Of a stretch of 64,000 nucleotides of DNA, positions 1 through 64,000 are shown piece after piece. Location: positions 186,001 to 250,000 of the forward strand of contig NZ_JAJOMB010000008.1 of the NCBI RefSeq assembly GCF_021129305.1, in the 5' to 3' direction. Position 1 is the stretch's first letter. Each line of letters opens with the position of its first letter. The DNA comes from Kineosporia babensis (GTDB lineage Bacteria; Actinomycetota; Actinomycetes; Actinomycetales; Kineosporiaceae). The notes beneath the pieces are model-generated. The model was not told the DNA's origin. It did no database searches and worked only from the letters and a program-made list of their open reading frames with translations. Made by a program: the position numbers and the translations under genes.

Positions 1-808
1 CAGCCAGGTCACCCTGCTGGAGGCCGCGCCCACGTTGCTGCCCCGCGAACAGCCCTGGCTCGGCGAGGCCATGGCTCAGGCGCTGCGCCGGCTGGGGGTA
101 GACGTCCGCACCAGCACGGAGCTCACCGCAGTGCAGCCGGGGCTCGTGCTGCAGACGGCCCAGGGCGAGATCGCGGCCGAGCGCCTCCTGGTGGCGATCG
201 GCAAACGCCCGCTCACCGAAGGTCTGGAGAACCTGGAGCTCGGGGAGAAGGGCGAACTGCTTGTAGACGCTCGGATGCGGGTGCGTGCGAACGGCGGCGA
301 GGCGCTGGCCGATGTGTTTGCGATCGGCGACGTCACGGCGCTCAACCCCTATACCCACGGCGCCAACTACCAGGCCCGGGTGGTGGCCGACGAACTGTTG
401 GGCCGCGGCCGTGACGCCGACCATTCCGGCACCCCTCGGGTGGTCTACACAGACCCCACGGTCTTCGCTGTCGGGGAGACCGAACGCACCGCCGCCGACC
501 AGGGTCTGCGCACGGTCAGCGCGCGGTTCGACGTGACCGGCACAACGCGCGCCGCAGTGGAGGCAGTTGAGCAGGCCGACGATCGCCCGGCCTCCCTGGA
601 GCTGATTGCCGACGCGTCCAGCGGCGTACTTCTGGGCGCCGCCGCGATCGGTCCGGAGGCCGACTCTTGGGCTGCCGAACTGGCCCTCGCAGTGCGGGCG
701 CGGATCACCGTGCAGGCCCTTGCCGACCAGCCGCACGCCTTCCCCTCCTGGGCCGAGGCGATCGGCTCACCGGCCCAGGAGCTGGCGGCCCGGCTGAGAA
801 CTGCCTGA
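1..808 (+). CDS. FAD-dependent pyridine nucleotide-disulphide oxidoreductase, 5' truncated
   Basis: The reading frame is open from base 2, so the N-terminal FAD-binding half lies outside the window. The visible part begins in the NAD-binding Rossmann fold (VTLLEAAPTLLPRE), continues through the second FAD motif (DVFAIGDVTALNPY) and ends in a C-terminal dimerisation domain. This order is typical of the dihydrolipoamide dehydrogenase / mercuric reductase family. The active-site CxxxxC would be upstream, so substrate and redox type cannot be told. It probably acts as a soluble NAD(P)H-dependent flavoenzyme. A clear gap and a new start codon separate it from the glycosyltransferase that follows. 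Confidence 0.85.
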   Translation, partial: SQVTLLEAAPTLLPREQPWLGEAMAQALRRLGVDVRTSTELTAVQPGLVLQTAQGEIAAERLLVAIGKRPLTEGLENLELGEKGELLVDARMRVRANGGEALADVFAIGDVTALNPYTHGANYQARVVADELLGRGRDADHSGTPRVVYTDPTVFAVGETERTAADQGLRTVSARFDVTGTTRAAVEAVEQADDRPASLELIADASSGVLLGAAAIGPEADSWAAELALAVRARITVQALADQPHAFPSWAEAIGSPAQELAARLRTA

Positions 809-864
809 TCTGAGCGGCTGATTCACCGGCTGCCCCGGGGCACCGCGCAGATAAGGTTCGTGCC

Positions 865-2298
865 ATGGATGCGGGCACGAACGACGGAACGATCTCGAGC
901 GCGGTCTTCGTCACGGCGACAGAGCCGGAACCGCGCAAATACGGCAAGCCGGTAGTCATCGGCGGCATCCTGGACCACCTGTGCGAACGCCTCGGGCCGG
1001 ACAATGTGCACCTGGTCCTGATCGGCCGGGCCGACGTCGAGCGCCCACCGGTTCAGTACCACCGGCACGTGCTGACCAAGCCGGGCACGGTGGAACAGGC
1101 CACCTCGGTCCTGGCCAATGTGGTCCTGCCGCCCCGCTTCCGCCCGGCCGGCCTGGGCCAGGCCGCGGGCGAGCACTCCGGCGGCCGCTACCGGCACCCG
1201 CTGCAGGAGGCGGTGCTGCACTCGGCCAACCTGGGCACCCGGATCTTCAAGGTGATCAACGAGATCGAGGCCGATCTCGAGGTCTGGGACACCGTGCGGA
1301 TGGGCCAGTACGTGCTGGAGCGCGGCGAGACCGCCCGCGACCGCTCGATGCTGTGGCCCGGCTCGTCGTTCGGCCACCAGGTCAAGCGCCGCATCCTGTA
1401 CGCGGACGACCTGTTCTCCGAGCGCTACGACGCCATGCTGAAGGAGGACACGGCCACCGGTAACCCGGGCGGCGAGTTCGCCAAGCTGCTGCCCGGCCCG
1501 GCGAAGAAGCTGCTGGCCAACCCGCGGGTGCACCGGCCGCTGCTGCGCCTGGAGCGCGACCTGGTCGCTGCCTCCGAGGTCCGCCAGCCGGAGTACTTCG
1601 ACGGCACCTACCTGATCAGCCCGGAAGAGACCGCCCGCCTGGCCGAGAAGGTGCCGGGGGCGAACATCGGCACCCTGCCCCCGCTGCTGCGCGAGCCCTC
1701 CGGCACCCGGATCCGGCAGTACAACGGCGCCCCCGAGTTCACCTTCATCGGTGGTTTCGACTATGCGCCCAACCGGGACGGCCTGGACTGGTTCCTGACC
1801 AACTGCCGCGAGGCGGTGCTGCAGGCGCTGCCCAACGCCGTGATCAACGTGGTCGGCCCGGGCACCGACGCCGGTCTGCCCTCGGGTGAGGCCTGGGGCG
1901 AGAAGGTTCGCTTCCTCGGCTGGGTGGACGACCTGGACACGGTGCTCAACGGCAGCGCCACGCTGCTGTCGCCGCTGCGGACCGGTAGCGGCGTAAAGAT
2001 CAAGGTGCTGGAGGCGCTGGCCCGGGCCCTGCCGGTGGTCGGTACCAAGGCCGGGGTGCAGGGCATCGAGGGTGGCGAGAGCAGCGGTCTGCTGATCGGC
2101 GAGACCCCGCAGGAGCTGGCCGCGGCGATGCAGCGGGCCACCGATCCGCTGCGCAACCAGCAGTTGTCGGCGGCGGCCCGGACGGCCTGGGACACCAAGT
2201 ACTCCCCCGTCGTGGTGCGCCGTAAGTACGACGAGATCTTCGGCTTGTCGCGCCCGATCGCTCCGGAGACCCGCCCGATCCAGCTCCCCCGCTTCTGA
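865..2298 (+). CDS. Glycosyltransferase, GT4-like
   Basis: 477 residues. The C-terminal half has the hallmarks of GT-B glycosyltransferases of the GT4 type: FIGGFDYAPNRDG near residue 295, a GWVDDLD step, and a sugar-nucleotide-binding region SGVKIKVLEALARALPVV with the later glutamates. The N-terminal half is less typical and has no signal peptide, so the enzyme is expected to act at the cytoplasmic face of the membrane in repeat-unit assembly. A long hairpin terminator follows directly and separates it from the convergent deacetylase. Sugar donor and acceptor are not predictable. It opens the exopolysaccharide region that runs to about 27.3 kb. Confidence 0.85.
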   Translation: MDAGTNDGTISSAVFVTATEPEPRKYGKPVVIGGILDHLCERLGPDNVHLVLIGRADVERPPVQYHRHVLTKPGTVEQATSVLANVVLPPRFRPAGLGQAAGEHSGGRYRHPLQEAVLHSANLGTRIFKVINEIEADLEVWDTVRMGQYVLERGETARDRSMLWPGSSFGHQVKRRILYADDLFSERYDAMLKEDTATGNPGGEFAKLLPGPAKKLLANPRVHRPLLRLERDLVAASEVRQPEYFDGTYLISPEETARLAEKVPGANIGTLPPLLREPSGTRIRQYNGAPEFTFIGGFDYAPNRDGLDWFLTNCREAVLQALPNAVINVVGPGTDAGLPSGEAWGEKVRFLGWVDDLDTVLNGSATLLSPLRTGSGVKIKVLEALARALPVVGTKAGVQGIEGGESSGLLIGETPQELAAAMQRATDPLRNQQLSAAARTAWDTKYSPVVVRRKYDEIFGLSRPIAPETRPIQLPRF

Positions 2299-2313
2299 GC
2301 CGGGTACCCCGAA

Positions 2314-2362
2314 CAGAACTGGGGACGCCCGCGGTCACCGACCGCGGACGTCTCCAGTTCTG
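2314..2362. terminator. Bidirectional hairpin terminator
   Basis: Long inverted repeat with outer arms CAGAACTG / CAGTTCTG and an inner CCGCGGT / ACCGCGG around a 5-nt loop. It lies between the stop of the GT4 gene and the stop of the convergent deacetylase gene, so it probably serves both strands. Its GGGACG base resembles four other terminators in the window. Confidence 0.8.
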
Positions 2363-2368
2363 GTTGGA

Positions 2369-3238
2369 TCAGTTGGCGTCGGGCATGCCGCCGGTGGGAC
2401 GGTTCGGGTCACGCTTCTCGGCCCAGACCGTGCGCACGGCCGGGTATTTGGCCAGCAGTTCGCTGCAGGTGCGCGAGGTGTAGTTGCGCTCGGCCATGCC
2501 GGCCAGCAGCAGCCGGGTCGCCTCGCCGCGGTCCAGGCCCTCGCCGGTCTCCGGGTCGGAGGCGCCTACGCCGTCGCCGGAGAAGTCGTGCAGCAGCACG
2601 ATGCCGCCCTGGTGCAGGGAGCCGATGGCGCGCTCGGCGATGGTGGCCGCGTCGGAGCCGTCCCAGTCGCGGGCCCAGGCCGACCAGACCACCACGTCCA
2701 TCCCCAGCGCCCGGGTGGCCAGGTACTGCCCGATGGTCTGCGCGCCGTAGGTGGGACGGAACAGCAGCACCTTGCGGCCGGTGATCCGCTCCAGCCGGGA
2801 CTTGCCGTCGCGGATCAGCGCCACGGCCTCCTTGATCGGCAGCGAGCTGAGCCGGGTGTGATCGATGCCGTGCAGGGCGATCTCGTGGCCCTCGGCGATG
2901 ATCCGGCGCACCAGGTCGGGGTACTTCTCGGCCTGCTCCACCATCACGAAGAAGGTGGCCCGGTTGCCGCTGGCGGCCAGCGCCTCGAGCACCTGCGGGG
3001 TGTAGACCGGGTCGGGCCCGTCGTCGTAGGTGAGACCGACCACCTTCTCGGAGGTGGCGACCGCGGCAACGGTGCTGACCGCGAGCAGCGCCGGGCGGCC
3101 GTACTTGAGCACCTTGTCCGGTTCGGGCAGCTGGCGCTCGCCGACCTCGTAGTCGCAGACGTAACCGCGGCGCACGAGCCGGGCGGACAGGTCGAGCAAC
3201 GGCCGCCGGGCGGCGGGCCGAACGGAGGCCTCAGTCAT
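2369..3238 (-). CDS. Polysaccharide deacetylase (NodB homology domain)
   Basis: 289 residues from the ATG at 3238; a GTG at 3295 would add 19 poorly typical residues. The NodB motifs are present: TYDDGPD (metal and catalytic Asp), HGIDHTRLSS (metal-binding His pair, with Gly where Ser/Thr is usual), and FRPTYG. It is a carbohydrate esterase 4-type fold, expected to remove N- or O-acetyl groups from a polysaccharide or peptidoglycan. A clear signal peptide is not evident, so either the lipid-linked precursor is the substrate or export is non-classical. Its position among glycosyltransferases supports modification of the local exopolysaccharide. Confidence 0.85.
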   Translation of the reverse strand: MTEASVRPAARRPLLDLSARLVRRGYVCDYEVGERQLPEPDKVLKYGRPALLAVSTVAAVATSEKVVGLTYDDGPDPVYTPQVLEALAASGNRATFFVMVEQAEKYPDLVRRIIAEGHEIALHGIDHTRLSSLPIKEAVALIRDGKSRLERITGRKVLLFRPTYGAQTIGQYLATRALGMDVVVWSAWARDWDGSDAATIAERAIGSLHQGGIVLLHDFSGDGVGASDPETGEGLDRGEATRLLLAGMAERNYTSRTCSELLAKYPAVRTVWAEKRDPNRPTGGMPDAN

Positions 3239-3448
3239 GGTGGCCAACCTATCCGCACCCACCGTCAGTTTTGCGCCGACATCACGCTGCGCCACCGCCG
3301 TAGAGCACTGAGGCGGCCGAACCGGGGTAAATGGTCCACCCTCCGCTGCCGGAGTACACCTATCCAGTTACTCCGGGCCGATCTCGGTCATCACCACCCC
3401 CCTCGTCTGGATACGCTCGACTTCTCTTTGAATTCGGAGGATCCCTAG

Positions 3449-4657
3449 ATGTCCGTTCAGCACGTCGGCGTCATCGGCGCCGGAATCGTCGGTCTCGCAG
3501 TCGCCCGGCGGATCACCGAGGTCTACCCCGGCACGCAGATCACCGTCCTGGAGAAGGAGGACCGGCCGGCGGTTCACCAGACCGGGCACAACAGCGGTGT
3601 GGTGCACGCCGGGCTCTACTACACCCCGGGCTCGCTCAAGGCCACGCTGTGCCGTCGCGGCGTGGGCCTGCTGCAGGAGTACACGCAGGAGAAGAAGCTC
3701 CCCTACGACGAGTGCGGCAAGCTGGTCGTGGCGATCAACGACGCCGAGGTCGCGGGTCTGAAGAAGATCCAGGAGAAGGCCGCCAAGAACGGCGTGCCGG
3801 ACGTGGCCTGGCTGGACAACGTGGGCCTGCGCGAGATCGAGCCGTACGCGGCCGGTGTCGCCGCCCTGCACTCCCCCCGCACCGCGATCACCGACTACGT
3901 GGCGATCACCGACGCCTACGCCGACGACGTGCGCGCGGCCGGCGGCAGCATCGAGTTCAACTTCCCGGTCGACGGGATCACCCAGTACAACAACAAGGTC
4001 CAGGTCAAGTCGAACGGCCGCACCATGGTCTTCGACCGGCTGGTGGTCTGCGCCGGTCTGCAGTCCGACAAGGTGGCCACCTGGGCCGGCGACGACGCGG
4101 GCCCGGCGATCGTGCCCTTCCGCGGCGAGTACTTCCAGCTGCTGCCCGAGCGCACGCACATGGTCAAGGGCCTGATCTACCCGGTGCCCAACCCGGACTA
4201 CCCGTTCCTGGGCGTGCACTACACCAAGCGTGTGCACGGCGGCGTGGACCTCGGCCCGAACGCGGTGCTGGCCTTCGCCCGCGAGGGGTACACCAACGGC
4301 ACCTTCAAGGCCTCGGAGCTGTTCGAGACGCTGAAGTGGCCGGGCTTCCGCAAGCTCGCGGCGCAGCACTGGAAGATGGGCGCCAACGAGATGGCGGGCT
4401 CGCTGAGCAAGCGGCTGTACGTGAAGTTCGCCCAGCAGTACGTGCCCGAGATCCAGGCCGGCGACCTGGTCAAGGCCCAGGCCGGGGTGCGGGCCCAGGC
4501 GGTCGACCGGGACGGCTCGCTGGTCGACGACTTCCGGATCTCCAAGCTGGACAAGGTGATGGCCGTACGCAACGCGCCCTCACCGGCGGCCACCAGCTCG
4601 ATGGCGATCGCCGAGTACATCACCGACGAGCTGCGCGACCTGATGGTCACGAAGTGA
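3449..4657 (+). CDS. lhgO: L-2-hydroxyglutarate oxidase/dehydrogenase
   Basis: 402 residues, usual length. The N-terminal FAD Rossmann motif reads GVIGAGIVGLAVARRI, followed by a family-typical HQTGHNSGVVHAGLYY segment and the C-terminal VRAQAVDRDGSLVDDF region of the LhgO subgroup of DAO-type flavoproteins. It oxidises L-2-hydroxyglutarate to 2-oxoglutarate, normally feeding electrons to the membrane quinone pool. The ATG is preceded by GGAGGATC. It looks like a housekeeping metabolic gene embedded in the polysaccharide locus and has no obvious partner. A glycerol-3-phosphate oxidase-like activity is a less likely alternative. Confidence 0.9.
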   Translation: MSVQHVGVIGAGIVGLAVARRITEVYPGTQITVLEKEDRPAVHQTGHNSGVVHAGLYYTPGSLKATLCRRGVGLLQEYTQEKKLPYDECGKLVVAINDAEVAGLKKIQEKAAKNGVPDVAWLDNVGLREIEPYAAGVAALHSPRTAITDYVAITDAYADDVRAAGGSIEFNFPVDGITQYNNKVQVKSNGRTMVFDRLVVCAGLQSDKVATWAGDDAGPAIVPFRGEYFQLLPERTHMVKGLIYPVPNPDYPFLGVHYTKRVHGGVDLGPNAVLAFAREGYTNGTFKASELFETLKWPGFRKLAAQHWKMGANEMAGSLSKRLYVKFAQQYVPEIQAGDLVKAQAGVRAQAVDRDGSLVDDFRISKLDKVMAVRNAPSPAATSSMAIAEYITDELRDLMVTK

Positions 4658-4935
4658 CTCTGAAGTAGGACCGGAGCGGGACCGGTCCGGACGGACGTCG
4701 CCTGGCGTTCATCCGCCGGTCCCGGGCCGGGGGCCTGTGCGCCGCGTGAGCCTCACAGCCAGTTACGGAACGTGCGATTTTCCGGATTCTTGATGCTTTC
4801 TTGGGTGCCCTGGGCACATCCGGTCCGGTGCCCTGGCATGCTTACGCCCGGGGGGCAGCAGCGCTGCTGTCGGTCCTTCGGGCACAGCGGCTCAGGTGAA
4901 CGTATATATGAACCTCACCCGATCGGCCATGGTTC

Positions 4936-4949
4936 CCTGACTGGTCAGG
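4936..4949. promoter_or_regulatory. Perfect dyad CCTGAC-TG-GTCAGG
   Basis: A perfect 14-bp palindrome about 235 bp upstream of the priming transferase start. Form and position fit a dimeric repressor or activator site. The cognate regulator is unknown. Confidence 0.4.
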
Positions 4950-5021
4950 TTCGGCGGTTACGAAGGTAAAAGTCCGGAAGAACGGTTTCGGATTGCCCGA
5001 TTTAACCGTCGAAGTTACGCG

Positions 5022-5044
5022 AGTGACTACGAAACGTAGTCACT
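5022..5044. promoter_or_regulatory. Perfect 10-bp inverted repeat, 3-nt spacer
   Basis: AGTGACTACG, spacer AAA, then CGTAGTCACT: a perfect 10+10 dyad about 140 bp upstream of the priming transferase GTG. No T-run follows and no gene ends nearby, so an operator is more likely than a terminator. The AGTGAC/GTCACT half-sites are distinctive enough for a genome search. Confidence 0.45.
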
Positions 5045-5183
5045 GAAACCAAAATCGTCACTCGACACGTGCGTTGCGGTAACGAACTCGGCATTGGCTA
5101 ACGATGAGGTTGGCGAGACCGTACTTTGGCAGTGGCGGCAGTGCGGGGCTGCGGACGACACAGTGCGACAGGGAGGGCTTGTA

Positions 5184-6830
5184 GTGACGCTCCGTGATCC
5201 GATGGGCAGGGCCGGCAATTCCGGGGGACCGTCCCCGGACGGCAGCCACCCGGACGAAGCACGGCTGGTCATCGACGTACGCGGCGAGGCCGCGCCCGCC
5301 CAGCACCTGGCCGGCTCACAGCAGTCGCAGAACGGCTACGGCGGCTTCGCCCCGCAGGCCTCGTTCAACCAGCAGATGGCCACCCAGCCGATCCAGATCC
5401 CCCAGCTGAACTCGCCGCACGCAGACCTGCGCCCGGGCGGCAACGCCCAGGACGACGACCCGCCGGCCGGCACCTGGGCCGGACCGCTGGTCCGCGCCGG
5501 GATCCGCCCGATGCTGGTGCTGCTGGACCTGGTGGCCTGCGTGGCCGGCGCCCTGGCGTCCGGCGGGCTGCGGCCGATCATGGGCATCTTCACCATCCTG
5601 CTGATCGCGGCCTACGCCACCGGCGGCCTGTACCGCTCGCGGCTGTCGCCCTCGATCCTCGACGACATCCCGGCCATCTCCGGCCGCCTGCTGGTCGTCC
5701 TGGCCCTCACGGTCACCGGCCAGCTCACGCTCAACCAGCTGCGCTGGGACGTGGAGATGGTCGACTGGAAGCTGCTGATCGCCGCCGCGGTCACCTTCGT
5801 CGCCACCGTCTGCCTGCGCACCACCGCCTACGGCCTGGTCCGCTTCGCCCGTCGAACGGGGAGGATCGCGCACCGCACCCTGATCCTGGGCGCCGGCCGG
5901 GTGGGCACCTACCTGGCCGAGTCGCTCTCCCAGCACCCGCAGTACGGCCTGCAGCCGATCGGCTTCCTCGACATCGACCCGCCGCGGCCGGGCGTCAGCG
6001 CCTCGCACCGCATCCTGGGCCGGCCCGAGCAGCTGGTCGAGGTCCTGCTGGACCACCAGGTCCGCAACGTGATCGTGGCCTTCGGCTCGATGCGCGAGTC
6101 CGAGCTGGTCGACATCATCCGCACCTGCGACCGGCTGCACTGCGAGATCTTCGTGGTGCCCCGGCTGTTCGAGCTGCACCACATCGGCGCCGAGATGGAC
6201 ACCGCCTGGGGTATGCCCCTGGTGCGCCTGCGCCGCGCCGCCTACCGCAGCCGCGCCTGGCAGGTGAAGCGAGGGATCGACATCGCCTTCTCCGGCTTCG
6301 CGCTGTTCCTGCTGTCCCCGCTGATGGCGGTCATCGCCGCGGCGGTGCGCTGGGAGGGCGGCCCGGGCATCCTGTTCAAGCAGGAGCGGGTCGGCGTCGA
6401 CGGCCAGCACTTCTCGGTGATGAAGTTCCGGTCGATGAAGCCGGTCAACGAGGCCGAGTCGGCCACCAACTGGAACATCGCCCAGGACCACCGGCTCGGC
6501 CCGGTCGGCAAGTTCCTGCGCCGTTCGTCGCTGGACGAACTGCCCCAGCTGCTGAACATCCTGCGCGGCGACATGAGCCTGGTCGGTCCCCGGCCGGAGC
6601 GCCCGCACTTCGTCGACACCTTCCGCAGCCAGCACCCGCACTACGTCGCCCGGCACCGGGTGCCGTGCGGCCTGACCGGCCTGGCCCAGGTCAACGGCCT
6701 GCGCGGAGACACCTCGATCGCCGAGCGGGCCCGGTTCGACAACTACTACATCGAGAACTGGTCGCTCTGGCTCGACATCAAGATCCTGATGCGCACCGCT
6801 ATGTCCGTGATCCGGGCCGAGGGCGGCTGA
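5184..6830 (+). CDS. Polyprenyl-phosphate sugar-1-phosphate transferase (EPS priming enzyme)
   Basis: 548 residues from the GTG at 5184, preceded by GGGAGGG; longer frames lack a ribosome site. The first ~110 residues are polar and Gln/Gly-rich. Membrane helices follow, then a CoA-binding-like Rossmann domain (LILGAGRVGTYLAE), one more membrane segment, and a C-terminal bacterial sugar transferase domain with KFRSM, DELPQLLNILRGDMSLVGPRPE and GLTGLAQVNG. This is the WbaP/EpsE-type architecture that moves a sugar phosphate onto undecaprenyl phosphate and starts repeat-unit synthesis at the inner membrane face. It follows a large regulatory region, so it may set the rate of polysaccharide production. 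Confidence 0.92.
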   Translation: MTLRDPMGRAGNSGGPSPDGSHPDEARLVIDVRGEAAPAQHLAGSQQSQNGYGGFAPQASFNQQMATQPIQIPQLNSPHADLRPGGNAQDDDPPAGTWAGPLVRAGIRPMLVLLDLVACVAGALASGGLRPIMGIFTILLIAAYATGGLYRSRLSPSILDDIPAISGRLLVVLALTVTGQLTLNQLRWDVEMVDWKLLIAAAVTFVATVCLRTTAYGLVRFARRTGRIAHRTLILGAGRVGTYLAESLSQHPQYGLQPIGFLDIDPPRPGVSASHRILGRPEQLVEVLLDHQVRNVIVAFGSMRESELVDIIRTCDRLHCEIFVVPRLFELHHIGAEMDTAWGMPLVRLRRAAYRSRAWQVKRGIDIAFSGFALFLLSPLMAVIAAAVRWEGGPGILFKQERVGVDGQHFSVMKFRSMKPVNEAESATNWNIAQDHRLGPVGKFLRRSSLDELPQLLNILRGDMSLVGPRPERPHFVDTFRSQHPHYVARHRVPCGLTGLAQVNGLRGDTSIAERARFDNYYIENWSLWLDIKILMRTAMSVIRAEGG

Positions 6831-6839
6831 TCACGTCTT

Positions 6840-6871
6840 CACCGTGACCGCCGTCCGGGGTGGTCACGGTG
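6840..6871. terminator. Hairpin after the priming transferase gene
   Basis: CACCGTGACC pairs with GGTCACGGTG around a short GC-rich loop, 10 bases after the stop codon. There is no strong T-run, so termination efficiency is uncertain. Confidence 0.5.
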
Positions 6872-7032
6872 CGCCGAACCGGTCACTACCAGGCCGGATC
6901 GGCCCAAGGGGCCCGGCGGTGCGGCCATACTGGTCGCCCCGTCAGCGGGTTCTCCCCGGGTAGGGCCTTCCCCAAAGAACCCCAAAGAACCCGACCGTTC
7001 ACCAATCCCCCCATTCGTGCGAGGAATGTCCT

Positions 7033-7854
7033 GTGACTGAACAGCAGCCCGACGTCTCCGAGATCCCCGTAGTCCTGCTCGCCGGAGGTATGGGCACCCG
7101 GCTGCGCGAGGCCAGCGGGGACAAGCTGCCCAAGCCGATGGTGGACATCGGCGGCCGCCCGGTGCTGTGGCACGTGATGAAGATGTACCAGGCGCACGGC
7201 TTCCGTAAGTTCGTGATCTGCCTGGGCTACAAGAGCGACGTGATCAAGCGGTACTTCCTGGACTACCGGCAGGCCGCGGGCGACTTCACCCTCACCAACG
7301 ACGGCTCCGAGCCGGTCTTCCACTCGGCCGGCAAGGTCGAGGACTGGGAGATCACCTTCGTCGAGACCGGTCTGCAGACCGGCACCGTGGGCCGGGTCAA
7401 GCGGGTCGCCGAGCACCTCAAGGCCGACCAGTTCATGCTCACCTACGGCGACGGCGTCGGCGACGTCGACATCTCCAAGGTGGTCGCCACCCACCGGGCC
7501 GGCGGCCGGATCGGCACCGTCACCGCGGTGCACCCGACCAGCCGCTACGGCGAGATGCACGTCGAGGGCGACCAGGTGGTCGAGTTCAACGAGAAGCCCA
7601 CCCTGGCCACCGGCTGGGTGAACGGCGGCTTCTTCATGTTCGAGCGCAGCTTCATCGACAAGTACCTGTCGAAGATCGACGACGACTCGATGATGCTGGA
7701 GCAGCAGCCCCTGCAGGAACTGGCCCGGGACGGGCAGCTCTCGCTCAACGGCCACGAGGGCTTCTGGCTGGGTATGGACACCTACCGGGACTGGACCGAG
7801 CTCAACAAGATGTGGGACCGCGGCGAGGCGTCCTGGAAGTTCTGGCAGGACTGA
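7033..7854 (+). CDS. rfbF: Glucose-1-phosphate cytidylyltransferase
   Basis: 273 residues from GTG at 7033 with GAGGA upstream. The nucleotidyltransferase signature is VVLLAGGMGTRLREASG followed by KLPKPMVDIGGRP, with YGDGVGDVD as the metal-binding segment. Family members make CDP-glucose from CTP and glucose-1-phosphate; the RfbF subgroup is recognised by the MGTRLxE and IGGRPxLWH pattern. It is the first gene of a four-gene set whose remaining members touch or overlap, so it probably feeds a CDP-hexose into a dedicated sugar pathway. A typical CDP-glucose 4,6-dehydratase (RfbG) is not seen next to it. Confidence 0.88.
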   Translation: MTEQQPDVSEIPVVLLAGGMGTRLREASGDKLPKPMVDIGGRPVLWHVMKMYQAHGFRKFVICLGYKSDVIKRYFLDYRQAAGDFTLTNDGSEPVFHSAGKVEDWEITFVETGLQTGTVGRVKRVAEHLKADQFMLTYGDGVGDVDISKVVATHRAGGRIGTVTAVHPTSRYGEMHVEGDQVVEFNEKPTLATGWVNGGFFMFERSFIDKYLSKIDDDSMMLEQQPLQELARDGQLSLNGHEGFWLGMDTYRDWTELNKMWDRGEASWKFWQD

Positions 7855-7909
7855 GTCTCCCCTCCCTTCCGATCGTTCGACCGACGTATACAACAAGGAG
7901 CAACTGACC

Positions 7910-8947
7910 ATGAAGGTCCTGGTGACAGGCACCGAGGGGTACCTGGGCTGCCTGGTGGCGCCCGAGCTGATGAAGCGCGGTCACGAGGTGATCGGCGTGG
8001 ACACCGGCTACTACCGGCAGGGCTGGCTGTACAACGGCGTCCCGTTCACGGCCCAGACGCTGGCCAAGGACATCCGCGAGATCACCGTCGAGGATCTCGA
8101 GGGTGTCGACGCGATCGTGCACATGGCCGAGCTGTCCAACGACCCCCTGGGTGAGCTGCTCTCCGAGGTCACCTACACGGTCAACCACAAGGGCTCGGTC
8201 AAGCTCGCCGAGATGGCGATCCAGGCTGGCGTCGAGCGCTTCGTCTACATGTCCTCGTGCAGCGTGTACGGCGTGGCCGAGGGCACCGTGGACGAGAACT
8301 CCCCGGTCAACCCGCAGACCGCCTACGCCGACTGCAAGACCCTGGTCGAGCGCGACCTGAGCGCCCTGGCGAGCGACAACTTCTCGCCCACGTTCATGCG
8401 CAACGCCACCGCCTTCGGCGCCTCCCCGCGCCAGCGGTTCGACATCGTGCTGAACAACCTGTCCGGCCTGGCCTGGACCACCAAGAAGATCGCGATGAAC
8501 TCGGACGGCACCCCGTGGCGTCCGCTGGTGCACGGCCTGGACATCGCCAAGTCGATCTACTGCGCCCTCGAGGCCCCGCGCGAGGCCGTCCACAACGAGA
8601 AGTTCAACGTGGGCAGCAACGAGCAGAACTACCAGGTCCGGACGATCGCCGAGACGGTCGGCGCCGAGTTCCCGGGCTGCGAGGTCACCTTCGGCCCGGC
8701 CGGTGGCGACAACCGCAGCTACAAGGTGAACTTCGACAAGATCTCCTCGCAGCTGCCCGGCTTCTCCTGCGACTGGGACGCCCAGAAGGGTGCCGCCCAG
8801 CTGCACCAGGTCTTCCAGGCGATCGACATGGACGAGGCCACCTTCACCGGCCGCGGCCACACCCGCCTGAAGCAGCTCGAGCACCTGATCAGCACCAAGC
8901 AGCTGGACGCCGACCTGTTCTGGACCAAGGAGGCGGCGGCCAAGTGA
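7910..8947 (+). CDS. NAD-dependent epimerase/dehydratase (extended SDR)
   Basis: 345 residues with AAGGAG ahead of the ATG. The N-terminal cofactor motif is GTEGYLG, the catalytic Ser lies in SSCSVYG, and the catalytic Tyr-Lys pair is in YADCK. Nucleotide-sugar epimerases, 4,6-dehydratases and 4-ketoreductases share this build. Its place after a cytidylyltransferase and before a 3,5-epimerase suggests it acts on the CDP-sugar, either as the dehydratase or as a reductase; the sequence does not decide which. The stop overlaps the next start (GTGA), indicating translational coupling. Confidence 0.82.
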   Translation: MKVLVTGTEGYLGCLVAPELMKRGHEVIGVDTGYYRQGWLYNGVPFTAQTLAKDIREITVEDLEGVDAIVHMAELSNDPLGELLSEVTYTVNHKGSVKLAEMAIQAGVERFVYMSSCSVYGVAEGTVDENSPVNPQTAYADCKTLVERDLSALASDNFSPTFMRNATAFGASPRQRFDIVLNNLSGLAWTTKKIAMNSDGTPWRPLVHGLDIAKSIYCALEAPREAVHNEKFNVGSNEQNYQVRTIAETVGAEFPGCEVTFGPAGGDNRSYKVNFDKISSQLPGFSCDWDAQKGAAQLHQVFQAIDMDEATFTGRGHTRLKQLEHLISTKQLDADLFWTKEAAAK

Positions 8948-9483
8948 TCATCACCAAGCAGCACATCCCCGACGTCGCGATCGTCGAGCTGGAGCGCCGC
9001 GAGGACGACCGCGGCTTCTTCGCCCGGACGTTCGACGTGGCCGAGTTCGAGGCCGCGGGCCTGAACCCGGCCGTCGAGCAGTGCAACATGTCGTACAACC
9101 ACAAGGCCGGCACCCTGCGGGGCATGCACTACCAGCTGGACTACGCCCCCGAGGTCAAGCTGATCCGCTGCGTGCGCGGCGCGATCGTCGACCAGATCGT
9201 GGACATGCGTCCGGACAGCCCGACCTACCTGCAGCACGTCTCGGTCGAGCTGACCGCGGAGAACCGCAAGGCTCTCTACGTGCCGGCGATGTTCGCCCAC
9301 GGTTTCCAGACCCTGGTCGACGACACCGAGGTGATGTACCAGGTCACCGGTAAGTACACCCCGGACGCCGAGCGCGGTCAGCGCTACGACGACCCGGCCC
9401 TGGGCCTGACCTGGCCGCACGAGGTCACCGTGATCAGCGACAAGGACAAGTCCTGGGCGCTGCTGGAAGGTGCCGCGAAGTGA
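8944..9483 (+). CDS. dTDP-4-dehydrorhamnose 3,5-epimerase-like cupin
   Basis: 179 residues from the GTG at 8944, which overlaps the previous stop. RmlC-family features are present: GTLRGMHYQ with the catalytic His, the DMRPDSPTY segment, and MFAHGFQTL with later Tyr residues of the sugar-binding jelly roll. Such enzymes epimerise C3 and/or C5 of NDP-4-keto-6-deoxyhexoses. In this operon the substrate is more likely CDP- than dTDP-linked, because the only nucleotidyltransferase nearby is a cytidylyltransferase. It overlaps the following gene by 4 bp. Confidence 0.85.
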   Translation: MIITKQHIPDVAIVELERREDDRGFFARTFDVAEFEAAGLNPAVEQCNMSYNHKAGTLRGMHYQLDYAPEVKLIRCVRGAIVDQIVDMRPDSPTYLQHVSVELTAENRKALYVPAMFAHGFQTLVDDTEVMYQVTGKYTPDAERGQRYDDPALGLTWPHEVTVISDKDKSWALLEGAAK

Positions 9484-10766
9484 TCATCGTCGACACCGCG
9501 CTGGCCAAGCGCGAGGCCGAGGGCAACCCGGTCCGGGTGGCCCTGGTCGGCGCCGGCTTCATGGGCCGGGGCTTCGTCAACCAGGTCGTGAACTCGGTTC
9601 CCGGCATGGTCGTGGCGGCCATCGTCAACCGCACCCAGGCCAACGCCGAGCGGGCGTACACCGAGGCCGGCGTGACCTCGTGGGAGGTCACCGAGACCGC
9701 TGAGGCGACGTCCAAGGCGGTCGCCGCCGGCACCCCGGTGATCACCTCGAACTACGCCGCGGTCACCGAGGCCGAGGGCATCGACGCGATCGTCGAGGCC
9801 ACCGGCAACGTCGAGTACGGCGCCCACGTGGTGACGTCGGCGATCGAGTTCGGCAAGCACGTGGTGCTGCTGAACGCCGAGGTCGACGGCACCGTCGGCT
9901 CCGCGCTGAAGGCCCGCGCCGACGCCAAGGGCGTCATCGTGACCGGCTGCGACGGCGACCAGCCGGGCGTCCAGATGAACCTGGTGCGTTTCGTCAAGAG
10001 CATCGGCCTCACGCCGCTGGTCTGCGGAAACATCAAGGGCCTGCAGGACGAGTACCGCAACCCGACCACGCAGGAAGGCTTCGCCAAGCAGTGGGGGCAG
10101 GACCCCCACATGGTGACCTCCTTCGCCGACGGCACGAAGATCTCCTTCGAGCAGGCGATCGTGGCCAACGCGACCGGCATGACGGTGGAGAAGCGCGGCA
10201 TGCGCGGTGCCGACCACCGGGCCCACGTGGACGAGCTGACCAAGGCGTACGACGTCGAGGAGCTCAAGGCGGCCGGCGGCTACGTGGACTACGTGGTCGG
10301 CAGCCAGCCCGGCCCGGGTGTCTTCGTCCTGGCCACCCACGACGACCCGAAGCAGAAGCACTACCTGAACCTGTACAAGCTCGGCGAGGGCCCGCTGTAC
10401 AGCTTCTACACCCCGTACCACCTGTGCCACTTCGAAGTTCCGCTGTCGGTGGCGCGGGCCGTGCTGTTCAACGACGCCGTGATGCAGCCCCTGGGCGCGC
10501 CCACGGTCGAGGTCGTCGCGGTCGCCAAGCGCGACCTGAAGGCCGGTCAGACGATCGACGGCCTGGGTGGCTACGACACGTACTCGGTGGCCGAGAAGGC
10601 TTCGGTCACCAAGGACGAGAACCTGCTGCCGATGGGTGTCACCGAAGGCTGCGTGCTGCTGCGCGACGTGGCCAAGGACGAGGTGCTCACCTACGCCGAC
10701 GTCACCCTGCCCGAGGGCCGGCTGATCGACCAGCTGCGGATCGAGCAGGCGAACCTCTTCGCCTGA
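9480..10766 (+). CDS. NAD(P)-dependent oxidoreductase with C-terminal SAF domain
   Basis: 428 residues from the GTG at 9480. The N-terminal Rossmann fold (VALVGAGFMGRGF) and the central GCDGDQPGVQMNL region resemble homoserine-dehydrogenase-like reductases. The C-terminal ~80 residues (VVAVAKRDLKAGQTIDG, LLPMGVTEGCVLLRDV) form a SAF domain, the module of sialic acid synthases and FlgA. Proteins of this build recur in O-antigen and exopolysaccharide loci and are often misnamed FlgA. The reaction is unknown; reduction or oxidation of a keto-sugar intermediate made by the three preceding enzymes is the simplest idea. Two terminators follow. Confidence 0.75.
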   Translation: MIIVDTALAKREAEGNPVRVALVGAGFMGRGFVNQVVNSVPGMVVAAIVNRTQANAERAYTEAGVTSWEVTETAEATSKAVAAGTPVITSNYAAVTEAEGIDAIVEATGNVEYGAHVVTSAIEFGKHVVLLNAEVDGTVGSALKARADAKGVIVTGCDGDQPGVQMNLVRFVKSIGLTPLVCGNIKGLQDEYRNPTTQEGFAKQWGQDPHMVTSFADGTKISFEQAIVANATGMTVEKRGMRGADHRAHVDELTKAYDVEELKAAGGYVDYVVGSQPGPGVFVLATHDDPKQKHYLNLYKLGEGPLYSFYTPYHLCHFEVPLSVARAVLFNDAVMQPLGAPTVEVVAVAKRDLKAGQTIDGLGGYDTYSVAEKASVTKDENLLPMGVTEGCVLLRDVAKDEVLTYADVTLPEGRLIDQLRIEQANLFA

Positions 10767-10780
10767 TCTGCCGATCGAGA

Positions 10781-10808
10781 CGGCCCCGGACCTTCTGGTC
10801 CGGGGCCG
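10781..10808 (+). terminator. Strong hairpin terminator after the CDP-sugar operon
   Basis: A perfect 12-bp GC-rich stem (CGGCCCCGGACC / GGTCCGGGGCCG) with loop TTCT, followed by TT, 15 bases after the stop. Confidence 0.8.
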
Positions 10809-10836
10809 TTCTGGTGTGCGGTAAAAGGGCTTTCAG

Positions 10837-10886
10837 AACTGAGGACGTCGGTGGGCACCTGGCGCCCACCGACGTCCTCAGTTTTT
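10837..10886 (-). terminator. Terminator for the GH26-like gene
   Basis: A perfect 20-bp stem with a 7-nt loop. Its base reads AACTGAGGACG on the plus strand. The T-run at 10882-10886 is on the plus strand and an A-rich base flanks the other side; it abuts the stop codon of the minus-strand gene, so it can serve both directions. It belongs to the shared-base terminator family. Confidence 0.75.
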
Positions 10887-12720
10887 ACTCACCGAAGAGC
10901 TTCTGGAACTCCTTGCCGGCCTTGGGCATGCTGTCCAGCCGGTGGTCACCCTTGTCGCCCACGTCGACGTCGAAGTAGATCTGGTAACCGACGTTGTTGC
11001 GCGGGTCGTCGATGAACTTGTGCATCTGCTCGATGAAGTACGGGTTGTCGCCCCCGCCGTGACCATCACCGACGCTGCGGTCCCACAGCCCCCACTCGGG
11101 CAGGGACAGCGGCTTCTTCTTGGACTGCGCGAAGTTCGACCAGAAGGACAGGCCGTAGGTGGCGTCCATGACGGTGGCCCAGGCCTGCTCCTGGTGCGCC
11201 ACCCGGCAGGCGGCCTTGCAGCCGCTCGGGTAGGGGTAGCTGTTCTCCGCCCAGGAGATGTCGTAGACGTCCACCCCGATGTAGTCCACGTACTTGTTGC
11301 CGGGGTAGTACAGCGTGGAGTCGTACGTCTCGCCGCCGTTGTTGACGTTCCAGTCGAACTTCAGGTTCTCGGCACCGGGCACCGCGCGCATGGTGGTGAC
11401 CACGTTGCGCCAGTACTTGATGAAGTCCTCCCGGTCCGAGGCCTTCGGGTGCCAGGGCCAGTTGACGTTGAACTCCCAGCCCAGGCGCAGGATCGCATCA
11501 CCCTGGCCGTAGGCGACCAGGTTCTTGGCCAGACGCTCGAAGTGCCGGTCGTAGTCGCCGTCGGCGCCCGCGGCCAGCGTGGCCGTGCTGTCCCGGGTGG
11601 GCAGCATGGCCACCGCGAAGACCATCTGGTAGTCGGTGTTCTGCCAGGTGTTCAGCATGTACGTGGGCGCCGCGATCTGTTCCCAGTTGGTGCGCTGGGA
11701 GTAGTCCATGGCGTAGGTGGGCTGACGGCCCAGCCAGCTGCCGAACGAGTTCACCGACGAGGGTGAGGTGCCCTTGTACACGCCCAGGCCCACCTTGCCG
11801 GCCGCGCCGGAGGTGGCCGGCTTCTCGGTCTCCTCGGCCTTGGGCTCGGCCGCCGGGGTGGTGGCGCCCGCGGCCGGGGTGACCGGAGCGGTCTCGTCCT
11901 TACCCCCGCCGACCAGTGCGTACGCAATGCCGCCGACGACCAGGAGGACCACCATCACGGCAGCGATCAACGGCAGACGCGGTTTGCGGCGTTTGGGCTG
12001 CCGGAACGACTGGGGCTGCTGGCGCGGGGGTGGACCGGTGCGGCTGCCGCCGAGGCTCGGGAAGCTGGCCCCGTTCCCGGGAACCCGCTTTCCGTCGCCA
12101 GAGGCCCAGCCGAGATCGGGGGCCTCGGAATCCATATCGAAGAAACTCGGCCGACGGCCCTGGATGTTGAGGCTTTTTGCGTCCTCCCGCTCGTCGCGGG
12201 ACCGGTCCGGGCGCTGGTCGTACTCGTCTTCCGGCTCATTGCGGCCAGGAGCGACGATCGCCTTGATCTTTCCGGAGGCGGTGGTCAGCGGAGCGATCGC
12301 GCGGAACCGGGTGCGGGGCCCCTCCTGCTGCTCGCCCTCGGGGCGCCGGTTCTCGTCCTCCCGGCGGGGGCGGCGGCCGGCGAAACCGCGGGCCGGGCGC
12401 TCGGGGAACTCGTCCTGAGCCTGCCGGTCGAGGCGGTTCTCCAGGGCGTACTCGTCAGGGGAACCACGCTGCGCCGAGCGCGGTTCGCCGTACCCCTGCT
12501 CATAGTTCGTTTCGTAGCCCGGCTGATACCTGGAGTCGTCACCGGTTTCGAGGCCGGGCCGGTGCCCCTGCTCGTAACCGTCGTCGTACCGAGAAATTTC
12601 GTACTGGTGGTCCTGGGCGGCGGCGCGCCGGCCGTCCCGGTCGTAGGGCGGGCGTGCGGGCGATTCGTCTGCCGGATCCTGGCCGTACGGGTGCGACGGT
12701 CTGACAGGGTATTCAGGCAT
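10885..12720 (-). CDS. Membrane-anchored GH26-like glycoside hydrolase with disordered N-terminal arm
   Basis: 611 residues from the ATG at 12720; a longer frame exists to 12780. Residues 1 to ~245 are charged, Arg/Asp/Gln/Tyr-rich and predicted cytoplasmic and disordered (RYDDGYEQG, YQPGYETNYEQGYGE). One membrane helix follows (LIAAVMVVLLVVGGIAYALV, about 247-270), then an Ala/Pro/Thr linker and an external catalytic domain. Likely acid/base Glu is in ILRLGWEFN (~415) and nucleophile Glu in LSLPEWGLW (~541), the clan GH-A pattern seen in beta-mannanases of GH26. It may trim, cleave or release the nascent polysaccharide outside the membrane. A closely related short paralogue lies directly upstream on the same strand. 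Confidence 0.8.
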   Translation of the reverse strand: MPEYPVRPSHPYGQDPADESPARPPYDRDGRRAAAQDHQYEISRYDDGYEQGHRPGLETGDDSRYQPGYETNYEQGYGEPRSAQRGSPDEYALENRLDRQAQDEFPERPARGFAGRRPRREDENRRPEGEQQEGPRTRFRAIAPLTTASGKIKAIVAPGRNEPEDEYDQRPDRSRDEREDAKSLNIQGRRPSFFDMDSEAPDLGWASGDGKRVPGNGASFPSLGGSRTGPPPRQQPQSFRQPKRRKPRLPLIAAVMVVLLVVGGIAYALVGGGKDETAPVTPAAGATTPAAEPKAEETEKPATSGAAGKVGLGVYKGTSPSSVNSFGSWLGRQPTYAMDYSQRTNWEQIAAPTYMLNTWQNTDYQMVFAVAMLPTRDSTATLAAGADGDYDRHFERLAKNLVAYGQGDAILRLGWEFNVNWPWHPKASDREDFIKYWRNVVTTMRAVPGAENLKFDWNVNNGGETYDSTLYYPGNKYVDYIGVDVYDISWAENSYPYPSGCKAACRVAHQEQAWATVMDATYGLSFWSNFAQSKKKPLSLPEWGLWDRSVGDGHGGGDNPYFIEQMHKFIDDPRNNVGYQIYFDVDVGDKGDHRLDSMPKAGKEFQKLFGE

Positions 12721-12897
12721 GACCTGGCACCGACTCCCGGCCCGATTCGGCACCATTTGACGGGCCGCCGGAGCGGTCACCAGGCGCGCAGGAGTAAAGG
12801 AGGGTCACGCCCAGAGAGTGTAATCGGTTCTCTGTGCGTCCGCTTCGCCCTTTGCGTCCCTACTGAAAACAACACAGCGGGTGAGCAGGCGACTCCT

Positions 12898-14001
12898 TTA
12901 CTTCGCGAAAAGGGAACGGAAAGTCTCCCCGGCCTCCTGATAGGTCGTCATCAGCTTGTGCGGGCCGTCGTGGCCGTTGAACTCGAAATAAGCCTGGTAG
13001 GCGACGCCGTTGTCCGGGTTCGCGATGAATGCATGCATCTGCTGCAGGTAGTAGGTGTTGAGCCCGCCGCCGTGCCGGTCCTCGCGCTCCCACAGACCCC
13101 ATTCCGGCAGGGTGAGAGGTTTTCCGCGGTGCCGGGCGAAGTCGGCCCAGAACTCCAGGCCGCGCTTGCCCCCGTAGATCGCGTTCTCCCACGCCCGTTC
13201 CTGCCGGTCGGAGCGGCAGTCGACGTCACAGCCGTCCGGGTAGGGGTAGGTGCGCCAGGTGTACGCCACGTCGTAGGCGTCTACCCCGATGTAGTCGACG
13301 TACTCGTCGCCCGGGTAGTACTCCACCGCGTCGTACTTGTTCTTGCCGTTGTTGGGGTTCCAGTCGAACTTGAACTCCTGGCCGGGCACCGAGCGCATGG
13401 TGTCGGCGATCTGCCGCCAGTAACCGATGAAAGCCGCCGTGTCGGGCGTCGCCCAGCGCGACGTCTCCAGGTTGAACTCCCAGCCCAGCCGCAGGATCGC
13501 GTTGCCCTGACCGGCCTCGACCAGGTTCTGCGCCAACTGCCGGTAGTACTCGTTGTAGGCGCCGGTGGCGCCGTTCGCGACCGTGGCCGAGGCGTCGTCC
13601 TCAGGCAGCAGGGCGATCGAGTACGACGGCTGGTAGCCGGTGCCGCTCCAGGCCTCGATCATGTACGCCGGGTCGGCGATCTCGTCCCAGCTGGTCCGGC
13701 TGGAGAAGTCCACCACCACGTCCAGGTCGGCGCCGAACCACTCGGCGAAGGCCTGCGCCTGATCCGGCTCGGTACCCACGAACACGCCGTTCTTCAGCGG
13801 CGGCACGGTGCGCTCGGGGATCGGGCCGGACAGCGCCGCATCTCCCACCGGGTCGCGCTGCCAGAGCCAGTAGCCCACGCCCGCGGCGACCGCCAGCAGC
13901 ACCGCGAGAACGCCCGCCACGAGGGCGAACAGGCGCAGTCGGCGCCGGCGCCGGGCGACCGCGCGCGGCGGCCCTCCCGTTCCTCTGGTGAGCTCGAGCA
14001 T
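12898..14001 (-). CDS. Membrane-anchored GH26-like glycoside hydrolase, short paralogue
   Basis: 367 residues. A short Arg-rich cytoplasmic start (ARRRRRLRLF) leads into one helix (residues ~23-47), giving a type II membrane topology. The external domain is collinear with the larger neighbour: ILRLGWEFN (~174), FDWNPNNGKNKYD, YIGVDAYDV, LTLPEWGLWER (~296), ending in TYQEAGETFRSLF. It is a duplicate of the 10885-12720 gene without the long disordered arm. Both carry the two catalytic glutamates, so both are probably active, perhaps on different linkages or at different stages. Substrate is unknown; mannan-type or mixed-linkage beta-glucan backbones are the family's usual targets. Confidence 0.8.
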   Translation of the reverse strand: MLELTRGTGGPPRAVARRRRRLRLFALVAGVLAVLLAVAAGVGYWLWQRDPVGDAALSGPIPERTVPPLKNGVFVGTEPDQAQAFAEWFGADLDVVVDFSSRTSWDEIADPAYMIEAWSGTGYQPSYSIALLPEDDASATVANGATGAYNEYYRQLAQNLVEAGQGNAILRLGWEFNLETSRWATPDTAAFIGYWRQIADTMRSVPGQEFKFDWNPNNGKNKYDAVEYYPGDEYVDYIGVDAYDVAYTWRTYPYPDGCDVDCRSDRQERAWENAIYGGKRGLEFWADFARHRGKPLTLPEWGLWEREDRHGGGLNTYYLQQMHAFIANPDNGVAYQAYFEFNGHDGPHKLMTTYQEAGETFRSLFAK

Positions 14002-14134
14002 CTGGCTTCAGGCCGTCCGGATCTGGAGTGAGCAGTGACCTATCAAGTCTCAGCGTCACCTTTGGCCGGAAGCCGGTCAACCGTCACTCAGCCGCAGCTC
14101 AGGTAGGCGGCAGCTTCTGCCAGCAGCGCGCAAA

Positions 14135-14176
14135 CGACGGACGGCCACCGGGAGGTCTCCCGATGGCCGTCCGTCG
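14135..14176 (-). terminator. Hairpin terminator after the Wzz/CpsD-like gene
   Basis: CGACGGACGGCCA pairs with TGGCCGTCCGTCG, with an inner CGGGAG/CTCCCG stem. On the minus strand the hairpin is followed by TTTG. It lies 12 bases beyond the stop of the gene ending at 14189. Confidence 0.75.
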
Positions 14177-14188
14177 AAACTGTCCTGC

Positions 14189-15865
14189 TCAGCGTCGGCG
14201 ACCGCCACCGCGGCCACCGCTGGAGCCACCCGAGCGGGTGACGTCGTTCCAGGGCAGATCCGCGTCTTCCGGACGCCCGCCGCCGTAGTTGCCGCCGCCC
14301 TGCGGGGCACCGTAGCCACGGTCGTCCCCGCCCAGGGCCGGGAAACCACCGGAGTCCTGACCGCTGTTGATGATCGGCAGCCCGCGCGGCGAGGTGTCGT
14401 ACATCCGGTTCGGCTCGGCGCTCATCGCGGCCCGCTGCCGGCGACGGCTGTTGGTCGTGTTGGGCCGGCGGATGTGGTTGACCAGCAGGCCCGCCACCGG
14501 GATGCCGGCCAGCCGGCAGCGCCGCTGGAGCTCCTCGAGGTCGGCCGGGGTGGTCGCCTCGTCGAGCACCACGACCGCGGCGTCGACCTGACCGGCCAGC
14601 ACGAACGAGGCCGAGGAGGCGGGCAGCGGCGGGGCGTCGATCAGCACCAGGTCGGTGTCGTCCGGGAGCTGGTCGAGGATGGCCTGCACGTCGGGCACCG
14701 GGTGCCCCTGGACCGGCTGGAGCACCTGCAGCCGGATGATCCCGAACTGGGCCCGCGAGGCGGCCTTGCGCTCCACCGCGTGGCCCAGGTCGATCCGGCC
14801 CTGGGCCAGGTCGTGCAGCGGAACCCGGAGCACGCCGTGGTCGGCCTCGGACTGCGGGCGCACCGTGTCCTCGATGTTGAGCAGGAACACCCGGCGACCG
14901 TGGTCGGCGGCGGCCGCGGCCAGGTTCAGCGCGGTCAGGCTGGAGCCGGCGCCGTCGTGCGGGGCGGTGATCAGGAAGACCCCGGGGGCGGTGCCACGGA
15001 TGTAGTCCAGACCGACCGCGGCCATCCGGTAGGCGTCACCGGGCTCGGAGTAGGCGGCGGCGATCGCGTCGTCGGCACCGATCCGGCCCCGGTCGGGGAC
15101 CTCGCTGAGGACCGGGGCGCCGAAGATCGCGCTGGCCTCGTTCGGGCCGACCTTACGCCGGGAGAAGGACTGCGTGTACAGAGCGTAACCAGTACCGGCG
15201 ATCAGGCCGATCAGCGCCAGGATCAGCGCGTTGCGCAGCGGCTGCGGTGAGGAGGCCGACTCGGGTACGTCGGCGAGCTGCACGTTGTTCACGCCGTTGC
15301 CGTAGACCGCGGCCGCGGCCTCGACCGCGTTGCGCTGGAGGACCGAGGTGCCGGTGGTGTCGTCGACCTGCTTGACCTGGGCGGCGACCTGGGCGGTGCG
15401 GACCTTCTGGTAGGCCGCGACCACCCCGTCGACCGTGGTCTTGGCGAGCGCCGCGGAGGAGGCGGTGGCCTCGACCGTGATCACCGAGGCGTCCTCGGAC
15501 GAGGTGACCGCGATCTCCTTGTACAGCTCGCGCGTGGTCACGCCGGGCAGCGGGGTGTCGTCGATCGCCGTCTGCAGCACCTCGTTGGTGGTGAGCAGGA
15601 CGGTCTGGTTGGCGATGTACCGGGCGACATCGTTCTGCGGCTGGTCGACCAGGGGCTGGAAATCGCCCTGCGCGCTGATGAAGATCTTGGACTCGGCGGT
15701 GTACTTCGACGACTGCACCGTGCTCAGCCCGACGCCCAGCAGAGCCGCGACCACGACGCAGGCCAGCACCACCCAGCGTTCCCGCACGATGGCGTTCACC
15801 AGGCTGGGCGCCTCTTCCGCGGCCGAACTGCCATCGGCCTGGCGCGCCGCCAGAATGTCCTGCAC
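14189..15865 (-). CDS. Wzz-type chain-length determinant fused to CpsD-like ATPase lacking the Walker A lysine
   Basis: 558 residues from a GTG with AGGAGG upstream. An N-terminal Wzz domain spans two membrane segments (VVLACVVVAALLGVGL and ALILALIGLIAGTGYALY). A cytoplasmic BY-kinase-like ATPase domain follows. Its P-loop reads ITAPHDGAGSSLTAL near residue 303: the GKS/GKT lysine is absent. The Walker A' Asp cluster is replaced by LLNIED, while a Walker B-like LVLIDAPPLP is kept. The tail is Gly/Arg-rich with a few Tyr (MYDTSP, GYGAPQGGGNYGGG, GGRGGGRRR). Normal relatives control chain length by ATP-dependent tyrosine autophosphorylation; this copy is probably a scaffold or regulated by other means. 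Confidence 0.85.
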   Translation of the reverse strand: MQDILAARQADGSSAAEEAPSLVNAIVRERWVVLACVVVAALLGVGLSTVQSSKYTAESKIFISAQGDFQPLVDQPQNDVARYIANQTVLLTTNEVLQTAIDDTPLPGVTTRELYKEIAVTSSEDASVITVEATASSAALAKTTVDGVVAAYQKVRTAQVAAQVKQVDDTTGTSVLQRNAVEAAAAVYGNGVNNVQLADVPESASSPQPLRNALILALIGLIAGTGYALYTQSFSRRKVGPNEASAIFGAPVLSEVPDRGRIGADDAIAAAYSEPGDAYRMAAVGLDYIRGTAPGVFLITAPHDGAGSSLTALNLAAAAADHGRRVFLLNIEDTVRPQSEADHGVLRVPLHDLAQGRIDLGHAVERKAASRAQFGIIRLQVLQPVQGHPVPDVQAILDQLPDDTDLVLIDAPPLPASSASFVLAGQVDAAVVVLDEATTPADLEELQRRCRLAGIPVAGLLVNHIRRPNTTNSRRRQRAAMSAEPNRMYDTSPRGLPIINSGQDSGGFPALGGDDRGYGAPQGGGNYGGGRPEDADLPWNDVTRSGGSSGGRGGGRRR

Positions 15866-16156
15866 GCGTACTCCTCCTGGTCGCGAAAATTATTGCCGGC
15901 CCGCAGCACCCCCCGTAGTGCGGCCGAATGGGTCAAGTGCCCCGCAGCCGGATGGGTTCCTCTGCATTGAGCCACCCGGTATCCGTGCGACAGTCTGTCA
16001 CGAACGCCTAGCCTGAGCGGCAGAGTTGCGCAGCCTTGGGCTGTATCGCCCCGATGATTGCGACGATTGGACCCCAGCCGGCCACACAGGGCCATCGGGC
16101 TGTTACGTCGTGCTCATCAAGCACCACACGGCAAGCCGGTTCACAGGAGGAATGAC

Positions 16157-17089
16157 GTGGAGTCAAGCGCCCAGGACGGCGCCGTACCTGCTTACGAGCT
16201 GATCATGGTCAGCTACAACAGCCGGTCACAGATCGAGGGCCTGCTCGCCGGGCTGCCCGCCGACATCCCGCTGGCCATCATCGACAACGCCCGGGGGGCC
16301 GACGGCCTGCGGGAGCTGATCAGCGGCCGCCCCAACGCCCGGTACCAGGAAGGTCCCGGCCAGGGCTTCGCCACCGCAGCCAACATCGGTGCCCGCAGCA
16401 GCGCCTACGACTATGTGATTTTTGTCAATCCGGACTGCCGCCCGACGGTCACCGGTCTCGACGCTCTGGTCTCGATGCTGGCGGCCGAGCCGAACATCGC
16501 CTCGGCGGCGGCCACCACGGTCTCCGGCGACGGAACGGTGGAGATCGGCACCGGCGGCTGGGAGCCCACCCTGCGCCGCTCGATCGTCCATGCGGTCGGC
16601 CTGCACAAGGTCGCCCCGCAGGCCGGCCTGTTCGCCCGGCCCCGGCCCTACCTGCCGATCAAGGTGGACTGGACCACCGGTGCCTGCATGGCCGTGCGGG
16701 TGAGCACGTTCAAGGATCTGGGCGGGTTCGACGAGCAGTTCTTCGTCTACAACGAGGACGTGGCGTTCGGCCGGGCGGTGCGCGAGTACGGCATGACCCA
16801 GGCGCTGCGCACCGACGTGCTGGTGCAGCACGCGGCCGGTAACTCGGGCGCGCCCTCCAAGGAGATGCTGCGCCTGCGGGGGGCCTCGATGGCCCGCTAC
16901 GTGGCCCAGCACAACGGCCTGGAGACCGCGCGCGGCATCCGCCTGGCGCTGACCTTCGGCTACGGCGTGCGAGCGCTGGCCTCGCTGGCCAAGGGCAACC
17001 GGGGCCGGGCCCAGGAGCACTGGAGCTACGTCCTCGGGATCACCAGCGGGCGGGCCAGCGTGGCCGGCCGGACGGTGACCAGGGCGTGA
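16157..17089 (+). CDS. Glycosyltransferase family 2
   Basis: 310 residues from the GTG at 16157, with TCACAGGAGGAA upstream; a longer frame starting at 16058 lacks a ribosome site. The GT-A fold is recognisable from IMVSYNSRSQIEGLL, the FVNPDC motif in place of DxD near residue 95, TGACMAVRV, and FDEQFFVYNEDVAFG with the acidic ED pair. It resembles rhamnosyl- and related transferases. It probably adds one residue of the polysaccharide repeat on the lipid carrier. Its stop overlaps the GTG of the following polymerase-like gene, so the two are translationally coupled. Confidence 0.87.
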   Translation: MESSAQDGAVPAYELIMVSYNSRSQIEGLLAGLPADIPLAIIDNARGADGLRELISGRPNARYQEGPGQGFATAANIGARSSAYDYVIFVNPDCRPTVTGLDALVSMLAAEPNIASAAATTVSGDGTVEIGTGGWEPTLRRSIVHAVGLHKVAPQAGLFARPRPYLPIKVDWTTGACMAVRVSTFKDLGGFDEQFFVYNEDVAFGRAVREYGMTQALRTDVLVQHAAGNSGAPSKEMLRLRGASMARYVAQHNGLETARGIRLALTFGYGVRALASLAKGNRGRAQEHWSYVLGITSGRASVAGRTVTRA

Positions 17090-18585
17090 GCAACACCCCC
17101 CGATCCGGCTCGACCCGACTGCCCGGCGGTACGCCGCCGGGCGGCTCGGCCGGGCCTGGTACCGGCCAGCAGCCGTACGACAGCGCCCGGCTGGTCAAGC
17201 AGGTACGCAACCGCTGGCGCCGGGCCAAGACCAGCCCGCAGCCCAGCCTGGACGCCCTCGCCGCCTACGACGAGCGCTCCGAGCGGCTGCGCCTGGTCGA
17301 CGCCCTGCCCAACCGCCAGGTGAGCGACGCCGACCGCAAGTACATGCTCCGGCTGATCAAGATCACCCTGCTGCTGTGCGTGGTGTTCCAGCGGTTCGCG
17401 CTGCCGCTGGGCGGTTTCCCGATCTCCGTGCCGCTGGTCGCGATGTACGTGTTCCTGGTGCTGGCCCGGCTGCGTGGCGGGGTCCGCTACAACCGGGTGC
17501 GCAGCGAGCTGTTCATCGCCTCGGCCGGGCTGGTCATGCTGGCCACGTTCTTCGCCGGTCTCACCCCGGGATCGTCGGTCTCGGTGAACTCGGTCCTGCT
17601 CCTGCTGATCATCTACATCCCCTGGGTGTTCTGCATCAGCTCGCAGTTCCGCGACCTGTTCGTCCCGGTGGCCCGGTTCTACACCCAGATCATGCTGGTC
17701 GCCTCGGTGGTCGGGATCTTCCAGCTGGCCTCGCAGTACGCCGGCGTCTGGGTCTACCAGGACTTCATCCTGAACGTGGTCCCGGAGAACTTCCTGCTCC
17801 AGAACTACAACGTGTCGTACCAGCTGGCCTGGAACGACCCGACCACGAAGGCCAACGCCTTCGTCTTCCTGGAGCCCTCGTTCCTGTGCCAGTTCCTGGC
17901 CGTGGCCCTGGTGGTCGCGCTGCTGATCCGGGCGCCCGCCTGGCAGCCGGCCCTGCTGGGCATGGGTATGGCCGCCACGCTGTCCGGTACCGGCATCATC
18001 CTGCTGGTGCTGTGCGTGGCCCTGATGGTGGTCGTGGCCCCGAACCGGATCCGCCCGGCGTACGTGCTGGCGGGGGTGGTCGGGCTGGCGATCGTCTTCG
18101 CCACCCCGGCGGCCGACATCCTGCTGGACCGAAGGAACGAGACCTCCCAGGAGGGCTCCTCGGGTTACATCCGGTTCGTCCAGCCGTACACCGAGGTGGC
18201 GGACGGGCTGCGGGAAGAGGCCACCCGGCTGTTCGTCGGGGCCGGGCCGGGTTCGGCCGACCGGTTGCTGACCTCGTTCCGCTCAGGTGGTGACGCGGTG
18301 GTCTACACCATCGCGCCCAAGCTCGCCTTCGAGTACGGCCTGATCGCGATGGTGGTGTTCGTCGCCTTCCTGGTGGTGGCCGTGTACCGCGGTCCGCCGA
18401 TCCCGGTGCTGCCCACCGGCATCCTGTTCATGATCTTCTTCCTGTCCGGAAGTCTGCTGCAGCCGCACACTCTGGCGCTGGCCTGGCTGCTGACCAGTCT
18501 CTGGGGCCCACCGGTAACGGTGGGGGTGTCGGACGCGCTGGCCGCGATGGTCCGCAGGAACAAGGACGCCGGGGCGCAGGCCTAG
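17086..18585 (+). CDS. O-antigen polymerase/ligase-like membrane protein (Wzy-type)
   Basis: 499 residues from a GTG overlapping the previous stop. A polar N-terminal ~85 residues (Gly/Pro/Arg-rich) precedes about ten or more hydrophobic segments, such as ITLLLCVVFQRFALPLGGF, FIASAGLVMLATFFAGL and LIAMVVFVAFLVVAVY. A large loop in the C-terminal half holds RRNETSQEGSSGYIRF and VGAGPGSADRLL, reminiscent of the periplasmic loop of Wzy/WaaL proteins. It is the best candidate polymerase for the lipid-linked repeat units flipped by the neighbouring transporter. Family assignment rests on topology and context more than on sequence motifs. Confidence 0.75.
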   Translation: MSNTPRSGSTRLPGGTPPGGSAGPGTGQQPYDSARLVKQVRNRWRRAKTSPQPSLDALAAYDERSERLRLVDALPNRQVSDADRKYMLRLIKITLLLCVVFQRFALPLGGFPISVPLVAMYVFLVLARLRGGVRYNRVRSELFIASAGLVMLATFFAGLTPGSSVSVNSVLLLLIIYIPWVFCISSQFRDLFVPVARFYTQIMLVASVVGIFQLASQYAGVWVYQDFILNVVPENFLLQNYNVSYQLAWNDPTTKANAFVFLEPSFLCQFLAVALVVALLIRAPAWQPALLGMGMAATLSGTGIILLVLCVALMVVVAPNRIRPAYVLAGVVGLAIVFATPAADILLDRRNETSQEGSSGYIRFVQPYTEVADGLREEATRLFVGAGPGSADRLLTSFRSGGDAVVYTIAPKLAFEYGLIAMVVFVAFLVVAVYRGPPIPVLPTGILFMIFFLSGSLLQPHTLALAWLLTSLWGPPVTVGVSDALAAMVRRNKDAGAQA

Positions 18586-18602
18586 GCAGAACAGAATTGA
18601 GG

Positions 18603-18640
18603 ACGCTTTCCGGCCGCTGGGCCGGGAAGCGTTTTCTTTT
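18603..18640 (+). terminator. Terminator after the polymerase-like gene
   Basis: ACGCTTTCCGGCC pairs with GGCCGGGAAGCGT around GCTG, with TTTTCTTTT following. The base reads ATTGAGGACGC, as in other terminators here. Confidence 0.85.
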
Positions 18641-18694
18641 GGGTGTGGTCAGGCAGAGCAGAGGACGTCCGGGCGGGCTTGCGCAGCAGACAGG

Positions 18695-18744
18695 CCAATG
18701 GCTGTGCGGGGCACCGGAATGCTGGTGCCCCGCACAGCCATTGG
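18695..18744 (-). terminator. 21-bp hairpin between convergent genes
   Basis: Perfect inverted repeat starting CCAATGGCTGTGCGG with an 8-nt loop, 33 bases from the stop of the flippase gene. It lacks a strong T-run on either strand. Confidence 0.6.
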
Positions 18745-18776
18745 TGGGTATTGCTCAGGTTCTGGTTACGGCCGGA

Positions 18777-21728
18777 TCAGCGGTTGCGGCGCCCGGCCTC
18801 GGGGAACGGCCACGGGTCTTCGCCCTGGTCTTCGGCCGACTGGCCACGCCCCGGTTCCCGGCTGCGACCCTGTTCACGGCCTTGCTCGCGGCTCTGTCCG
18901 CGACCGGAACGCCCGTCCCCGTAAGGGTTCTGCTGGTCATAGCGGTTCGGCCCGCCGGCCCGGCCGGACTCACGCCCCCGACCCTCATAGCCACGGCCGT
19001 CATTACCGCGACCGTCGTGGCCACGGCCTTCGTAAGCGGCCGCGTCATATCCCGGATCGTCGTAGCCAGGTTCGCCGTACTCCCGGCCGCCGGCTCCTCG
19101 GTCCGGGTAACCGCCGCCGCGCTGACCACCAGCACCGCGAGACTGCCCCCGTTCCGGTCGCGCCTCGTAGCCCTGGACCGGTGTGCCGTAGGCGTTCTGG
19201 CCTTCGCCCGGAGTCGCATACCCACCCCGGCCACGCCCACGCTCGTCGTAGTCCTGGGGCGCAGGGCCACGGCCATTGGCCGGCGTCGCGTACCCGCCGC
19301 GGCCACCGGATTCGTACCCAGCGCGCCCATCAGCAGGGGCCTCGTACCCCCCGCGACCGCCGGCACTTTCGCGCCCGCTGCGGCCCCGACCGCTCAGGCC
19401 GTCACGTTCCTGGCTCCGGGAACCCTGCTCGCTCCAGTCCGCCTCGCGACCACCGCTCGGCCGGCCACCCGCGTCGTAACCACCGCGCCCAGCAGCCTGG
19501 CCACCCGTGTCGTAACCACCGCGCCCGGCAGCCTGGCCACCGGTGTCATGGCCGCCCCGGCCCTGGCCGTCGTAACCACCACGACCACCGGCCGAACCAC
19601 CGCGCGCAGGCCCACCAGCGCCATAACCGTCCGGACCCGGCTGAGCCTGGTCGGCATAACCATCACGGCCACGGGCATCACCACGGCCGGAACCCGGCCG
19701 CCTGGGAGCCTCACCGTGAGCGCTGTAATCGCCCTGGATCTCTACTCCGCGAACTTCGCCACGTGAACCCGAGCCACCACGAGCCTGCCCACGACCTGGC
19801 TCATCCCAGTCCCGCGCACCGGCGTTGCCCCGGTCCGACCGTCGGCCGTCATCGGGCCCACCCTGCGCGGACTCCCACGGCGCCGGGAACTGACCCTGCG
19901 AAGAGGGTGGCCTACCGCCACGGTCCTGCCGAACCGCAACGGTGGGCTCATGGGCGTCGTAAGCGCCCTCCGACCCGCGGCCAGAGGGGCCGAAGCCCTG
20001 CCCGTCCTGCCGCACGGCAACCGTAGGGCCGGTCGGGTCGTACCAGCCTTCGGCCTGCGAGCCGGCCGGACTCTCGTACCCGTCCCGGTCCCGCGGATCA
20101 CGACCACGCGGATCACGGCCCTGCAGATCACGGCCCTGCAGATCACGGCCCTGCGGATCACGGCCCGAACGACCGCCGGACGAGTGCCGGTCCCGCTCGT
20201 CCCAGCCCCACGGTTCCTCGGCCTGCCGGCCGGCCAGGCGCTGCTCCGGCTCGTCCAGAGCCCAGCGCTCCTGCTCGTCCTCACTCCAGAAACCCTGGGC
20301 ACCATGACGTTCGCGCTCGTCAAAGCGCTCGTCAAAGCGTTCGTCGTAACGGTCGTCGTAAAGCTCGTCCCGGGCCCGGCCCGCGTTGCCCTGGGCCCGC
20401 AGCGCCTCCGCCGCCTCTTCCTCGATCCACGGGCGAGGCTGCTTGTCGGCCTTCAGGAAGATGATCCAGCTGGCCACGAAACCGGCGATCTGCGCGGTGG
20501 CCATGCCCCAGGCCGCCCCCGGACCGCTCCACAGCGCCCCGCCGAGCGAACCCAGACCCAGCATCAGCGGCGCCTGCACGAAGGTGACCCGCAGCATCTG
20601 GTCGGCCCGGCGCAGCGCCTTCAGACCCAGGCTGGCGCCCAGCACGAAGCCCACGCAGACCACGATGATGCCCATCGGGAGCATCACCTCGCGGGCGGTC
20701 GCCCAGCTGTCGCCCAGCAGCTCGCCACCGATAGAGGTCGGCACCAGCAGCAGGATCAGCACCCAGGTCCCGGCGATCCCGCCGATCCCCGCGCTGAGCA
20801 TCAGGGCGCCCTTGAGCAACGACTGACCGGCCATCGCGGTGCGTGAGAGCATCGGCAGGCCGAACGAGGAGATCCCGGAGAAGAGCAGGTTCAGCGGGCC
20901 CAGCAGGGTCTGCGCGGCCCGGATACCACCGATCGCCACCTTGCCGACGATGCCGCTCACCACGTACGAGACCAGGGTGGTGGCGCCCTGGTTGAACGAG
21001 AAGTCGGCGGCCATCTTCATGTTGATGTCGCGGGTCTCGCGGAACCAGGCCATCGCCTCGAACGGGTCGGGCGCCACCCGGGTCTGCAGGATGCCGATCA
21101 GGGCGGCGACCAGTGCCCCCGCACCCCAGGCCAGGGTGATCAGGAAGACCGACGGCTCCGGCTGGACCAGCAGCACCGCCAGCAGACCGAACTGGATCGC
21201 GGTGCGGACCGCGTCGTTGATCGTGGCGGTGCGCGGGCGGCCGGCCGCGAAGAAGGCGCTGCGCCAGGTCTCCTGCAGCATCAGGCCGGGCATCGCCAGC
21301 CCCAGGCCGAGAATCGCCAGCGCACTGACGTGGTCGCCGAGCACGAAGTACATCACCGCGGCCGCCGCCGCACAGATCAGGCCGGTGACCACGCCGAAGC
21401 TGATCGCTGAGCCGGCCGCCTGGCGCTGGGCCCGGCGGCGGGTGTGCCGGTCGGCGTCGGTGAACCGGATGACGTACGGGTCGCCGATCCCGGCCCGGCC
21501 CAGGCCGATCAGGAAGGTGAAGGTGACCAGCATCAGGCTGAAGGACCCGAAGTCCTCCTTGGTGACCTGCCGGGCCACCACGATCGAGAGGGCGAAGTTG
21601 GCCAGGCTGGAGAGCGCCTGGTCGGCGAACGTCCAGATGATCCGGCTCTTGTTGGAGATCTGCGGGGTGTCGTCCTCGGAGTCCAGGTCGGCCGGGTCCC
21701 GGTGCACGTGCCTGCCGGTCAGCGCCAC
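18777..21728 (-). CDS. Polysaccharide flippase (MVF/Wzx-like) with giant RGG/Tyr-rich tail
   Basis: 983 residues from a GTG at 21728 with AGGTGAG upstream. Residues ~25-425 form a multi-helix transporter domain (SRIIWTFADQALSSLANF at its start) of the Wzx/MATE-like exporter type, about the full length of such proteins. From about residue 430 to the end is a ~550-residue low-complexity, probably disordered cytoplasmic tail. It holds DERFDER repeats, a GRDLQGRD/GRDPRGRD block, two copies of PTVAVRQD, at least six RGGY units (GRGGYDTGGQAAG repeated), and a Gln/Arg-rich end (SREQGREQGRSREPG). The frame is unbroken and keeps high GC3. It should flip the lipid-linked repeat unit; the tail may recruit or cluster partners. 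Only the transporter part has a known family role. Confidence 0.85.
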   Translation of the reverse strand: MALTGRHVHRDPADLDSEDDTPQISNKSRIIWTFADQALSSLANFALSIVVARQVTKEDFGSFSLMLVTFTFLIGLGRAGIGDPYVIRFTDADRHTRRRAQRQAAGSAISFGVVTGLICAAAAAVMYFVLGDHVSALAILGLGLAMPGLMLQETWRSAFFAAGRPRTATINDAVRTAIQFGLLAVLLVQPEPSVFLITLAWGAGALVAALIGILQTRVAPDPFEAMAWFRETRDINMKMAADFSFNQGATTLVSYVVSGIVGKVAIGGIRAAQTLLGPLNLLFSGISSFGLPMLSRTAMAGQSLLKGALMLSAGIGGIAGTWVLILLLVPTSIGGELLGDSWATAREVMLPMGIIVVCVGFVLGASLGLKALRRADQMLRVTFVQAPLMLGLGSLGGALWSGPGAAWGMATAQIAGFVASWIIFLKADKQPRPWIEEEAAEALRAQGNAGRARDELYDDRYDERFDERFDERERHGAQGFWSEDEQERWALDEPEQRLAGRQAEEPWGWDERDRHSSGGRSGRDPQGRDLQGRDLQGRDPRGRDPRDRDGYESPAGSQAEGWYDPTGPTVAVRQDGQGFGPSGRGSEGAYDAHEPTVAVRQDRGGRPPSSQGQFPAPWESAQGGPDDGRRSDRGNAGARDWDEPGRGQARGGSGSRGEVRGVEIQGDYSAHGEAPRRPGSGRGDARGRDGYADQAQPGPDGYGAGGPARGGSAGGRGGYDGQGRGGHDTGGQAAGRGGYDTGGQAAGRGGYDAGGRPSGGREADWSEQGSRSQERDGLSGRGRSGRESAGGRGGYEAPADGRAGYESGGRGGYATPANGRGPAPQDYDERGRGRGGYATPGEGQNAYGTPVQGYEARPERGQSRGAGGQRGGGYPDRGAGGREYGEPGYDDPGYDAAAYEGRGHDGRGNDGRGYEGRGRESGRAGGPNRYDQQNPYGDGRSGRGQSREQGREQGRSREPGRGQSAEDQGEDPWPFPEAGRRNR
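19473..19553 (-). repeat. 36-bp coding repeat in the flippase tail
   Basis: Two near-identical 36-bp units and part of a third encode RGGYDTGGQAAG-type dodecapeptides. The unit start recurs at 19475 and 19511. The repeat stays in frame, consistent with slippage or recombination under coding constraint. Confidence 0.8.
20095..20165 (-). repeat. 18-bp coding repeat in the flippase tail
   Basis: About four tandem units of GATCACGGCCCTGCAGAT type encode GRDLQG/GRDPRG hexapeptides. A second block with 12-bp period (CTCGTCAAAGCG type, 20316-20350) encodes FDER units just upstream in the protein. Confidence 0.8.
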
Positions 21729-22220
21729 GGCTCACCTGCTTCCGAGGGGAAGCGGCGGCGAATGCCTGTCGCGATGGCGCCGGTGCGGCCGGGCATTCAC
21801 GCACACCTTTCGCAGATCGCGGTCCGACGGCCCGGACGGCACCGTCGGAAACGATCGACCAGCACGTCTGCGAGCAGTTCGATCGAGCACTGGAACCGGA
21901 CGGTACAGCGCCGGCCCGGAACACCACAGCAAGCTTCCGGCGTCTCAGCCTACCTTCACGCCTCGTGAGGTCCGTCGGTTTCGCTGCGGTGCACCTGTCC
22001 GGCGCAATCCGGACACCAAAACGAGTATCAACCTGGACTTAAGGTTGCGCTTGATCAGCCAAACGGATGACCCTGCCACATCTTCACGCCAGAAACACAG
22101 GTAAAGGGCATTAACTAAGACGGCCGAGTCTCAGCGCGCTCTCAGTTACCCTCAGGGCGCGGTCTGACCGCATTAAGAGTAAGTTGCGAACGTGTTGCCT
22201 ACGGAGAGGCCTGGACCGAT
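21729..22220. other. Divergent intergenic region
   Basis: 492 bases between the divergent flippase and glycosyltransferase starts. No credible gene was seen. The part from about 22010 to 22190 is noticeably less GC-rich (for example AAGGGCATTAACTAAGAC and GCATTAAGAGTAAG) and probably holds both promoters. No strong palindrome or hairpin was found. Confidence 0.5.
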
Positions 22221-23168
22221 ATGCCGTCTGTGAGCGTGGTGATCGCGTGCTACAACGCCGCCGACACTCTCGGCATCCAGCTGGAGGCACTGGCCCGGCA
22301 GACCTACCGGGGTGACTGGGACGTCATCATCAGTGACAACGGCTCCACCGACCACAGCCGCCTGGTCGCCCAGCGGTACGAGAGCCGGCTGCCGAACCTG
22401 CAGATCGTCGACTCCTCCGGCACCGCCGGGGCCGGGCACGCGCGCAACATTGCCGCCCAGCACTCCGAAGCCGACTTCCTGGCCTTCTGCGACGCCGACG
22501 ACGAGGTGGCCGACGACTGGCTGGAGACCATGACGGTGGCGCTGGAGCGCAACCCGTTCGTGGCCGGCCGCTTCGAGTCGCGCAAGCTGAACTCCGAACG
22601 GGTGCTGCGCTCGCGCCCGCTGCAGCAGAGCACCGGTCTGCAGGAGTCGCCGTTCGGCCCGGGTCTGCCGCACGCCGGCGCCGGCAACATGGGCGTCCAG
22701 CGCGAGATCTTCCTCACCGCGGGCGGCTTCGACCAGGCCGTGGGCACCCTGGAGGACACCGACCTGTGCTGGCGGATCCAGCTGGCCGGCACCCCGCTGA
22801 TCTTCGCCCCCGACGCGGTGGTGCACGTGCGGCTGCGGACCTCGTTCAGCAAGATGTGGCGCCAGGGCTGGTCCTACGGTCACGCCGCGGCGTTGCTGGA
22901 GCGGCGCTACGGCAACAAGCCGATCGCCAGCGTCACCGCGGTCACCACCTCCCTGGCCGTGATCAAGGCGGCCGAGGAGGCCGAGATCCAGCCTGCTCAG
23001 GGCAAGGTCGGCTCGGCGCTGAAGCTGATGCGGGAGAACCCCTCCCCCGGGGCGATGCTGTGGGCGGTCGGCTGGCACGTCGGGCACCGGGCGATGAAGG
23101 GCGACGAACTGCCCGCGCTGCCGATGCTCACCTCCGGCCAGGAGAACCGGCTGAGCCAGGCCGGCTGA
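22221..23168 (+). CDS. Glycosyltransferase family 2
   Basis: 315 residues with GGAGAGG upstream of the ATG. GT-A features: SVVIACYNAADTLGIQLEAL, ISDNGSTDHS, FCDADDEVADDW (DxD-type metal site), AGNMGVQREIF and GTLEDTDLCWRIQ with the acidic pair of the acceptor site. The C-terminal ~60 residues are basic and may lie along the membrane. It is likely cytoplasmic, acting on lipid-linked intermediates. The gene stands alone between a divergent promoter region and a strong terminator, so it may be transcribed separately from the other glycosyltransferases. Confidence 0.87.
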   Translation: MPSVSVVIACYNAADTLGIQLEALARQTYRGDWDVIISDNGSTDHSRLVAQRYESRLPNLQIVDSSGTAGAGHARNIAAQHSEADFLAFCDADDEVADDWLETMTVALERNPFVAGRFESRKLNSERVLRSRPLQQSTGLQESPFGPGLPHAGAGNMGVQREIFLTAGGFDQAVGTLEDTDLCWRIQLAGTPLIFAPDAVVHVRLRTSFSKMWRQGWSYGHAAALLERRYGNKPIASVTAVTTSLAVIKAAEEAEIQPAQGKVGSALKLMRENPSPGAMLWAVGWHVGHRAMKGDELPALPMLTSGQENRLSQAG

Positions 23169-23188
23169 GACCCGAAACCCAGGAACCG

Positions 23189-23240
23189 CACAAAGCAGAG
23201 GACGCTTGCCCCGGCCGGGGCAAGCGTCCTCTGCTTTGTG
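23189..23240. terminator. Perfect 24-bp hairpin terminator between convergent genes
   Basis: Left arm begins CACAAAGCAGAGGACG and the right arm is its exact complement, with loop GGCC. It is the longest perfect stem in the window and separates the GT2 gene from the convergent GT4 gene. It shares the GCAGAGGACGC base with its relatives. Confidence 0.85.
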
Positions 23241-23255
23241 CTCTTAAAAGGGTTT

Positions 23256-24434
23256 TCAGTGCCCCAGGAAGTCCAGCATCGGCTGCAGCGTGACGTCCCA
23301 GGAGTAGTGCTTGCGCACCCAGTCCTGGGCCAGCGCCGAGGTGTCGCGCGGCGAGCGCAGCCGGGCCACCACCGTGTCGGCGAACAGCTGCGGGTCGATC
23401 TTCAGCCGGTCCACCAGCTCGGAGGGGATGTCCTCCAGGCCGGAGGCGCCCACGTCGGTCGAGACGATGTCGATGCCGGCGCCCAGGTATTCCAGGATCT
23501 TGATCCGTGAGCCGCCACCGGACAGCAGCGGCACGATGCCCAGCACGTGCGCGTCCAGCACGGCCGACATCACCGGCGGGTTGGCCAGCAGGGTGATGCC
23601 GTCGGGAGCACAGGCCTCGGTCACCGCCTTGCCGGGGTTACGGCCGGCGACGGTCACCGTGGCCTCGGGGATCTGGGCCCGGATCAGCGGCCAGACCTTC
23701 TCCGAGAACCACACCACCCCGTCGATGTTCGGCTCCCAGTCCAGGGCGCCGGAGAAGACCATCGAGTTGGCCGGGCGGTTGCCCGAGGGGGTGACCTGAC
23801 CGGCGAAGATGCCGTTGCGGCAGACGATGGTTCCGCGCTTGGGGTTCAGTGCCCGGGCGTCGGCTTCGGTGCAGACCATCACCGGGTAACGGTCGGCCAC
23901 GTGCGCCTCGAGGTGGCGCAGCAGCCGCACCTCGGCGTTCATCGCGACCTTGTCCTTGGCCGAGGTGGCCAGCCGGGCCCGCTGGTTCATCAGGTCGGAC
24001 TCGATGTTGTGCATGCTCACCACGATCTGGTCGGCCCCGGCCGCCACCTCGTCGGCCAGCCCGGCCAGCGCGGTGTGGTCGATGACGGCCACGTCGTAGC
24101 GGCCCTCGGCGCCGTTCCACAGGTTGTCGAGCAGCTTCGAGCCGCCGGTGCGCAGACCGCTCAGCGACTTGTAGCGCGCCGCGGTGCGCAGCTGGCGCAG
24201 CAGGTCGCCCCCGGACGAGCGGCCCGGGTGCTCCTCCAGCGGCCGGCCCGGCCCCTTGGCGACGACCCCGTCCGGGCTCACCACGGTGGTGTCGTACCTG
24301 GTGGACAGGGTCTCCAGGATGGCCAGGGTGCGCAGGGTGCCGCCCGAGGTCGGAGTCGCGGAGAACTCCTTGGTCACCAGCAGGCAGCGAGGTACTCCGG
24401 CGGCGCCGGGCGTGGGACTGTTCGTCGTGGGCAC
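23256..24434 (-). CDS. Glycosyltransferase, GT4-like
   Basis: 392 residues from GTG at 24434. The N-terminal domain (CLLVTKEFSATPTSGGTLRT) and the C-terminal GT-B domain are clear: VFSGALDWEPNIDGVVWF, GRNPGKAV, GGGSRIKILEYLGAGIDIVS and TDVGASGLED. The overall layout resembles the first GT4 enzyme of the window (865-2298), with the same 'NxDGxxWF' pattern, so the two may be distant paralogues. It is a retaining glycosyltransferase of unknown sugar specificity and probably adds a residue of the exopolysaccharide repeat unit. Confidence 0.87.
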   Translation of the reverse strand: MPTTNSPTPGAAGVPRCLLVTKEFSATPTSGGTLRTLAILETLSTRYDTTVVSPDGVVAKGPGRPLEEHPGRSSGGDLLRQLRTAARYKSLSGLRTGGSKLLDNLWNGAEGRYDVAVIDHTALAGLADEVAAGADQIVVSMHNIESDLMNQRARLATSAKDKVAMNAEVRLLRHLEAHVADRYPVMVCTEADARALNPKRGTIVCRNGIFAGQVTPSGNRPANSMVFSGALDWEPNIDGVVWFSEKVWPLIRAQIPEATVTVAGRNPGKAVTEACAPDGITLLANPPVMSAVLDAHVLGIVPLLSGGGSRIKILEYLGAGIDIVSTDVGASGLEDIPSELVDRLKIDPQLFADTVVARLRSPRDTSALAQDWVRKHYSWDVTLQPMLDFLGH

Positions 24435-24690
24435 CCCCCGACCCTAACCACTGCGGAGACCGGATGAGGCCACGATCGGCCCGTGACCGGCTCCGGAACC
24501 AGACCCGTACCCCTTCAGCAAGCGCGGGTTTGACCACTAAAGTCCGGGCGCAGCGGGGGCGGGTCCTCGGGCGGTGGCATCAATTCACGAAACTGCCCCC
24601 GTTGGGGCGGCTGCTGGGGGATACCCTCGCGTGGAGTCAAGAAGACTATTAAGACAGGATCAAACCCATGGTCCCCACGGACGGAGCATG

Positions 24691-25665
24691 ATGACTCGCA
24701 CCCGACCTGCGGTCACCGTCTGCATCCCCACCTTCAACCGGCGGGAGCTGCTCAGCCGCAGCTTGCAGAGTGTCCTCGACCAGTCCTTAGAGGACGCTGA
24801 GATCATCGTCTCGGACAACGCCTCGACCGACGACACCGAGGAGTACGTCCGCTCGATCCGGGACCCGCGCGTGCGTTACGACCGGCTGCCCACCAACATC
24901 GGCCTGTTCGGCAACCTCTCGCGCTGCCTGAGCCTGGGCAGCGGCCGGTACCGGGTGATGCTCCCCGACGACGACAGCATGCTGCCGGGCAACCTCGAGG
25001 CCAAGGTCCGCTTCCTGGACGCCAACCCGAGCGCCGGAATGGTGCACTCGGCCTTCCGTTACCTGGACGACGGCCCGCAGCCGTTCGGCGAGCCGCAGAA
25101 CTGGTCCCGGCTGGAGAGCGACACCCTCGAGCCCGGCCTGGCCTTCCTGCGCCGCTCGCTGGCGGTCGGCGGGATCGTCTGCGTCTCCTCGGTGATGACC
25201 CGCAGCTCGATGGTCTGGAACGAGCGCTTCGACGCCTCCGACGGCCCGTACGCCGACATCGCCCTGTGGTGCCGCATCGCCAGCCGCTCCGACGTGGGCT
25301 TCCTGGCCGCGCCGCTGTCCGGCTACATGGTGCACGGCGGCTCGGCCAGCTCCGGATTCCAGCTGGTCCAGGTCAACGGCGGTCAGCACCACATGACGGC
25401 GCAGCACGCCGACGCCACCCTGCAGGCGCACGGCCGGTTCGTGCAGCGCGCGGACATCACCCCGCAGCTGCGCGCCGAGCTGGCCGCGATCGTGGCCGAG
25501 GCCGACCGCCGGATGCGGCTGACCGTGCTGGCCAACAAGACCATCCCGCCGAACGCGATGAAGATGCTCAAGCGCGCGGTCGGCTGGGGCAAGGGCAACG
25601 CCCTGCACCGCAACCTGTCCCTGGACGGCAACGTCGGCGCGCCCGGCCCGGGGGCCATGGCGTGA
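24691..25665 (+). CDS. Glycosyltransferase family 2
   Basis: 324 residues from the ATG at 24691, with an adjacent alternative ATG at 24688; CGGAG lies just upstream. The frame extends further upstream without a ribosome site. Motifs: VTVCIPTFNRRELLSRSLQS, IIVSDNASTDDTEEYV, MLPDDDSMLPGN (DxD metal site) and HSAFRYLDDG. A WNERFDASDGPYADIALW segment marks the acceptor site. It is followed by a GTGA overlap with a GMC-type oxidoreductase, so the two products are made together and may modify the same sugar or lipid intermediate. Confidence 0.87.
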   Translation: MTRTRPAVTVCIPTFNRRELLSRSLQSVLDQSLEDAEIIVSDNASTDDTEEYVRSIRDPRVRYDRLPTNIGLFGNLSRCLSLGSGRYRVMLPDDDSMLPGNLEAKVRFLDANPSAGMVHSAFRYLDDGPQPFGEPQNWSRLESDTLEPGLAFLRRSLAVGGIVCVSSVMTRSSMVWNERFDASDGPYADIALWCRIASRSDVGFLAAPLSGYMVHGGSASSGFQLVQVNGGQHHMTAQHADATLQAHGRFVQRADITPQLRAELAAIVAEADRRMRLTVLANKTIPPNAMKMLKRAVGWGKGNALHRNLSLDGNVGAPGPGAMA

Positions 25666-27320
25666 GCGAGAGCACCACGGAACCCATCGAGGCGGACGTC
25701 TGCATCGTCGGCGCGGGGCCGGCCGGCCTGTCGGTGGCCAGTTCGCTGGCCCGGGCCGGAGTCCGGGTGGTCCTGCTGGAAGGGGGCCCGGAGGGCGCCT
25801 GGCGGCAGCTGACCGACGTCACCGCCGAGGGCGAGGACGCCTACCCGCAGAGCAGCATCACCGAGACCCGGGGCTCGGGCATCGGTGGCACGGCCGGGCA
25901 GTGGAGCTACCGGATGTCCAACGTGGACGCCGACCCGGAGGCCGGGGAACGCGGCTGTCGTTACGCCCCGCTGGACCCGATCGACTTCGAGCAGCGCGCC
26001 GAGGTGGCGCACTCGGGCTGGCCGCTGACCCGCTCCGACCTGGACCCCTGGTACGCCAAGGCGCAGCCGCTGGCCGGACTGGGTGAGTACGCCTACCACC
26101 CGAACTCCTGGAGCACCCCGCAGGCGCAGCCCCTGGACCTGGACCCCTCGCTGGTCGAGACCCAGATGTTCCAGTTCGCCCCGGCCTCGGTCTGGATCGA
26201 CAAGGTAGCCGGTGACCTGCGTAGCCGCACCGGTGTCCTGATCCTCACCGACGCCAACGTCACGCAACTGGAGGTCGACGACGCGGGCGGCACGGTCACC
26301 GGCGTGCGCTTCGCGCGGCCCTCGGGCCCCGAGGGCCGGGTGGTGGCCCGCGCGGTGGTGCTGGCCACCGGCGGGATCGAGACCGCGCGGCTGCTGCTGA
26401 TGTCCGACGAGAAGGTCAGCGGCGGCCTGGGCAACGCCAAGGACCAGGTGGGCCGCTACTGGATGGAGCACCCGCTGGTCCGCGGCGGCATGCTGGTCGG
26501 CCGGCCCGACCTGCGGCTGGGCCTGGCCGAGCGGCTGAAGCTGTACGACGCGCACTGGCAGGGCAGCACCAAGGTGATGGCCAAGCTGTCGATCGCCCCG
26601 GAGCGGATGCGCCAGGAGGGCCTGCTGTCCACCAGCTGCCTGCTGCTGCCCCGGCACGACGTGATCGCCGGCGGCGCGGTGCAGGCGTACACCGAGATCC
26701 GCAGCCCTTCCGGCAAGGCCTCCGGCCTGGGCCACAAGGCCGCGCTCGGAGCCAAGATCGCGCTGGGGGCCAACAAGCTGCTCACCGCCCGCAAGGCGAT
26801 GGCGGCGCAGCCCGGGCTGGACCTGTCCGGCTGGGCCACCCAGGACGACGCCGGCGGTTTCCGGGTGTTCGAGGTGGTGCACCAGACCGAGCAGTCACCC
26901 GACCCGGACAACCGGATCGTGCTGGACCGGCGCAGCACCGACCGGTTCAACCGGCCGCTGCCCAAGCTGCGCTGGCACTGGAGCGCCCCGGACCGGGAGC
27001 GGATCACCCGCTCGCGCGACCTCTACGCCCAGGCCTTCGCGATCGCCGGGCTGGGCGACTTCGTCCAGACCGACTGGGAGAACGGCCAGCCCCGGATGAC
27101 CGGCGGCAACCACCACCACATGGGCGGCGCCCGGATGTCCACGGACTCCAGCACCGGGGTGGTGGACTCCGATGCCAAGGTGCACGAGATGGCGAACCTG
27201 TTCGTGGCGGGCAGCTCGGTGTTTCCCACCGGCGGCTCGGTGAACCCGACGCTGACCATCGTGGCGCTGTCGCTGCGGCTGGGTGCGCACCTGGCGAAGG
27301 TGCTGCCGACGCTGCCCTGA
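25662..27320 (+). CDS. GMC-type FAD oxidoreductase
   Basis: 552 residues from the GTG at 25662 that overlaps the previous stop. The FAD Rossmann motif is DVCIVGAGPAGLSVASSLAR. A second FAD region lies in VLATGGIETARLLL. The C-terminal GMC module contains GGNHHHMGGARMS with the catalytic His region, and FVAGSSVFPTGGSVNPTLT. Relatives include fungal and bacterial alcohol/glucose oxidases and dehydrogenases acting on sugars or long-chain alcohols. Coupling with a glycosyltransferase suggests oxidation of a sugar hydroxyl in the polysaccharide pathway, which is unusual for this family in EPS loci. No signal peptide is seen, so it should be cytoplasmic. Confidence 0.82.
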   Translation: MSESTTEPIEADVCIVGAGPAGLSVASSLARAGVRVVLLEGGPEGAWRQLTDVTAEGEDAYPQSSITETRGSGIGGTAGQWSYRMSNVDADPEAGERGCRYAPLDPIDFEQRAEVAHSGWPLTRSDLDPWYAKAQPLAGLGEYAYHPNSWSTPQAQPLDLDPSLVETQMFQFAPASVWIDKVAGDLRSRTGVLILTDANVTQLEVDDAGGTVTGVRFARPSGPEGRVVARAVVLATGGIETARLLLMSDEKVSGGLGNAKDQVGRYWMEHPLVRGGMLVGRPDLRLGLAERLKLYDAHWQGSTKVMAKLSIAPERMRQEGLLSTSCLLLPRHDVIAGGAVQAYTEIRSPSGKASGLGHKAALGAKIALGANKLLTARKAMAAQPGLDLSGWATQDDAGGFRVFEVVHQTEQSPDPDNRIVLDRRSTDRFNRPLPKLRWHWSAPDRERITRSRDLYAQAFAIAGLGDFVQTDWENGQPRMTGGNHHHMGGARMSTDSSTGVVDSDAKVHEMANLFVAGSSVFPTGGSVNPTLTIVALSLRLGAHLAKVLPTLP

Positions 27321-27333
27321 ACCGGGCCCAAAA

Positions 27334-27369
27334 CGCCGGTGGGGACCTCGGACGAGGGCCCCACCGGCG
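27334..27369. terminator. Bidirectional terminator
   Basis: CGCCGGTGGGG pairs with CCCCACCGGCG between the convergent GMC oxidoreductase and DUF397 genes. It lies 14 bases from each stop. Confidence 0.75.
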
Positions 27370-27382
27370 AAAGCGACGATCC

Positions 27383-27592
27383 TTACGGCGTGCGCAGCTC
27401 GCCGTCCACGACCCCGTCGACGAAGGCCGACCACTCGCCGGGGGTGAACCGCAGGACCGGGCCCTGCGGGTTCTTGGCGTCACGCAGAGCTACTCGACCG
27501 CCGTCCAGAAATGCCACCTCGACGGAATTGCCATTCGCCCCGGAGCGGGTGGACTTTACCCAGGCGACATTCGCCAGTTCATCCGTACCCAT
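27383..27592 (-). CDS. DUF397 small protein
   Basis: 69 residues. The DUF397 signature is visible: WVKSTRSGANGNSVEVAF, VALRDAKNPQGPVLRFTPGEW and FVDGV. Members are almost confined to actinomycetes and usually sit next to XRE-DUF5753 regulators, as here, 17 bp downstream of one. In several systems the pair behaves like a regulatory or toxin-antitoxin-like module with effects on development; that is family knowledge, not shown here. Confidence 0.92.
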   Translation of the reverse strand: MGTDELANVAWVKSTRSGANGNSVEVAFLDGGRVALRDAKNPQGPVLRFTPGEWSAFVDGVVDGELRTP

Positions 27593-27609
27593 GTCCCTGC
27601 TTTCCGTCT

Positions 27610-28455
27610 CTAAGCCAGCCGGCTGCTCACCATCCGCGCCGACTGGGCCGGCGATGCAGCGGTGGCCCGCAAATGGTCGAAGGCCACGGTACAGGCCCGG
27701 ACTTCTTCCTCGGTCTCCTGAAAGAGGTTACCGGCCATGGTCTCCACGCAGGCCACGGTGGGATCCGGGTCGGGGAACTCCAGCAGCGAGAAGGACCCGC
27801 GCATACCCACGTGCGAACCCGCGGTGAACGGCACGATCTGAATGGTGACGTTCGGCAGTTCCATCATCGTCAGCAGATGCTCGAACTGCTCGCGCATCAC
27901 CGCGGGCCCGCCGACCTCGCGCCACAGCACCGCCTCGTCGACAATCGCCCACAGCGCCAGGGGATTACTGCGCGTCAGCAAGTTCTGCCGGCCGACCCGG
28001 ATCTTGGCCTGCAGATCGATCTGGTCGCCCGGCATCAGCGGGCTCTGGCCGGTGGAGCTGGAGCGGATGTAACCCTCGGTCTGGAGCAGGCCGGGAATCA
28101 GCAGCGACTCGAAGTTGCGCACCGAGGCGGCCTCGGACTCCAGCTGGATGTACATCGAGTAGTGCTCCGGGATGGCCCCGGCGAAAGGCTGCACCCAGCC
28201 CTTCTCCCCGGCCGCCTTGAGCAGGGCGAACAACACGTCCCGCTCTTCCGGGGCGACCTGGTACAGCTCCAGCAGACTGGTCAGCGTGCGCCGTTGCGGG
28301 CGGCCCTTGGCGGTCTCCAGCCGGTACAGCGTGGCCACGTTGATGTCGGTCCGCTCGGCCACATCCTCGCGACTCATGCCGGCAGCGCCCCGCAGCCGGC
28401 GCAATTCGCTCGCGAGTCGGCGCATACGGACGGTCGGGGGCGTGCGCGAAGCCAT
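27610..28455 (-). CDS. XRE-family regulator with DUF5753 domain
   Basis: 281 residues from the ATG at 28455, which is well spaced from AAGGATGAGG; the ATG at 28464 would leave no spacing. The N-terminal helix-turn-helix spans RRLRGAAGMSREDVAERTDINVATLYRLE. The C-terminal ~180 residues form the DUF5753 (Scr1-type) domain with PGLLQTEGYIR and the VTIQIVPFTAGSHVGMRGSF segment. It is expected to bind DNA and to interact with the DUF397 partner encoded next. Two perfect dyads upstream are plausible autoregulatory sites. Confidence 0.92.
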   Translation of the reverse strand: MASRTPPTVRMRRLASELRRLRGAAGMSREDVAERTDINVATLYRLETAKGRPQRRTLTSLLELYQVAPEERDVLFALLKAAGEKGWVQPFAGAIPEHYSMYIQLESEAASVRNFESLLIPGLLQTEGYIRSSSTGQSPLMPGDQIDLQAKIRVGRQNLLTRSNPLALWAIVDEAVLWREVGGPAVMREQFEHLLTMMELPNVTIQIVPFTAGSHVGMRGSFSLLEFPDPDPTVACVETMAGNLFQETEEEVRACTVAFDHLRATAASPAQSARMVSSRLA

Positions 28456-29086
28456 GGGCCTCATCCTTTCGGTCAGATGTTGCGCCGGACAAGCACAAAG
28501 TGTGTTTGCAATCCTTGCATTTACCGCGCGGTCACTCGTATCGTTTACGACATGGCGCGGGGATGAACGAGTCCCTCCCGTTCACCCCGCGCCCACCAAC
28601 TTCCTCCCGTGACCGCTCCGGGAAATCCCCGAGAACCGCAAGGGCCCACGGTCCACCCCCTGACGTGCAGCCCTGACCACGTTGGTTACGCTTTCCATCT
28701 CGACGCGCAGGTCGACGCCGACCGCCCGCGCCAGCACCCGCGGACCGGCCACCCGGCGCGAGCGCAAGACCCGGACCGCAAGATGCACGGTAGAGCCGTG
28801 CGCCGAGCGGTCGTCACCGTGGCGCCGGACACAGAGGTCCGCATCACGGACTCAACCCAGCACCAGGACCCGCCGACCCAACTGCCGACGGCAGTTCACC
28901 GGCCCGCCTGACGCATGGCGCCGATGATGCCGCCAACCACGCCTGAACAGCTACGACGCCAACCAGCGGCGAACTTTCGGGCGAACCGGACACCAGGGCA
29001 CAAACCCTTGCCGCCGTCTGTTGCCAAAGATGCGAATGCAAGACTGAGCGAACGTGGCAAGACCTTCGGGAGTGGAAAAAGACACG
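28456..29086. other. Intergenic region between the XRE regulator and ndh
   Basis: About 630 bases. The left part is AT-richer and holds two dyads. A plus-strand frame at 28609-28911 (100 codons, GTG start) has fairly high GC3 but no ribosome site and no recognisable domain; it is not called as a gene. The right part presumably holds the ndh promoter. Confidence 0.5.
28507..28550. promoter_or_regulatory. Two dyads upstream of the XRE regulator
   Basis: TGCAA-TCC-TTGCA (28507-28519) and TCGTA-TCGTT-TACGA (28536-28550) are both perfect and lie in an AT-rich patch within 100 bp of the regulator start. Autoregulation by the XRE protein is the obvious guess. The two dyads differ in sequence, so they may bind different proteins. 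Confidence 0.4.
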
Positions 29087-30484
29087 ATGTCGAACCAGCC
29101 TGCACAGCCCCGTGACGCGGCCGCCAAGCCGGCCCGCGAGCGGGTCGTCATCATCGGTTCCGGTTTCGGCGGCCTGTTCGCGGCCCGCAAGCTGGCCCGC
29201 ACCGACGTCGACGTCACCATCATCGCCAAGACCTCGCACCACCTCTTCCAGCCGCTGCTGTACCAAGTGGCCACCGGTGTGCTCTCGCAGGGCGAGATCG
29301 CCCCGGCGACCCGCGAGATCCTGCGGCGGCAGAAGAACGCCCAGGTCCTCCTGGGCGACGTGACGAAGATCGACGTCGAGGCGAAGACGGTCACCTCGCA
29401 GACCCCGGTCGGCGAGGCGGTCACGTCCTACGACACCCTCGTGGTGGCGGCCGGAGCCGGTCAGTCGTACTTCGGCAACGACCACTTCTCCGAGTTCGCC
29501 CCGGGCATGAAGAGCATCGACGACGCCCTCGAGCTGCGCGGCCGGATCTTCGGCGCCTTCGAGATGGCCGAGGTGCTCGAGGACCCGGAGGAGATCCAGC
29601 AGTGGCTGACCTTCGTGGTGGTCGGCGCGGGCCCCACCGGCGTGGAGATGGCCGGCCAGATCGCCGAGCTGGCGCACAGCACGCTGAAGAAGGACTTCCG
29701 CCGGATCGACCCGACCAAGGCCCGGGTGCTGCTGCTGGACGCGGCGCCCTCGGTGCTGCCGCCGTTCGGGGCCAAGCTCGGCAAGAAGGCGCAGACCCAG
29801 CTCGAGCGGATGGGCGTGGAGGTCCAGCTCGACGTCAAGGTGGTCAACGTCGACGAGGACGGCCTGGACGTGATCGACCCGGACGGCTCGCCGCGCCGGA
29901 TCGAGTCGCGCACCAAGGTCTGGGCGGCCGGGGTGCAGGCCTCGCCGCTGGGCAAGCAGCTGGCCGAGCAGACCGGGGCCGAGACCGACCGGGCCGGCCG
30001 GGTCATGGTCGAGCCGGACTGCACGCTGCCGGGCCACCCGGAGATCTTCGTGATCGGCGACATGATGTCGCTCAAGCGCTACCCGGGGGTCGCCCAGGTC
30101 GCCATGCAGCAGGGCAAGTACGCCGGTAAGACGATCGCCAACCGGCTCAAGGGTGGTGCGCCGCTGCCGGAGTTCGAGTACTTCGACAAGGGCAGCATGG
30201 CGACCGTCTCGCGGTTCCACGCGGTGGCCAAGATCAACGACAAGATCCAGCTCTCCGGGTTCTTCGCCTGGCTGGCCTGGCTGGGCGTGCACATCGTGTA
30301 CCTGATCGGGTTCAAGAACCGGATCACCACGCTGATGCACTGGACCGTCACCTTCATCGGCCGGGGCCGCTCGGAGCGCGCCGTGACCGACCAGCAGGTG
30401 GTCGCCCGGATGGCGCTGCACCGGGAGAAACTCGCGAACGAGGCGGAACGGGCCGAGGAAGAAGCTCGTAACGTCGCTTCCTAG
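29087..30484 (+). CDS. ndh: Type II NADH dehydrogenase
   Basis: 465 residues from the ATG at 29087; the frame could start at GTG 29054. Two dinucleotide-binding folds are visible: VVIIGSGFGGLFAARKLAR for FAD and VVVGAGPTGVEMAGQIAEL for NADH. The quinone-site region has HHLFQPLLYQVATGVLSQGE, and the second FAD motif is EIFVIGDMMS. The C-terminal hydrophobic stretch (FFAWLAWLGVHIVYLIGF) attaches it to the membrane. It oxidises NADH and reduces menaquinone without pumping protons. It appears monocistronic, with a terminator directly after it. Confidence 0.93.
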   Translation: MSNQPAQPRDAAAKPARERVVIIGSGFGGLFAARKLARTDVDVTIIAKTSHHLFQPLLYQVATGVLSQGEIAPATREILRRQKNAQVLLGDVTKIDVEAKTVTSQTPVGEAVTSYDTLVVAAGAGQSYFGNDHFSEFAPGMKSIDDALELRGRIFGAFEMAEVLEDPEEIQQWLTFVVVGAGPTGVEMAGQIAELAHSTLKKDFRRIDPTKARVLLLDAAPSVLPPFGAKLGKKAQTQLERMGVEVQLDVKVVNVDEDGLDVIDPDGSPRRIESRTKVWAAGVQASPLGKQLAEQTGAETDRAGRVMVEPDCTLPGHPEIFVIGDMMSLKRYPGVAQVAMQQGKYAGKTIANRLKGGAPLPEFEYFDKGSMATVSRFHAVAKINDKIQLSGFFAWLAWLGVHIVYLIGFKNRITTLMHWTVTFIGRGRSERAVTDQQVVARMALHREKLANEAERAEEEARNVAS

Positions 30485-30494
30485 AACCTGAACC

Positions 30495-30544
30495 AACTAG
30501 GGACGGGGTGGTCGCCTACCAGGGCGACCACCCCGTCCCTAGTT
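30495..30544 (+). terminator. Terminator after ndh
   Basis: A 22-bp perfect stem with base AACTAGGGACG and a 6-nt loop, followed by TTTG. It is a member of the terminator family with a shared GGACG base. Confidence 0.85.
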
Positions 30545-30574
30545 TTGCTGGGTTGGGCCGTTAACCTGACCAGC

Positions 30575-31369
30575 GTGCTCCGAACTGTGACCGCCACCAG
30601 CTATCTGACTCCCCTACGGGAGGGCGGCTCGCTCCCCGGACTGGTCGAGGCGGACGACGACGGCATGTACGTGGTCAAGTTCCGCGGAGCCGGGCAGGGC
30701 ACCGCCTCCCTGGTCGCCGAGGTGATCGTGGGCGAGCTGTCCCGCCGGCTGGGGGTGCGGGTGCCGGAACTGGTCCGGATCACGATCGACGGGCGGATGG
30801 CCCGGCTGGAGCCCGACGAGGAGGTCCAGGAGCTGCTCAACGTCAGCGCGGGCGAGAACCTGGGCATGGACTTCCTGCCCGGCTCGTTCGGCTACGACGG
30901 CATGCACTGGCAGCCCCCGGCCCGGGATGCCGCCACGGTTCGCTGGATCGACGCGTTCACCGCGAACATCGATCGCACCTGGCGTAATCCGAACCTGCTG
31001 ATCTGGCACCGCAACCTGTGGGCGATCGACCACGGCGCCGCGCTGGTGTTCCAGCACGCCTGGCCGCCGGTGGAACGCTGGGCCGCCCGCCGCTACGACC
31101 TGAGCGAGCACATCCTGGCCCCGGTGGCCGACCAGCTGTCCCGGGAGGAGCTGGACGCCCTGGACGCCGAGCTGGCCGCCCGGGTGACCCCTGAGCTCCT
31201 CGGGGAGGTGCTGGGGCTGGTGCCGGGAGACTGGCTGCTGTCGATGAACTCGGCGATCGGGGACGACCGCGACGCCGACGCCTGGCGGGCCCGCTACCAG
31301 GAGTACCTGCTGGCCCGGCTGGGCGAGCGCACCAACTGGCGGCCCGAGACGGCGCAGGTGAAGTCGTGA
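30575..31369 (+). CDS. HipA-like kinase family protein
   Basis: 264 residues from the GTG at 30575, where family members usually begin (LRTVTATSYLTPLREGGSLPG). Conserved points are YVVKFRGAGQG with the Lys, the GMDFLPGS segment, a probable catalytic NIDRTWRNPNLL loop and IDHGAAL in the place of a DFG motif. The fold relates to HipA-type Ser/Thr kinases, but the DNA-binding HipB partner is absent. The next gene (DUF3037) overlaps by 4 bp and is the regular partner of this family. Older databases label it as an aminotransferase, which the sequence does not support. Confidence 0.8.
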   Translation: MLRTVTATSYLTPLREGGSLPGLVEADDDGMYVVKFRGAGQGTASLVAEVIVGELSRRLGVRVPELVRITIDGRMARLEPDEEVQELLNVSAGENLGMDFLPGSFGYDGMHWQPPARDAATVRWIDAFTANIDRTWRNPNLLIWHRNLWAIDHGAALVFQHAWPPVERWAARRYDLSEHILAPVADQLSREELDALDAELAARVTPELLGEVLGLVPGDWLLSMNSAIGDDRDADAWRARYQEYLLARLGERTNWRPETAQVKS

Positions 31370-31815
31370 GCAGCCTCAGCAGCGGCCTGAACAGCACGCC
31401 CGCGGTGGCGAACGTGGACAACGGTCAAAGCGGCCCCAAGCCCTTCTCGTACGCCCTGGTGCGGGCCGTACCCCGGGTGGAGCGCGGAGAGTTCGTGAAC
31501 GTGGGGGTGGTGTTGTACTCGCAGCACCACGAGTTCCTGGCCTGCACCCGCGACCTGGTCGCCGATCGTCTGCACGTTCTGGCCCCGGAACTCGACCTGT
31601 CCCAGCTGGAGAGCGTGCTGCTGGGCTTCGGCTCGGTCTGCGAGGGGGCGCCGGCCGCCGGGCTGATCCGGCAGCAGCCGCTGCGGGCCCGGTTCGGCTG
31701 GCTCACCGCCCCGCGCAGCACCGTGGTGCAGACCGGGCCGGTGCACTCCGGGATCACCAGCGACCCGCAGGCCGAGCTGGCCGGACTGCACCGGCGCCAC
31801 GTGCTGTTGTCCTGA
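31366..31815 (+). CDS. DUF3037 protein
   Basis: 149 residues from a GTG overlapping the HipA-like stop. DUF3037 features: FSYALVRAVPRVERGEFVNV, GVVLYSQ and the basic LRARFGWLTAPRS region. Function is unknown. The fixed pairing with a HipA-like kinase, with translational overlap, suggests that the two proteins form a complex or act in sequence, for example as kinase and substrate or regulator. A polar ~23-residue N-terminal extension precedes the domain. Confidence 0.85.
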   Translation: MSSLSSGLNSTPAVANVDNGQSGPKPFSYALVRAVPRVERGEFVNVGVVLYSQHHEFLACTRDLVADRLHVLAPELDLSQLESVLLGFGSVCEGAPAAGLIRQQPLRARFGWLTAPRSTVVQTGPVHSGITSDPQAELAGLHRRHVLLS

Positions 31816-31844
31816 CTCGGTCGTCCTGACTCGGGGGACGGCGG

Positions 31845-32102
31845 TCAGCGCATGGAGTTGGTGGGGCTGGAGTACGAGCCGTAGGCGGCGCTGGACTCCT
31901 TCGGCATCAGCAGCCACAGCACCGGGTAGATCAGGATCTGGCTGCCCGGGATCACGATCAGGGTGATCATGAAGATCAGCCGCATCATGGTGGCGCCGAT
32001 CCCGAACCGGCGGGCCAGGCCGGCGCACACGCCACCCAGGATTCCGCCGTGCTGCGGTCGGTAGAGGCCCTGGGTGTACATGTTCCGATGAATAGAGTTC
32101 AT
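31845..32102 (-). CDS. PspC domain protein
   Basis: 85 residues from ATG at 32102 (MNSIHRNMYTQG). The PspC pattern is clear: LYRPQHGGILGGVCAGLARRF followed by a hydrophobic helix (MRLIFMITLIVIPGSQILIY) and WLLMPKE. PspC-type proteins sit in the cytoplasmic membrane and are linked to envelope stress in other bacteria. The gene stands alone here. Confidence 0.9.
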   Translation of the reverse strand: MNSIHRNMYTQGLYRPQHGGILGGVCAGLARRFGIGATMMRLIFMITLIVIPGSQILIYPVLWLLMPKESSAAYGSYSSPTNSMR

Positions 32103-32220
32103 GGCGTAGTCACGTCCTCGCTGAGTCAAGATGGGCTGACTCGTCCAGCCTGCTGCAGCTGTGGGCTCTCAGCACATCGGGAATTACCCCCGAGTCACCC
32201 TGACCGCCGCAGGCCGACCC

Positions 32221-33120
32221 TCAGAGGGCGTTGCCTGCGGTGATGCCGCTGTACCGGGTCATCACCGCGAAGATCAGGGTGATCACCAGGACGATCGCGG
32301 CGGGGGTGCGCAGCCGTCGCCAGTCGGGGTCACCCCGGTACCGGGCGGCGTGCCGGGCGCTGCCCCCGACCGGCTCGGCACCGGGCTGCAGGCCGAAATA
32401 GACGACGGCCAGGGCCACCGCCAGGCCGGCGTACTGGCAGAACTCGGCCCACTCCTGCAGCCGGACGGCGAAGTTCACCTCACCGGGCACGAACAGCCGG
32501 TAGAGGCGGTAGCCGGGCATGGCCAGCAGCAGGGGCACCAGGCCCAGCGGCGGTGCGACCAGGCGCCACAACGAGCCGGGGCGCAGATCGGCGAGCCGGC
32601 CGAACAGGCTGACGGCGATCATCACCACGCTGATCAGCAGCTGCAGCAGCCGGAACAGGGCCTCGGGGTCGATGCCGGTGGTGAAGTTGTGCAGGTTGGT
32701 CTCGGCCTGGTGGTTGCCCTCGAAGCCCTCCGGGGTGGCGATGCCGAACACCCGCTGGCCCCAGGAGATCTCCTCGCCGGCCAGGAAGAACCAGGCCAGG
32801 GCGCCGAGCAGGAGCAGGGCGGCGAGGGGGTAGTACCGCTCCCGCAGGGCCGGGCGCAGGCACAGCCCTGCGAGCACGCTGATGAACAGGCTGAGCGCGA
32901 ACTGGCCCCACTCCACCGGAAAGTCTTCTTCCAGCATCTTGTCGAACGCCGGGCGGAAGATCAGCGCGGCGGCAAGCAGCCCGGCCAGGCTGACCAGAGG
33001 CAGCCAGAACAGGGCCCAGACCAGTCGGCGAGGCAGATCCTGCCCGTCCTCTTCGATCAGCCGGGCGAATCCGAGCCCGCCCTTCGGCAACGTCTGGACC
33101 ACGAGCCACCCCCACCCCAT
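32221..33120 (-). CDS. Polytopic membrane protein of unknown function (EISWGQR motif)
   Basis: 299 residues from ATG at 33120; a TTG at 33156 would add 12. At least seven hydrophobic segments are visible, such as LVWALFWLPLVSLAGLLAAA and LQLLISVVMIAVSLFG. The most striking part is GEEISWGQRVFGIATPEG followed by NHQAETNLHNF, a pattern I recognise from uncharacterised membrane proteins in several phyla. The conserved charged and aromatic residues next to a membrane segment look like an active or lipid-binding site. No operon partner is apparent and no function can be assigned. Confidence 0.75.
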   Translation of the reverse strand: MGWGWLVVQTLPKGGLGFARLIEEDGQDLPRRLVWALFWLPLVSLAGLLAAALIFRPAFDKMLEEDFPVEWGQFALSLFISVLAGLCLRPALRERYYPLAALLLLGALAWFFLAGEEISWGQRVFGIATPEGFEGNHQAETNLHNFTTGIDPEALFRLLQLLISVVMIAVSLFGRLADLRPGSLWRLVAPPLGLVPLLLAMPGYRLYRLFVPGEVNFAVRLQEWAEFCQYAGLAVALAVVYFGLQPGAEPVGGSARHAARYRGDPDWRRLRTPAAIVLVITLIFAVMTRYSGITAGNAL

Positions 33121-33279
33121 GAACCCCAGGTGGACGGAAGGCAACCAGTAGGCCAATCCACCGTGTACCGGGCGAGACTAGCCAGCGGCGAACCGTGGCC
33201 TGGGGCGCTCAGGAGGCCGGATAACGCCCGCTACGTGAGGGACTCCAGCAGGCAGAGCGTGAGGAAAGCTGACGCTGCG

Positions 33280-33951
33280 TCAGACCTCGGGTTCGTCCAG
33301 TGTGACGCGGATCTCAACGCCGAGCCGGGCGCCGTCGTTCAGCGCCAGGCTGTCGCCGCTCCAGAACCGGCCCGGGTCGTACCAGCCCGGTGGACGGTCG
33401 TCCGGCAGCAGGCCCATCGCCTGGTACGTCGCCGCCACGATCTCGGCGCAGTACGCGGCCTCCAGGGCGACCGCCTCGTCGGTGCGGCCCGAACGGCGCA
33501 GCGTGCGCACCACCTTCTTGCTGCTGACCCAGCGGGTGATCAGGCCGACCGTGCTGGGGAAGGGCGTCCCGGCCATCCGCGCGACCGTGCGCAGCACCGC
33601 GTCCTCCGCCTCCCGGCCCACCTCCGGGTCGAGCTGACGGAACCAGGCGCGCTGGTGGTACTTGGTCACCCAGGTGCTGACCGCGGCCGACAGATCGTGC
33701 AGCTGGGCGCCGCGATGGTGCTCGCCGACCCAGACGTCGGGCAGGGACCGACCGAGCTCGGCATGCCACATCAGCGGTGGCAGGTCCTCCAGTACCACTG
33801 CCATGCCGACGTGGTTGACCGGTGCGTTGGTGAACGCCTGGATGGCCCGGTCCGCGCTGCTGCGGCCGCGGAAGAGCCAGAGGTCTCCGGTGCGGGTCAG
33901 TGCGGCGGCCTGAGACAGGGGAATCGGCTGAAGAGGCTGCTGGGCGGGCAC
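33280..33951 (-). CDS. Permuted papain-like (YiiX/NlpC-P60-type) hydrolase
   Basis: 223 residues from the GTG at 33951; the longer frame upstream covers the divergent gene and is rejected. The N-terminal part GDLWLFRGRSSADRAIQAF, NHVGMAVVLEDLPPLMWHAE carries the His expected early in circularly permuted NlpC/P60 folds. The Cys follows late in EAAYCAEIVAATYQAMGLL. Such proteins are thiol hydrolases or amidases acting on lipids or peptides; the substrate here is unknown. Only 18 bp separate its start from that of the divergent small membrane protein, so the two promoters must overlap or the mRNAs have very short leaders. Confidence 0.7.
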   Translation of the reverse strand: MPAQQPLQPIPLSQAAALTRTGDLWLFRGRSSADRAIQAFTNAPVNHVGMAVVLEDLPPLMWHAELGRSLPDVWVGEHHRGAQLHDLSAAVSTWVTKYHQRAWFRQLDPEVGREAEDAVLRTVARMAGTPFPSTVGLITRWVSSKKVVRTLRRSGRTDEAVALEAAYCAEIVAATYQAMGLLPDDRPPGWYDPGRFWSGDSLALNDGARLGVEIRVTLDEPEV

Positions 33952-33969
33952 AGGACATACCCTAGGCCG

Positions 33970-34167
33970 ATGGCGCAGCGACGCATCGCATGGTGGAAAC
34001 TTGTCGGGATGGCCGGCGTGGCCGGAGTGGCCGCCGGAGGGGTGCTGATCGCCCGCAACGAGCGGCAGCGCAAGTCCTACACCCCCGACGAGGTCAGGAC
34101 CCGGCTCCAGGAACGGCTGAACGAGGCCACCGAGGAGCCGGGCGAGAACGAGAAGCAGGCTTCTTAG
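33970..34167 (+). CDS. Small single-pass membrane protein
   Basis: 65 residues. One N-terminal hydrophobic segment (WWKLVGMAGVAGVAAGGVLI) is followed by a basic, helical cytoplasmic part, ERQRKSYTPDEVRTRLQERL, with an acidic end. Similar short proteins with a YTPDEVR motif occur in actinomycetes. No function is known. No clear ribosome site is visible between the two divergent starts. Confidence 0.65.
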   Translation: MAQRRIAWWKLVGMAGVAGVAAGGVLIARNERQRKSYTPDEVRTRLQERLNEATEEPGENEKQAS

Positions 34168-34294
34168 GTCCTGGGTACAGCAGGCTGTACTGCGGTTGCG
34201 GCAGTAGCCGGGATCGGTTCGGCAGGGTTTCGTCCCTAGCGTTGAGGACAACGCAAGGACGGTTAAAAAACCCTGTCGGACAAGGAGAACTACC

Positions 34295-34495
34295 ATGTCG
34301 CAGAACACCGGCTCGCAGCCTGGCCCCTACTCCCCCTTCGTGGTCAACCTGGCCTGGCTGGCGGTGGTGGTCGGGGTGGTCGGCAACGCGGTGGCCTCGT
34401 TCGCCGCCGACGCCATCGTGGTGCAGCTGGCCCTGAGCTCGCTCACCGCCGTCGGCATCGGCACGCTGGTGCTGAACTGGCTGCGGCGGCGATGA
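34295..34495 (+). CDS. Small membrane protein upstream of an ABC system
   Basis: 66 residues with AAGGAGAA upstream of the ATG. Two hydrophobic segments (FVVNLAWLAVVVGVVGNAVA and VQLALSSLTAVGIGTLVLNW) end in WLRRR. Its stop overlaps the ABC ATPase start, so it is probably part of that transporter operon. No family is recognised. A short dyad GCGTT-6-AACGC at 34239-34254 lies in its promoter region. Confidence 0.7.
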   Translation: MSQNTGSQPGPYSPFVVNLAWLAVVVGVVGNAVASFAADAIVVQLALSSLTAVGIGTLVLNWLRRR

Positions 34496-35244
34496 GCCCG
34501 GCGATCAGGCTGCAGGACGTGGCCAAGGTCTACCGCACCGGTCAGACCGAGGTCACCGCCCTGCACCGGGTGTCCCTGGACGTGCCGCGCGGCGAGTTCG
34601 TCGCGGTGATGGGCCCCTCCGGCTCGGGCAAGAGCACGCTGATGCACTGCGCCGCCGGGCTGGACACCCCCAGCAGCGGCGAGGTGATCGTCGACGGGGT
34701 GGCGATCGGCGGCCTGAACGAGACCCGGCGCACCGAACTGCGGCGCGAGCGGATCGGTTTCGTGTTCCAGTCCTACAACCTGGTCTCGTCGCTGAGCGTC
34801 GCCGACAACATCACCCTGCCGCTGCGCATGGCCCGCCGCCGCGCCGATCCGGCCTGGGTGGCCGAGCTGGTCGAGCGGGTGGGCCTGACCGAACGGCTGC
34901 ACCACCGGCCCGCCGAGCTCTCCGGCGGCCAGCAGCAGCGGGCGGCGATCGCCCGGGCCCTGGTCGCCCGGCCCGCAGTGGTTTTCGCCGACGAGCCGAC
35001 CGGCGCCCTGGATCTGCGGGCCGCCCGCGAGGTACTGGCCCTGCTGCGCCGGATGGTGGACGAACTGGGCCAGACCGTGGTGATGGTCAGCCACGACCCG
35101 GCAGCGGCCGCACACGCCGACCGGGCGTTGGTGATGGCCGACGGCCGGATCGTCGAGACGCTGCTGCGACCCACCGCCACCGAGCTGGCCACGAGCCTGA
35201 TGGGCGCCCAGGAAGCCGCTTTCACGATGGCGGGAGAGAGCTGA
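34492..35244 (+). CDS. ABC transporter ATP-binding protein (LolD/MacB type)
   Basis: 250 residues. Walker A is [12 protein letters not shown], the signature [15 protein letters not shown], Walker [13 protein letters not shown] and the switch His is in [13 protein letters not shown]. The 'DEPTGALD' form and the short length are typical of ATPases paired with FtsX-like permeases (MacB/LolCDE/BceAB group). It overlaps the small membrane protein gene upstream and is 1 bp from the permease gene downstream. Such systems move lipoproteins, peptides or antibiotics, or transmit mechanical signals in the envelope; the cargo cannot be read from sequence. Confidence 0.93.
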
Positions 35245-35245
35245 G

Positions 35246-37723
35246 ATGTTCTACGTGGCCCGCAAGATGGCCCGGCGGCGGATCGCGGCGCTGATCGCGG
35301 TGGTCAGCGCCGTGGTCGGTGGCGCGGCGTTGATCACCATCACCGGCGTGCTCGGCGAGTCCGGGCTGCGCTCACATCCGCCGCTCACCCGGCTGGCCGA
35401 GGCCGACATCCTGATCAGCGCGAATCAGACCTTCGGCCAGGGCATCGAGGCGATCGCGCTGCCCGAGCGAGCCGGCATCCCGGCATCCCTGGTCGAGGAG
35501 ATGGCGGCCCTGCCCGGCGTCGAGTCGGCCTTCGGCGACGTCAGTTTCCCGGCCGCAGTGATCGGCCCGGACGGGCAGCCGGTGGTTGCCGATGAGGATC
35601 CGGCCGGTGCCGGGCACGGTTGGATCTCTGAGGGGTCGGCACCACCGGCGGGGCAGGTGGCCCTGAGCGAGTCGCTGGCTTCGGCCGCCGGGCTGGCGGT
35701 TGGCGACAACGCCGACCTGATGGTGAACGGGAATCCGCTTTCAGCAGAGGTTTTCGCAGTCACTGGTTCGGGAATCTCTTTCCCCGACGAAGCGGCCGCG
35801 CGGTATTCCGGCGATCCCACCAGCGTGGATCTGATCGGGCTCAAGGTGGCCTCCGGGTCCGAGAAGTCAACGATCGAGGACGCGGTGGCCGCCCGGTGGC
35901 CCGACCTGGCGGTTGCGTCGGGGGCGGGTCGGGGCGACGTGCTCGATCCGGCGATCGGCGCGGCCCGGGCCCTGCTCCTCGCCCTGGCCGGATCGATGGC
36001 CGGGATCACCTTGCTGCTGGTCGGTTTCATCGTGACCGGGGCGCTCGGCGTATCGATCGACGGCCAGCGCCGCGAACTTGCCCTGTTGCGCGCGGTCGGG
36101 GCCACACCGCTGCAGATCCGCCGACTGGCGGCCGGTCAGGCCACGGTCGCGGCCGCGGTTGCCCTGGTGCCCGGCATCGCGGTGGGCTACCTCCTGGCCG
36201 AACAGGCCCGGCGCTTCCTGGTGCACCTGCAGATGCTGCCCGAAGGCCTGCCCCTGGCCCTCAGCCCGATCCCGGCCCTCGCGACGGCAGCGCTGCTCCT
36301 GCTCACCGTGCAGATCGCCGCCCGCAGCGCAGCCTGGCGCATCTCCCGCCGCCCGGCCACCGAGGCCGTGGCCGAGTCCCGCACCGAAGCCCCCACCAAC
36401 GGCCGGGGCGCCCAGATCCGCAACACCGCCGGCCTGCTGCTGATCGTCTCCGGGCTGATCCTTTCGGTCACGCCGCTGGTGTCCCGCTCGGTGATCGCCA
36501 TCTCCAGCGCATCGCTGGCCGGGATCATCGCCGCGATCGGCCTGGCCCTGGCCGGGCCCACCCAGCTGCAGACCTTCAGCCAGGCCCTGACCCGGCGCCT
36601 GCCCAGTCGCATCTCGCCGACCGCCTGGCTGGCGGTGTCGAACGTGCACGGTTACTCCCGGCGGTTCGCCGGGGCCGTGACCACTCTGGCCATGGCCGTG
36701 GTCTTCGTGATCACCTACACCTTCACCCAGACCTCGCTGATGCAGGCCCAGGCCGATGACACCAGCACCGGAACCAGCGCGCAGTACAGCGTTTCGGCGG
36801 CTGCGCTGGGCGGCGTTCCCGAGGGCACGGTGCCGGCGCTGAGTTCCGTGCGCGGTGTGGAAGGCGTTGCCGCAGTGCGGAACACCACGCTGATCCGCGA
36901 ATATCAGATGCTGGGCGAGGCCGAGGTGGAGGCTTCGTCGGTGCTGGTGGCCGGGCCGGAAGCGGCTTCGGTGCTGGACCTCGGCGTGCGGAAGGGCTCG
37001 CTGGACGACCTGACCGGGGCCACCGTGGCGGCGGGTGCGGCTACCAAGCTGGCGGTCGGCGACGAGACCAAGCTGATCCTGGGCGACGGGGCCGAGACCA
37101 CCGCCCAGGTGGTGGCCGTGTACAACCGGGATCTCGGTTTCGGCGGGCTGGTGGCCTCGGCCGATCTGGTGGCCGGGCACACCGCCTCCGCGCTGCCTGC
37201 CTCGGTGCTGGTTCGCACCGACGGCTCGGCCGAGGCCGAGGCTGCGCTGACCGATCTGGTGGCTCAGACCCCCGGGCTGGCCCTCGGCCCGGCGAACCCG
37301 ACCTCGAGCGGGCCGGGCGACATCCCGGCGGAGGTCTGGATCAATCTGGCCGCGATCGGTGTGCTGCTCGGGTATCTGCTGCTGGGCATCACGAACAAGC
37401 TGGTGGCGGCCACCACCGCGCGCCGGGCCGAGTTCGCCACGCTGCGGCTGAACGGCAGCACGCCGGCGCAGATCCGGTCGATGACCCGGCGCGAGGCCGG
37501 CTTGATCACGGCGGCCGCCACGGTGACCGGGCTGGCGCTGGCCGCGGTGCCGATGCTGCTGCTCGGGGTGGGTCTGCTGGGCCGGCCCTACCCGGCCGGG
37601 CCGATCTGGCTGGTGCCGGTGACGGTTGTGGTGGTGGCGGTGATCGGTTTCGCCAGCATCGAACTGGCCACCCGGCAGGCGCTGCGACTGCCTCCGGCCG
37701 AGGCGCTGGCTCAGCGTGACTGA
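35246..37723 (+). CDS. FtsX-like ABC permease
   Basis: 825 residues. An N-terminal helix (IAALIAVVSAVVGGAALITI) is followed by a ~220-residue external domain, then three helices forming the first FtsX module (GITLLLVGFIVTGALGVSI). A second external domain and a second FtsX module end the protein (MLLLGVGLLGRPYPAGPIWL and an ATRQALRLPPAEAL tail). This duplicated layout equals the full-length actinobacterial MacB-type permease. With the ATPase encoded 1 bp upstream it should form a complete type VII ABC complex in the membrane. Confidence 0.9.
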   Translation: MFYVARKMARRRIAALIAVVSAVVGGAALITITGVLGESGLRSHPPLTRLAEADILISANQTFGQGIEAIALPERAGIPASLVEEMAALPGVESAFGDVSFPAAVIGPDGQPVVADEDPAGAGHGWISEGSAPPAGQVALSESLASAAGLAVGDNADLMVNGNPLSAEVFAVTGSGISFPDEAAARYSGDPTSVDLIGLKVASGSEKSTIEDAVAARWPDLAVASGAGRGDVLDPAIGAARALLLALAGSMAGITLLLVGFIVTGALGVSIDGQRRELALLRAVGATPLQIRRLAAGQATVAAAVALVPGIAVGYLLAEQARRFLVHLQMLPEGLPLALSPIPALATAALLLLTVQIAARSAAWRISRRPATEAVAESRTEAPTNGRGAQIRNTAGLLLIVSGLILSVTPLVSRSVIAISSASLAGIIAAIGLALAGPTQLQTFSQALTRRLPSRISPTAWLAVSNVHGYSRRFAGAVTTLAMAVVFVITYTFTQTSLMQAQADDTSTGTSAQYSVSAAALGGVPEGTVPALSSVRGVEGVAAVRNTTLIREYQMLGEAEVEASSVLVAGPEAASVLDLGVRKGSLDDLTGATVAAGAATKLAVGDETKLILGDGAETTAQVVAVYNRDLGFGGLVASADLVAGHTASALPASVLVRTDGSAEAEAALTDLVAQTPGLALGPANPTSSGPGDIPAEVWINLAAIGVLLGYLLLGITNKLVAATTARRAEFATLRLNGSTPAQIRSMTRREAGLITAAATVTGLALAAVPMLLLGVGLLGRPYPAGPIWLVPVTVVVVAVIGFASIELATRQALRLPPAEALAQRD

Positions 37724-38850
37724 TCGAGACTGACCGGCAGTTCCGCCAGCGCGTGGAAGGTCGAGGAAGACCGCCAACGGGGGACGCGGGTGAGCGGCTG
37801 AACATTCGGGTGGCGGCGGAAGAGGCGGGTCAGGGCCTCTCCCGCCTCCAGCCGCGCCAGCGCGGCCCCCAGGCAGAAGTGGATGCCGGTGCCGAACCCC
37901 AGGTGGCCTGGGCCTTCGCGGCCCAGGTCCAGCCGCTCCGGGTCTGGCCAGCGCCGATCGTCGCGTGACGCCCGGTCCAGCTCGACCAGCACCGCCCGGC
38001 CGGCCGGAATGCGCACCCCGCCGAGCTGGTGCTCGGTCACCGCGGTGCGGCCGAGCACCCGCACCGGGCTCTCCAGCCGAATCAGCTCCTCGACCGCCCG
38101 CGCCGGGTTCTGCTGCAGGGCCGGGAGCTGGTCGCGGTGGTTCATCAGGGCCAGGGCGCCGTTGGCGATCAGGTTGGCCGTGGTCTCGTGACCGGCCGCC
38201 AGCAACAGGATGCAGGTGGCCATCACCTCGTCCACCGTCAGTTCGGTGCGCAGCAGCTGGCTGACGAAGTCGGTCCCCTCGCCGCCCTTGCGCGCGGCCA
38301 GCACCGGGGTCAGGAACAGCGTCACCTCCAGGCCGGCGGCGATCGCCAGCTGGGCGTCCTCCGGGCTGGCGTCCACCTCGAGAAGCCTGACCAGATCGGG
38401 GGTCTGCTCCTGGAACACCTGGGCTCCCTCGACCCCGACATCGAGCAACTCGGCGATCACCGCCAGCGGTACCAGATACCCGAAGTCAGCCAGCAGATCG
38501 ACCGGAGGGCTCGAATCCCCGTCTTGACAATCGTCTTCAGTCAGATGTTCGTGTTCTTGCTCTTCGATCTGATCCAGGGCCGATTCCACGACCGCACCCA
38601 CCCGCTCCCGAAAAGCCTCCACCGCCCGGGCACTGAAGGCCGGGGCGACCAGCCGGCGCAGACGGGTGTGGTCCGGGGGATCGGTGAAAATCATCATGGT
38701 GTCGGGCATCTGGGGCATCCCGGCCGGGGCCAGCGGACTGTTGGCCGGACTACTGCTCCAGCCCGAGCCGCGCAGCACCACGTCGGCCTCCTGGAAGCCG
38801 TGCACCCGGTAGGCGCCGATCGCTTCGTCCCAGAACACCGGCCCGGTCAT
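37711..38850 (-). CDS. Cytochrome P450
   Basis: 379 residues from the ATG at 38850. The I-helix oxygen-binding motif is AAGHETTANLI, the K-helix ExxR is in EELIRLESP, and the haem-binding loop is FGTGIHFCLGAALARLE with the proximal Cys. It is soluble and typical in length for bacterial class I P450s, needing ferredoxin and reductase from elsewhere. Its start overlaps the stop of the upstream ABC1-family gene by 4 bp, and its 3' end overlaps the convergent ABC permease by 13 bp. The N-terminus is somewhat short before the VFWDEAIGAYRVHGF segment. Substrate unknown. Confidence 0.92.
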   Translation of the reverse strand: MTGPVFWDEAIGAYRVHGFQEADVVLRGSGWSSSPANSPLAPAGMPQMPDTMMIFTDPPDHTRLRRLVAPAFSARAVEAFRERVGAVVESALDQIEEQEHEHLTEDDCQDGDSSPPVDLLADFGYLVPLAVIAELLDVGVEGAQVFQEQTPDLVRLLEVDASPEDAQLAIAAGLEVTLFLTPVLAARKGGEGTDFVSQLLRTELTVDEVMATCILLLAAGHETTANLIANGALALMNHRDQLPALQQNPARAVEELIRLESPVRVLGRTAVTEHQLGGVRIPAGRAVLVELDRASRDDRRWPDPERLDLGREGPGHLGFGTGIHFCLGAALARLEAGEALTRLFRRHPNVQPLTRVPRWRSSSTFHALAELPVSLDQSR

Positions 38851-40241
38851 GGATGCTCCTGCCGATAGGCCTTTTCCAGCTGCCCGAAGCGCGTCACCGG
38901 ATCGACGCCGAGATCCATCTCCTCGCGAATGCTGCGCCAGTCGCTGGTGGCCCGCAGACCGGCCAGCACCGAGGTCAGGCCGAGGTCGATCCGGCTCAGG
39001 GCCAGGTACTCCCCCGGCAGCGCGAGCTTCTGCACCACGGCGGAATGCGGCCCGCGCGGCGAGAACTCGAGATCTACGATGCGAGCCGCGAACTCGGGCG
39101 TGTAGGTGAAGGGCTGCGGCGCCAGAACCGGGGCCAGCGGCTCCCGGGCCCAGGCCAGCATGGCCTGCGGCTCGGGCGGCTCCCCCGGGACGAATCCCTG
39201 GGCCGTGTACTGCTTCAGCAGCTCGTCGGCATCTCCATCGATCGTCGCCTGCACCGCGGCCACCATCCATCCCACCTGTCCGGTGTCCCAGGTCTTGACG
39301 CAGCCGAAGTCCAGGAAGGTGACGCTGCCGTCGGGATGGAACAGGTAGTTGCCCGGATGCGGATCGGCGTTGAACCGGCCCAGGCGGCGCAGACTGCCCA
39401 GGGTGAACCGGTAGATCGCCTCGCCCCACTGGTCTTTCAGCTCCTGCTCGGCCTGGCGGGCCTGGGCCCAGCGCATCCCGTCGCTGCGTTCCATCGTGAG
39501 CACCCGGCCGGTGCTGAACTCGGGCAGCACCTCGGGCACTCGGGCGAACGGATGATCGCGGTAGGCGTCGGCGAAGACCTGCTGGTTGGCCGCCTCGGTG
39601 CGGTAGTCGATCTCCTCACCGATCCGCTCGCTCACCTCGACTGCCAGAGCCCGGGCGTCAGTACCGCCCAGGTCGGGCAGCACCCCGCGGATGAGCTGGA
39701 AGAACGTGGCCAGCAGCTCGGCGTTGGCGAGGTCGGCGCGAATCGCCTCGGCCACGCCCGGGTACTGGATCTTGACTACCACCCGGCGGCCGTCGGGCGT
39801 GACGGCGGCATGCACCTGGCCGATCGAGGCGGCGGCCAGCGGGTGCGGGTCGAACTCGGCGAACACCTCCTGTGGCGGGGCCCCGAGTTCGGCGGTGACG
39901 GCCTCGGCGGCCAGCTCCGGCTCCATCGGCGGCGCATCGTCCTGCAGGCGGGCCAGGGCCGCCTGGTACACCGACTGGCTGCCGCCCTCGACCAGAGAGC
40001 CGAGCGAGACGAAGGAGAGAATCTGCCCCGCCTTCATCAGCACGCCCCGGGAGTTGCCGAGCGACTGGGCGTACCGCTCGGCGCTGCGCTGGGGACTGTG
40101 TTCCTTGCGGCGCAGGGCCGAGATCACCGCTTCTCCGGCGGTCCGGCCGGTCAGCGCAACCAGCGGGGCCGCCCGGGCTACGCGACCGGTCCGGATCCGG
40201 CCGGCCTTCTCCGGGCTCCTCGGGGGTTCGGCTTGCGACAT
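38847..40241 (-). CDS. ABC1/AarF/UbiB-family atypical kinase
   Basis: 464 residues from ATG at 40241 with GGAGGG upstream. Family motifs are present: the KxGQ motif in VLMKAGQILSFVSLGSL, the ATP-binding RVVVKIQYPGVAEAI, and the catalytic ADPHPGNYLF and FLDFGCVK. Such proteins are unusual kinase/ATPases linked to isoprenoid quinone biosynthesis or lipid metabolism. It is translationally coupled to a cytochrome P450, so the two may act on the same lipophilic substrate; no quinone gene is nearby. This link is inference from gene overlap. Confidence 0.9.
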   Translation of the reverse strand: MSQAEPPRSPEKAGRIRTGRVARAAPLVALTGRTAGEAVISALRRKEHSPQRSAERYAQSLGNSRGVLMKAGQILSFVSLGSLVEGGSQSVYQAALARLQDDAPPMEPELAAEAVTAELGAPPQEVFAEFDPHPLAAASIGQVHAAVTPDGRRVVVKIQYPGVAEAIRADLANAELLATFFQLIRGVLPDLGGTDARALAVEVSERIGEEIDYRTEAANQQVFADAYRDHPFARVPEVLPEFSTGRVLTMERSDGMRWAQARQAEQELKDQWGEAIYRFTLGSLRRLGRFNADPHPGNYLFHPDGSVTFLDFGCVKTWDTGQVGWMVAAVQATIDGDADELLKQYTAQGFVPGEPPEPQAMLAWAREPLAPVLAPQPFTYTPEFAARIVDLEFSPRGPHSAVVQKLALPGEYLALSRIDLGLTSVLAGLRATSDWRSIREEMDLGVDPVTRFGQLEKAYRQEHP

Positions 40242-40340
40242 GGGCCCTCCGTCACCGCTACGTAGCCCTCTGTGTAACACGATCCGCCGCGAGGTACATC
40301 TCATCGCCCGATGCTGCGCTCCCCCGGGGACCGGGGCCCG

Positions 40341-41357
40341 TCAGGCTGATGTCACTCGGGGGGCGGCCACGCTGCCGCGCGGCATCGGTTCGGGGACCAG
40401 TACCGTGCGGCGCTGGTCGGTCTTCCGGTCGTTCGCTTCGACGGCATAGCTGACCACCGACTCGACCAGGCTGTCGATCGGCCACTGGTAGCTCGACAGC
40501 GGCGGGGTCAGCAACCGGCCGGCGGGCAGGTCGTCGTAGCCGACCACCGAGATGTCCTCGGGCACTGACATGTTCAGCTCGCGGGCGGCCAGGTACACGC
40601 CGAACGCGATCGAGTCGGCCAGGCAGAAGAAGGCGGTGGGCGGGGCGGGCACGGCCAGCAGTTCGCGCACCACGGCCGCAGCTCCGTCCAGGTCGTGCGG
40701 ACAGGTCCGGACAGCGGCGGTCAGGCCCAGCTCGGGGGCCATCTGCTGGACGATCTGCTCGGCCGGGCGATCGGGAGTGGCCCGGTCGGTCGGGGTGAGC
40801 ACGGTGACCCGGGTGTGCCCGGCCTCGGCCAGCAGCCGCAGGCCGTGCCGGACGCCGGTGACGTTGTCGAAGACCACCTCGGCGGCGGCCGGCGCCCCGG
40901 GCAGGCCGTCGCCGACCGCGACAAGCACTGTGCGCTCAGCGATCTCGGTCCAGTGCGGGGCGTTCGGGTCCACCGGCAGCACGACCAGGGCATCGGCCCG
41001 CTGGTCGACCATCCGCTTGGCCAGGGTGATTTCGCGCTCCGGGTCGTTGCCCGCGTCTACCGTGATCGGATTGCGGCCGGCCCCCAGCAGGCCCCGGCCC
41101 AAGGCGGCGGCCACCTGCTGCTGCCAGCCGTCGGCCAGCGATCCGCACAGCACGCCGATCGTCTCGGTACGGCCGGAGGCCAGTGCCCGGGCGATCGGGT
41201 CGGCCTCGTAGCCCAGGCGCTTGGCCGCCGCCCGCACCCGCGCCTGCGTCTCTTCGGTGACCTGCAGCCCTCGCAGGGCGTAGCTGACCGCCGCCGGGGA
41301 GAGCCCGGTCTCCTCGGCGATGTCGCGCAGCGTCGGCCGGTGACGCCCCTGATTCAT
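40341..41357 (-). CDS. LacI-family transcriptional regulator
   Basis: 338 residues from the ATG at 41357. The N-terminal HTH and hinge are clear: TLRDIAEETGLSPAAVSYAL and AAAKRLGYEADPIARALASG. A periplasmic-binding-protein-like effector domain follows, with the usual SVVGYDDLPAGRLLTPPLSS near the end. It probably represses the divergent amidohydrolase and cysteine dioxygenase operon and its own gene, because two perfect LacI-type operators lie between them. The effector is unknown; sugars are usual for the family. Confidence 0.92.
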   Translation of the reverse strand: MNQGRHRPTLRDIAEETGLSPAAVSYALRGLQVTEETQARVRAAAKRLGYEADPIARALASGRTETIGVLCGSLADGWQQQVAAALGRGLLGAGRNPITVDAGNDPEREITLAKRMVDQRADALVVLPVDPNAPHWTEIAERTVLVAVGDGLPGAPAAAEVVFDNVTGVRHGLRLLAEAGHTRVTVLTPTDRATPDRPAEQIVQQMAPELGLTAAVRTCPHDLDGAAAVVRELLAVPAPPTAFFCLADSIAFGVYLAARELNMSVPEDISVVGYDDLPAGRLLTPPLSSYQWPIDSLVESVVSYAVEANDRKTDQRRTVLVPEPMPRGSVAAPRVTSA

Positions 41358-41408
41358 GCAGTCACCGTATCCGGGCTCACTCACCCCTCCCCCTTGTCAT
41401 GATCAAGG

Positions 41409-41443
41409 TGAAGCGCTTCAATGAAACGCAGTGAAGCGCTTCA
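41409..41443. promoter_or_regulatory. Pair of perfect LacI-type operators
   Basis: The 12-bp palindrome TGAAGCGCTTCA occurs twice, at 41409-41420 and 41432-41443, with centres 23 bp apart, about two helical turns. The central CGCG-type CpG and GAAGCG half-sites match LacI/GalR-family operators. They lie 52 bp from the regulator start and about 190 bp from the divergent gene, fitting autoregulation and possibly divergent control. Confidence 0.85.
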
Positions 41444-41558
41444 CCGCAGGTCGAGGCCCGGTTACCGGGAGGTCGGACTGCGTTGGCCGTCACGCGGTGT
41501 TCAGCCGGGCGACGCGCCGTGGACGCCTCTTGCACGATGCCGGGCGGACCGGTTGAAT

Positions 41559-41572
41559 AAGTCTATAGATTT
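41559..41572. promoter_or_regulatory. AT-rich near-palindrome with -10-like TATAGAT
   Basis: AAGTCTATAGATTT is palindromic except for one base pair and lies in a markedly AT-rich patch about 60 bp upstream of the amidohydrolase start. It may be the promoter's -10 region, a second regulator site, or both. Confidence 0.4.
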
Positions 41573-41629
41573 AGTCGAGAATGCAGGTCAGGCCTACGGG
41601 GAGGTCCGGGATGCGGAGAGGTGGTGGGT

Positions 41630-42535
41630 GTGACGTCGAGTTCGGCACGGGCGTGCGACGTGCATCAGCACCTCTGGCCGCCGGCTCTCCTCGAGGCCCT
41701 GCGCGCTCGCACAGAACCGCCCTTTCTCCGCGGATACACCCTGTACCTGGACGGCGAACCGCCGTACGAGGTGAACCCGGCCGATCACGATGTCGCGGCT
41801 CGGCTCGCCCAGCAGGGCGATGTCCGGGCCCTGGTGTCGCTGTCCAGTCCGCTCGGCCTGGAAGACCTGCCGCCGGCTGAGGCCCAGCCTCTCCTGGACG
41901 CCTGGCACACCGGTGCCCAGGCGTTCCCGGCGGGCTTCGGCGCCTGGGCCGCGGTCGGGCGGATCGAGCCGGACCGGGCCGGGCTGGCCGAGTTGCTGCG
42001 GGGCTCCTTCGTGGGCCTGCAGATCCCGGCCACCTGGATCTCGACCCCGCGCGCCCTCGAGGCTCTCGCCCCGGTACTCCAGGTGTGTGAGGGCGCGAAC
42101 AAGCCGGTGTTCGTCCATCCGGGTGCAGTTTCTTCTCCCGCCGAGGAGGAGCTGCCCGGCTGGTGGCCCGCCGTCGTCGACTACACCGCGCAGATGTCGG
42201 CGGCCTGGTGGGCCTGGCACCGGATCGGCCGTTCGCTGCTGCCGCAGCTGCGGATCGGGTTCGTCGCCGGGGCCGGCCTGGCTCCGCTGCACCACGAGCG
42301 GATGGTCGCCCGGGGCGGGCGGCTCGGCCGGACCGATCCGGGGGTCTTCGTGGAGACCTCCAGCTACGGCCCGCAGGCGGTGGACGCCCTGATCCGGGCC
42401 CTGGGGATCGACGCCGTGATCCGCGGCAGCGACCGCCCCTACGCCCAGCCCACTCCTCTTGGCTTCGGCAACGCCGCCGACCATGCCATCGATGTCAGCA
42501 ACCCGCAGCGCTTCCTGATCGGAGGTACGCCATGA
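41630..42535 (+). CDS. Amidohydrolase-family protein (metal-dependent TIM barrel)
   Basis: 301 residues from the GTG at 41630, which has the best spacing from GGAGAGG; GTGs at 41621 and 41624 are alternatives. The metal-site pattern fits the amidohydrolase-2 group: CDVHQHLWPP at the first strand, FVHPGAV in the middle and the Asp of IRGSDRPYAQP at the end. Substrates of this group include lactones, aromatic acids and imines. It overlaps the cysteine dioxygenase start by 4 bp, so both enzymes should act in one pathway, probably under LacI control. The reaction is not predictable. Confidence 0.75.
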   Translation: MTSSSARACDVHQHLWPPALLEALRARTEPPFLRGYTLYLDGEPPYEVNPADHDVAARLAQQGDVRALVSLSSPLGLEDLPPAEAQPLLDAWHTGAQAFPAGFGAWAAVGRIEPDRAGLAELLRGSFVGLQIPATWISTPRALEALAPVLQVCEGANKPVFVHPGAVSSPAEEELPGWWPAVVDYTAQMSAAWWAWHRIGRSLLPQLRIGFVAGAGLAPLHHERMVARGGRLGRTDPGVFVETSSYGPQAVDALIRALGIDAVIRGSDRPYAQPTPLGFGNAADHAIDVSNPQRFLIGGTP

Positions 42536-43107
42536 CCGAGAGCACCGTTGCCGGTGCGACCGACGTCGCCGTCCTGAACGACCTTCCCGCCCGCACCCTC
42601 ACCCGCCCGGAGCTGCGCGAGCTGGTCTCCGCCATCGCCGACGACCCGGCGGTGTGGCAGCAGCACGTGGCCTACGACGACGAGCACCGGCACTACGTCT
42701 GCCTGCACCGCGACGCGAACGTGGACGTCTGGGTGCTGTGCTGGACGCCGAGCAACGACACCGGCTGGCACGACCACGACGTGTCCTCGGGCGCGGTGGC
42801 GGTGGCGGACGGCGAGGTGACCGAGCACAACCTGGTGATCGGCAGCGCGGCACTGGAGGTGCGGGTGCCGGCCGGGCACTCGTTCAGCTTCGGCCCGGAC
42901 CACATCCACCGGATGACCGGGGTGGCCGAGGGCAGTGTCTCGATCCACGCCTACTCACCGCCGTTGTGGCGGATGGGCCAGTACGCGATCAGCACCACCG
43001 GCGTGCTGCGGCGCACCTCGGTCTCCTACGCGGACGAGCTGCGGCCGATCGACGAGCCCTTCCCGGACGACCAGGAACGCCTGCGCGACGCCGCGCTGCA
43101 CCCCTGA
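42532..43107 (+). CDS. Cysteine dioxygenase-family cupin
   Basis: 191 residues with GGAGG upstream of the ATG. The iron-binding cupin motifs are TGWHDHDVSSGAVAVADG (two His) and FGPDHIHRM (third His). The segment YSPPLWRMGQY is also typical of bacterial cysteine or 3-mercaptopropionate dioxygenases. They oxidise a thiol to a sulphinate with O2. Coupled to an amidohydrolase and located next to a histidine-lyase-like gene, it could handle a thiol released in that pathway, for instance from a sulphur-containing histidine betaine; that is speculation. Confidence 0.85.
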   Translation: MTESTVAGATDVAVLNDLPARTLTRPELRELVSAIADDPAVWQQHVAYDDEHRHYVCLHRDANVDVWVLCWTPSNDTGWHDHDVSSGAVAVADGEVTEHNLVIGSAALEVRVPAGHSFSFGPDHIHRMTGVAEGSVSIHAYSPPLWRMGQYAISTTGVLRRTSVSYADELRPIDEPFPDDQERLRDAALHP

Positions 43108-43126
43108 CCCGCGTCGCTCGAGCCGC

Positions 43127-44707
43127 TCAGCGGGTGGGCTCGTTGGCCTCGACCAGGTCGGCCAGGGTGGGCAGCAGATCCTGGGCGATGGTGAGGTCAC
43201 CGGTCAGGTCACGGTCGGCCGGGTTGTCCCCCAACGGCAGGCAGGCCTCGAGCAGGGCACCCCAGCCGGCGCTCTCGGTCTTGACCCCGGTCATCCGGAT
43301 CGCCCGCACGGCCGCCACCAGCTCGCACGACAAGGCCGTGGCGTAGGCATCACCGGCGGTCAGCAACTGCACGGCCGATCGGGATGCGAAGCTGGCGTGC
43401 TCCTCGGTGCCCCGCGAAAGGCTCACCGAGCCGAGCGAGGCCGGGGTCGCGGCCGAGCGCAGCTCCGCAAGGGCCGAAGCGGCCAGGTATTCCAGCATCA
43501 TCACGCCTGAGGCGCCGGGCGTTCCGTCGCCCAGGAACGGCGGCAGACCGGTGGCCGCCGGGTCGACCAGCATGGCCAGCCGGCCCTGCAGCAAGGACGC
43601 CGACTGGGCCGCGGCGATCGCCGCGCTGTCGCAGCCGAGGGCCACGGCCGGGATGTGAAAGCCGCCGTGATGCGCCACCACCGGCTCCGGGTCGGGCCCG
43701 AGCACGGTGGGACCGGCCAGGATCACCGGGTTTTCGGCGGCCGCGTTCAGGTGCGCCCCCACCACCCGGTCGAGCTGCTGCAGAGTGTCCAGCAGCAGGC
43801 CGTTCACCTGAGGCAGACAGCGCATTCCGAAAGGGTCCTGAATCCGGGCCGGTTCACCGGTAGGGCCGTCCTGTCCGGCTTCGGTCACCAGCTCGGTGAC
43901 CACGCGGCAGACCCGGCGCACGCCCATACCCGGCGTCACCCGGGCCACCGCCGGACCGAAGGCTTCCCAGTTCGCCCGCACGGCAACCCCGGTCAGCGTG
44001 GCCACCCCCAGCGAGGCCCAGGCCAGGGTCTGCAGGCGGGCGGTGGCCAGCGCGGCATCGGCCAGGGTGGCGGCGTTGGAGCTGAGAAACGGCAGCGCGT
44101 CGTGAATTCCGAGCACGGTCGGACGTAGCGGATTGGTCAGCGGCGCCTCGCCGAGCAGGCCGAGCGCGGTGGTGGCCATCGCGGTGAGGTCGCCGGTGCC
44201 GATCCCCGCGTGCTCGCGGATCGGGGGCAGGGCATCGGCGTTGATCATCGCGACCAGGCCGTCGATCGCGGCCATCGAGATGCCGCTGCCGCCGGCCGCG
44301 AGCTGGTTGAGCCGGACCAGCAGCGTGGTCCGGATCCGGATGTCGTTGCGGATCTGGCCGGCGCTGGTGGCGTGCGAGCGCAGCAGGCCCAGGGTGTAGC
44401 GGGCGGCTTCGGTGGCGGGCAGGGCTACTTCACGGTTGGCGCCTACCCCGGTGGTCCGGCCGTACACCGGGCGCAGGCCGACCGCGGCGTTCGCGGCCTG
44501 GTGGGAGGCCAGGGCGCGGCGGCGGGCGGTCGGCGTGATCCGTACCTTCAGCGGGGCGTCCACCCGGGCCACCAGCTTGCGCGTGGTCAGGGTGCGGCCG
44601 TCGATCGTCATCGCGGGCACTCCGGACCGGCGGGCGCGCGCCGGTGGGGCCGCGTCCGCTGCAGCAGCCGCGGCGGCCCGGTCCGCCGGAGTCTGATCCA
44701 TCGCCAC
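43127..44707 (-). CDS. Histidine/aromatic ammonia-lyase homologue without the MIO serine
   Basis: 526 residues from GTG at 44707 (GGGAG six bases upstream); ATG 44701 is close. Most active-site landmarks of histidine ammonia-lyase are kept: VYGRTTGVGANR (Tyr loop), QDPFGMRCLPQVNG (Arg), ENPV, HHGGFH and GTEEHASF. The Ala-Ser-Gly triad that cyclises into the MIO cofactor is instead Gly-Thr-Gly in HAGIGTGDLTAMA, Thr at about residue 171. Without Ser, MIO formation is doubtful. Homologues that eliminate trimethylamine instead of ammonia (ergothionase) are known to work without MIO. It is divergent from an IclR regulator and a betaine-type transporter, so a trimethyl-histidine lyase is plausible; a MIO-less or Thr-derived histidine lyase is the alternative. 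Confidence 0.8.
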   Translation of the reverse strand: MAMDQTPADRAAAAAAADAAPPARARRSGVPAMTIDGRTLTTRKLVARVDAPLKVRITPTARRRALASHQAANAAVGLRPVYGRTTGVGANREVALPATEAARYTLGLLRSHATSAGQIRNDIRIRTTLLVRLNQLAAGGSGISMAAIDGLVAMINADALPPIREHAGIGTGDLTAMATTALGLLGEAPLTNPLRPTVLGIHDALPFLSSNAATLADAALATARLQTLAWASLGVATLTGVAVRANWEAFGPAVARVTPGMGVRRVCRVVTELVTEAGQDGPTGEPARIQDPFGMRCLPQVNGLLLDTLQQLDRVVGAHLNAAAENPVILAGPTVLGPDPEPVVAHHGGFHIPAVALGCDSAAIAAAQSASLLQGRLAMLVDPAATGLPPFLGDGTPGASGVMMLEYLAASALAELRSAATPASLGSVSLSRGTEEHASFASRSAVQLLTAGDAYATALSCELVAAVRAIRMTGVKTESAGWGALLEACLPLGDNPADRDLTGDLTIAQDLLPTLADLVEANEPTR

Positions 44708-44794
44708 GCTTCGCTCCCGATTCACTCCTTGAGGTAACGGCTCCCCCGGCAGAGATCTGGACGCCGCCACCGCCTCGACACCCATGTGACTCTA

Positions 44795-44821
44795 GTTTCC
44801 ACAGAACGGCAATGTGTTTCC
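44795..44821. promoter_or_regulatory. Paired GTTTCC half-sites between lyase and IclR genes
   Basis: Two direct GTTTCC repeats 21 bp apart (44795-44800 and 44816-44821), in an AT-richer stretch of the 200-bp divergent region. Spacing of two helical turns suggests binding of a regulator on one face; the neighbouring IclR protein is the candidate. Confidence 0.35.
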
Positions 44822-44907
44822 GATGGATGAAAAAATTGCTCCGGCCGAGACGGCACTCTTCATCCTTGGTAGAAAAGGTGCTCCACCGATCGAGAGGGGC
44901 GCCGAAG

Positions 44908-45792
44908 ATGCCCGGCAAGCCCCCGGCCAGCTCTTCCACCAGATCCGTCGAGCGCGCGCTGGCCCTGCTGGCCGCAGTTTGCACCGGCGGTACCGACACC
45001 TTGGTCGAGCTCGCCCGCACGGTGGAACTTCCGGTGAGCACCACGCTGCGCCTGTTGCGCACCCTTGAGCAGGACCAGTTCGTCACCCGTGCGGAGAGCG
45101 GCGGCTACCGCCCCGGCCCTCGGATGATGCAGCTGGGTGCGCAGGCGCTCTCGCACGAGCACCTGGTGCCGCTGAGCCGGGCCGCCCTTAACGAGCTGGT
45201 CGCGCAGACCGGTGAATCGGCCTACCTGAGCGTGCCCGGACCTGGGCAGACCGCGTTGTACCTGGCCATGGCCCAGGGCACGCACTCGGTCCGGCACGCC
45301 GGCTGGGTAGGCCGTTCCTTTCCCCTGGAGGGCAGCGCCGCCGGCGGAGTGCTGCTTGGCCGTACCCCCGAGCAGGGCTGGACCAGCAACGCCTCAGGTA
45401 TCGAGCCCGACGTGACCGCGATGGCCGCCCCGGTCACGGGCCCGGGCGGGGTAGTCGCCGCGCTCAGCATCGTCGGTCCGACCTATCGTCTGGACCAGAG
45501 TTCCGTCGCCCGGTTCGGCCCGCTGCTGAGCCGTCTGGCCCGCGAGCTGGGTCAGTGCCTCGGCGGTACGCCTGCGCAACCGCCTGCTCCTGTTGAACCG
45601 AATAGCCCCCAAGAGCCGGATCCCAACCACGGACGTTTGCCCGCCCCCGGTCCCGACCGCGGACGTCCGTCGGTCGAAGGTCCCGACCGCGGACGCCCAC
45701 TGACACGTAGCCCCGACCAGCTACGTCCCCAAGCAGTTGAGCCCGAGCGGGAGCCGCCGGCCGGCACCCCGGCCGGGCACGAACGTCCGTAA
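44908..45792 (+). CDS. IclR-family regulator with proline-rich C-terminal tail
   Basis: 294 residues from the ATG at 44908. The winged helix covers SVERALALLAAVCTGGTDTLVELARTVELPVSTTLRLLRTLEQ. The effector domain continues to about residue 228 (LLSRLARELGQCLGG). The last ~66 residues are a Pro/Arg/Gly-rich tail with repeats (GPDRGRPSVEGPDRGRPL), absent from normal IclR proteins. It probably controls the divergent lyase and the downstream ABC importer; effector likely a pathway metabolite. The DNA of the tail has GACCGCGGACG repeats similar to the terminator at 2314-2362. Confidence 0.88.
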   Translation: MPGKPPASSSTRSVERALALLAAVCTGGTDTLVELARTVELPVSTTLRLLRTLEQDQFVTRAESGGYRPGPRMMQLGAQALSHEHLVPLSRAALNELVAQTGESAYLSVPGPGQTALYLAMAQGTHSVRHAGWVGRSFPLEGSAAGGVLLGRTPEQGWTSNASGIEPDVTAMAAPVTGPGGVVAALSIVGPTYRLDQSSVARFGPLLSRLARELGQCLGGTPAQPPAPVEPNSPQEPDPNHGRLPAPGPDRGRPSVEGPDRGRPLTRSPDQLRPQAVEPEREPPAGTPAGHERP

Positions 45793-45899
45793 GCAAGAAA
45801 ACTGAAGTCAGCGCAAGACCCCTGCCCAACGAGACACAGCTGACCCGGCTGCCCCACCCGCAGACCCCGAGCACGATGCACGAGAGCAGAGATGAGCGC

Positions 45900-47033
45900 A
45901 TGATCAAGTTTGAATCCGTGGTGAAGAAGTACCCGGACGGGACCGTGGCGGTGAACGGCCTGGACCTGGTGGCACCATCGGGCAAGATCACCGTGTTCGT
46001 CGGCCCCTCCGGCTGCGGCAAGACCACCTCGCTGCGCATGATCAACCGGATGATCGAACCCACCTCGGGCACGATCTGGCTGGACGACCAGGACACCGGC
46101 AAGGTCTCCGAGAGCACCCTGCGGCGCGGTATCGGCTACGTGATCCAGCACGCCGGGCTGTTCCCGCACCGCACGATCGTGGACAACATCGCCACCGTGC
46201 CGCTGCTGCTGGGCTGGGACAAGAAGAAGGCCCGGGCCCGTTCGCTGGAGCTGATGGAGCGGGTCGGGCTGGACCCGAACTTCGCCAGGCGTTACCCCGC
46301 ACAGCTTTCCGGCGGCCAGCAGCAGCGGGTCGGCGTGGCCCGGGCCCTGGCCGCGGACCCGCCGGTGATGCTGATGGACGAGCCGTTCAGCGCGGTCGAC
46401 CCGGTGGTGCGCGGGGAGCTGCAGGACGAATTCCTGCGGCTGCAGTCGGAACTGGGCAAGACCATCATCTTCGTCACCCACGACATCGACGAGGCGGTCA
46501 AGCTGGGCGACCAGGTGGCCGTGCTCAAGGTCGGCGGCACGCTGGCCCAGCTGGCCTCCCCGGCCGAGCTGCTGACCGATCCGGTGGACGACTTCGTGGC
46601 CGGCTTCGTGGGGCGCGACCGGGGTTACCGCGCACTGGGTTTCGAATCCGGGACGCTCGACGCGGCGAGCGAGCAGACGGTCAAGTTCGGTGACGACTCG
46701 GCAACCGTGCTGCGGGCGGGGCGGGACGGCTGGGCCCTGGCCGTGGACGAGGCCCGCCGGCCGTTGGGCTGGGTGCGCTCGGCTGCGGTGCCCAGTGGCA
46801 AGCAGGTCGGGCCGGAACTGCTGCACCGCGGGGGCACCCTGGCCTCGGTCTCCGGTTCGCTGCGCGCCGCGCTCGACGCCGCGCTCTCCTCACCGTCCGG
46901 CCGCGGGGTGCTGATCGACGAGAACGGTGCCCTGGTCGGCACGGTGACCGCGGCCGAGGTGGTCCAGCGGATCGAGTCGCACCTGCACGCCCGGCGCGAC
47001 CAGCACGACGAGGGGGCGGTGAGCGGCGGATGA
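45900..47033 (+). CDS. Betaine-family ABC importer, ATP-binding subunit (OpuCA/ProV-like)
   Basis: 377 residues from ATG at 45900. Walker A is GPSGCGKTTSLRMINRM, the signature [15 protein letters not shown], Walker B VMLMDEPFSAVD and switch VTHDIDEAVKLGD. A C-terminal CBS-like region (GRGVLIDENGALVGTVTAAE) is typical of OpuCA. Such importers carry glycine betaine, choline, carnitine and other quaternary amines; EgtU-type members carry ergothioneine, and the HutXWV group carries histidine. It overlaps the first permease by 4 bp. Confidence 0.92.
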   Translation: MIKFESVVKKYPDGTVAVNGLDLVAPSGKITVFVGPSGCGKTTSLRMINRMIEPTSGTIWLDDQDTGKVSESTLRRGIGYVIQHAGLFPHRTIVDNIATVPLLLGWDKKKARARSLELMERVGLDPNFARRYPAQLSGGQQQRVGVARALAADPPVMLMDEPFSAVDPVVRGELQDEFLRLQSELGKTIIFVTHDIDEAVKLGDQVAVLKVGGTLAQLASPAELLTDPVDDFVAGFVGRDRGYRALGFESGTLDAASEQTVKFGDDSATVLRAGRDGWALAVDEARRPLGWVRSAAVPSGKQVGPELLHRGGTLASVSGSLRAALDAALSSPSGRGVLIDENGALVGTVTAAEVVQRIESHLHARRDQHDEGAVSGG

Positions 47034-47677
47034 TCAACTACCTCAAGAACAATCCGGACAACGTCTCCGAGTGGTTCTTCGCCCACGTCTGGCTCTCGGT
47101 GGTGCCGGTGGTGCTCGGGCTGATCATCGCCCTGCCGATCGGCTGGGTGGCCAGCCACTACCGCTGGACGTACCCGCCGATCACCAACCTGGCCGGGCTG
47201 CTCTACACCGTCCCGTCGCTGGCGCTGTTCATCATCATGCCCTCGATCCTGGGCACCAAGATCCTCTCTCCGATCAACATGGTGGTCGCGCTGACCGTGT
47301 ACAGCGTGGCCCTGCTGGTCCGGGTGGTCGCCGACGGGCTGAACTCGGTGGCCCCTGACGTGCGGGCCGCGGCCACCGCGATGGGCTTCACCGGTCTGGG
47401 CCGGTTCCTGAAGGTCGACCTGCCGATCGCGGTGCCGGTGATCACCGCCGGGCTGCGGGTGGCCACGGTCTCGAACGTCAGCCTGGTCTCGATCGGCGCG
47501 CTGATCGGGGTGCCGCAGCTGGGTTCGCTGTTCACCACCGGTTTCAGCCGGTACATCCCCGGCATCGTGCTGCTGGGAATTGTCCTGTGCCTCGTCCTGG
47601 CCCTGGTGCTGGACGGGCTGATCATCCTGGGCGGCCGGTTGCTGACCCCCTGGCAGCGGGCGGTGGCGAAGCGATGA
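47030..47677 (+). CDS. Betaine-family ABC importer, permease subunit 1
   Basis: 215 residues with about five to six membrane helices. The EAA-like loop with ATAMGFTGLGRFLKVDLPIAVPVI is characteristic of OpuCB/OpuCD-type permeases. A P-x-x-L-x-L pattern (TVPSLALFIIMP) occurs in the second helix region. It overlaps both neighbours by 4 bp (ATGA). Confidence 0.92.
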   Translation: MINYLKNNPDNVSEWFFAHVWLSVVPVVLGLIIALPIGWVASHYRWTYPPITNLAGLLYTVPSLALFIIMPSILGTKILSPINMVVALTVYSVALLVRVVADGLNSVAPDVRAAATAMGFTGLGRFLKVDLPIAVPVITAGLRVATVSNVSLVSIGALIGVPQLGSLFTTGFSRYIPGIVLLGIVLCLVLALVLDGLIILGGRLLTPWQRAVAKR

Positions 47678-48411
47678 TCAACGGAATCATCGAGTGGCTG
47701 AGCGACGGTGAGCACTGGTCGGGCCCGGACGGGATCACCGCGCGGCTGCTCGAGCACCTGCAGTACTCCTTCTCCGCCCTGGCCGTGGTGCTGCTGATCG
47801 GTATCCCGATCGGCCTGTACATCGGGCACACCGGCAAGGGCTCGGTGGCCATCGCCGGCAGCGCCAACGCGCTGCGGGCCCTGCCCACCTTCGGCCTGCT
47901 GCTCTATCTGGTGATCGGGTACGGCGACAAGCTGCCGACCGACTGGATCTACCTGGGCCCTTCGTTGTTCGTCCTGGTCGTGCTGGGTGTTCCGGCGGTC
48001 CTGTCGAACACCTACGCAGGCGTGCAGAACGTCGACCCTGCGGCCCGAGACGCGGCTAAGGGCATGGGGATGACCGGGATGCAGGTGCTGCTGCGGGTCG
48101 AGCTGCCCAACGCCCTGCCGCTGATCCTGTCCGGTGTGCGCAGCGCCATGCTGCAGATCATCGCCACCGCAACGGTGGTCGCCTACGTCACCCTGGGTGG
48201 GCTGGGCCGCTTCATCATCGACGGCCTGTCCCAGCAGGACTACTTCCAGATGGCCGGCGGCGCCATCCTGGTCGCCGTGCTCGCGGTCGCTCTCGACCTG
48301 GCGTTCGCGGTGATCCAGCGTTACGTCGTCTCGCGCGGCATCACCGGTCGCTACGCGGCCCCGGCGGCGAACGCCGACGTGGTGGCGGCCGAGTCCAAGG
48401 CTTCCGTTTAG
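47674..48411 (+). CDS. Betaine-family ABC importer, permease subunit 2
   Basis: 245 residues from the ATG at 47674 overlapping the previous stop; longer frames lack support. Membrane helices include FSALAVVLLIGIPIGLYIG and ALRALPTFGLLLYLVIG. The EAA loop is AAKGMGMTGMQVLLRVELPNALPLIL. With subunit 1 it forms the heterodimeric transmembrane pore of an OpuC-type importer. Confidence 0.92.
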   Translation: MINGIIEWLSDGEHWSGPDGITARLLEHLQYSFSALAVVLLIGIPIGLYIGHTGKGSVAIAGSANALRALPTFGLLLYLVIGYGDKLPTDWIYLGPSLFVLVVLGVPAVLSNTYAGVQNVDPAARDAAKGMGMTGMQVLLRVELPNALPLILSGVRSAMLQIIATATVVAYVTLGGLGRFIIDGLSQQDYFQMAGGAILVAVLAVALDLAFAVIQRYVVSRGITGRYAAPAANADVVAAESKASV

Positions 48412-48559
48412 ACCCGGTTACACAGGGTTGCGGCGGGATCGTGGGTCGACTGTTGCCGAGTTGATACCCGCACACACTGCAGACCCCCCAAGACTGTCGG
48501 TGGCAGGCGACAAGCTGTCATCTGCGCAGTTCCAACACATCCGAACCAGGAGTGCACTG

Positions 48560-49486
48560 ATGAATCGACGCAGAATGGTCGTCGCCTCGGCCCTCGCGAC
48601 CTCTGCCCTGGCTCTGTCGGCCTGCGGCGGCGGCAGCGACCCCCTCGACAACTCCAGCGGTGGCGACGGCGACACCGGCTCGGGCTCCTCCGAGTCGATC
48701 ATCGTCGGCTCGGCCAACTTCCCCGAGAACGAGTTGCTCGCCGAGATCTACGCGGGCGCCCTCGAGGCCAAGGGAGTCTCGGTCTCGAAGAAGCTCAACA
48801 TCGGCTCCCGCGAGGCCTACATCCCGGGCCTGGAGGACGGCTCGATCGACCTGCTGCCGGAGTACTCGGGCAACCTGCTGTCGTTCCTGGACGACAAGGC
48901 CACCGCGGTCAGCTCCGAGGACGTCTACGCCGCCCTGCCGGCCGCCCTGCCCGAGGGCCTGAGCGTGCTCGAGCAGTCCACGGCCGAGGACAAGGACGTG
49001 GTCACGGTCACCAAGGAGACCGCCGACAAGCACAGCCTGAAGTCGATCGGTGACCTCAAGGGCAAGAACCTGATCCTCGGCGGCCCGCCGGAGTGGAAGA
49101 CCCGGGCCACCGGTGTGCCGGGCTTCGAGAAGAACTACGGGGTCACCTTCAAGGAGTTCAAGGTGCTAGACCCGGGCGGCCCGCTCACCGTGGCCGCGCT
49201 GAAGAACGGCACGGTCGACGTGGCCGACATGTTCAGCACCGACCCCACGATCACCACCAACGGCTGGGTCACCCTGGAGGACCCGGAGAACCAGTTCGCC
49301 GCCCAGAACGTGGTGCCGGTGATCAACAAGGAGAAGGCCAGCGGCACCGTGAGCGATGCCCTGAACGCCGTCTCGGCCAAGCTGACCACCGAGAACCTCA
49401 CCGCCATGATGGGTGAGATCAACCAGGAGCAGAAGGAGCCGGCCGACGTGGCCGAGGAGTTCCTCTCCAGCAACGGCCTGAGCTGA
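48560..49486 (+). CDS. Betaine-family ABC importer, substrate-binding lipoprotein
   Basis: 308 residues from the ATG at 48560 with AGGAG upstream. A lipoprotein signal (RRRMVVASALATSALALSACGG) places the lipidated Cys near residue 22, followed by a Gly/Ser/Asp linker. The binding domain is of the OpuAC/ProX-like type: IVGSANFPENELLAEIYAG, NIGSREAYIPGLEDGSIDLL and LPEYSGNLL. Aromatic residues for a quaternary-amine cage are not certain from sequence alone. It captures the ligand outside the membrane for the importer encoded just upstream; 148 bp separate it from the permease, with no terminator, so it is probably co-transcribed. A strong terminator follows. Confidence 0.9.
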   Translation: MNRRRMVVASALATSALALSACGGGSDPLDNSSGGDGDTGSGSSESIIVGSANFPENELLAEIYAGALEAKGVSVSKKLNIGSREAYIPGLEDGSIDLLPEYSGNLLSFLDDKATAVSSEDVYAALPAALPEGLSVLEQSTAEDKDVVTVTKETADKHSLKSIGDLKGKNLILGGPPEWKTRATGVPGFEKNYGVTFKEFKVLDPGGPLTVAALKNGTVDVADMFSTDPTITTNGWVTLEDPENQFAAQNVVPVINKEKASGTVSDALNAVSAKLTTENLTAMMGEINQEQKEPADVAEEFLSSNGLS

Positions 49487-49497
49487 CCGAACGAACG

Positions 49498-49535
49498 AGT
49501 GCCCGCCCCGTGGCTACGGGGCGGGCACTTCTTTT
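49498..49535 (+). terminator. Terminator after the importer operon
   Basis: AGTGCCCGCCCCGT pairs with ACGGGGCGGGCACT around GGCT, followed by TCTTTT: a textbook intrinsic terminator. Confidence 0.92.
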
Positions 49536-49634
49536 GCTCAGTCGCAGGCCTGGGCGCGAACCAGACCTTGATCGAGCCCGACTTCTGCTTCTTGCTGCAG
49601 TCGATGGCCCCGTACCAAGGCAGCGGCGGGCGGC

Positions 49635-49811
49635 TCAGCGGGAGCGGGCCTCGGAGACGGCCTTCTTCGGCGGCTTGGCGTCGAACTTGTACGTCATCAG
49701 GTCGATCCGGGTGGCAAAACCCGCATCGGACAACCGCTTCAGCACCACCGGACAGCTCTTGCACCGCGGCTTGTCCTTGCAGCACTTCTTCTTCGCCTTC
49801 TTCACGCCCAC
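49635..49811 (-). CDS. Iron-regulated Cys-rich basic microprotein
   Basis: 58 residues from GTG at 49811 (GTG at 49805 possible); an in-frame stop lies four codons upstream. Sequence begins VGVKKAKKKCCKDKPRCKSC and continues PVVLKRLSDAGFATRIDLM to a basic end. The CC-x5-C-x2-C cluster and lysines suggest metal or Fe-S binding, or nucleic-acid contact. No family name can be given, though I recall similar small Cys-rich proteins in actinomycetes. No ribosome site is present; a promoter ends six bases before the GTG, so the mRNA is probably leaderless. An iron box in the promoter spacer points to DtxR/IdeR repression in iron-replete cells. Confidence 0.75.
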   Translation of the reverse strand: MGVKKAKKKCCKDKPRCKSCPVVLKRLSDAGFATRIDLMTYKFDAKPPKKAVSEARSR

Positions 49812-49817
49812 GTCGGC

Positions 49818-49846
49818 AGATTAGGTGAGCCTGACCTAACTTCCAA
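49818..49846 (-). promoter_or_regulatory. Leaderless promoter with DtxR/IdeR iron box
   Basis: On the minus strand TTGGAA (-35), a 17-bp spacer and TAATCT (-10) are followed by six bases and the GTG of the microprotein. The spacer and -10 edge hold a 19-bp box at 49821-49839, TTAGGTGAGCCTGACCTAA, which agrees with the consensus TTAGGTTAGGCTAACCTAA at 16 of 19 positions. Confidence 0.85.
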
Positions 49847-49973
49847 GTGTCAAGGCCTGTGGACATTTGCGTCGTCTCATGCTGATCAGAACCGCAGATG
49901 GTCCTCTGAGCGTGATCAGGCTGGGAATGTGCGCGCCCTCACGTCCAGATCTCAGCCACCGTCCCGCCGCCCG

Positions 49974-50810
49974 TCAGGTCCGGCCCGGCTGCCGCCCACC
50001 ACCGTGCACCCGGCGTTCCAGCGCAGCGGCCGCCGCCTGGACCGACCCCACCAGACGCTCGTGATCGCTGACCGTCCCACCTGGGTACGTCACCGCCACC
50101 GCGGCCACCGGGTACCCGTTGTGGTCCAGCACCGCTACCGCCACGGACGAGAACCCGGGCGTCACGGCGTCGTTCTCCACGGCGTACCCGGCCCGGCGCA
50201 CCGTCATCAACACCCGACGCAACTCGGGCAGGCTGCTCGGCGCCGGTGGGCCCTCGCCGTACCCCGCCTTTTCGGCCGGGGCAGCATTGAAGGGCGCCGG
50301 CGCGAATGCCTCCCGGCCGGGAAACAGCGCCCTGACCTGCGCCTGAGGAAGAGCCGCGAGCATTGCCCGGCCACTGGCGGTGAGCTCGCTGGGCAGGCGC
50401 ACGCCCACGTCGGTGACCAATGGCGGACGTCCGGGGGCCCGTTCCTCGATCAGATACAGCACTTCGCGGCCATGCAGCACTCCCAGATGCGCGGTGTGCC
50501 CGACGGCATCGACCAGCCGGGACAGCACCAGCCGGGAGAGACGCTGGAGCGGTTCCTGGCGGGAGTAGGCCGAGCCCACCTCGAAGGCCGCAACGCCCAG
50601 ACCGTAGCGCCGCACCTCCGGCAGATGGGTCACGAAGCCTTGGTCGATCATGGCCGTGAGCAGGTGATACACCGTGCTGCGGGGTAGCCCCAGCTCCCGC
50701 GCCAGCGCCCCCGCGGGCAACGGACCCGGCGCCCGGGCCAGAACCCGCAGGATGGCCAGCGCCCGGGTCGCCGCCGGGACCTGCCCCTCCCCCCGGTCTG
50801 GGCTCCCCAC
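49974..50810 (-). CDS. IclR-family regulator
   Basis: 278 residues from the GTG at 50810, preceded by GGGGGACGA; the frame remains open to 50963, with GTGs at 50891 and 50897. The winged helix is [39 protein letters not shown]. The effector-binding domain has [19 protein letters not shown] and [20 protein letters not shown], usual for the family. It is divergent from the hutU operon and most likely controls it; the effector may be urocanate or another intermediate. A perfect palindrome lies between them. Confidence 0.9.
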
Positions 50811-50900
50811 TCGTCCCCCATTTGGACCGCGACCCCGCGCTCTGGTGGGCCGACCCTGTTCGCCCAGCCGGGCGTCCTCTTGTTTCGGCACGTGCACAGT

Positions 50901-50916
50901 GTCTCGGATCCGAGAC
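50901..50916. promoter_or_regulatory. Perfect 16-bp palindrome between iclR and hutU
   Basis: GTCTCGGATCCGAGAC, centred about 63 bp upstream of hutU and 98 bp upstream of the chosen IclR start. It is the best candidate operator for the IclR protein, controlling both genes. Confidence 0.6.
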
Positions 50917-50971
50917 GGCAAGGCCGTGGCGGTCCTGTCACCCCCTGTCGCGGGAAGGTCCAATAGAGAGC

Positions 50972-52644
<1,673 letters not shown>

Positions 52645-52648
<4 letters not shown>

Positions 52649-53832
52649 ACTTCAGCCGACGATGGACCGACCTGGAGCCGATCGGACGAGCGGCGTCCGG
52701 TGGATATCGCCGGTTCGCCTGGACGTCCGAGGACAGTGAGCTGCGCGAGTGGTTCGAGGACCAGGTCTACGGCCTCGGCCTGACCCTCACCCTGGACCGG
52801 GCCGGCAACCAGTGGGCCTGGTGGGGGGACCCGGACGAGGCTCCTGGGATCGTCACCGGCAGCCACCTGGACTCGGTGCCGGACGGCGGCGCGTTCGACG
52901 GTCCGCTGGGCGTGGTCAGCGCCCTTTCGGCGGTGGAGGCGCTGAAGGCTGAGGGTTTTCAGCCCAGCCGGCCGATCGGTGTAGTCAACTTCGGGGACGA
53001 GGAGGGCGCCCGGTTCGGGGTGGCCTGCGCCGGTTCGCGGATCATCACCGGCGCCCTGTCGCCCGAGCGGGCCCAGAGCCTGAAGGACACCGAAGGCACC
53101 TCGCTGGTCGAGGCCATGGAGGATGCCGGGCAGAACCCCGACTACCTGGGCCGGGACGAGGAGACGCTGAACCGGATCGGCGCGTTCGTCGAACTGCACG
53201 TGGAGCAGGGCAAGGCCCTGGCCACCGACGAGTACGACGCGGCGATCGGCGTTGGCACTGCCGTCTGGCCGCACGGGCGCTGGCGTTTCGACTTCCCGGG
53301 CGAGGCCAACCACGCCGGAACCACGCGCCTGGTGGACCGTGACGACCCGATGCTGGCCTATGCCTCCACGGTGCTGGCGGCCCGGCAGTTCGCGGCGCAG
53401 CACCAGGCCGTTGCCACCTTCGGCAAGCTGGCGGTCGAGCCGAACGGGGTCAACGCCATTCCGTCGTTGGTCCGGGCCTGGCTGGACGCCAGGGCGCCGC
53501 AGGAGAAGGACGTGAAGGCGCTGCTGCAGGAACTCACCGCCTCGGCCGAGGAGTTCGGGGCCACGGTCAGCGAGGAATCCTGGACGGGTAACACGCTTTT
53601 CGATCCCGATCTGGCCGGGCGCCTGAGCAAGCTCCTGGACGGGGCGCCGCTGCTGGGCACGGGTGCGGGGCACGACGCCGGCATCCTGGCCACCGCGGGC
53701 ATCAGCACGGCCATGCTGTTCGTGCGCAACCCCACCGGCAAGTCGCACACGCCGTCCGAGTTCGCGGAAGAGGCTGACTGCCTGGCCGGAGTCGAGGCGT
53801 TGACCACGGTGCTGCGGGAACTGGCTGCATGA
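52645..53832 (+). CDS. AllC-like M20 amidohydrolase, probable N-formylglutamate deformylase substitute
   Basis: 395 residues. Metal and catalytic motifs of the M20/allantoate-amidohydrolase group: [47 protein letters not shown] in the dimerisation lid and AGHDAGILA with SHTPSEF at the end. Family members hydrolyse N-carbamoyl amino acids or allantoate. Between hutU and hutF, and with no classical hutG nearby, it most likely removes the N-formyl group from N-formylglutamate made by HutF. Annotation as allantoate amidohydrolase would follow sequence similarity but not context. Confidence 0.8.
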
Positions 53833-55169
53833 CCTCTTACTGGGCGCCCCATGCCTGGCTTCCTTCCGGAATTGCCTCGGATGTAAGAGTTTCCGTGGAT
53901 ACCGAGGGTCTGATTACCTCGGTCGAAAGCGGAATTACCCCTTCGCCCGAGGACGAACGTCTGCCTGGCGTCTTGCTGCCCGGTTTGGCCAATGCGCATT
54001 CGCACGCCTTTCACCGGGCGCTGCGGGGGCGCACGCATGCCGACGGCGGTTCGTTCTGGACCTGGCGCACGGTGATGTACGACGTGGCCGGAAAGCTTGA
54101 TCCGGACTCGTATCTGGCTCTGGCCCGGGCGGTTTACGCGGAGATGGCGCTGGCCGGGATCACCTGCGTCGGCGAGTTCCACTATCTGCACCACGACCGC
54201 GGCGGCAAGCCGTACGCCGATCCGAACGCCATGGGTGAGGCACTGCGTCAGGCCGCCTCAGACGCCGGTATTCGCATCACCTTGCTTGACACCTGTTATT
54301 TGACCGGCGGTCTCACAGCCGACGGGTACACGCCGCTGAACGATGTCCAGCGGCGGTTCGCCGACCCAGATGCGGACGCCTGGGCGGAACGGGTTTCGGC
54401 GTTGCGGGCTTCGGCCGGGATGCGGATCGGCGCGGCCATTCATTCGGTCCGGGCGGTGCCGCGCGAACAGCTTTCTTCGGTTACGGCTTTCACACGTAAG
54501 GACGGTGTGCGCGAGGCTCCCTTGCACGTGCACCTTTCGGAGCAACCGGCCGAGAACCAGGCCTGCCTGGACCGGTTCGGGTTGACCCCCACCGCGCTGC
54601 TGAAGGACGAAGGCGTTCTGGGACCACAGACGTCTCTGGTTCATGCCACCCACCTGACCGAGACCGACATCGCCGACCTGACCGGCACGTTCGCCTGTTT
54701 CTGCCCGACCACCGAGCGCGACCTGGCCGACGGCATCGGGCCGGCCCGGGTGCTGGCCGAGGCCGGAGCGACACTCACTCTGGGCAGCGATCAGCACGCC
54801 GTGATCGACCTGTTCGAGGAAGCGCGCGGGCTGGAGATGCACGAGCGGCTCTCGACCTTGCAGCGCGGTCGCTTCACCCCCGGCGAACTGCTGAACGCGC
54901 TCACCGTGGACGGGCAGCGCAGCCTGGGCTGGCCCGAACTCGGCCAGATCAAGGTCGGGGCTCCGGCCGATCTGATCGCGGTGCGGCTGGATTCGGTGCG
55001 CACTGCGGGAAGCCGGCCCGAGCAGGTGGCTCTGAGCGCTGGTGCGGGTGATGTGGACACGGTGATCGTCGGCGGGCAGAAGGTGGTCAGCGGGGGGCAG
55101 CACCGGCTCGGAGATGTCGGTGGGCTGCTCGGTAAGGCATTCGACTTGTTGGAAGGAAAAGTCCTGTGA
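53829..55169 (+). CDS. hutF: Formimidoylglutamate deiminase
   Basis: 446 residues overlapping its neighbours by 4 bp. The amidohydrolase metal motif is [15 protein letters not shown], with [36 protein letters not shown] and a late [15 protein letters not shown]. These are HutF features. It converts N-formimidoylglutamate to N-formylglutamate and ammonia. Its presence means that this organism uses the five-step route, which needs an N-formylglutamate deformylase, supplied here probably by the preceding gene. The first third has lower GC3 than the neighbours. Confidence 0.93.
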
Positions 55170-56359
55170 GCCACCTGGTCACCGGAATTGCTCAGCTCGT
55201 CACGAACGATCCGGCCCTCGGCGACGGCTCCGAGCTGGGCCTGCTCGAGCACGCCGCGATCGTGGTCGAGAACGAGCGCGTGGCCTGGGTGGGCCCGGCC
55301 GTGCAGGCGCCCTCGGCCGATACCGCCACCGATCTGGGCGGGCGGGCGGTGGTGCCGGGTTTCGTCGATTCGCATTCGCATCTGGTGTTCGCGGGTGATC
55401 GCTCGGCCGAGTTCGCGGCCCGGATGACCGGTGAGCCGTACACCGGGGGCGGGATTGCCACGACCATGGCGGCAACCCGGGCGGCCGGCGACGAAGAGCT
55501 GCTCGAGCACGTGCAGAAGCTGCTGGCCGAGATGCGTTCTCAGGGTACGACCACGGTCGAGATCAAGAGCGGCTACGGGCTGGATGTGGAGGAAGAGGCG
55601 CGGGCGTTGCGGATCGCGGCGCAGGTGACGTCCGAGGTGACGTTCCTCGGTGCGCACGTGGTGCCGCCCGCGTTGCGGGACCGGCGGGAGGACTACGTCA
55701 AGCTGGTGGCCGGCGACATGCTTGCGGCCTGCGCTCCCTACGCCCGCTGGGCCGACGTCTTCTGCGAGCCGGCCAGCGCCTATGCCTTCGACGGGGATGA
55801 GACCCGGACGATCCTGCAGGCCTGCGCCGCGGCCGGGCTGGAACTGCGGGTGCACGGCAACCAGCTCTCCGCCGGGCCGGGCGTGCAGATCGCGACCGAA
55901 CTCGATGCGGCCAGCGTGGACCACTGCACGCACCTCACCGATGCGGACGTTGCTGCACTAGGGGCTGCCGGTCAGCGGATCGATCCGGAGAACCCCTCCA
56001 CCGGAACCGTTGCCACGCTGTTGCCCGGCGTCGAGTTCTCCACCCGATCGCCCTACCCGGACGCCCGGCGGTTGCTGGCCGCCGGCGCGGTGATCGCCCT
56101 GGCCAGCGACTGCAACCCGGGTTCGTGCTTCACCTCGTCGATGCCGCTGGTGATCGCGCTGGCGGTGCGGGAGATGAACATGAGCCCGGCCCAGGCTCTT
56201 TGGTCGGCCACGCTGGGCGGCGCGATCGCCCTGCGGCGCAACGACATCGGCCGGGTCCGGGTGGGAGCCCGCGCCGATCTCGCCGTGCTGGAGGCACCCT
56301 CCTACCTGCACCTGGCCTACCGCCCGGGTGTGCCTCTGGCCCGGACGCTGGAGCTGTGA
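55166..56359 (+). CDS. hutI: Imidazolonepropionase
   Basis: 397 residues from a GTG overlapping the hutF stop. Motifs are [18 protein letters not shown] (metal His pair), [35 protein letters not shown] and [17 protein letters not shown]. It hydrolyses imidazolonepropionate to formimidoylglutamate, the substrate of HutF. It is the last gene of the operon; no clear terminator follows, and the convergent GNAT gene ends 33 bp away. Confidence 0.95.
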
Positions 56360-56392
56360 CTCGTTCGTTGCGACGATCAGAGGTTCAGATGT

Positions 56393-56923
56393 TCAGACCC
56401 AGTCGGGGTTGACCCGCTGGAACATCACGTGGTCCTGCCAGATCCCCTCGATCCGGAGGAACTTCGGCGCCAGGCCGATGCGCTCGAAGCCGTTCTTCGC
56501 CAGAACCCGCTGCGAGCGCGCGTTGTGGATCAGCGTGTTGGCCCCGACCCGGTGCAGGTTCAGCGCGGTGAAGGCCAGGGTCACCACCGCCTCGACCGCG
56601 ATGGTGGCCACCCCCTGCCCGCCGGCCGACTGCGCGACCCAGTAACCGACGTCCCCGGTTTGCAGGTTGCCCCGCACGATGTTGTTGATGTTGATCCGGC
56701 CGACCAGCTCACCGTGGCGAATGATGGCGCACGGCAGGTGGACTCCGCCCGAGTAGAGCAGCAGGGCGTCGTCGATGATCCGGCGCTGGCCGTCGGCGGT
56801 GAAGTAGGCCTCGTCGTGCTTCGGTTCCCACGGCCTGAGGAACTCACGGTTGGCCCGCAGCACTGCGGCCAGCGGCTCGGCGTCCTCCTCGCGCACGATG
56901 CGGATGACGACGCCGGTGTCCAT
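56393..56923 (-). CDS. GNAT acetyltransferase, RimJ-like
   Basis: 176 residues from the ATG at 56923, preceded by AGGGGTGAG. GNAT features: VVIRIVREEDAEPLAAVLRA, the acetyl-CoA loop in VGYWVAQSAGGQGVATIAVE and LHRVGANTLIHNARSQRVLA with the conserved Asn. It belongs to the RimJ/RimL group that acetylates N-terminal or small-molecule amines. The 3' end lies close to hutI on the opposite strand. The substrate is unknown and no link to the hut genes is implied. Confidence 0.88.
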   Translation of the reverse strand: MDTGVVIRIVREEDAEPLAAVLRANREFLRPWEPKHDEAYFTADGQRRIIDDALLLYSGGVHLPCAIIRHGELVGRININNIVRGNLQTGDVGYWVAQSAGGQGVATIAVEAVVTLAFTALNLHRVGANTLIHNARSQRVLAKNGFERIGLAPKFLRIEGIWQDHVMFQRVNPDWV

Positions 56924-56949
56924 GCTCACCCCTACTCGTCTGCTCGTCT

Positions 56950-58011
56950 TTACTGGTCGTCGTCGCTCAGGGAGACGACCTGGCCGATTGTGGCGCTGCG
57001 CCGGGCCGCATCCAGTACCCGCATGGAAGCGATGGCGTCGCGCGGGTCGACCGGCACTTCGCCATCGCCCCTGACCGCCGCCGCGAAGGCCGGGTAGTAC
57101 GTGTCCCAGCTGCCCCGCTCGGTCGGGACCGCAGTGCCCTCGTCGCCGCGGTAGAGCCGTCCGTAGTTCTCTTCCCGCTCCACGCCCCAGCGCTCAGCTG
57201 CGGTGGCCGGGTTCAGGCCCTCGATCAGCAGCGCCTCCTGGCCCTCCATCGGCTTGTTCAGCACGAACGAGCCCTTGCTGCCGCTGACCCGGTAGCGCGG
57301 GCCCGGAGCGCCCTCGACCCAGTTGCCGATCAGGTGGCTGAGCACGCCGCTGTGGTGCCGGACGGCGATGAAGAACCGGGAGTCCTGGCCTTCTTCCACC
57401 GCGTCCAGCTCGGCGTACACCGTGGCGGCCGGGCCGAACAGGTACAGGGCTTGGTCGACCAGGTGGCTGCCGAAGTCCCGCAGGATGCCGCCCCCGGCCG
57501 CGGGCGGGGCGCTCTCGGTGTCGAAGCGCTCGAATCGCGACTCGAAGCGGAACACCTCCCCGAGCTCGCCGGCCTCGAGGAGCTTCTTGACGGTGAGCAG
57601 GTCAGCGTCCCAGCGCCGGTTCTGGTAGGCGGTCAGCTTCACGCCCGCCTTCTCGGCGGCCTCGACCACGCTGCGGGCCGCCGCGGCGTCCAGAGCGAAG
57701 GGCTTGTCGCAGGCCACGGCCAGACCCAGCTCAATCGCCTCGAGCATCAGGGGGACGTGGGTGGGGGCCGGGGTAGAGATGGCCACCGCCTGCGCGCCGG
57801 CCGCCTTGAGCTCGCTCAGAGAGCCGAACGTGGGAACGCCGGGATACAGCTCGGCCACCTCGGCCTGGCGCTCCGGTGACTTGGTGACCACGCCGGCGAA
57901 CTGCACGCCCGGGGCCGCAGCGAGCAAGGGGGCGTGGAAATACTTCCCGCCGAAGCCGAAACCGACCAGGCCGATCTTCACGTCATCCGTCACGAGGGTG
58001 ATCGTATGCAC
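56950..58011 (-). CDS. Gfo/Idh/MocA-family oxidoreductase
   Basis: 353 residues if the GTG at 58011 (GGGGAG upstream) is used. The NAD(P) Rossmann motif is GLVGFGFGGKYFHAPLL, the catalytic-type EKP segment appears as ACDKPFALD and the substrate-side YQNRRWDADLLTVKKL is typical of the family. It is a soluble sugar or inositol dehydrogenase of unknown substrate. It ends 26 bp upstream of the start of the GNAT gene on the same strand, so the two could form one transcript. Confidence 0.87.
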   Translation of the reverse strand: MHTITLVTDDVKIGLVGFGFGGKYFHAPLLAAAPGVQFAGVVTKSPERQAEVAELYPGVPTFGSLSELKAAGAQAVAISTPAPTHVPLMLEAIELGLAVACDKPFALDAAAARSVVEAAEKAGVKLTAYQNRRWDADLLTVKKLLEAGELGEVFRFESRFERFDTESAPPAAGGGILRDFGSHLVDQALYLFGPAATVYAELDAVEEGQDSRFFIAVRHHSGVLSHLIGNWVEGAPGPRYRVSGSKGSFVLNKPMEGQEALLIEGLNPATAAERWGVEREENYGRLYRGDEGTAVPTERGSWDTYYPAFAAAVRGDGEVPVDPRDAIASMRVLDAARRSATIGQVVSLSDDDQ

Positions 58012-58121
58012 CCGGCTCCCCATCGCGCGTTCTGGGCCCGTCCCAGTTCATGGTCCGTCCGGAACCGGCATGGCATCCAGTCCTCTGCTCATGCCGCCGA
58101 CCTCCCGGCCCCATCCCCCAT

Positions 58122-58388
58122 CCATCCGCCCGTTCCTTGCCCCCTGCGTCCAATCCCGCCTTAGCCCCATCACCCCCTCGATCTCTACCCACACCCCGCC
58201 TCGCCCCACGCCATCCGCCCCGCTTCTTGCCCCTGCGTTCCATCCCGCCTTACCCCTCCGATCCTGCGCCTCCGCCCGCACCCCTGGCCTTACCTCCTTC
58301 CATCCGCCCCGCCTCTTGCTCCCCTCCACTCCATCCCGCCTCACCTCATTGCCCCCTCGACCTGCGACCATCTCGCCGCTCTCCCCCA
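58122..58388. repeat. Three degenerate tandem copies of an 89-bp pyrimidine-rich unit
   Basis: Units begin CCATCCGCCC at 58122, 58211 and 58300, exactly 89 bp apart. The first ~45 bases of each are closely alike (ending CATCCCGCCTTA or CATCCCGCCTCA); the second halves diverge with small indels. The plus strand is almost entirely C and T. No coding or RNA family is recognised. Confidence 0.8.
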
Positions 58389-58472
58389 ACCCAGCGCCTC
58401 TGTCAGTAGCCCCTTTGGCCTCGCTTGCCTCGACCACCCCTTCGTTTCGGCTTCGGCGAAGGGGGTCCGCGA

Positions 58473-58506
58473 TGTGTACACACAGGTCATTTGGTACTCG
58501 GAGTAC
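58473..58506. promoter_or_regulatory. Two palindromes upstream of the ABC exporter
   Basis: TGTGTACACA (58473-58482) and GTACTC-G-GAGTAC (58494-58506) are perfect and sit in a locally AT-richer stretch about 200 bp before the exporter start. They share GTAC/TACAC elements. A TetR- or PadR-type regulator site is possible, but no such regulator is encoded nearby. Confidence 0.45.
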
Positions 58507-58708
58507 ACATTCCGGTGGATGCGTTCGGCTGCTGGAGAACGCTGGAAGCCGACGCCGCGCTCGTCCGTTGGTTCTGATGGCTCGATCCGAGTTGGCGTCG
58601 AGGGGTGCACGATTCGGGACGGGTCCGCTCGGCTCAGGAATGTCGGTGGTGGCGGGTACGGTCGGCTCGACGGTTCGCAGCAGGCTGCGGCGCAGGGATG
58701 GTGATGAC

Positions 58709-60955
<2,247 letters not shown>

Positions 60956-61003
60956 GGCTCCGGGAGCGCTTTGGAAGCCGCTGCCGCAGCGACCGAAAAG
61001 AGC

Positions 61004-61042
61004 GGGGCAACAAAACCTGCGCTCAGCAAACTTTGTTGCCCC
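61004..61042. terminator. Hairpin between convergent exporter and Rieske oxygenase genes
   Basis: GGGGCAACAAA pairs with TTTGTTGCCCC around a 17-nt loop, 48 bases after the exporter stop and 64 bases before the oxygenase stop. There is no clear T-run. Confidence 0.55.
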
Positions 61043-61106
61043 GATCGTCCTTAAAGCAGTTCTCCGCCGAACCCGAGGCCTGAGCCGGGCAGCCGGTCGA
61101 AGAGCC

Positions 61107-62228
61107 TCAGCCGAGCAGGCGTCCTTGCACCCACTCATGGAACTCAGCGATGTGGTGCTCGCTCGGCACCAGCACCCCACCGGACCGGTAGGCCCGCGAC
61201 GACATACCGGGCTGGGTCGCCTCGCAGGCCTCGAAGTCCTGGCGGTTGACCCGGTCGAACAGCTCCACCGATCGGCTCAGGTCGGCCCCGGACTCGACCA
61301 CCCCGGGCAGGTAGAGCCAGTCGCACTCGACCACGGTACGGTCCACCGCCATCGGGTACATCCGGTGGAAGATCACGTGGTCCGGCACCAGATTGATGAA
61401 GACCTGCGGCCGCACGGTGATGGCGTAGTAGCGGCGGTCGTGGTCCTCGTCCACCCCCGGGATCCGCTCGTGCCCACCGGCGCCGTCGATGGTGAACGCC
61501 TGCGCATCGTCGCGGAATTCGGCCCCGTGCCCGACGAAGGCCTGGGCCGCGTAACCGCCCGCGAACTCCGGCAGCATCTCGGTGAGCTCGGGGTGGATGG
61601 TGGCGCAGTGGTAGCACTCCATGAAGTTCTCGATGATGAGCTTCCAGTTGGCCTTCACGTCATAGGTGATCCGCTTGCCCACCGCCAGCTCGTCGACCTG
61701 CCAGCCGCCGATCACGCCCTCCCCGCCCAGCCTTTCGTCGGCCGAGGCGATCACGTCCGTCTCGAACGGCGGGGGTTCGTCGGCCAGGCAGACCCAGATG
61801 TAGCCGAGCCACTCCTTCAGGTGCACCTTGATCAGGCCGTACTCGTCCCGGTCGATGTCCTGCATCTTGGTCAGGTTCGGCGCGGCGACCAGCTTGCCGT
61901 CCAGGCCGTACGTCCAGGCGTGGTACATGCACTGGATGTTGCGGCGCAACTGCCCCTCCTCCGCCGGGCAGAGCCGGGCCCCGCGATGCCGGCAGACGTT
62001 CAGAAAAGCCCGAACCTGCTGGTCACGGCCGCGCAGGAGGATCACGTTCTCGCGGCCGACCTGCTTGGTCACGAACGCGCCCGGCCCGGTCAGCTCCGAG
62101 GCCCGGGCGGCGGCGAACCACATCCGCTCGAAGATCAGCTCCTGCTCCTGGGCGAACACCCCCGGATCGGCGTAGATGTTCCCCGGCAGCGTGGCCACCA
62201 GGCTCGGTGGAAGACTGACACTGGTCAT
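61107..62228 (-). CDS. Rieske non-haem iron oxygenase, large subunit
   Basis: 373 residues from ATG at 62228 with GGAGC upstream. The Rieske cluster motif is CRHRGARLCP and CMYHAWTYGLDG. The mononuclear iron site is in NFMECYHCATIHPEL (two His) with a later Asp. Length and lack of an adjacent small subunit fit the alpha-only group that includes glycine betaine and choline monooxygenases and other N-demethylases, as well as some aromatic hydroxylases. A ferredoxin reductase and a Rieske ferredoxin are encoded upstream on the same strand and supply electrons. A quaternary amine substrate would fit the betaine-type importer 12 kb away, but that is inference. Confidence 0.88.
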   Translation of the reverse strand: MTSVSLPPSLVATLPGNIYADPGVFAQEQELIFERMWFAAARASELTGPGAFVTKQVGRENVILLRGRDQQVRAFLNVCRHRGARLCPAEEGQLRRNIQCMYHAWTYGLDGKLVAAPNLTKMQDIDRDEYGLIKVHLKEWLGYIWVCLADEPPPFETDVIASADERLGGEGVIGGWQVDELAVGKRITYDVKANWKLIIENFMECYHCATIHPELTEMLPEFAGGYAAQAFVGHGAEFRDDAQAFTIDGAGGHERIPGVDEDHDRRYYAITVRPQVFINLVPDHVIFHRMYPMAVDRTVVECDWLYLPGVVESGADLSRSVELFDRVNRQDFEACEATQPGMSSRAYRSGGVLVPSEHHIAEFHEWVQGRLLG

Positions 62229-62386
62229 GTCGAGCTCCAATCAAGGGGGGATTCGCCCACGTCCCGCGATCGACCGGAATGGCGATGAAACCTGCCGCAC
62301 GGCAGGCAGATCGGGGTGGCGACATTCAGGATGACCGGGAATTGTTTCCCGCCGGTCACGGGAGGTCACACGAACTTCGCCGAAGA

Positions 62387-62414
62387 CGGCCGGTCCGCTC
62401 ACTCGAACCGGCCG
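62387..62414 (-). terminator. Hairpin after the reductase gene
   Basis: CGGCCGGT pairs with ACCGGCCG around a 12-nt loop just beyond the reductase stop. It is weak and may only attenuate transcription into the oxygenase gene. Confidence 0.35.
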
Positions 62415-62424
62415 CCGGCGTGGA

Positions 62425-63648
62425 TCAGGGAAGCAACTTGGCCAGCTCGCGCCGCCAGCGACCGAACACCTTGGGCTGGCCGACACCGAAAACCCCTACC
62501 GGCTGCCCGTTACGCCGATAGATCACGGTGAAGGCGGGTCCGGCCAGATCGCCGTCCACCACCTCGGTCTCGTCGCCGGGCTGATGATGCCCGGCGAACT
62601 GGAAGTTCTGGCCGTACTGCTCAGACCAGACGTAAGGCACCCGCATCGCCGGAGCCACCGGCGGCGCCGGAACGCCCAGCAGCGCAGCTACCGCCTGGGC
62701 TGGATGCTGCGCCGCGTGAGTCCAGTGCTCCTGCCGCATCACCCGCCCGGCGAACGGATGGTGCAAAGCCGTGCAGTCGCCGGTCGCGACCACTCCGGAA
62801 AGCGCAGTCCGGCCGTCTTCTTCGGTCAGAACCCCGCCGCTCAGACTGCCCTGCGGACCGAGCAGACCGGTGCCCTCGAGCCATTCGGTGTTGGGCTCCG
62901 AGCCGATGCCCACCACCACGACGTCGGCCGGAATCTCCCGCCCGTCGGCCAGAACCACCGCGCCGACCCAGTCGGGCTCCTCGGGATCCGGGGCAAGGGC
63001 CGAGACCCCCACCCCGGTATGAACCTTCACACCGTTGGACTCGTGCAGAGCAGCCATGGCCGCACCGACCTCGGCGCCGAGCGGACCGGCCAACAGCGCC
63101 GGAGCCACCTCGACCACCGTCACATCGACTTCCAAAGACACTGCAGTGGAGGCAATCTCGGCGCCGATGAAACCACCGCCGACGATCACCAGCCGGGCCC
63201 CCGGGCTCAGCTCGGCCTTGAGAGCCAGCGCGTCGTCCAGTGTGCGCAGGGTATGTACACCAGACAGCGGACGTTCGGACGGCAGCTTGCGGGCTCGGGC
63301 ACCGGTGGCGATCACCACACCGTCCGCCCGGACCTCGTCGCCGCCGTCCAGGACGACCACCCAGCCGCCCGCCTCGCCCGGCCGGAGCCCGACCGCGCGC
63401 TGCCCGAGCCGCCAGTCCAGATCCAGGCCGGCATCGGTGGGCAGCCCCAGCGAGATCTTCTCCGGGTCCCACTCCCCGGCCAGAAACGCCTTGGAAAGCG
63501 GCGGACGGTCGTACGGGTCGTGCTTCTCGTCGCCGATCAGCACGATCCGGCCATTGTGGCCGAGTTCCCGAAGCGCCCGCGCCGACGACAACCCGGCCAG
63601 CCCCGTCCCCACCACGGCGACGACTTCCAGGTCCGAATGCTCGGTCAT
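62425..63648 (-). CDS. FAD-dependent ferredoxin reductase
   Basis: 407 residues from the ATG at 63648 with GGAGCAGAAGG upstream. The FAD motif is VAVVGTGLAGLSSARALR, the family-typical DPYDRPPLSKAFLAGEW follows, the NAD-binding motif is LVIVGGGFIGAEIASTA and the second FAD segment is VVATGDCTALHHP. The C-terminal reductase domain ends in VYRRNGQPVGVFGV-like sequence (VIYRRNGQPVGVFG). It belongs to the BphA4/rubredoxin-reductase type and passes electrons from NADH to a Rieske ferredoxin, here encoded 37 bp upstream, for the oxygenase downstream. Confidence 0.92.
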   Translation of the reverse strand: MTEHSDLEVVAVVGTGLAGLSSARALRELGHNGRIVLIGDEKHDPYDRPPLSKAFLAGEWDPEKISLGLPTDAGLDLDWRLGQRAVGLRPGEAGGWVVVLDGGDEVRADGVVIATGARARKLPSERPLSGVHTLRTLDDALALKAELSPGARLVIVGGGFIGAEIASTAVSLEVDVTVVEVAPALLAGPLGAEVGAAMAALHESNGVKVHTGVGVSALAPDPEEPDWVGAVVLADGREIPADVVVVGIGSEPNTEWLEGTGLLGPQGSLSGGVLTEEDGRTALSGVVATGDCTALHHPFAGRVMRQEHWTHAAQHPAQAVAALLGVPAPPVAPAMRVPYVWSEQYGQNFQFAGHHQPGDETEVVDGDLAGPAFTVIYRRNGQPVGVFGVGQPKVFGRWRRELAKLLP

Positions 63649-63685
63649 GACCTTCTGCTCCCGCGTCTGCGTGCGACTACGTGCC

Positions 63686-64000
63686 TCAGCCGACCGGCAC
63701 CGCGGCCGGCTGCAGCTGCACGTACACATGTCCGTTCTCAATTACCACGGCATGTGTCCGCACCGGCACCCGGGCGGGCGGACCGCTCGGCTCCCCGGTG
63801 CGCAGACTGAAGCAGGCAGCGTGCAGCGGGCACTCGACCGCGCAGTCGTCCGCTTCGACGTATCCATCGGTGAGCGACGCGTCCTGGTGGGTGCAGGTGT
63901 CGTCGATGGCGTAGTACTCGCCGCGGACGTGGAACACCGCCACCGGTACGCCGTCCGGCCCGTGTTCGACACGAACCGCTTCACCCTCGGGGATTTCCCC
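63686..64000 (-). CDS. Rieske-type ferredoxin, 5' truncated by the window end
   Basis: 104 residues visible, open to base 64000, so only the first few residues should be missing. The cluster ligands are in CTHQDASLTDGY and CPLHAACF. The start of the visible part, GEIPEGEAVRVEHGPDGVPV, is typical of BphF/NirD-like small Rieske proteins just after their N-terminus. It carries single electrons between the FAD reductase and the Rieske oxygenase encoded next. A role as a nitrite reductase small subunit is less likely in this context. Confidence 0.88.
   Translation of the reverse strand, partial: GEIPEGEAVRVEHGPDGVPVAVFHVRGEYYAIDDTCTHQDASLTDGYVEADDCAVECPLHAACFSLRTGEPSGPPARVPVRTHAVVIENGHVYVQLQPAAVPVG

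Follow-up and report, generated by a model that had tools for sequence, protein, structure and literature searches.

In the soil bacterium Kineosporia, a conserved exopolysaccharide gene cluster encodes a Wzx-type flippase that ends in a long disordered tail. We tentatively propose, giving it not quite an even chance, that this tail is a phospho-regulated docking arm, whose phosphorylation, binding by an FHA protein and effect on flipping we infer. What persists across the genus is disorder and a few short motifs, and not the RGG array. The window referred to throughout is the whole analyzed stretch of 64,000 nucleotides from Kineosporia babensis (contig NZ_JAJOMB010000008.1), and its features are collected in Table 1.

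Table 1. The flippase gene, its tail and the surrounding polysaccharide genes, in positions of the window.
Feature	Position	Strand	Residues	Remarks
Wzx-type (MOP/PST superfamily) flippase with disordered C-terminal tail	18777..21728	-	983 aa	
Transporter body	20427..21728	-	1-434	about 12 TM helices; both termini predicted cytoplasmic
Disordered tail	18780..20426	-	435-983 (549 aa)	pLDDT; ILVMFC 4.0%
Motif 1, GFWSEDEQERWALDEPEQRLAGRQAEEPW	20208..20294	-	479-507	
15-nt tandem repeat	20093..20166	-		GRDPR/GRDLQ-type pentapeptides
Motif 2a, PTVAVRQD	20004..20027	-	568-575	-2 not acidic
Motif 2b, PTVAVRQD	19923..19946	-	595-602	E precedes
Fast-evolving low-complexity RGG/GYD region	18840..19820	-		borders approximate
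36-nt tandem repeat	19463-19547	-		dodecapeptide, 2.4 copies
C-terminal motif DPWPFPE	18798..18818	-	971-977	
GH26-type protein	10885..12780	-		apparently one TM; disordered N-terminal region
Wzz/CpsD-like chain-length protein	14189..15865	-		59-aa Gly-rich tail
Wzy/O-antigen-ligase-like polymerase	17086..18585	+		Wzy_C match under its cut-off
GT2 glycosyltransferase	22221-23168	+		conserved cluster
GT4-type glycosyltransferase	23256-24434	-		conserved cluster

The gene starts with GTG and reads through without a stop. In a Pfam scan, residues 30–297 of the product match Polysacc_synt (PF01943) at 30.3 bits, above the curated cut-off of 28.2, and no MurJ family match appears at E ≤ 0.1; NCBIfam returned no match. 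PF03023 occurs at three places in the host genome, all away from the flippase locus. The AF2 model of the body, from a shallow alignment of 8 rows, has a pLDDT mostly between 65 and 85 and nowhere 90 or above, and by this model and Foldseek, the body has the MOP fold of 12–14 TM helices. The top Foldseek match is WzxE (9g9n_A; TMt 0.72, 13% identity), followed by MATE and MurJ chains. Judging from its glycosyltransferase, Wzy-like and Wzz-like neighbors, the protein probably carries sugar-lipid building blocks over the membrane. A paralog of 448 aa in the same genome, 69% identical to it, has no tail, so the tail is seemingly dispensable for flipping as such. With TM borders placed by hand from the AF2 model, Lys and Arg number 23 in the even loops versus 3 in the odd ones (positive-inside rule), and the tail is predicted to be cytoplasmic.

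A first-pass annotation of this DNA had described a flippase of ordinary length continuing in frame into a tail longer than itself, and so it is: a body of about 434 aa and a tail of 549 aa share one frame. The disorder it claimed agrees with the AF2 pLDDT, which is below 50 across residues 465–983. The tail is 24.2% Gly, 14.9% Arg, 9.1% Asp, 8.6% Glu, 6.6% Gln and 4.7% Tyr, with Lys, Cys and Met all at zero, and it has no Pfam match at E ≤ 0.1, hence neither a pseudokinase nor an RNA-binding domain. It holds 26 Tyr, 82 Arg, 11 RGG, 6 RGGY and 2 TVAVRQ; the at least six RGGY units and two PTVAVRQD motifs that had been reported were both recovered on counting. The reported dodecapeptide repeat corresponds to the 36-nt array, and the hexapeptide repeat was not returned by the repeat finder, the array richest in copies having a 5-aa unit. 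Further repeat units are 24 nt and 12 nt long.

Such a tail might be an antisense or out-of-frame open reading in GC-rich DNA. The GC3 of the tail, at 0.71, is lower than the 0.96 of the body, and long ORFs on the opposite strand overlap the flippase ORF, both of which would fit an artefact. However, other species share the frame and the C-terminal motif, and the tandem-repeat periods are multiples of 3 in every row of the three tails tested (4/4 for the window, 18/18 for L013 and 11/11 for L017), the rows overlapping within tails and so not being independent. Since the tailed gene keeps the same gene order in 6/6 genomes, the WPFP(D/E) end is present in 5/6 and the periods are multiples of 3, the reading frame of the tail is real. 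The chance of an artefact is negligible; we reject it on the periods, the motif retained beyond the variable region and the dN/dS between K. mesophila and G004, a close pair (0.29 in the tail, 0.07 in the body; ratios for more distant pairs are biased, the alignment having been made on amino acids).

The annotation had staked its reading on close relatives also having the tail, and a flippase gene with a tail is found at the syntenic locus in all six Kineosporia genomes. Tail lengths span 170–986 aa within the genus; those measured outside it are 14–228 aa, which the window tail exceeds. The window tail has 39 six-mers in common with that of K. rhizophila (at most 5 in 300 shuffles) and between 1 and 7 with each of the remaining four (shuffle maxima 1 to 4), the counts for G004 (1, maximum 2) and G005 (2, maximum 4) not rising above the shuffle maximum. 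Across the six species, RGG numbers 11, 6, 1, 0, 0 and 1 and RGGY 6, 1, 0, 0, 0 and 0; the comparison does not support RGG as an ancestral feature of the tail. Thus, the RGG/Tyr-rich, condensate-type composition described by the annotation holds for the window tail and fails as a conserved property. As a condensate scaffold, the tail would draw the polysaccharide machinery together, through Arg, Tyr and Gly stickers, as a focus at the tips of hyphae or in sporangia. The 26 Tyr, 82 Arg and 11 RGG of the window tail would suit that role, as would the hydrophobic-poor, disorder-like segments in other cluster proteins (the GH26 N-terminus, the GGY-rich tail of the Wzz/CpsD-like protein and the polymerase N-terminus) and the precedent of Rv1747, an ABC transporter that forms clusters and whose FHA domains are joined by a disordered linker (accessible text of PMC9312465). 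However, the Tyr/Arg/RGG counts fall to 5/17/1 in K. mesophila and 6/18/0 in G004 with the gene and motifs retained in both, and the net charge of all six tails is negative, −15 to −25. We consider a condensate scaffold quite unlikely. A regulatory docking arm is more likely than a eukaryote-like droplet former, since most of the tail changes fast while a few short motifs like kinase sites are retained.

Phosphotyrosine control of capsule export is known from Wzc/CpsD, and the tail with its 26 Tyr could be a substrate arm for the BY-kinase-like protein of the cluster, the Wzz/CpsD-like protein, whose gene lies 2.9 kb from the flippase and is syntenic in 6/6 genomes. However, its Walker A motif reads GAGSS, with the Lys absent in all six genomes, so it is probably no ATP-using kinase, and the number of tail Tyr is not conserved (5 to 53). 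A role of this kind appears very improbable. Separately, a motif FP(S/A/T)(L/I)G is common to the GH26 N-terminus and the tail of the Wzz/CpsD-like protein and is absent from the flippase tail.

Motif 1 keeps FWxxxEQ(E/D)RW in 5/6 orthologs and the ending EEPW in 4/6; its EEQERWAREEPEQ is also present in the short-tailed paralog L018. The C-terminal WPFP(D/E), in 5/6 orthologs, lies distal to the variable stretch. The tails also carry paired T-V-x-(V/F) sites, mostly acidic at −2 and with Arg at +4. The two Thr in the window tail are T569 and T596, and the K. mesophila counterparts lie in EETVQF and EPTVPF. There are ten copies in five species. The acidic residue is missing from two, the first copy of the window tail and that of the K. 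rhizophila tail, and the Arg from two; the G005 tail lacks TVxV and has DQTFFM only. Using patterns composed after the sequences had been inspected, [DE].T[QV].Φ is found in 5/6 tails (8 matches; shuffle mean 0.05, maximum 1) and a looser acidic-x-T-x-x-Φ site in 6/6, and the strict [DE].T[QV].Φ(x)R gives 0 matches in the 46 other proteins of the window (17,673 aa). DNA coding for TVAVRQD occurs four times in the six Kineosporia genomes, as does DNA coding for [DE]PTVAVR, all within the flippase gene; the reversed-pattern controls occur 0 times and twice, respectively. The shared word is thus no chance occurrence; as none of the six genomes has it outside this gene, PTVAVRQD was rejected as a genome-wide signaling word in the genus.

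A tail of this kind could also come mostly from neutral repeat growth, in which slippage extends a tolerated, disordered C-terminus and the membrane-near motif alone, perhaps with the C-terminal one, matters. This would fit the 170–986 aa range inside one genus, the many tandem repeats, the low identity of the tail middle among orthologs and the paralog without a tail. Against it, the tail is present in all six species, the distal WPFP is retained beyond the variable stretch in five, and the tail dN/dS in the close pair is 0.29 (body 0.07). We hold neutral growth to be unlikely.

The T-V-x-(V/F) sites resemble, in sequence, the STPK/FHA sites of GarA in the same genome, which carries VETTISF, and of CwlM, where the site bound by FhaA is P-T-x-x-F (accessible text of PMC6180346). 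Acidic residues at −2 to −5 are described as favoring M. tuberculosis STPKs (accessible text of PMC6030727, citing Prisic 2010); the accessible portions of PMC4389566 and PMC5845002 yielded nothing usable on a phosphosite motif. The MurJ of the window genome has an N-terminal arm with EPTRPM, EPTRRV and DITRPI. This genome also has an FhaA-like gene, assigned from reading its sequence, with a second FHA gene adjoining, and PASTA repeats are encoded 7.7 kb from the pair. Actinobacteria commonly carry genes for FHA proteins and STPKs, so their presence here says little.

In the docking arm that we propose, the working parts would be a membrane-near aromatic/acidic segment, the two T-V-x-(V/F) sites and the WPFP end, and the RGG/GYD low-complexity stretches would be fast-evolving spacers lending reach and weak stickiness. 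The Thr sites would most likely be targets of a PASTA-type Ser/Thr kinase and, once phosphorylated, would be recognized by an FHA protein of the FhaA type, which may tune the flippase or bring it to the growth zone. The arm would thereby act much as in mycobacterial MurJ/MviN–FhaA, though lacking the pseudokinase of that system. If so, the export of capsule or sporangium matrix in actinomycetes would be tied to Ser/Thr kinase signaling via a disordered flippase arm, and the tail would be a clear case of conspicuous low-complexity sequence that is turnover, with the function in small motifs. The tailless paralog and the six natural tail lengths leave the model open to direct testing.

A sample of the class, comprising 296 genomes, gave 62 matches, of which 46 belong to f25, another actinobacterial family, whose homologous flippases can have a disordered N-terminal arm, and all 46 were examined. 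An open frame of more than 200 aa precedes the first helix in 31 of them, the arms of the remaining 15 being shorter. All 31 long N-terminal arms have T-Q-x-Φ, and 25 of these 31 match the strict [DE].T[QV].Φ(x)R; the short arms have T-Q-x-Φ in 0/15 and T-V-x-Φ in 1/15. In 20 arms, from the first 20 f25 matches, picked mostly for long open frames, there are 21 strict matches versus at most 1 in shuffles. The genera of f25 are related and form a single family, so its counts do not amount to independent events. The strict form is found at 0/18 loci of other groups. Long N-terminal open frames in the f26 flippases were rejected as fused domains on a GC3 of 0.50–0.52 in three frames and 0.51–0.57 at six loci, from six of the nine f26 matches. 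It is possible, if doubtful, that at least two actinobacterial lineages separately gained long disordered cytoplasmic arms on polysaccharide flippases with T-(Q/V)-x-Φ, C-terminal in Kineosporia and N-terminal in f25, for PASTA-kinase/FHA control of exopolysaccharide export. The site, in most cases preceded by an acidic residue and followed by Arg, would then be retained and the arm freely remodeled, and exopolysaccharide export would come under the PASTA-kinase/FHA control that governs peptidoglycan flipping.

Among the papers listed by searches on RGG or disordered membrane proteins, flippases and polar growth, GarA, STPK/FHA, Rv1747 and Kineosporia EPS, no title or opening abstract text describes a Wzx flippase with an arm of this kind. 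WzxE and other Wzx flippases share the body fold and a cluster with Wzy-, Wzz- and GT-like genes, but the matched WzxE chains are 409–418 residues long and lack the long tail. The window tail is like the RGG/Tyr low-complexity RNA-binding proteins of eukaryotes in its RGG and GY content; in contrast, the window flippase has no RNA-binding domain by Pfam, and RGG is not conserved in the genus. The mycobacterial MurJ/MviN–PknB–FhaA system likewise has a MOP-fold lipid-linked-sugar flippase with a long cytoplasmic C-terminal extension, and Thr phosphorylation is proposed to recruit FhaA (accessible text of PMC6180346 and PMC11898655). The Kineosporia protein differs in being of the Wzx/PST type, in that no pseudokinase was found and in that its extension is low-complexity disorder, with phosphorylation and FHA binding putative. 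Rv1747 of M. tuberculosis, also a membrane transporter, has a disordered region in the cytoplasm whose phosphorylation favors condensates (accessible text of PMC9312465), but its fold is different and its FHA domains are its own, whereas the Kineosporia arm would be an FHA ligand. Finally, the imp cluster of Actinoplanes missouriensis, a zoospore-forming actinomycete, has a flippase-like protein, ImpC, alongside glycosyltransferases and a neighboring glycosidase and is involved in forming the sporangium matrix; the same source lists Kineosporia among sporangium formers (accessible text of PMC12691653). The glycosidase is GH5 there and GH26 here, and a disordered tail is not described in that part of the source; the likeness is by gene content, a flippase-like protein together with glycosyltransferases and a glycosidase.

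A Pfam scan assigns the first 434 residues of the window flippase to a Polysacc_synt transporter, and the closest named relatives of the gene, at 85% and 76% identity, are those of K. rhizophila and K. mesophila, respectively. AlphaFold2, run with an 8-row alignment, places about 12 membrane helices in the protein with modest confidence and gives a pLDDT below 50 to residues 465–983; over the whole chain, the mean pLDDT is 49 and the pTM 0.41. The top Foldseek match to the model is WzxE (TMt 0.72). With helix borders placed by hand from the model, Lys and Arg number 23 in the even-numbered loops versus 3 in the odd-numbered ones, so both the N and C termini are predicted to be cytoplasmic.

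The tail that follows is 549 aa long, with 4.0% ILVMFC, and is predicted to be disordered. It contains 11 RGG, 6 RGGY and 2 PTVAVRQD motifs and in-frame tandem repeats of 36, 15, 24 and 12 nt. Its reading frame is real. The third-position GC (GC3) is 0.71 in the tail versus 0.96 in the body. Tail GC3 is below that of the body in all six orthologues, with the largest drop in the two longest tails; young repeats are perhaps the cause.

Coordinates of the flippase and of other features discussed
Feature	Location	Strand	Length
Flippase ORF	window 18777-21728	-	983 aa
Flippase tail	window 18780-20426		
Wzz/CpsD-like protein	window 14189-15865		
GH26-type protein	window 10885-12780		
G005 cluster, one flippase	L017 8464-10857		
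G005 cluster, other flippase	L017 13507-15051		
FHA protein with long disorder-like region	own genome C1:770301		
MurJ frame	own genome L085, C1:778787		

The genus sample comprised six Kineosporia genomes, the window's own counted in. Gene order around the flippase is identical in all five others: Wzz/CpsD-like, GT2, Wzy-like, flippase, GT2, GT4. In G005, which has the sixth and most diverged orthologue, the flippase is separated from the second GT2 by a GH26 gene and an additional flippase; the two flippases lie 2.7 kb apart, both within the cluster. The tail is present in all six congeners and its motifs are conserved. Tail lengths are 549, 986, 170, 199, 362 and 367 aa, and mid-tail composition changes, RGGYDTGGQ giving way to QPYPGG- and AHNGQ-type repeats. 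What the tails have in common is low hydrophobicity, a near absence of Lys, Cys and Met, and the motifs; their net charge of -15 to -25 is independent of length. Motif 1, an aromatic/acidic FWxxxEQ(E/D)RW segment near the membrane, occurs in 5/6 orthologues and its EEPW end in 4/6, while two T-V-x-(V/F) sites and a C-terminal WPFP are each found in five of the six tails. The G005 tail lacks the TVAV motifs and has a 15-nt repeat (AHNGQ) in 6.5 copies. In the close pair K. mesophila/G004, dN/dS is 0.29 for the tail and 0.07 for the body; in three more distant pairs it is 0.35–0.69, the amino-acid-based alignment biasing the values downward.

The first-pass annotation had likened the tail to the RGG-rich phase-separating proteins of eukaryotes. 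This was its weakest part, because RGG richness is confined to the window species and, partly, K. rhizophila (11, 6, 1, 0, 0 and 1 RGG per tail among the six orthologues). A cluster-wide condensate is a possible alternative, since more than one of the proteins encoded by the cluster has a stretch that looks disordered. The GH26-type protein has such a region N-terminal to an apparent transmembrane segment, with GWQDQEGRQ repeats in K. mesophila. Near that segment, SFPSLGGSR resembles GFPALGGDDR in the tail of the Wzz/CpsD-like protein, whose tail also has a conserved YDTSPRGLP segment. The latter protein is by its sequence a probable pseudo-BY-kinase: in the window and at L013-L017, the loci of the five other orthologues, the Walker-B-like LIDAPP is kept, and GAGSS replaces GxGKS/T in 6/6 genomes.

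Among paralogues, the one in the window's own genome is 448 aa in all, with a body 69% identical to that of the window flippase, and that of K. rhizophila has a 47-aa tail retaining part of motif 1. Within 16–17 kb around each of these two, the other window genes have no match. A class sample of 296 genomes, own included, yielded 62 flippase matches in 37 genomes, own counted, at E <= 1e-45. Counted from the last aligned residue, C-terminal tails are 15–198 aa at 29 loci; they reach 228 aa among 20 longer f25 stretches (partly overlapping the 29) and are 17–222 aa in 20 further stretches and 14–68 aa in nine homologues from other genera of the window's family. Tails as long as that of K. mesophila thus also exist outside Kineosporia; among the homologues measured, those of 360–986 aa are found only in that genus.

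Many f25 flippases have N-terminal arms that are long and look disordered; close to the membrane, their GC3 is mostly 0.7–0.95. All 46 f25 matches of the class sample were scored, in sets of 20, 8 and 18, the first 20 being picked mostly for long frames and used to recognise the pattern. Each of these 20 (17 genomes) has T-(Q/V)-x-Φ, where Φ is hydrophobic, within the last 290 residues ahead of the first helix, and 17 have the strict form acidic-x-T-(Q/V)-x-Φ-(x)-R (e.g., HERTQIIRG, PEGTQVFVR, PESTQVVSR). Their arms hold 21 strict hits versus at most 1 across 500 shuffles. Of 46 further proteins encoded in the window (17,673 aa in total), none has the strict form, and dropping the Arg gives 5 occurrences. 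Nor does the strict form occur at 18 loci outside f25 (1 f34, 6 f26, 2 f20 and 9 from other genera of the window's family). In 31 of the 46 f25 matches, the open frame ahead of the first helix exceeds 200 aa (shortest ~211); T-Q-x-Φ occurs in 31/31 of these and the strict form in 25/31. The 15 short-framed matches (32–140 aa, one starting close to a contig end and possibly cut) have no T-Q-x-Φ, one T-V-x-Φ and no strict form. The site therefore accompanies the long arm, a pattern that the set of 18 f25 matches and the 2 f20 loci confirm without contributing an independent lineage; the f25 proteins are related, so the counts are not independent events. Many long arms also have a FTQTIDLSALRRRLE- or TTELAALRRRLG-type segment. 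At the level of sequence, the f25 arms parallel the motif of the Kineosporia tails, 5/6 of which have an acidic residue at -2 of the T-(Q/V)-x-Φ site (8 hits; shuffle mean 0.05).

FHA domains recognise the residue at position +3. The window's own genome has nine FHA matches. One of them looks FhaA-like from its sequence and has another FHA gene as its neighbour, with PASTA repeats 7.7 kb beyond on the same contig. Its GarA has VETTISFG ahead of the FHA domain, and Saccharopolyspora GarA is described as phosphorylated at an ETTS motif (PMC12321487). The CwlM site bound by FhaA once phosphorylated is given as P-T-x-x-F (PMC6180346), a pattern that PTVPF in the K. mesophila tail fits, and mycobacterial STPKs are reported to be favoured by acidic residues ahead of the Thr (PMC6030727). 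The own-genome MurJ open frame runs for ~330 disorder-like residues ahead of the transporter, and this stretch holds four acidic-x-T-x-x-Φ sites, including EPTRPM, EPTRRV and DITRPI (shuffle mean 0.24, max 2). The gene of an FHA protein that has a long disorder-like region lies 8 kb from this MurJ.

As to the physiological setting, PMC12691653 describes a flippase-containing imp cluster involved in sporangium matrix formation in the zoospore-forming Actinoplanes missouriensis and lists Kineosporia as a sporangium former. That the window cluster might make sporangium matrix is, by this analogy, a lead only. The most economical account of the tail is that it would be a regulatory docking arm, its Thr sites being candidate kinase/FHA sites and its low-complexity stretches possibly acting as spacers. 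Mycobacterial MurJ, described in PMC11898655 and PMC6180346, is the known case of a flippase whose cytoplasmic extension is linked to PknB and FhaA. The Kineosporia flippase resembles it in having an extension predicted to be cytoplasmic, and by analogy its tail may have a similar kinase/FHA tie.
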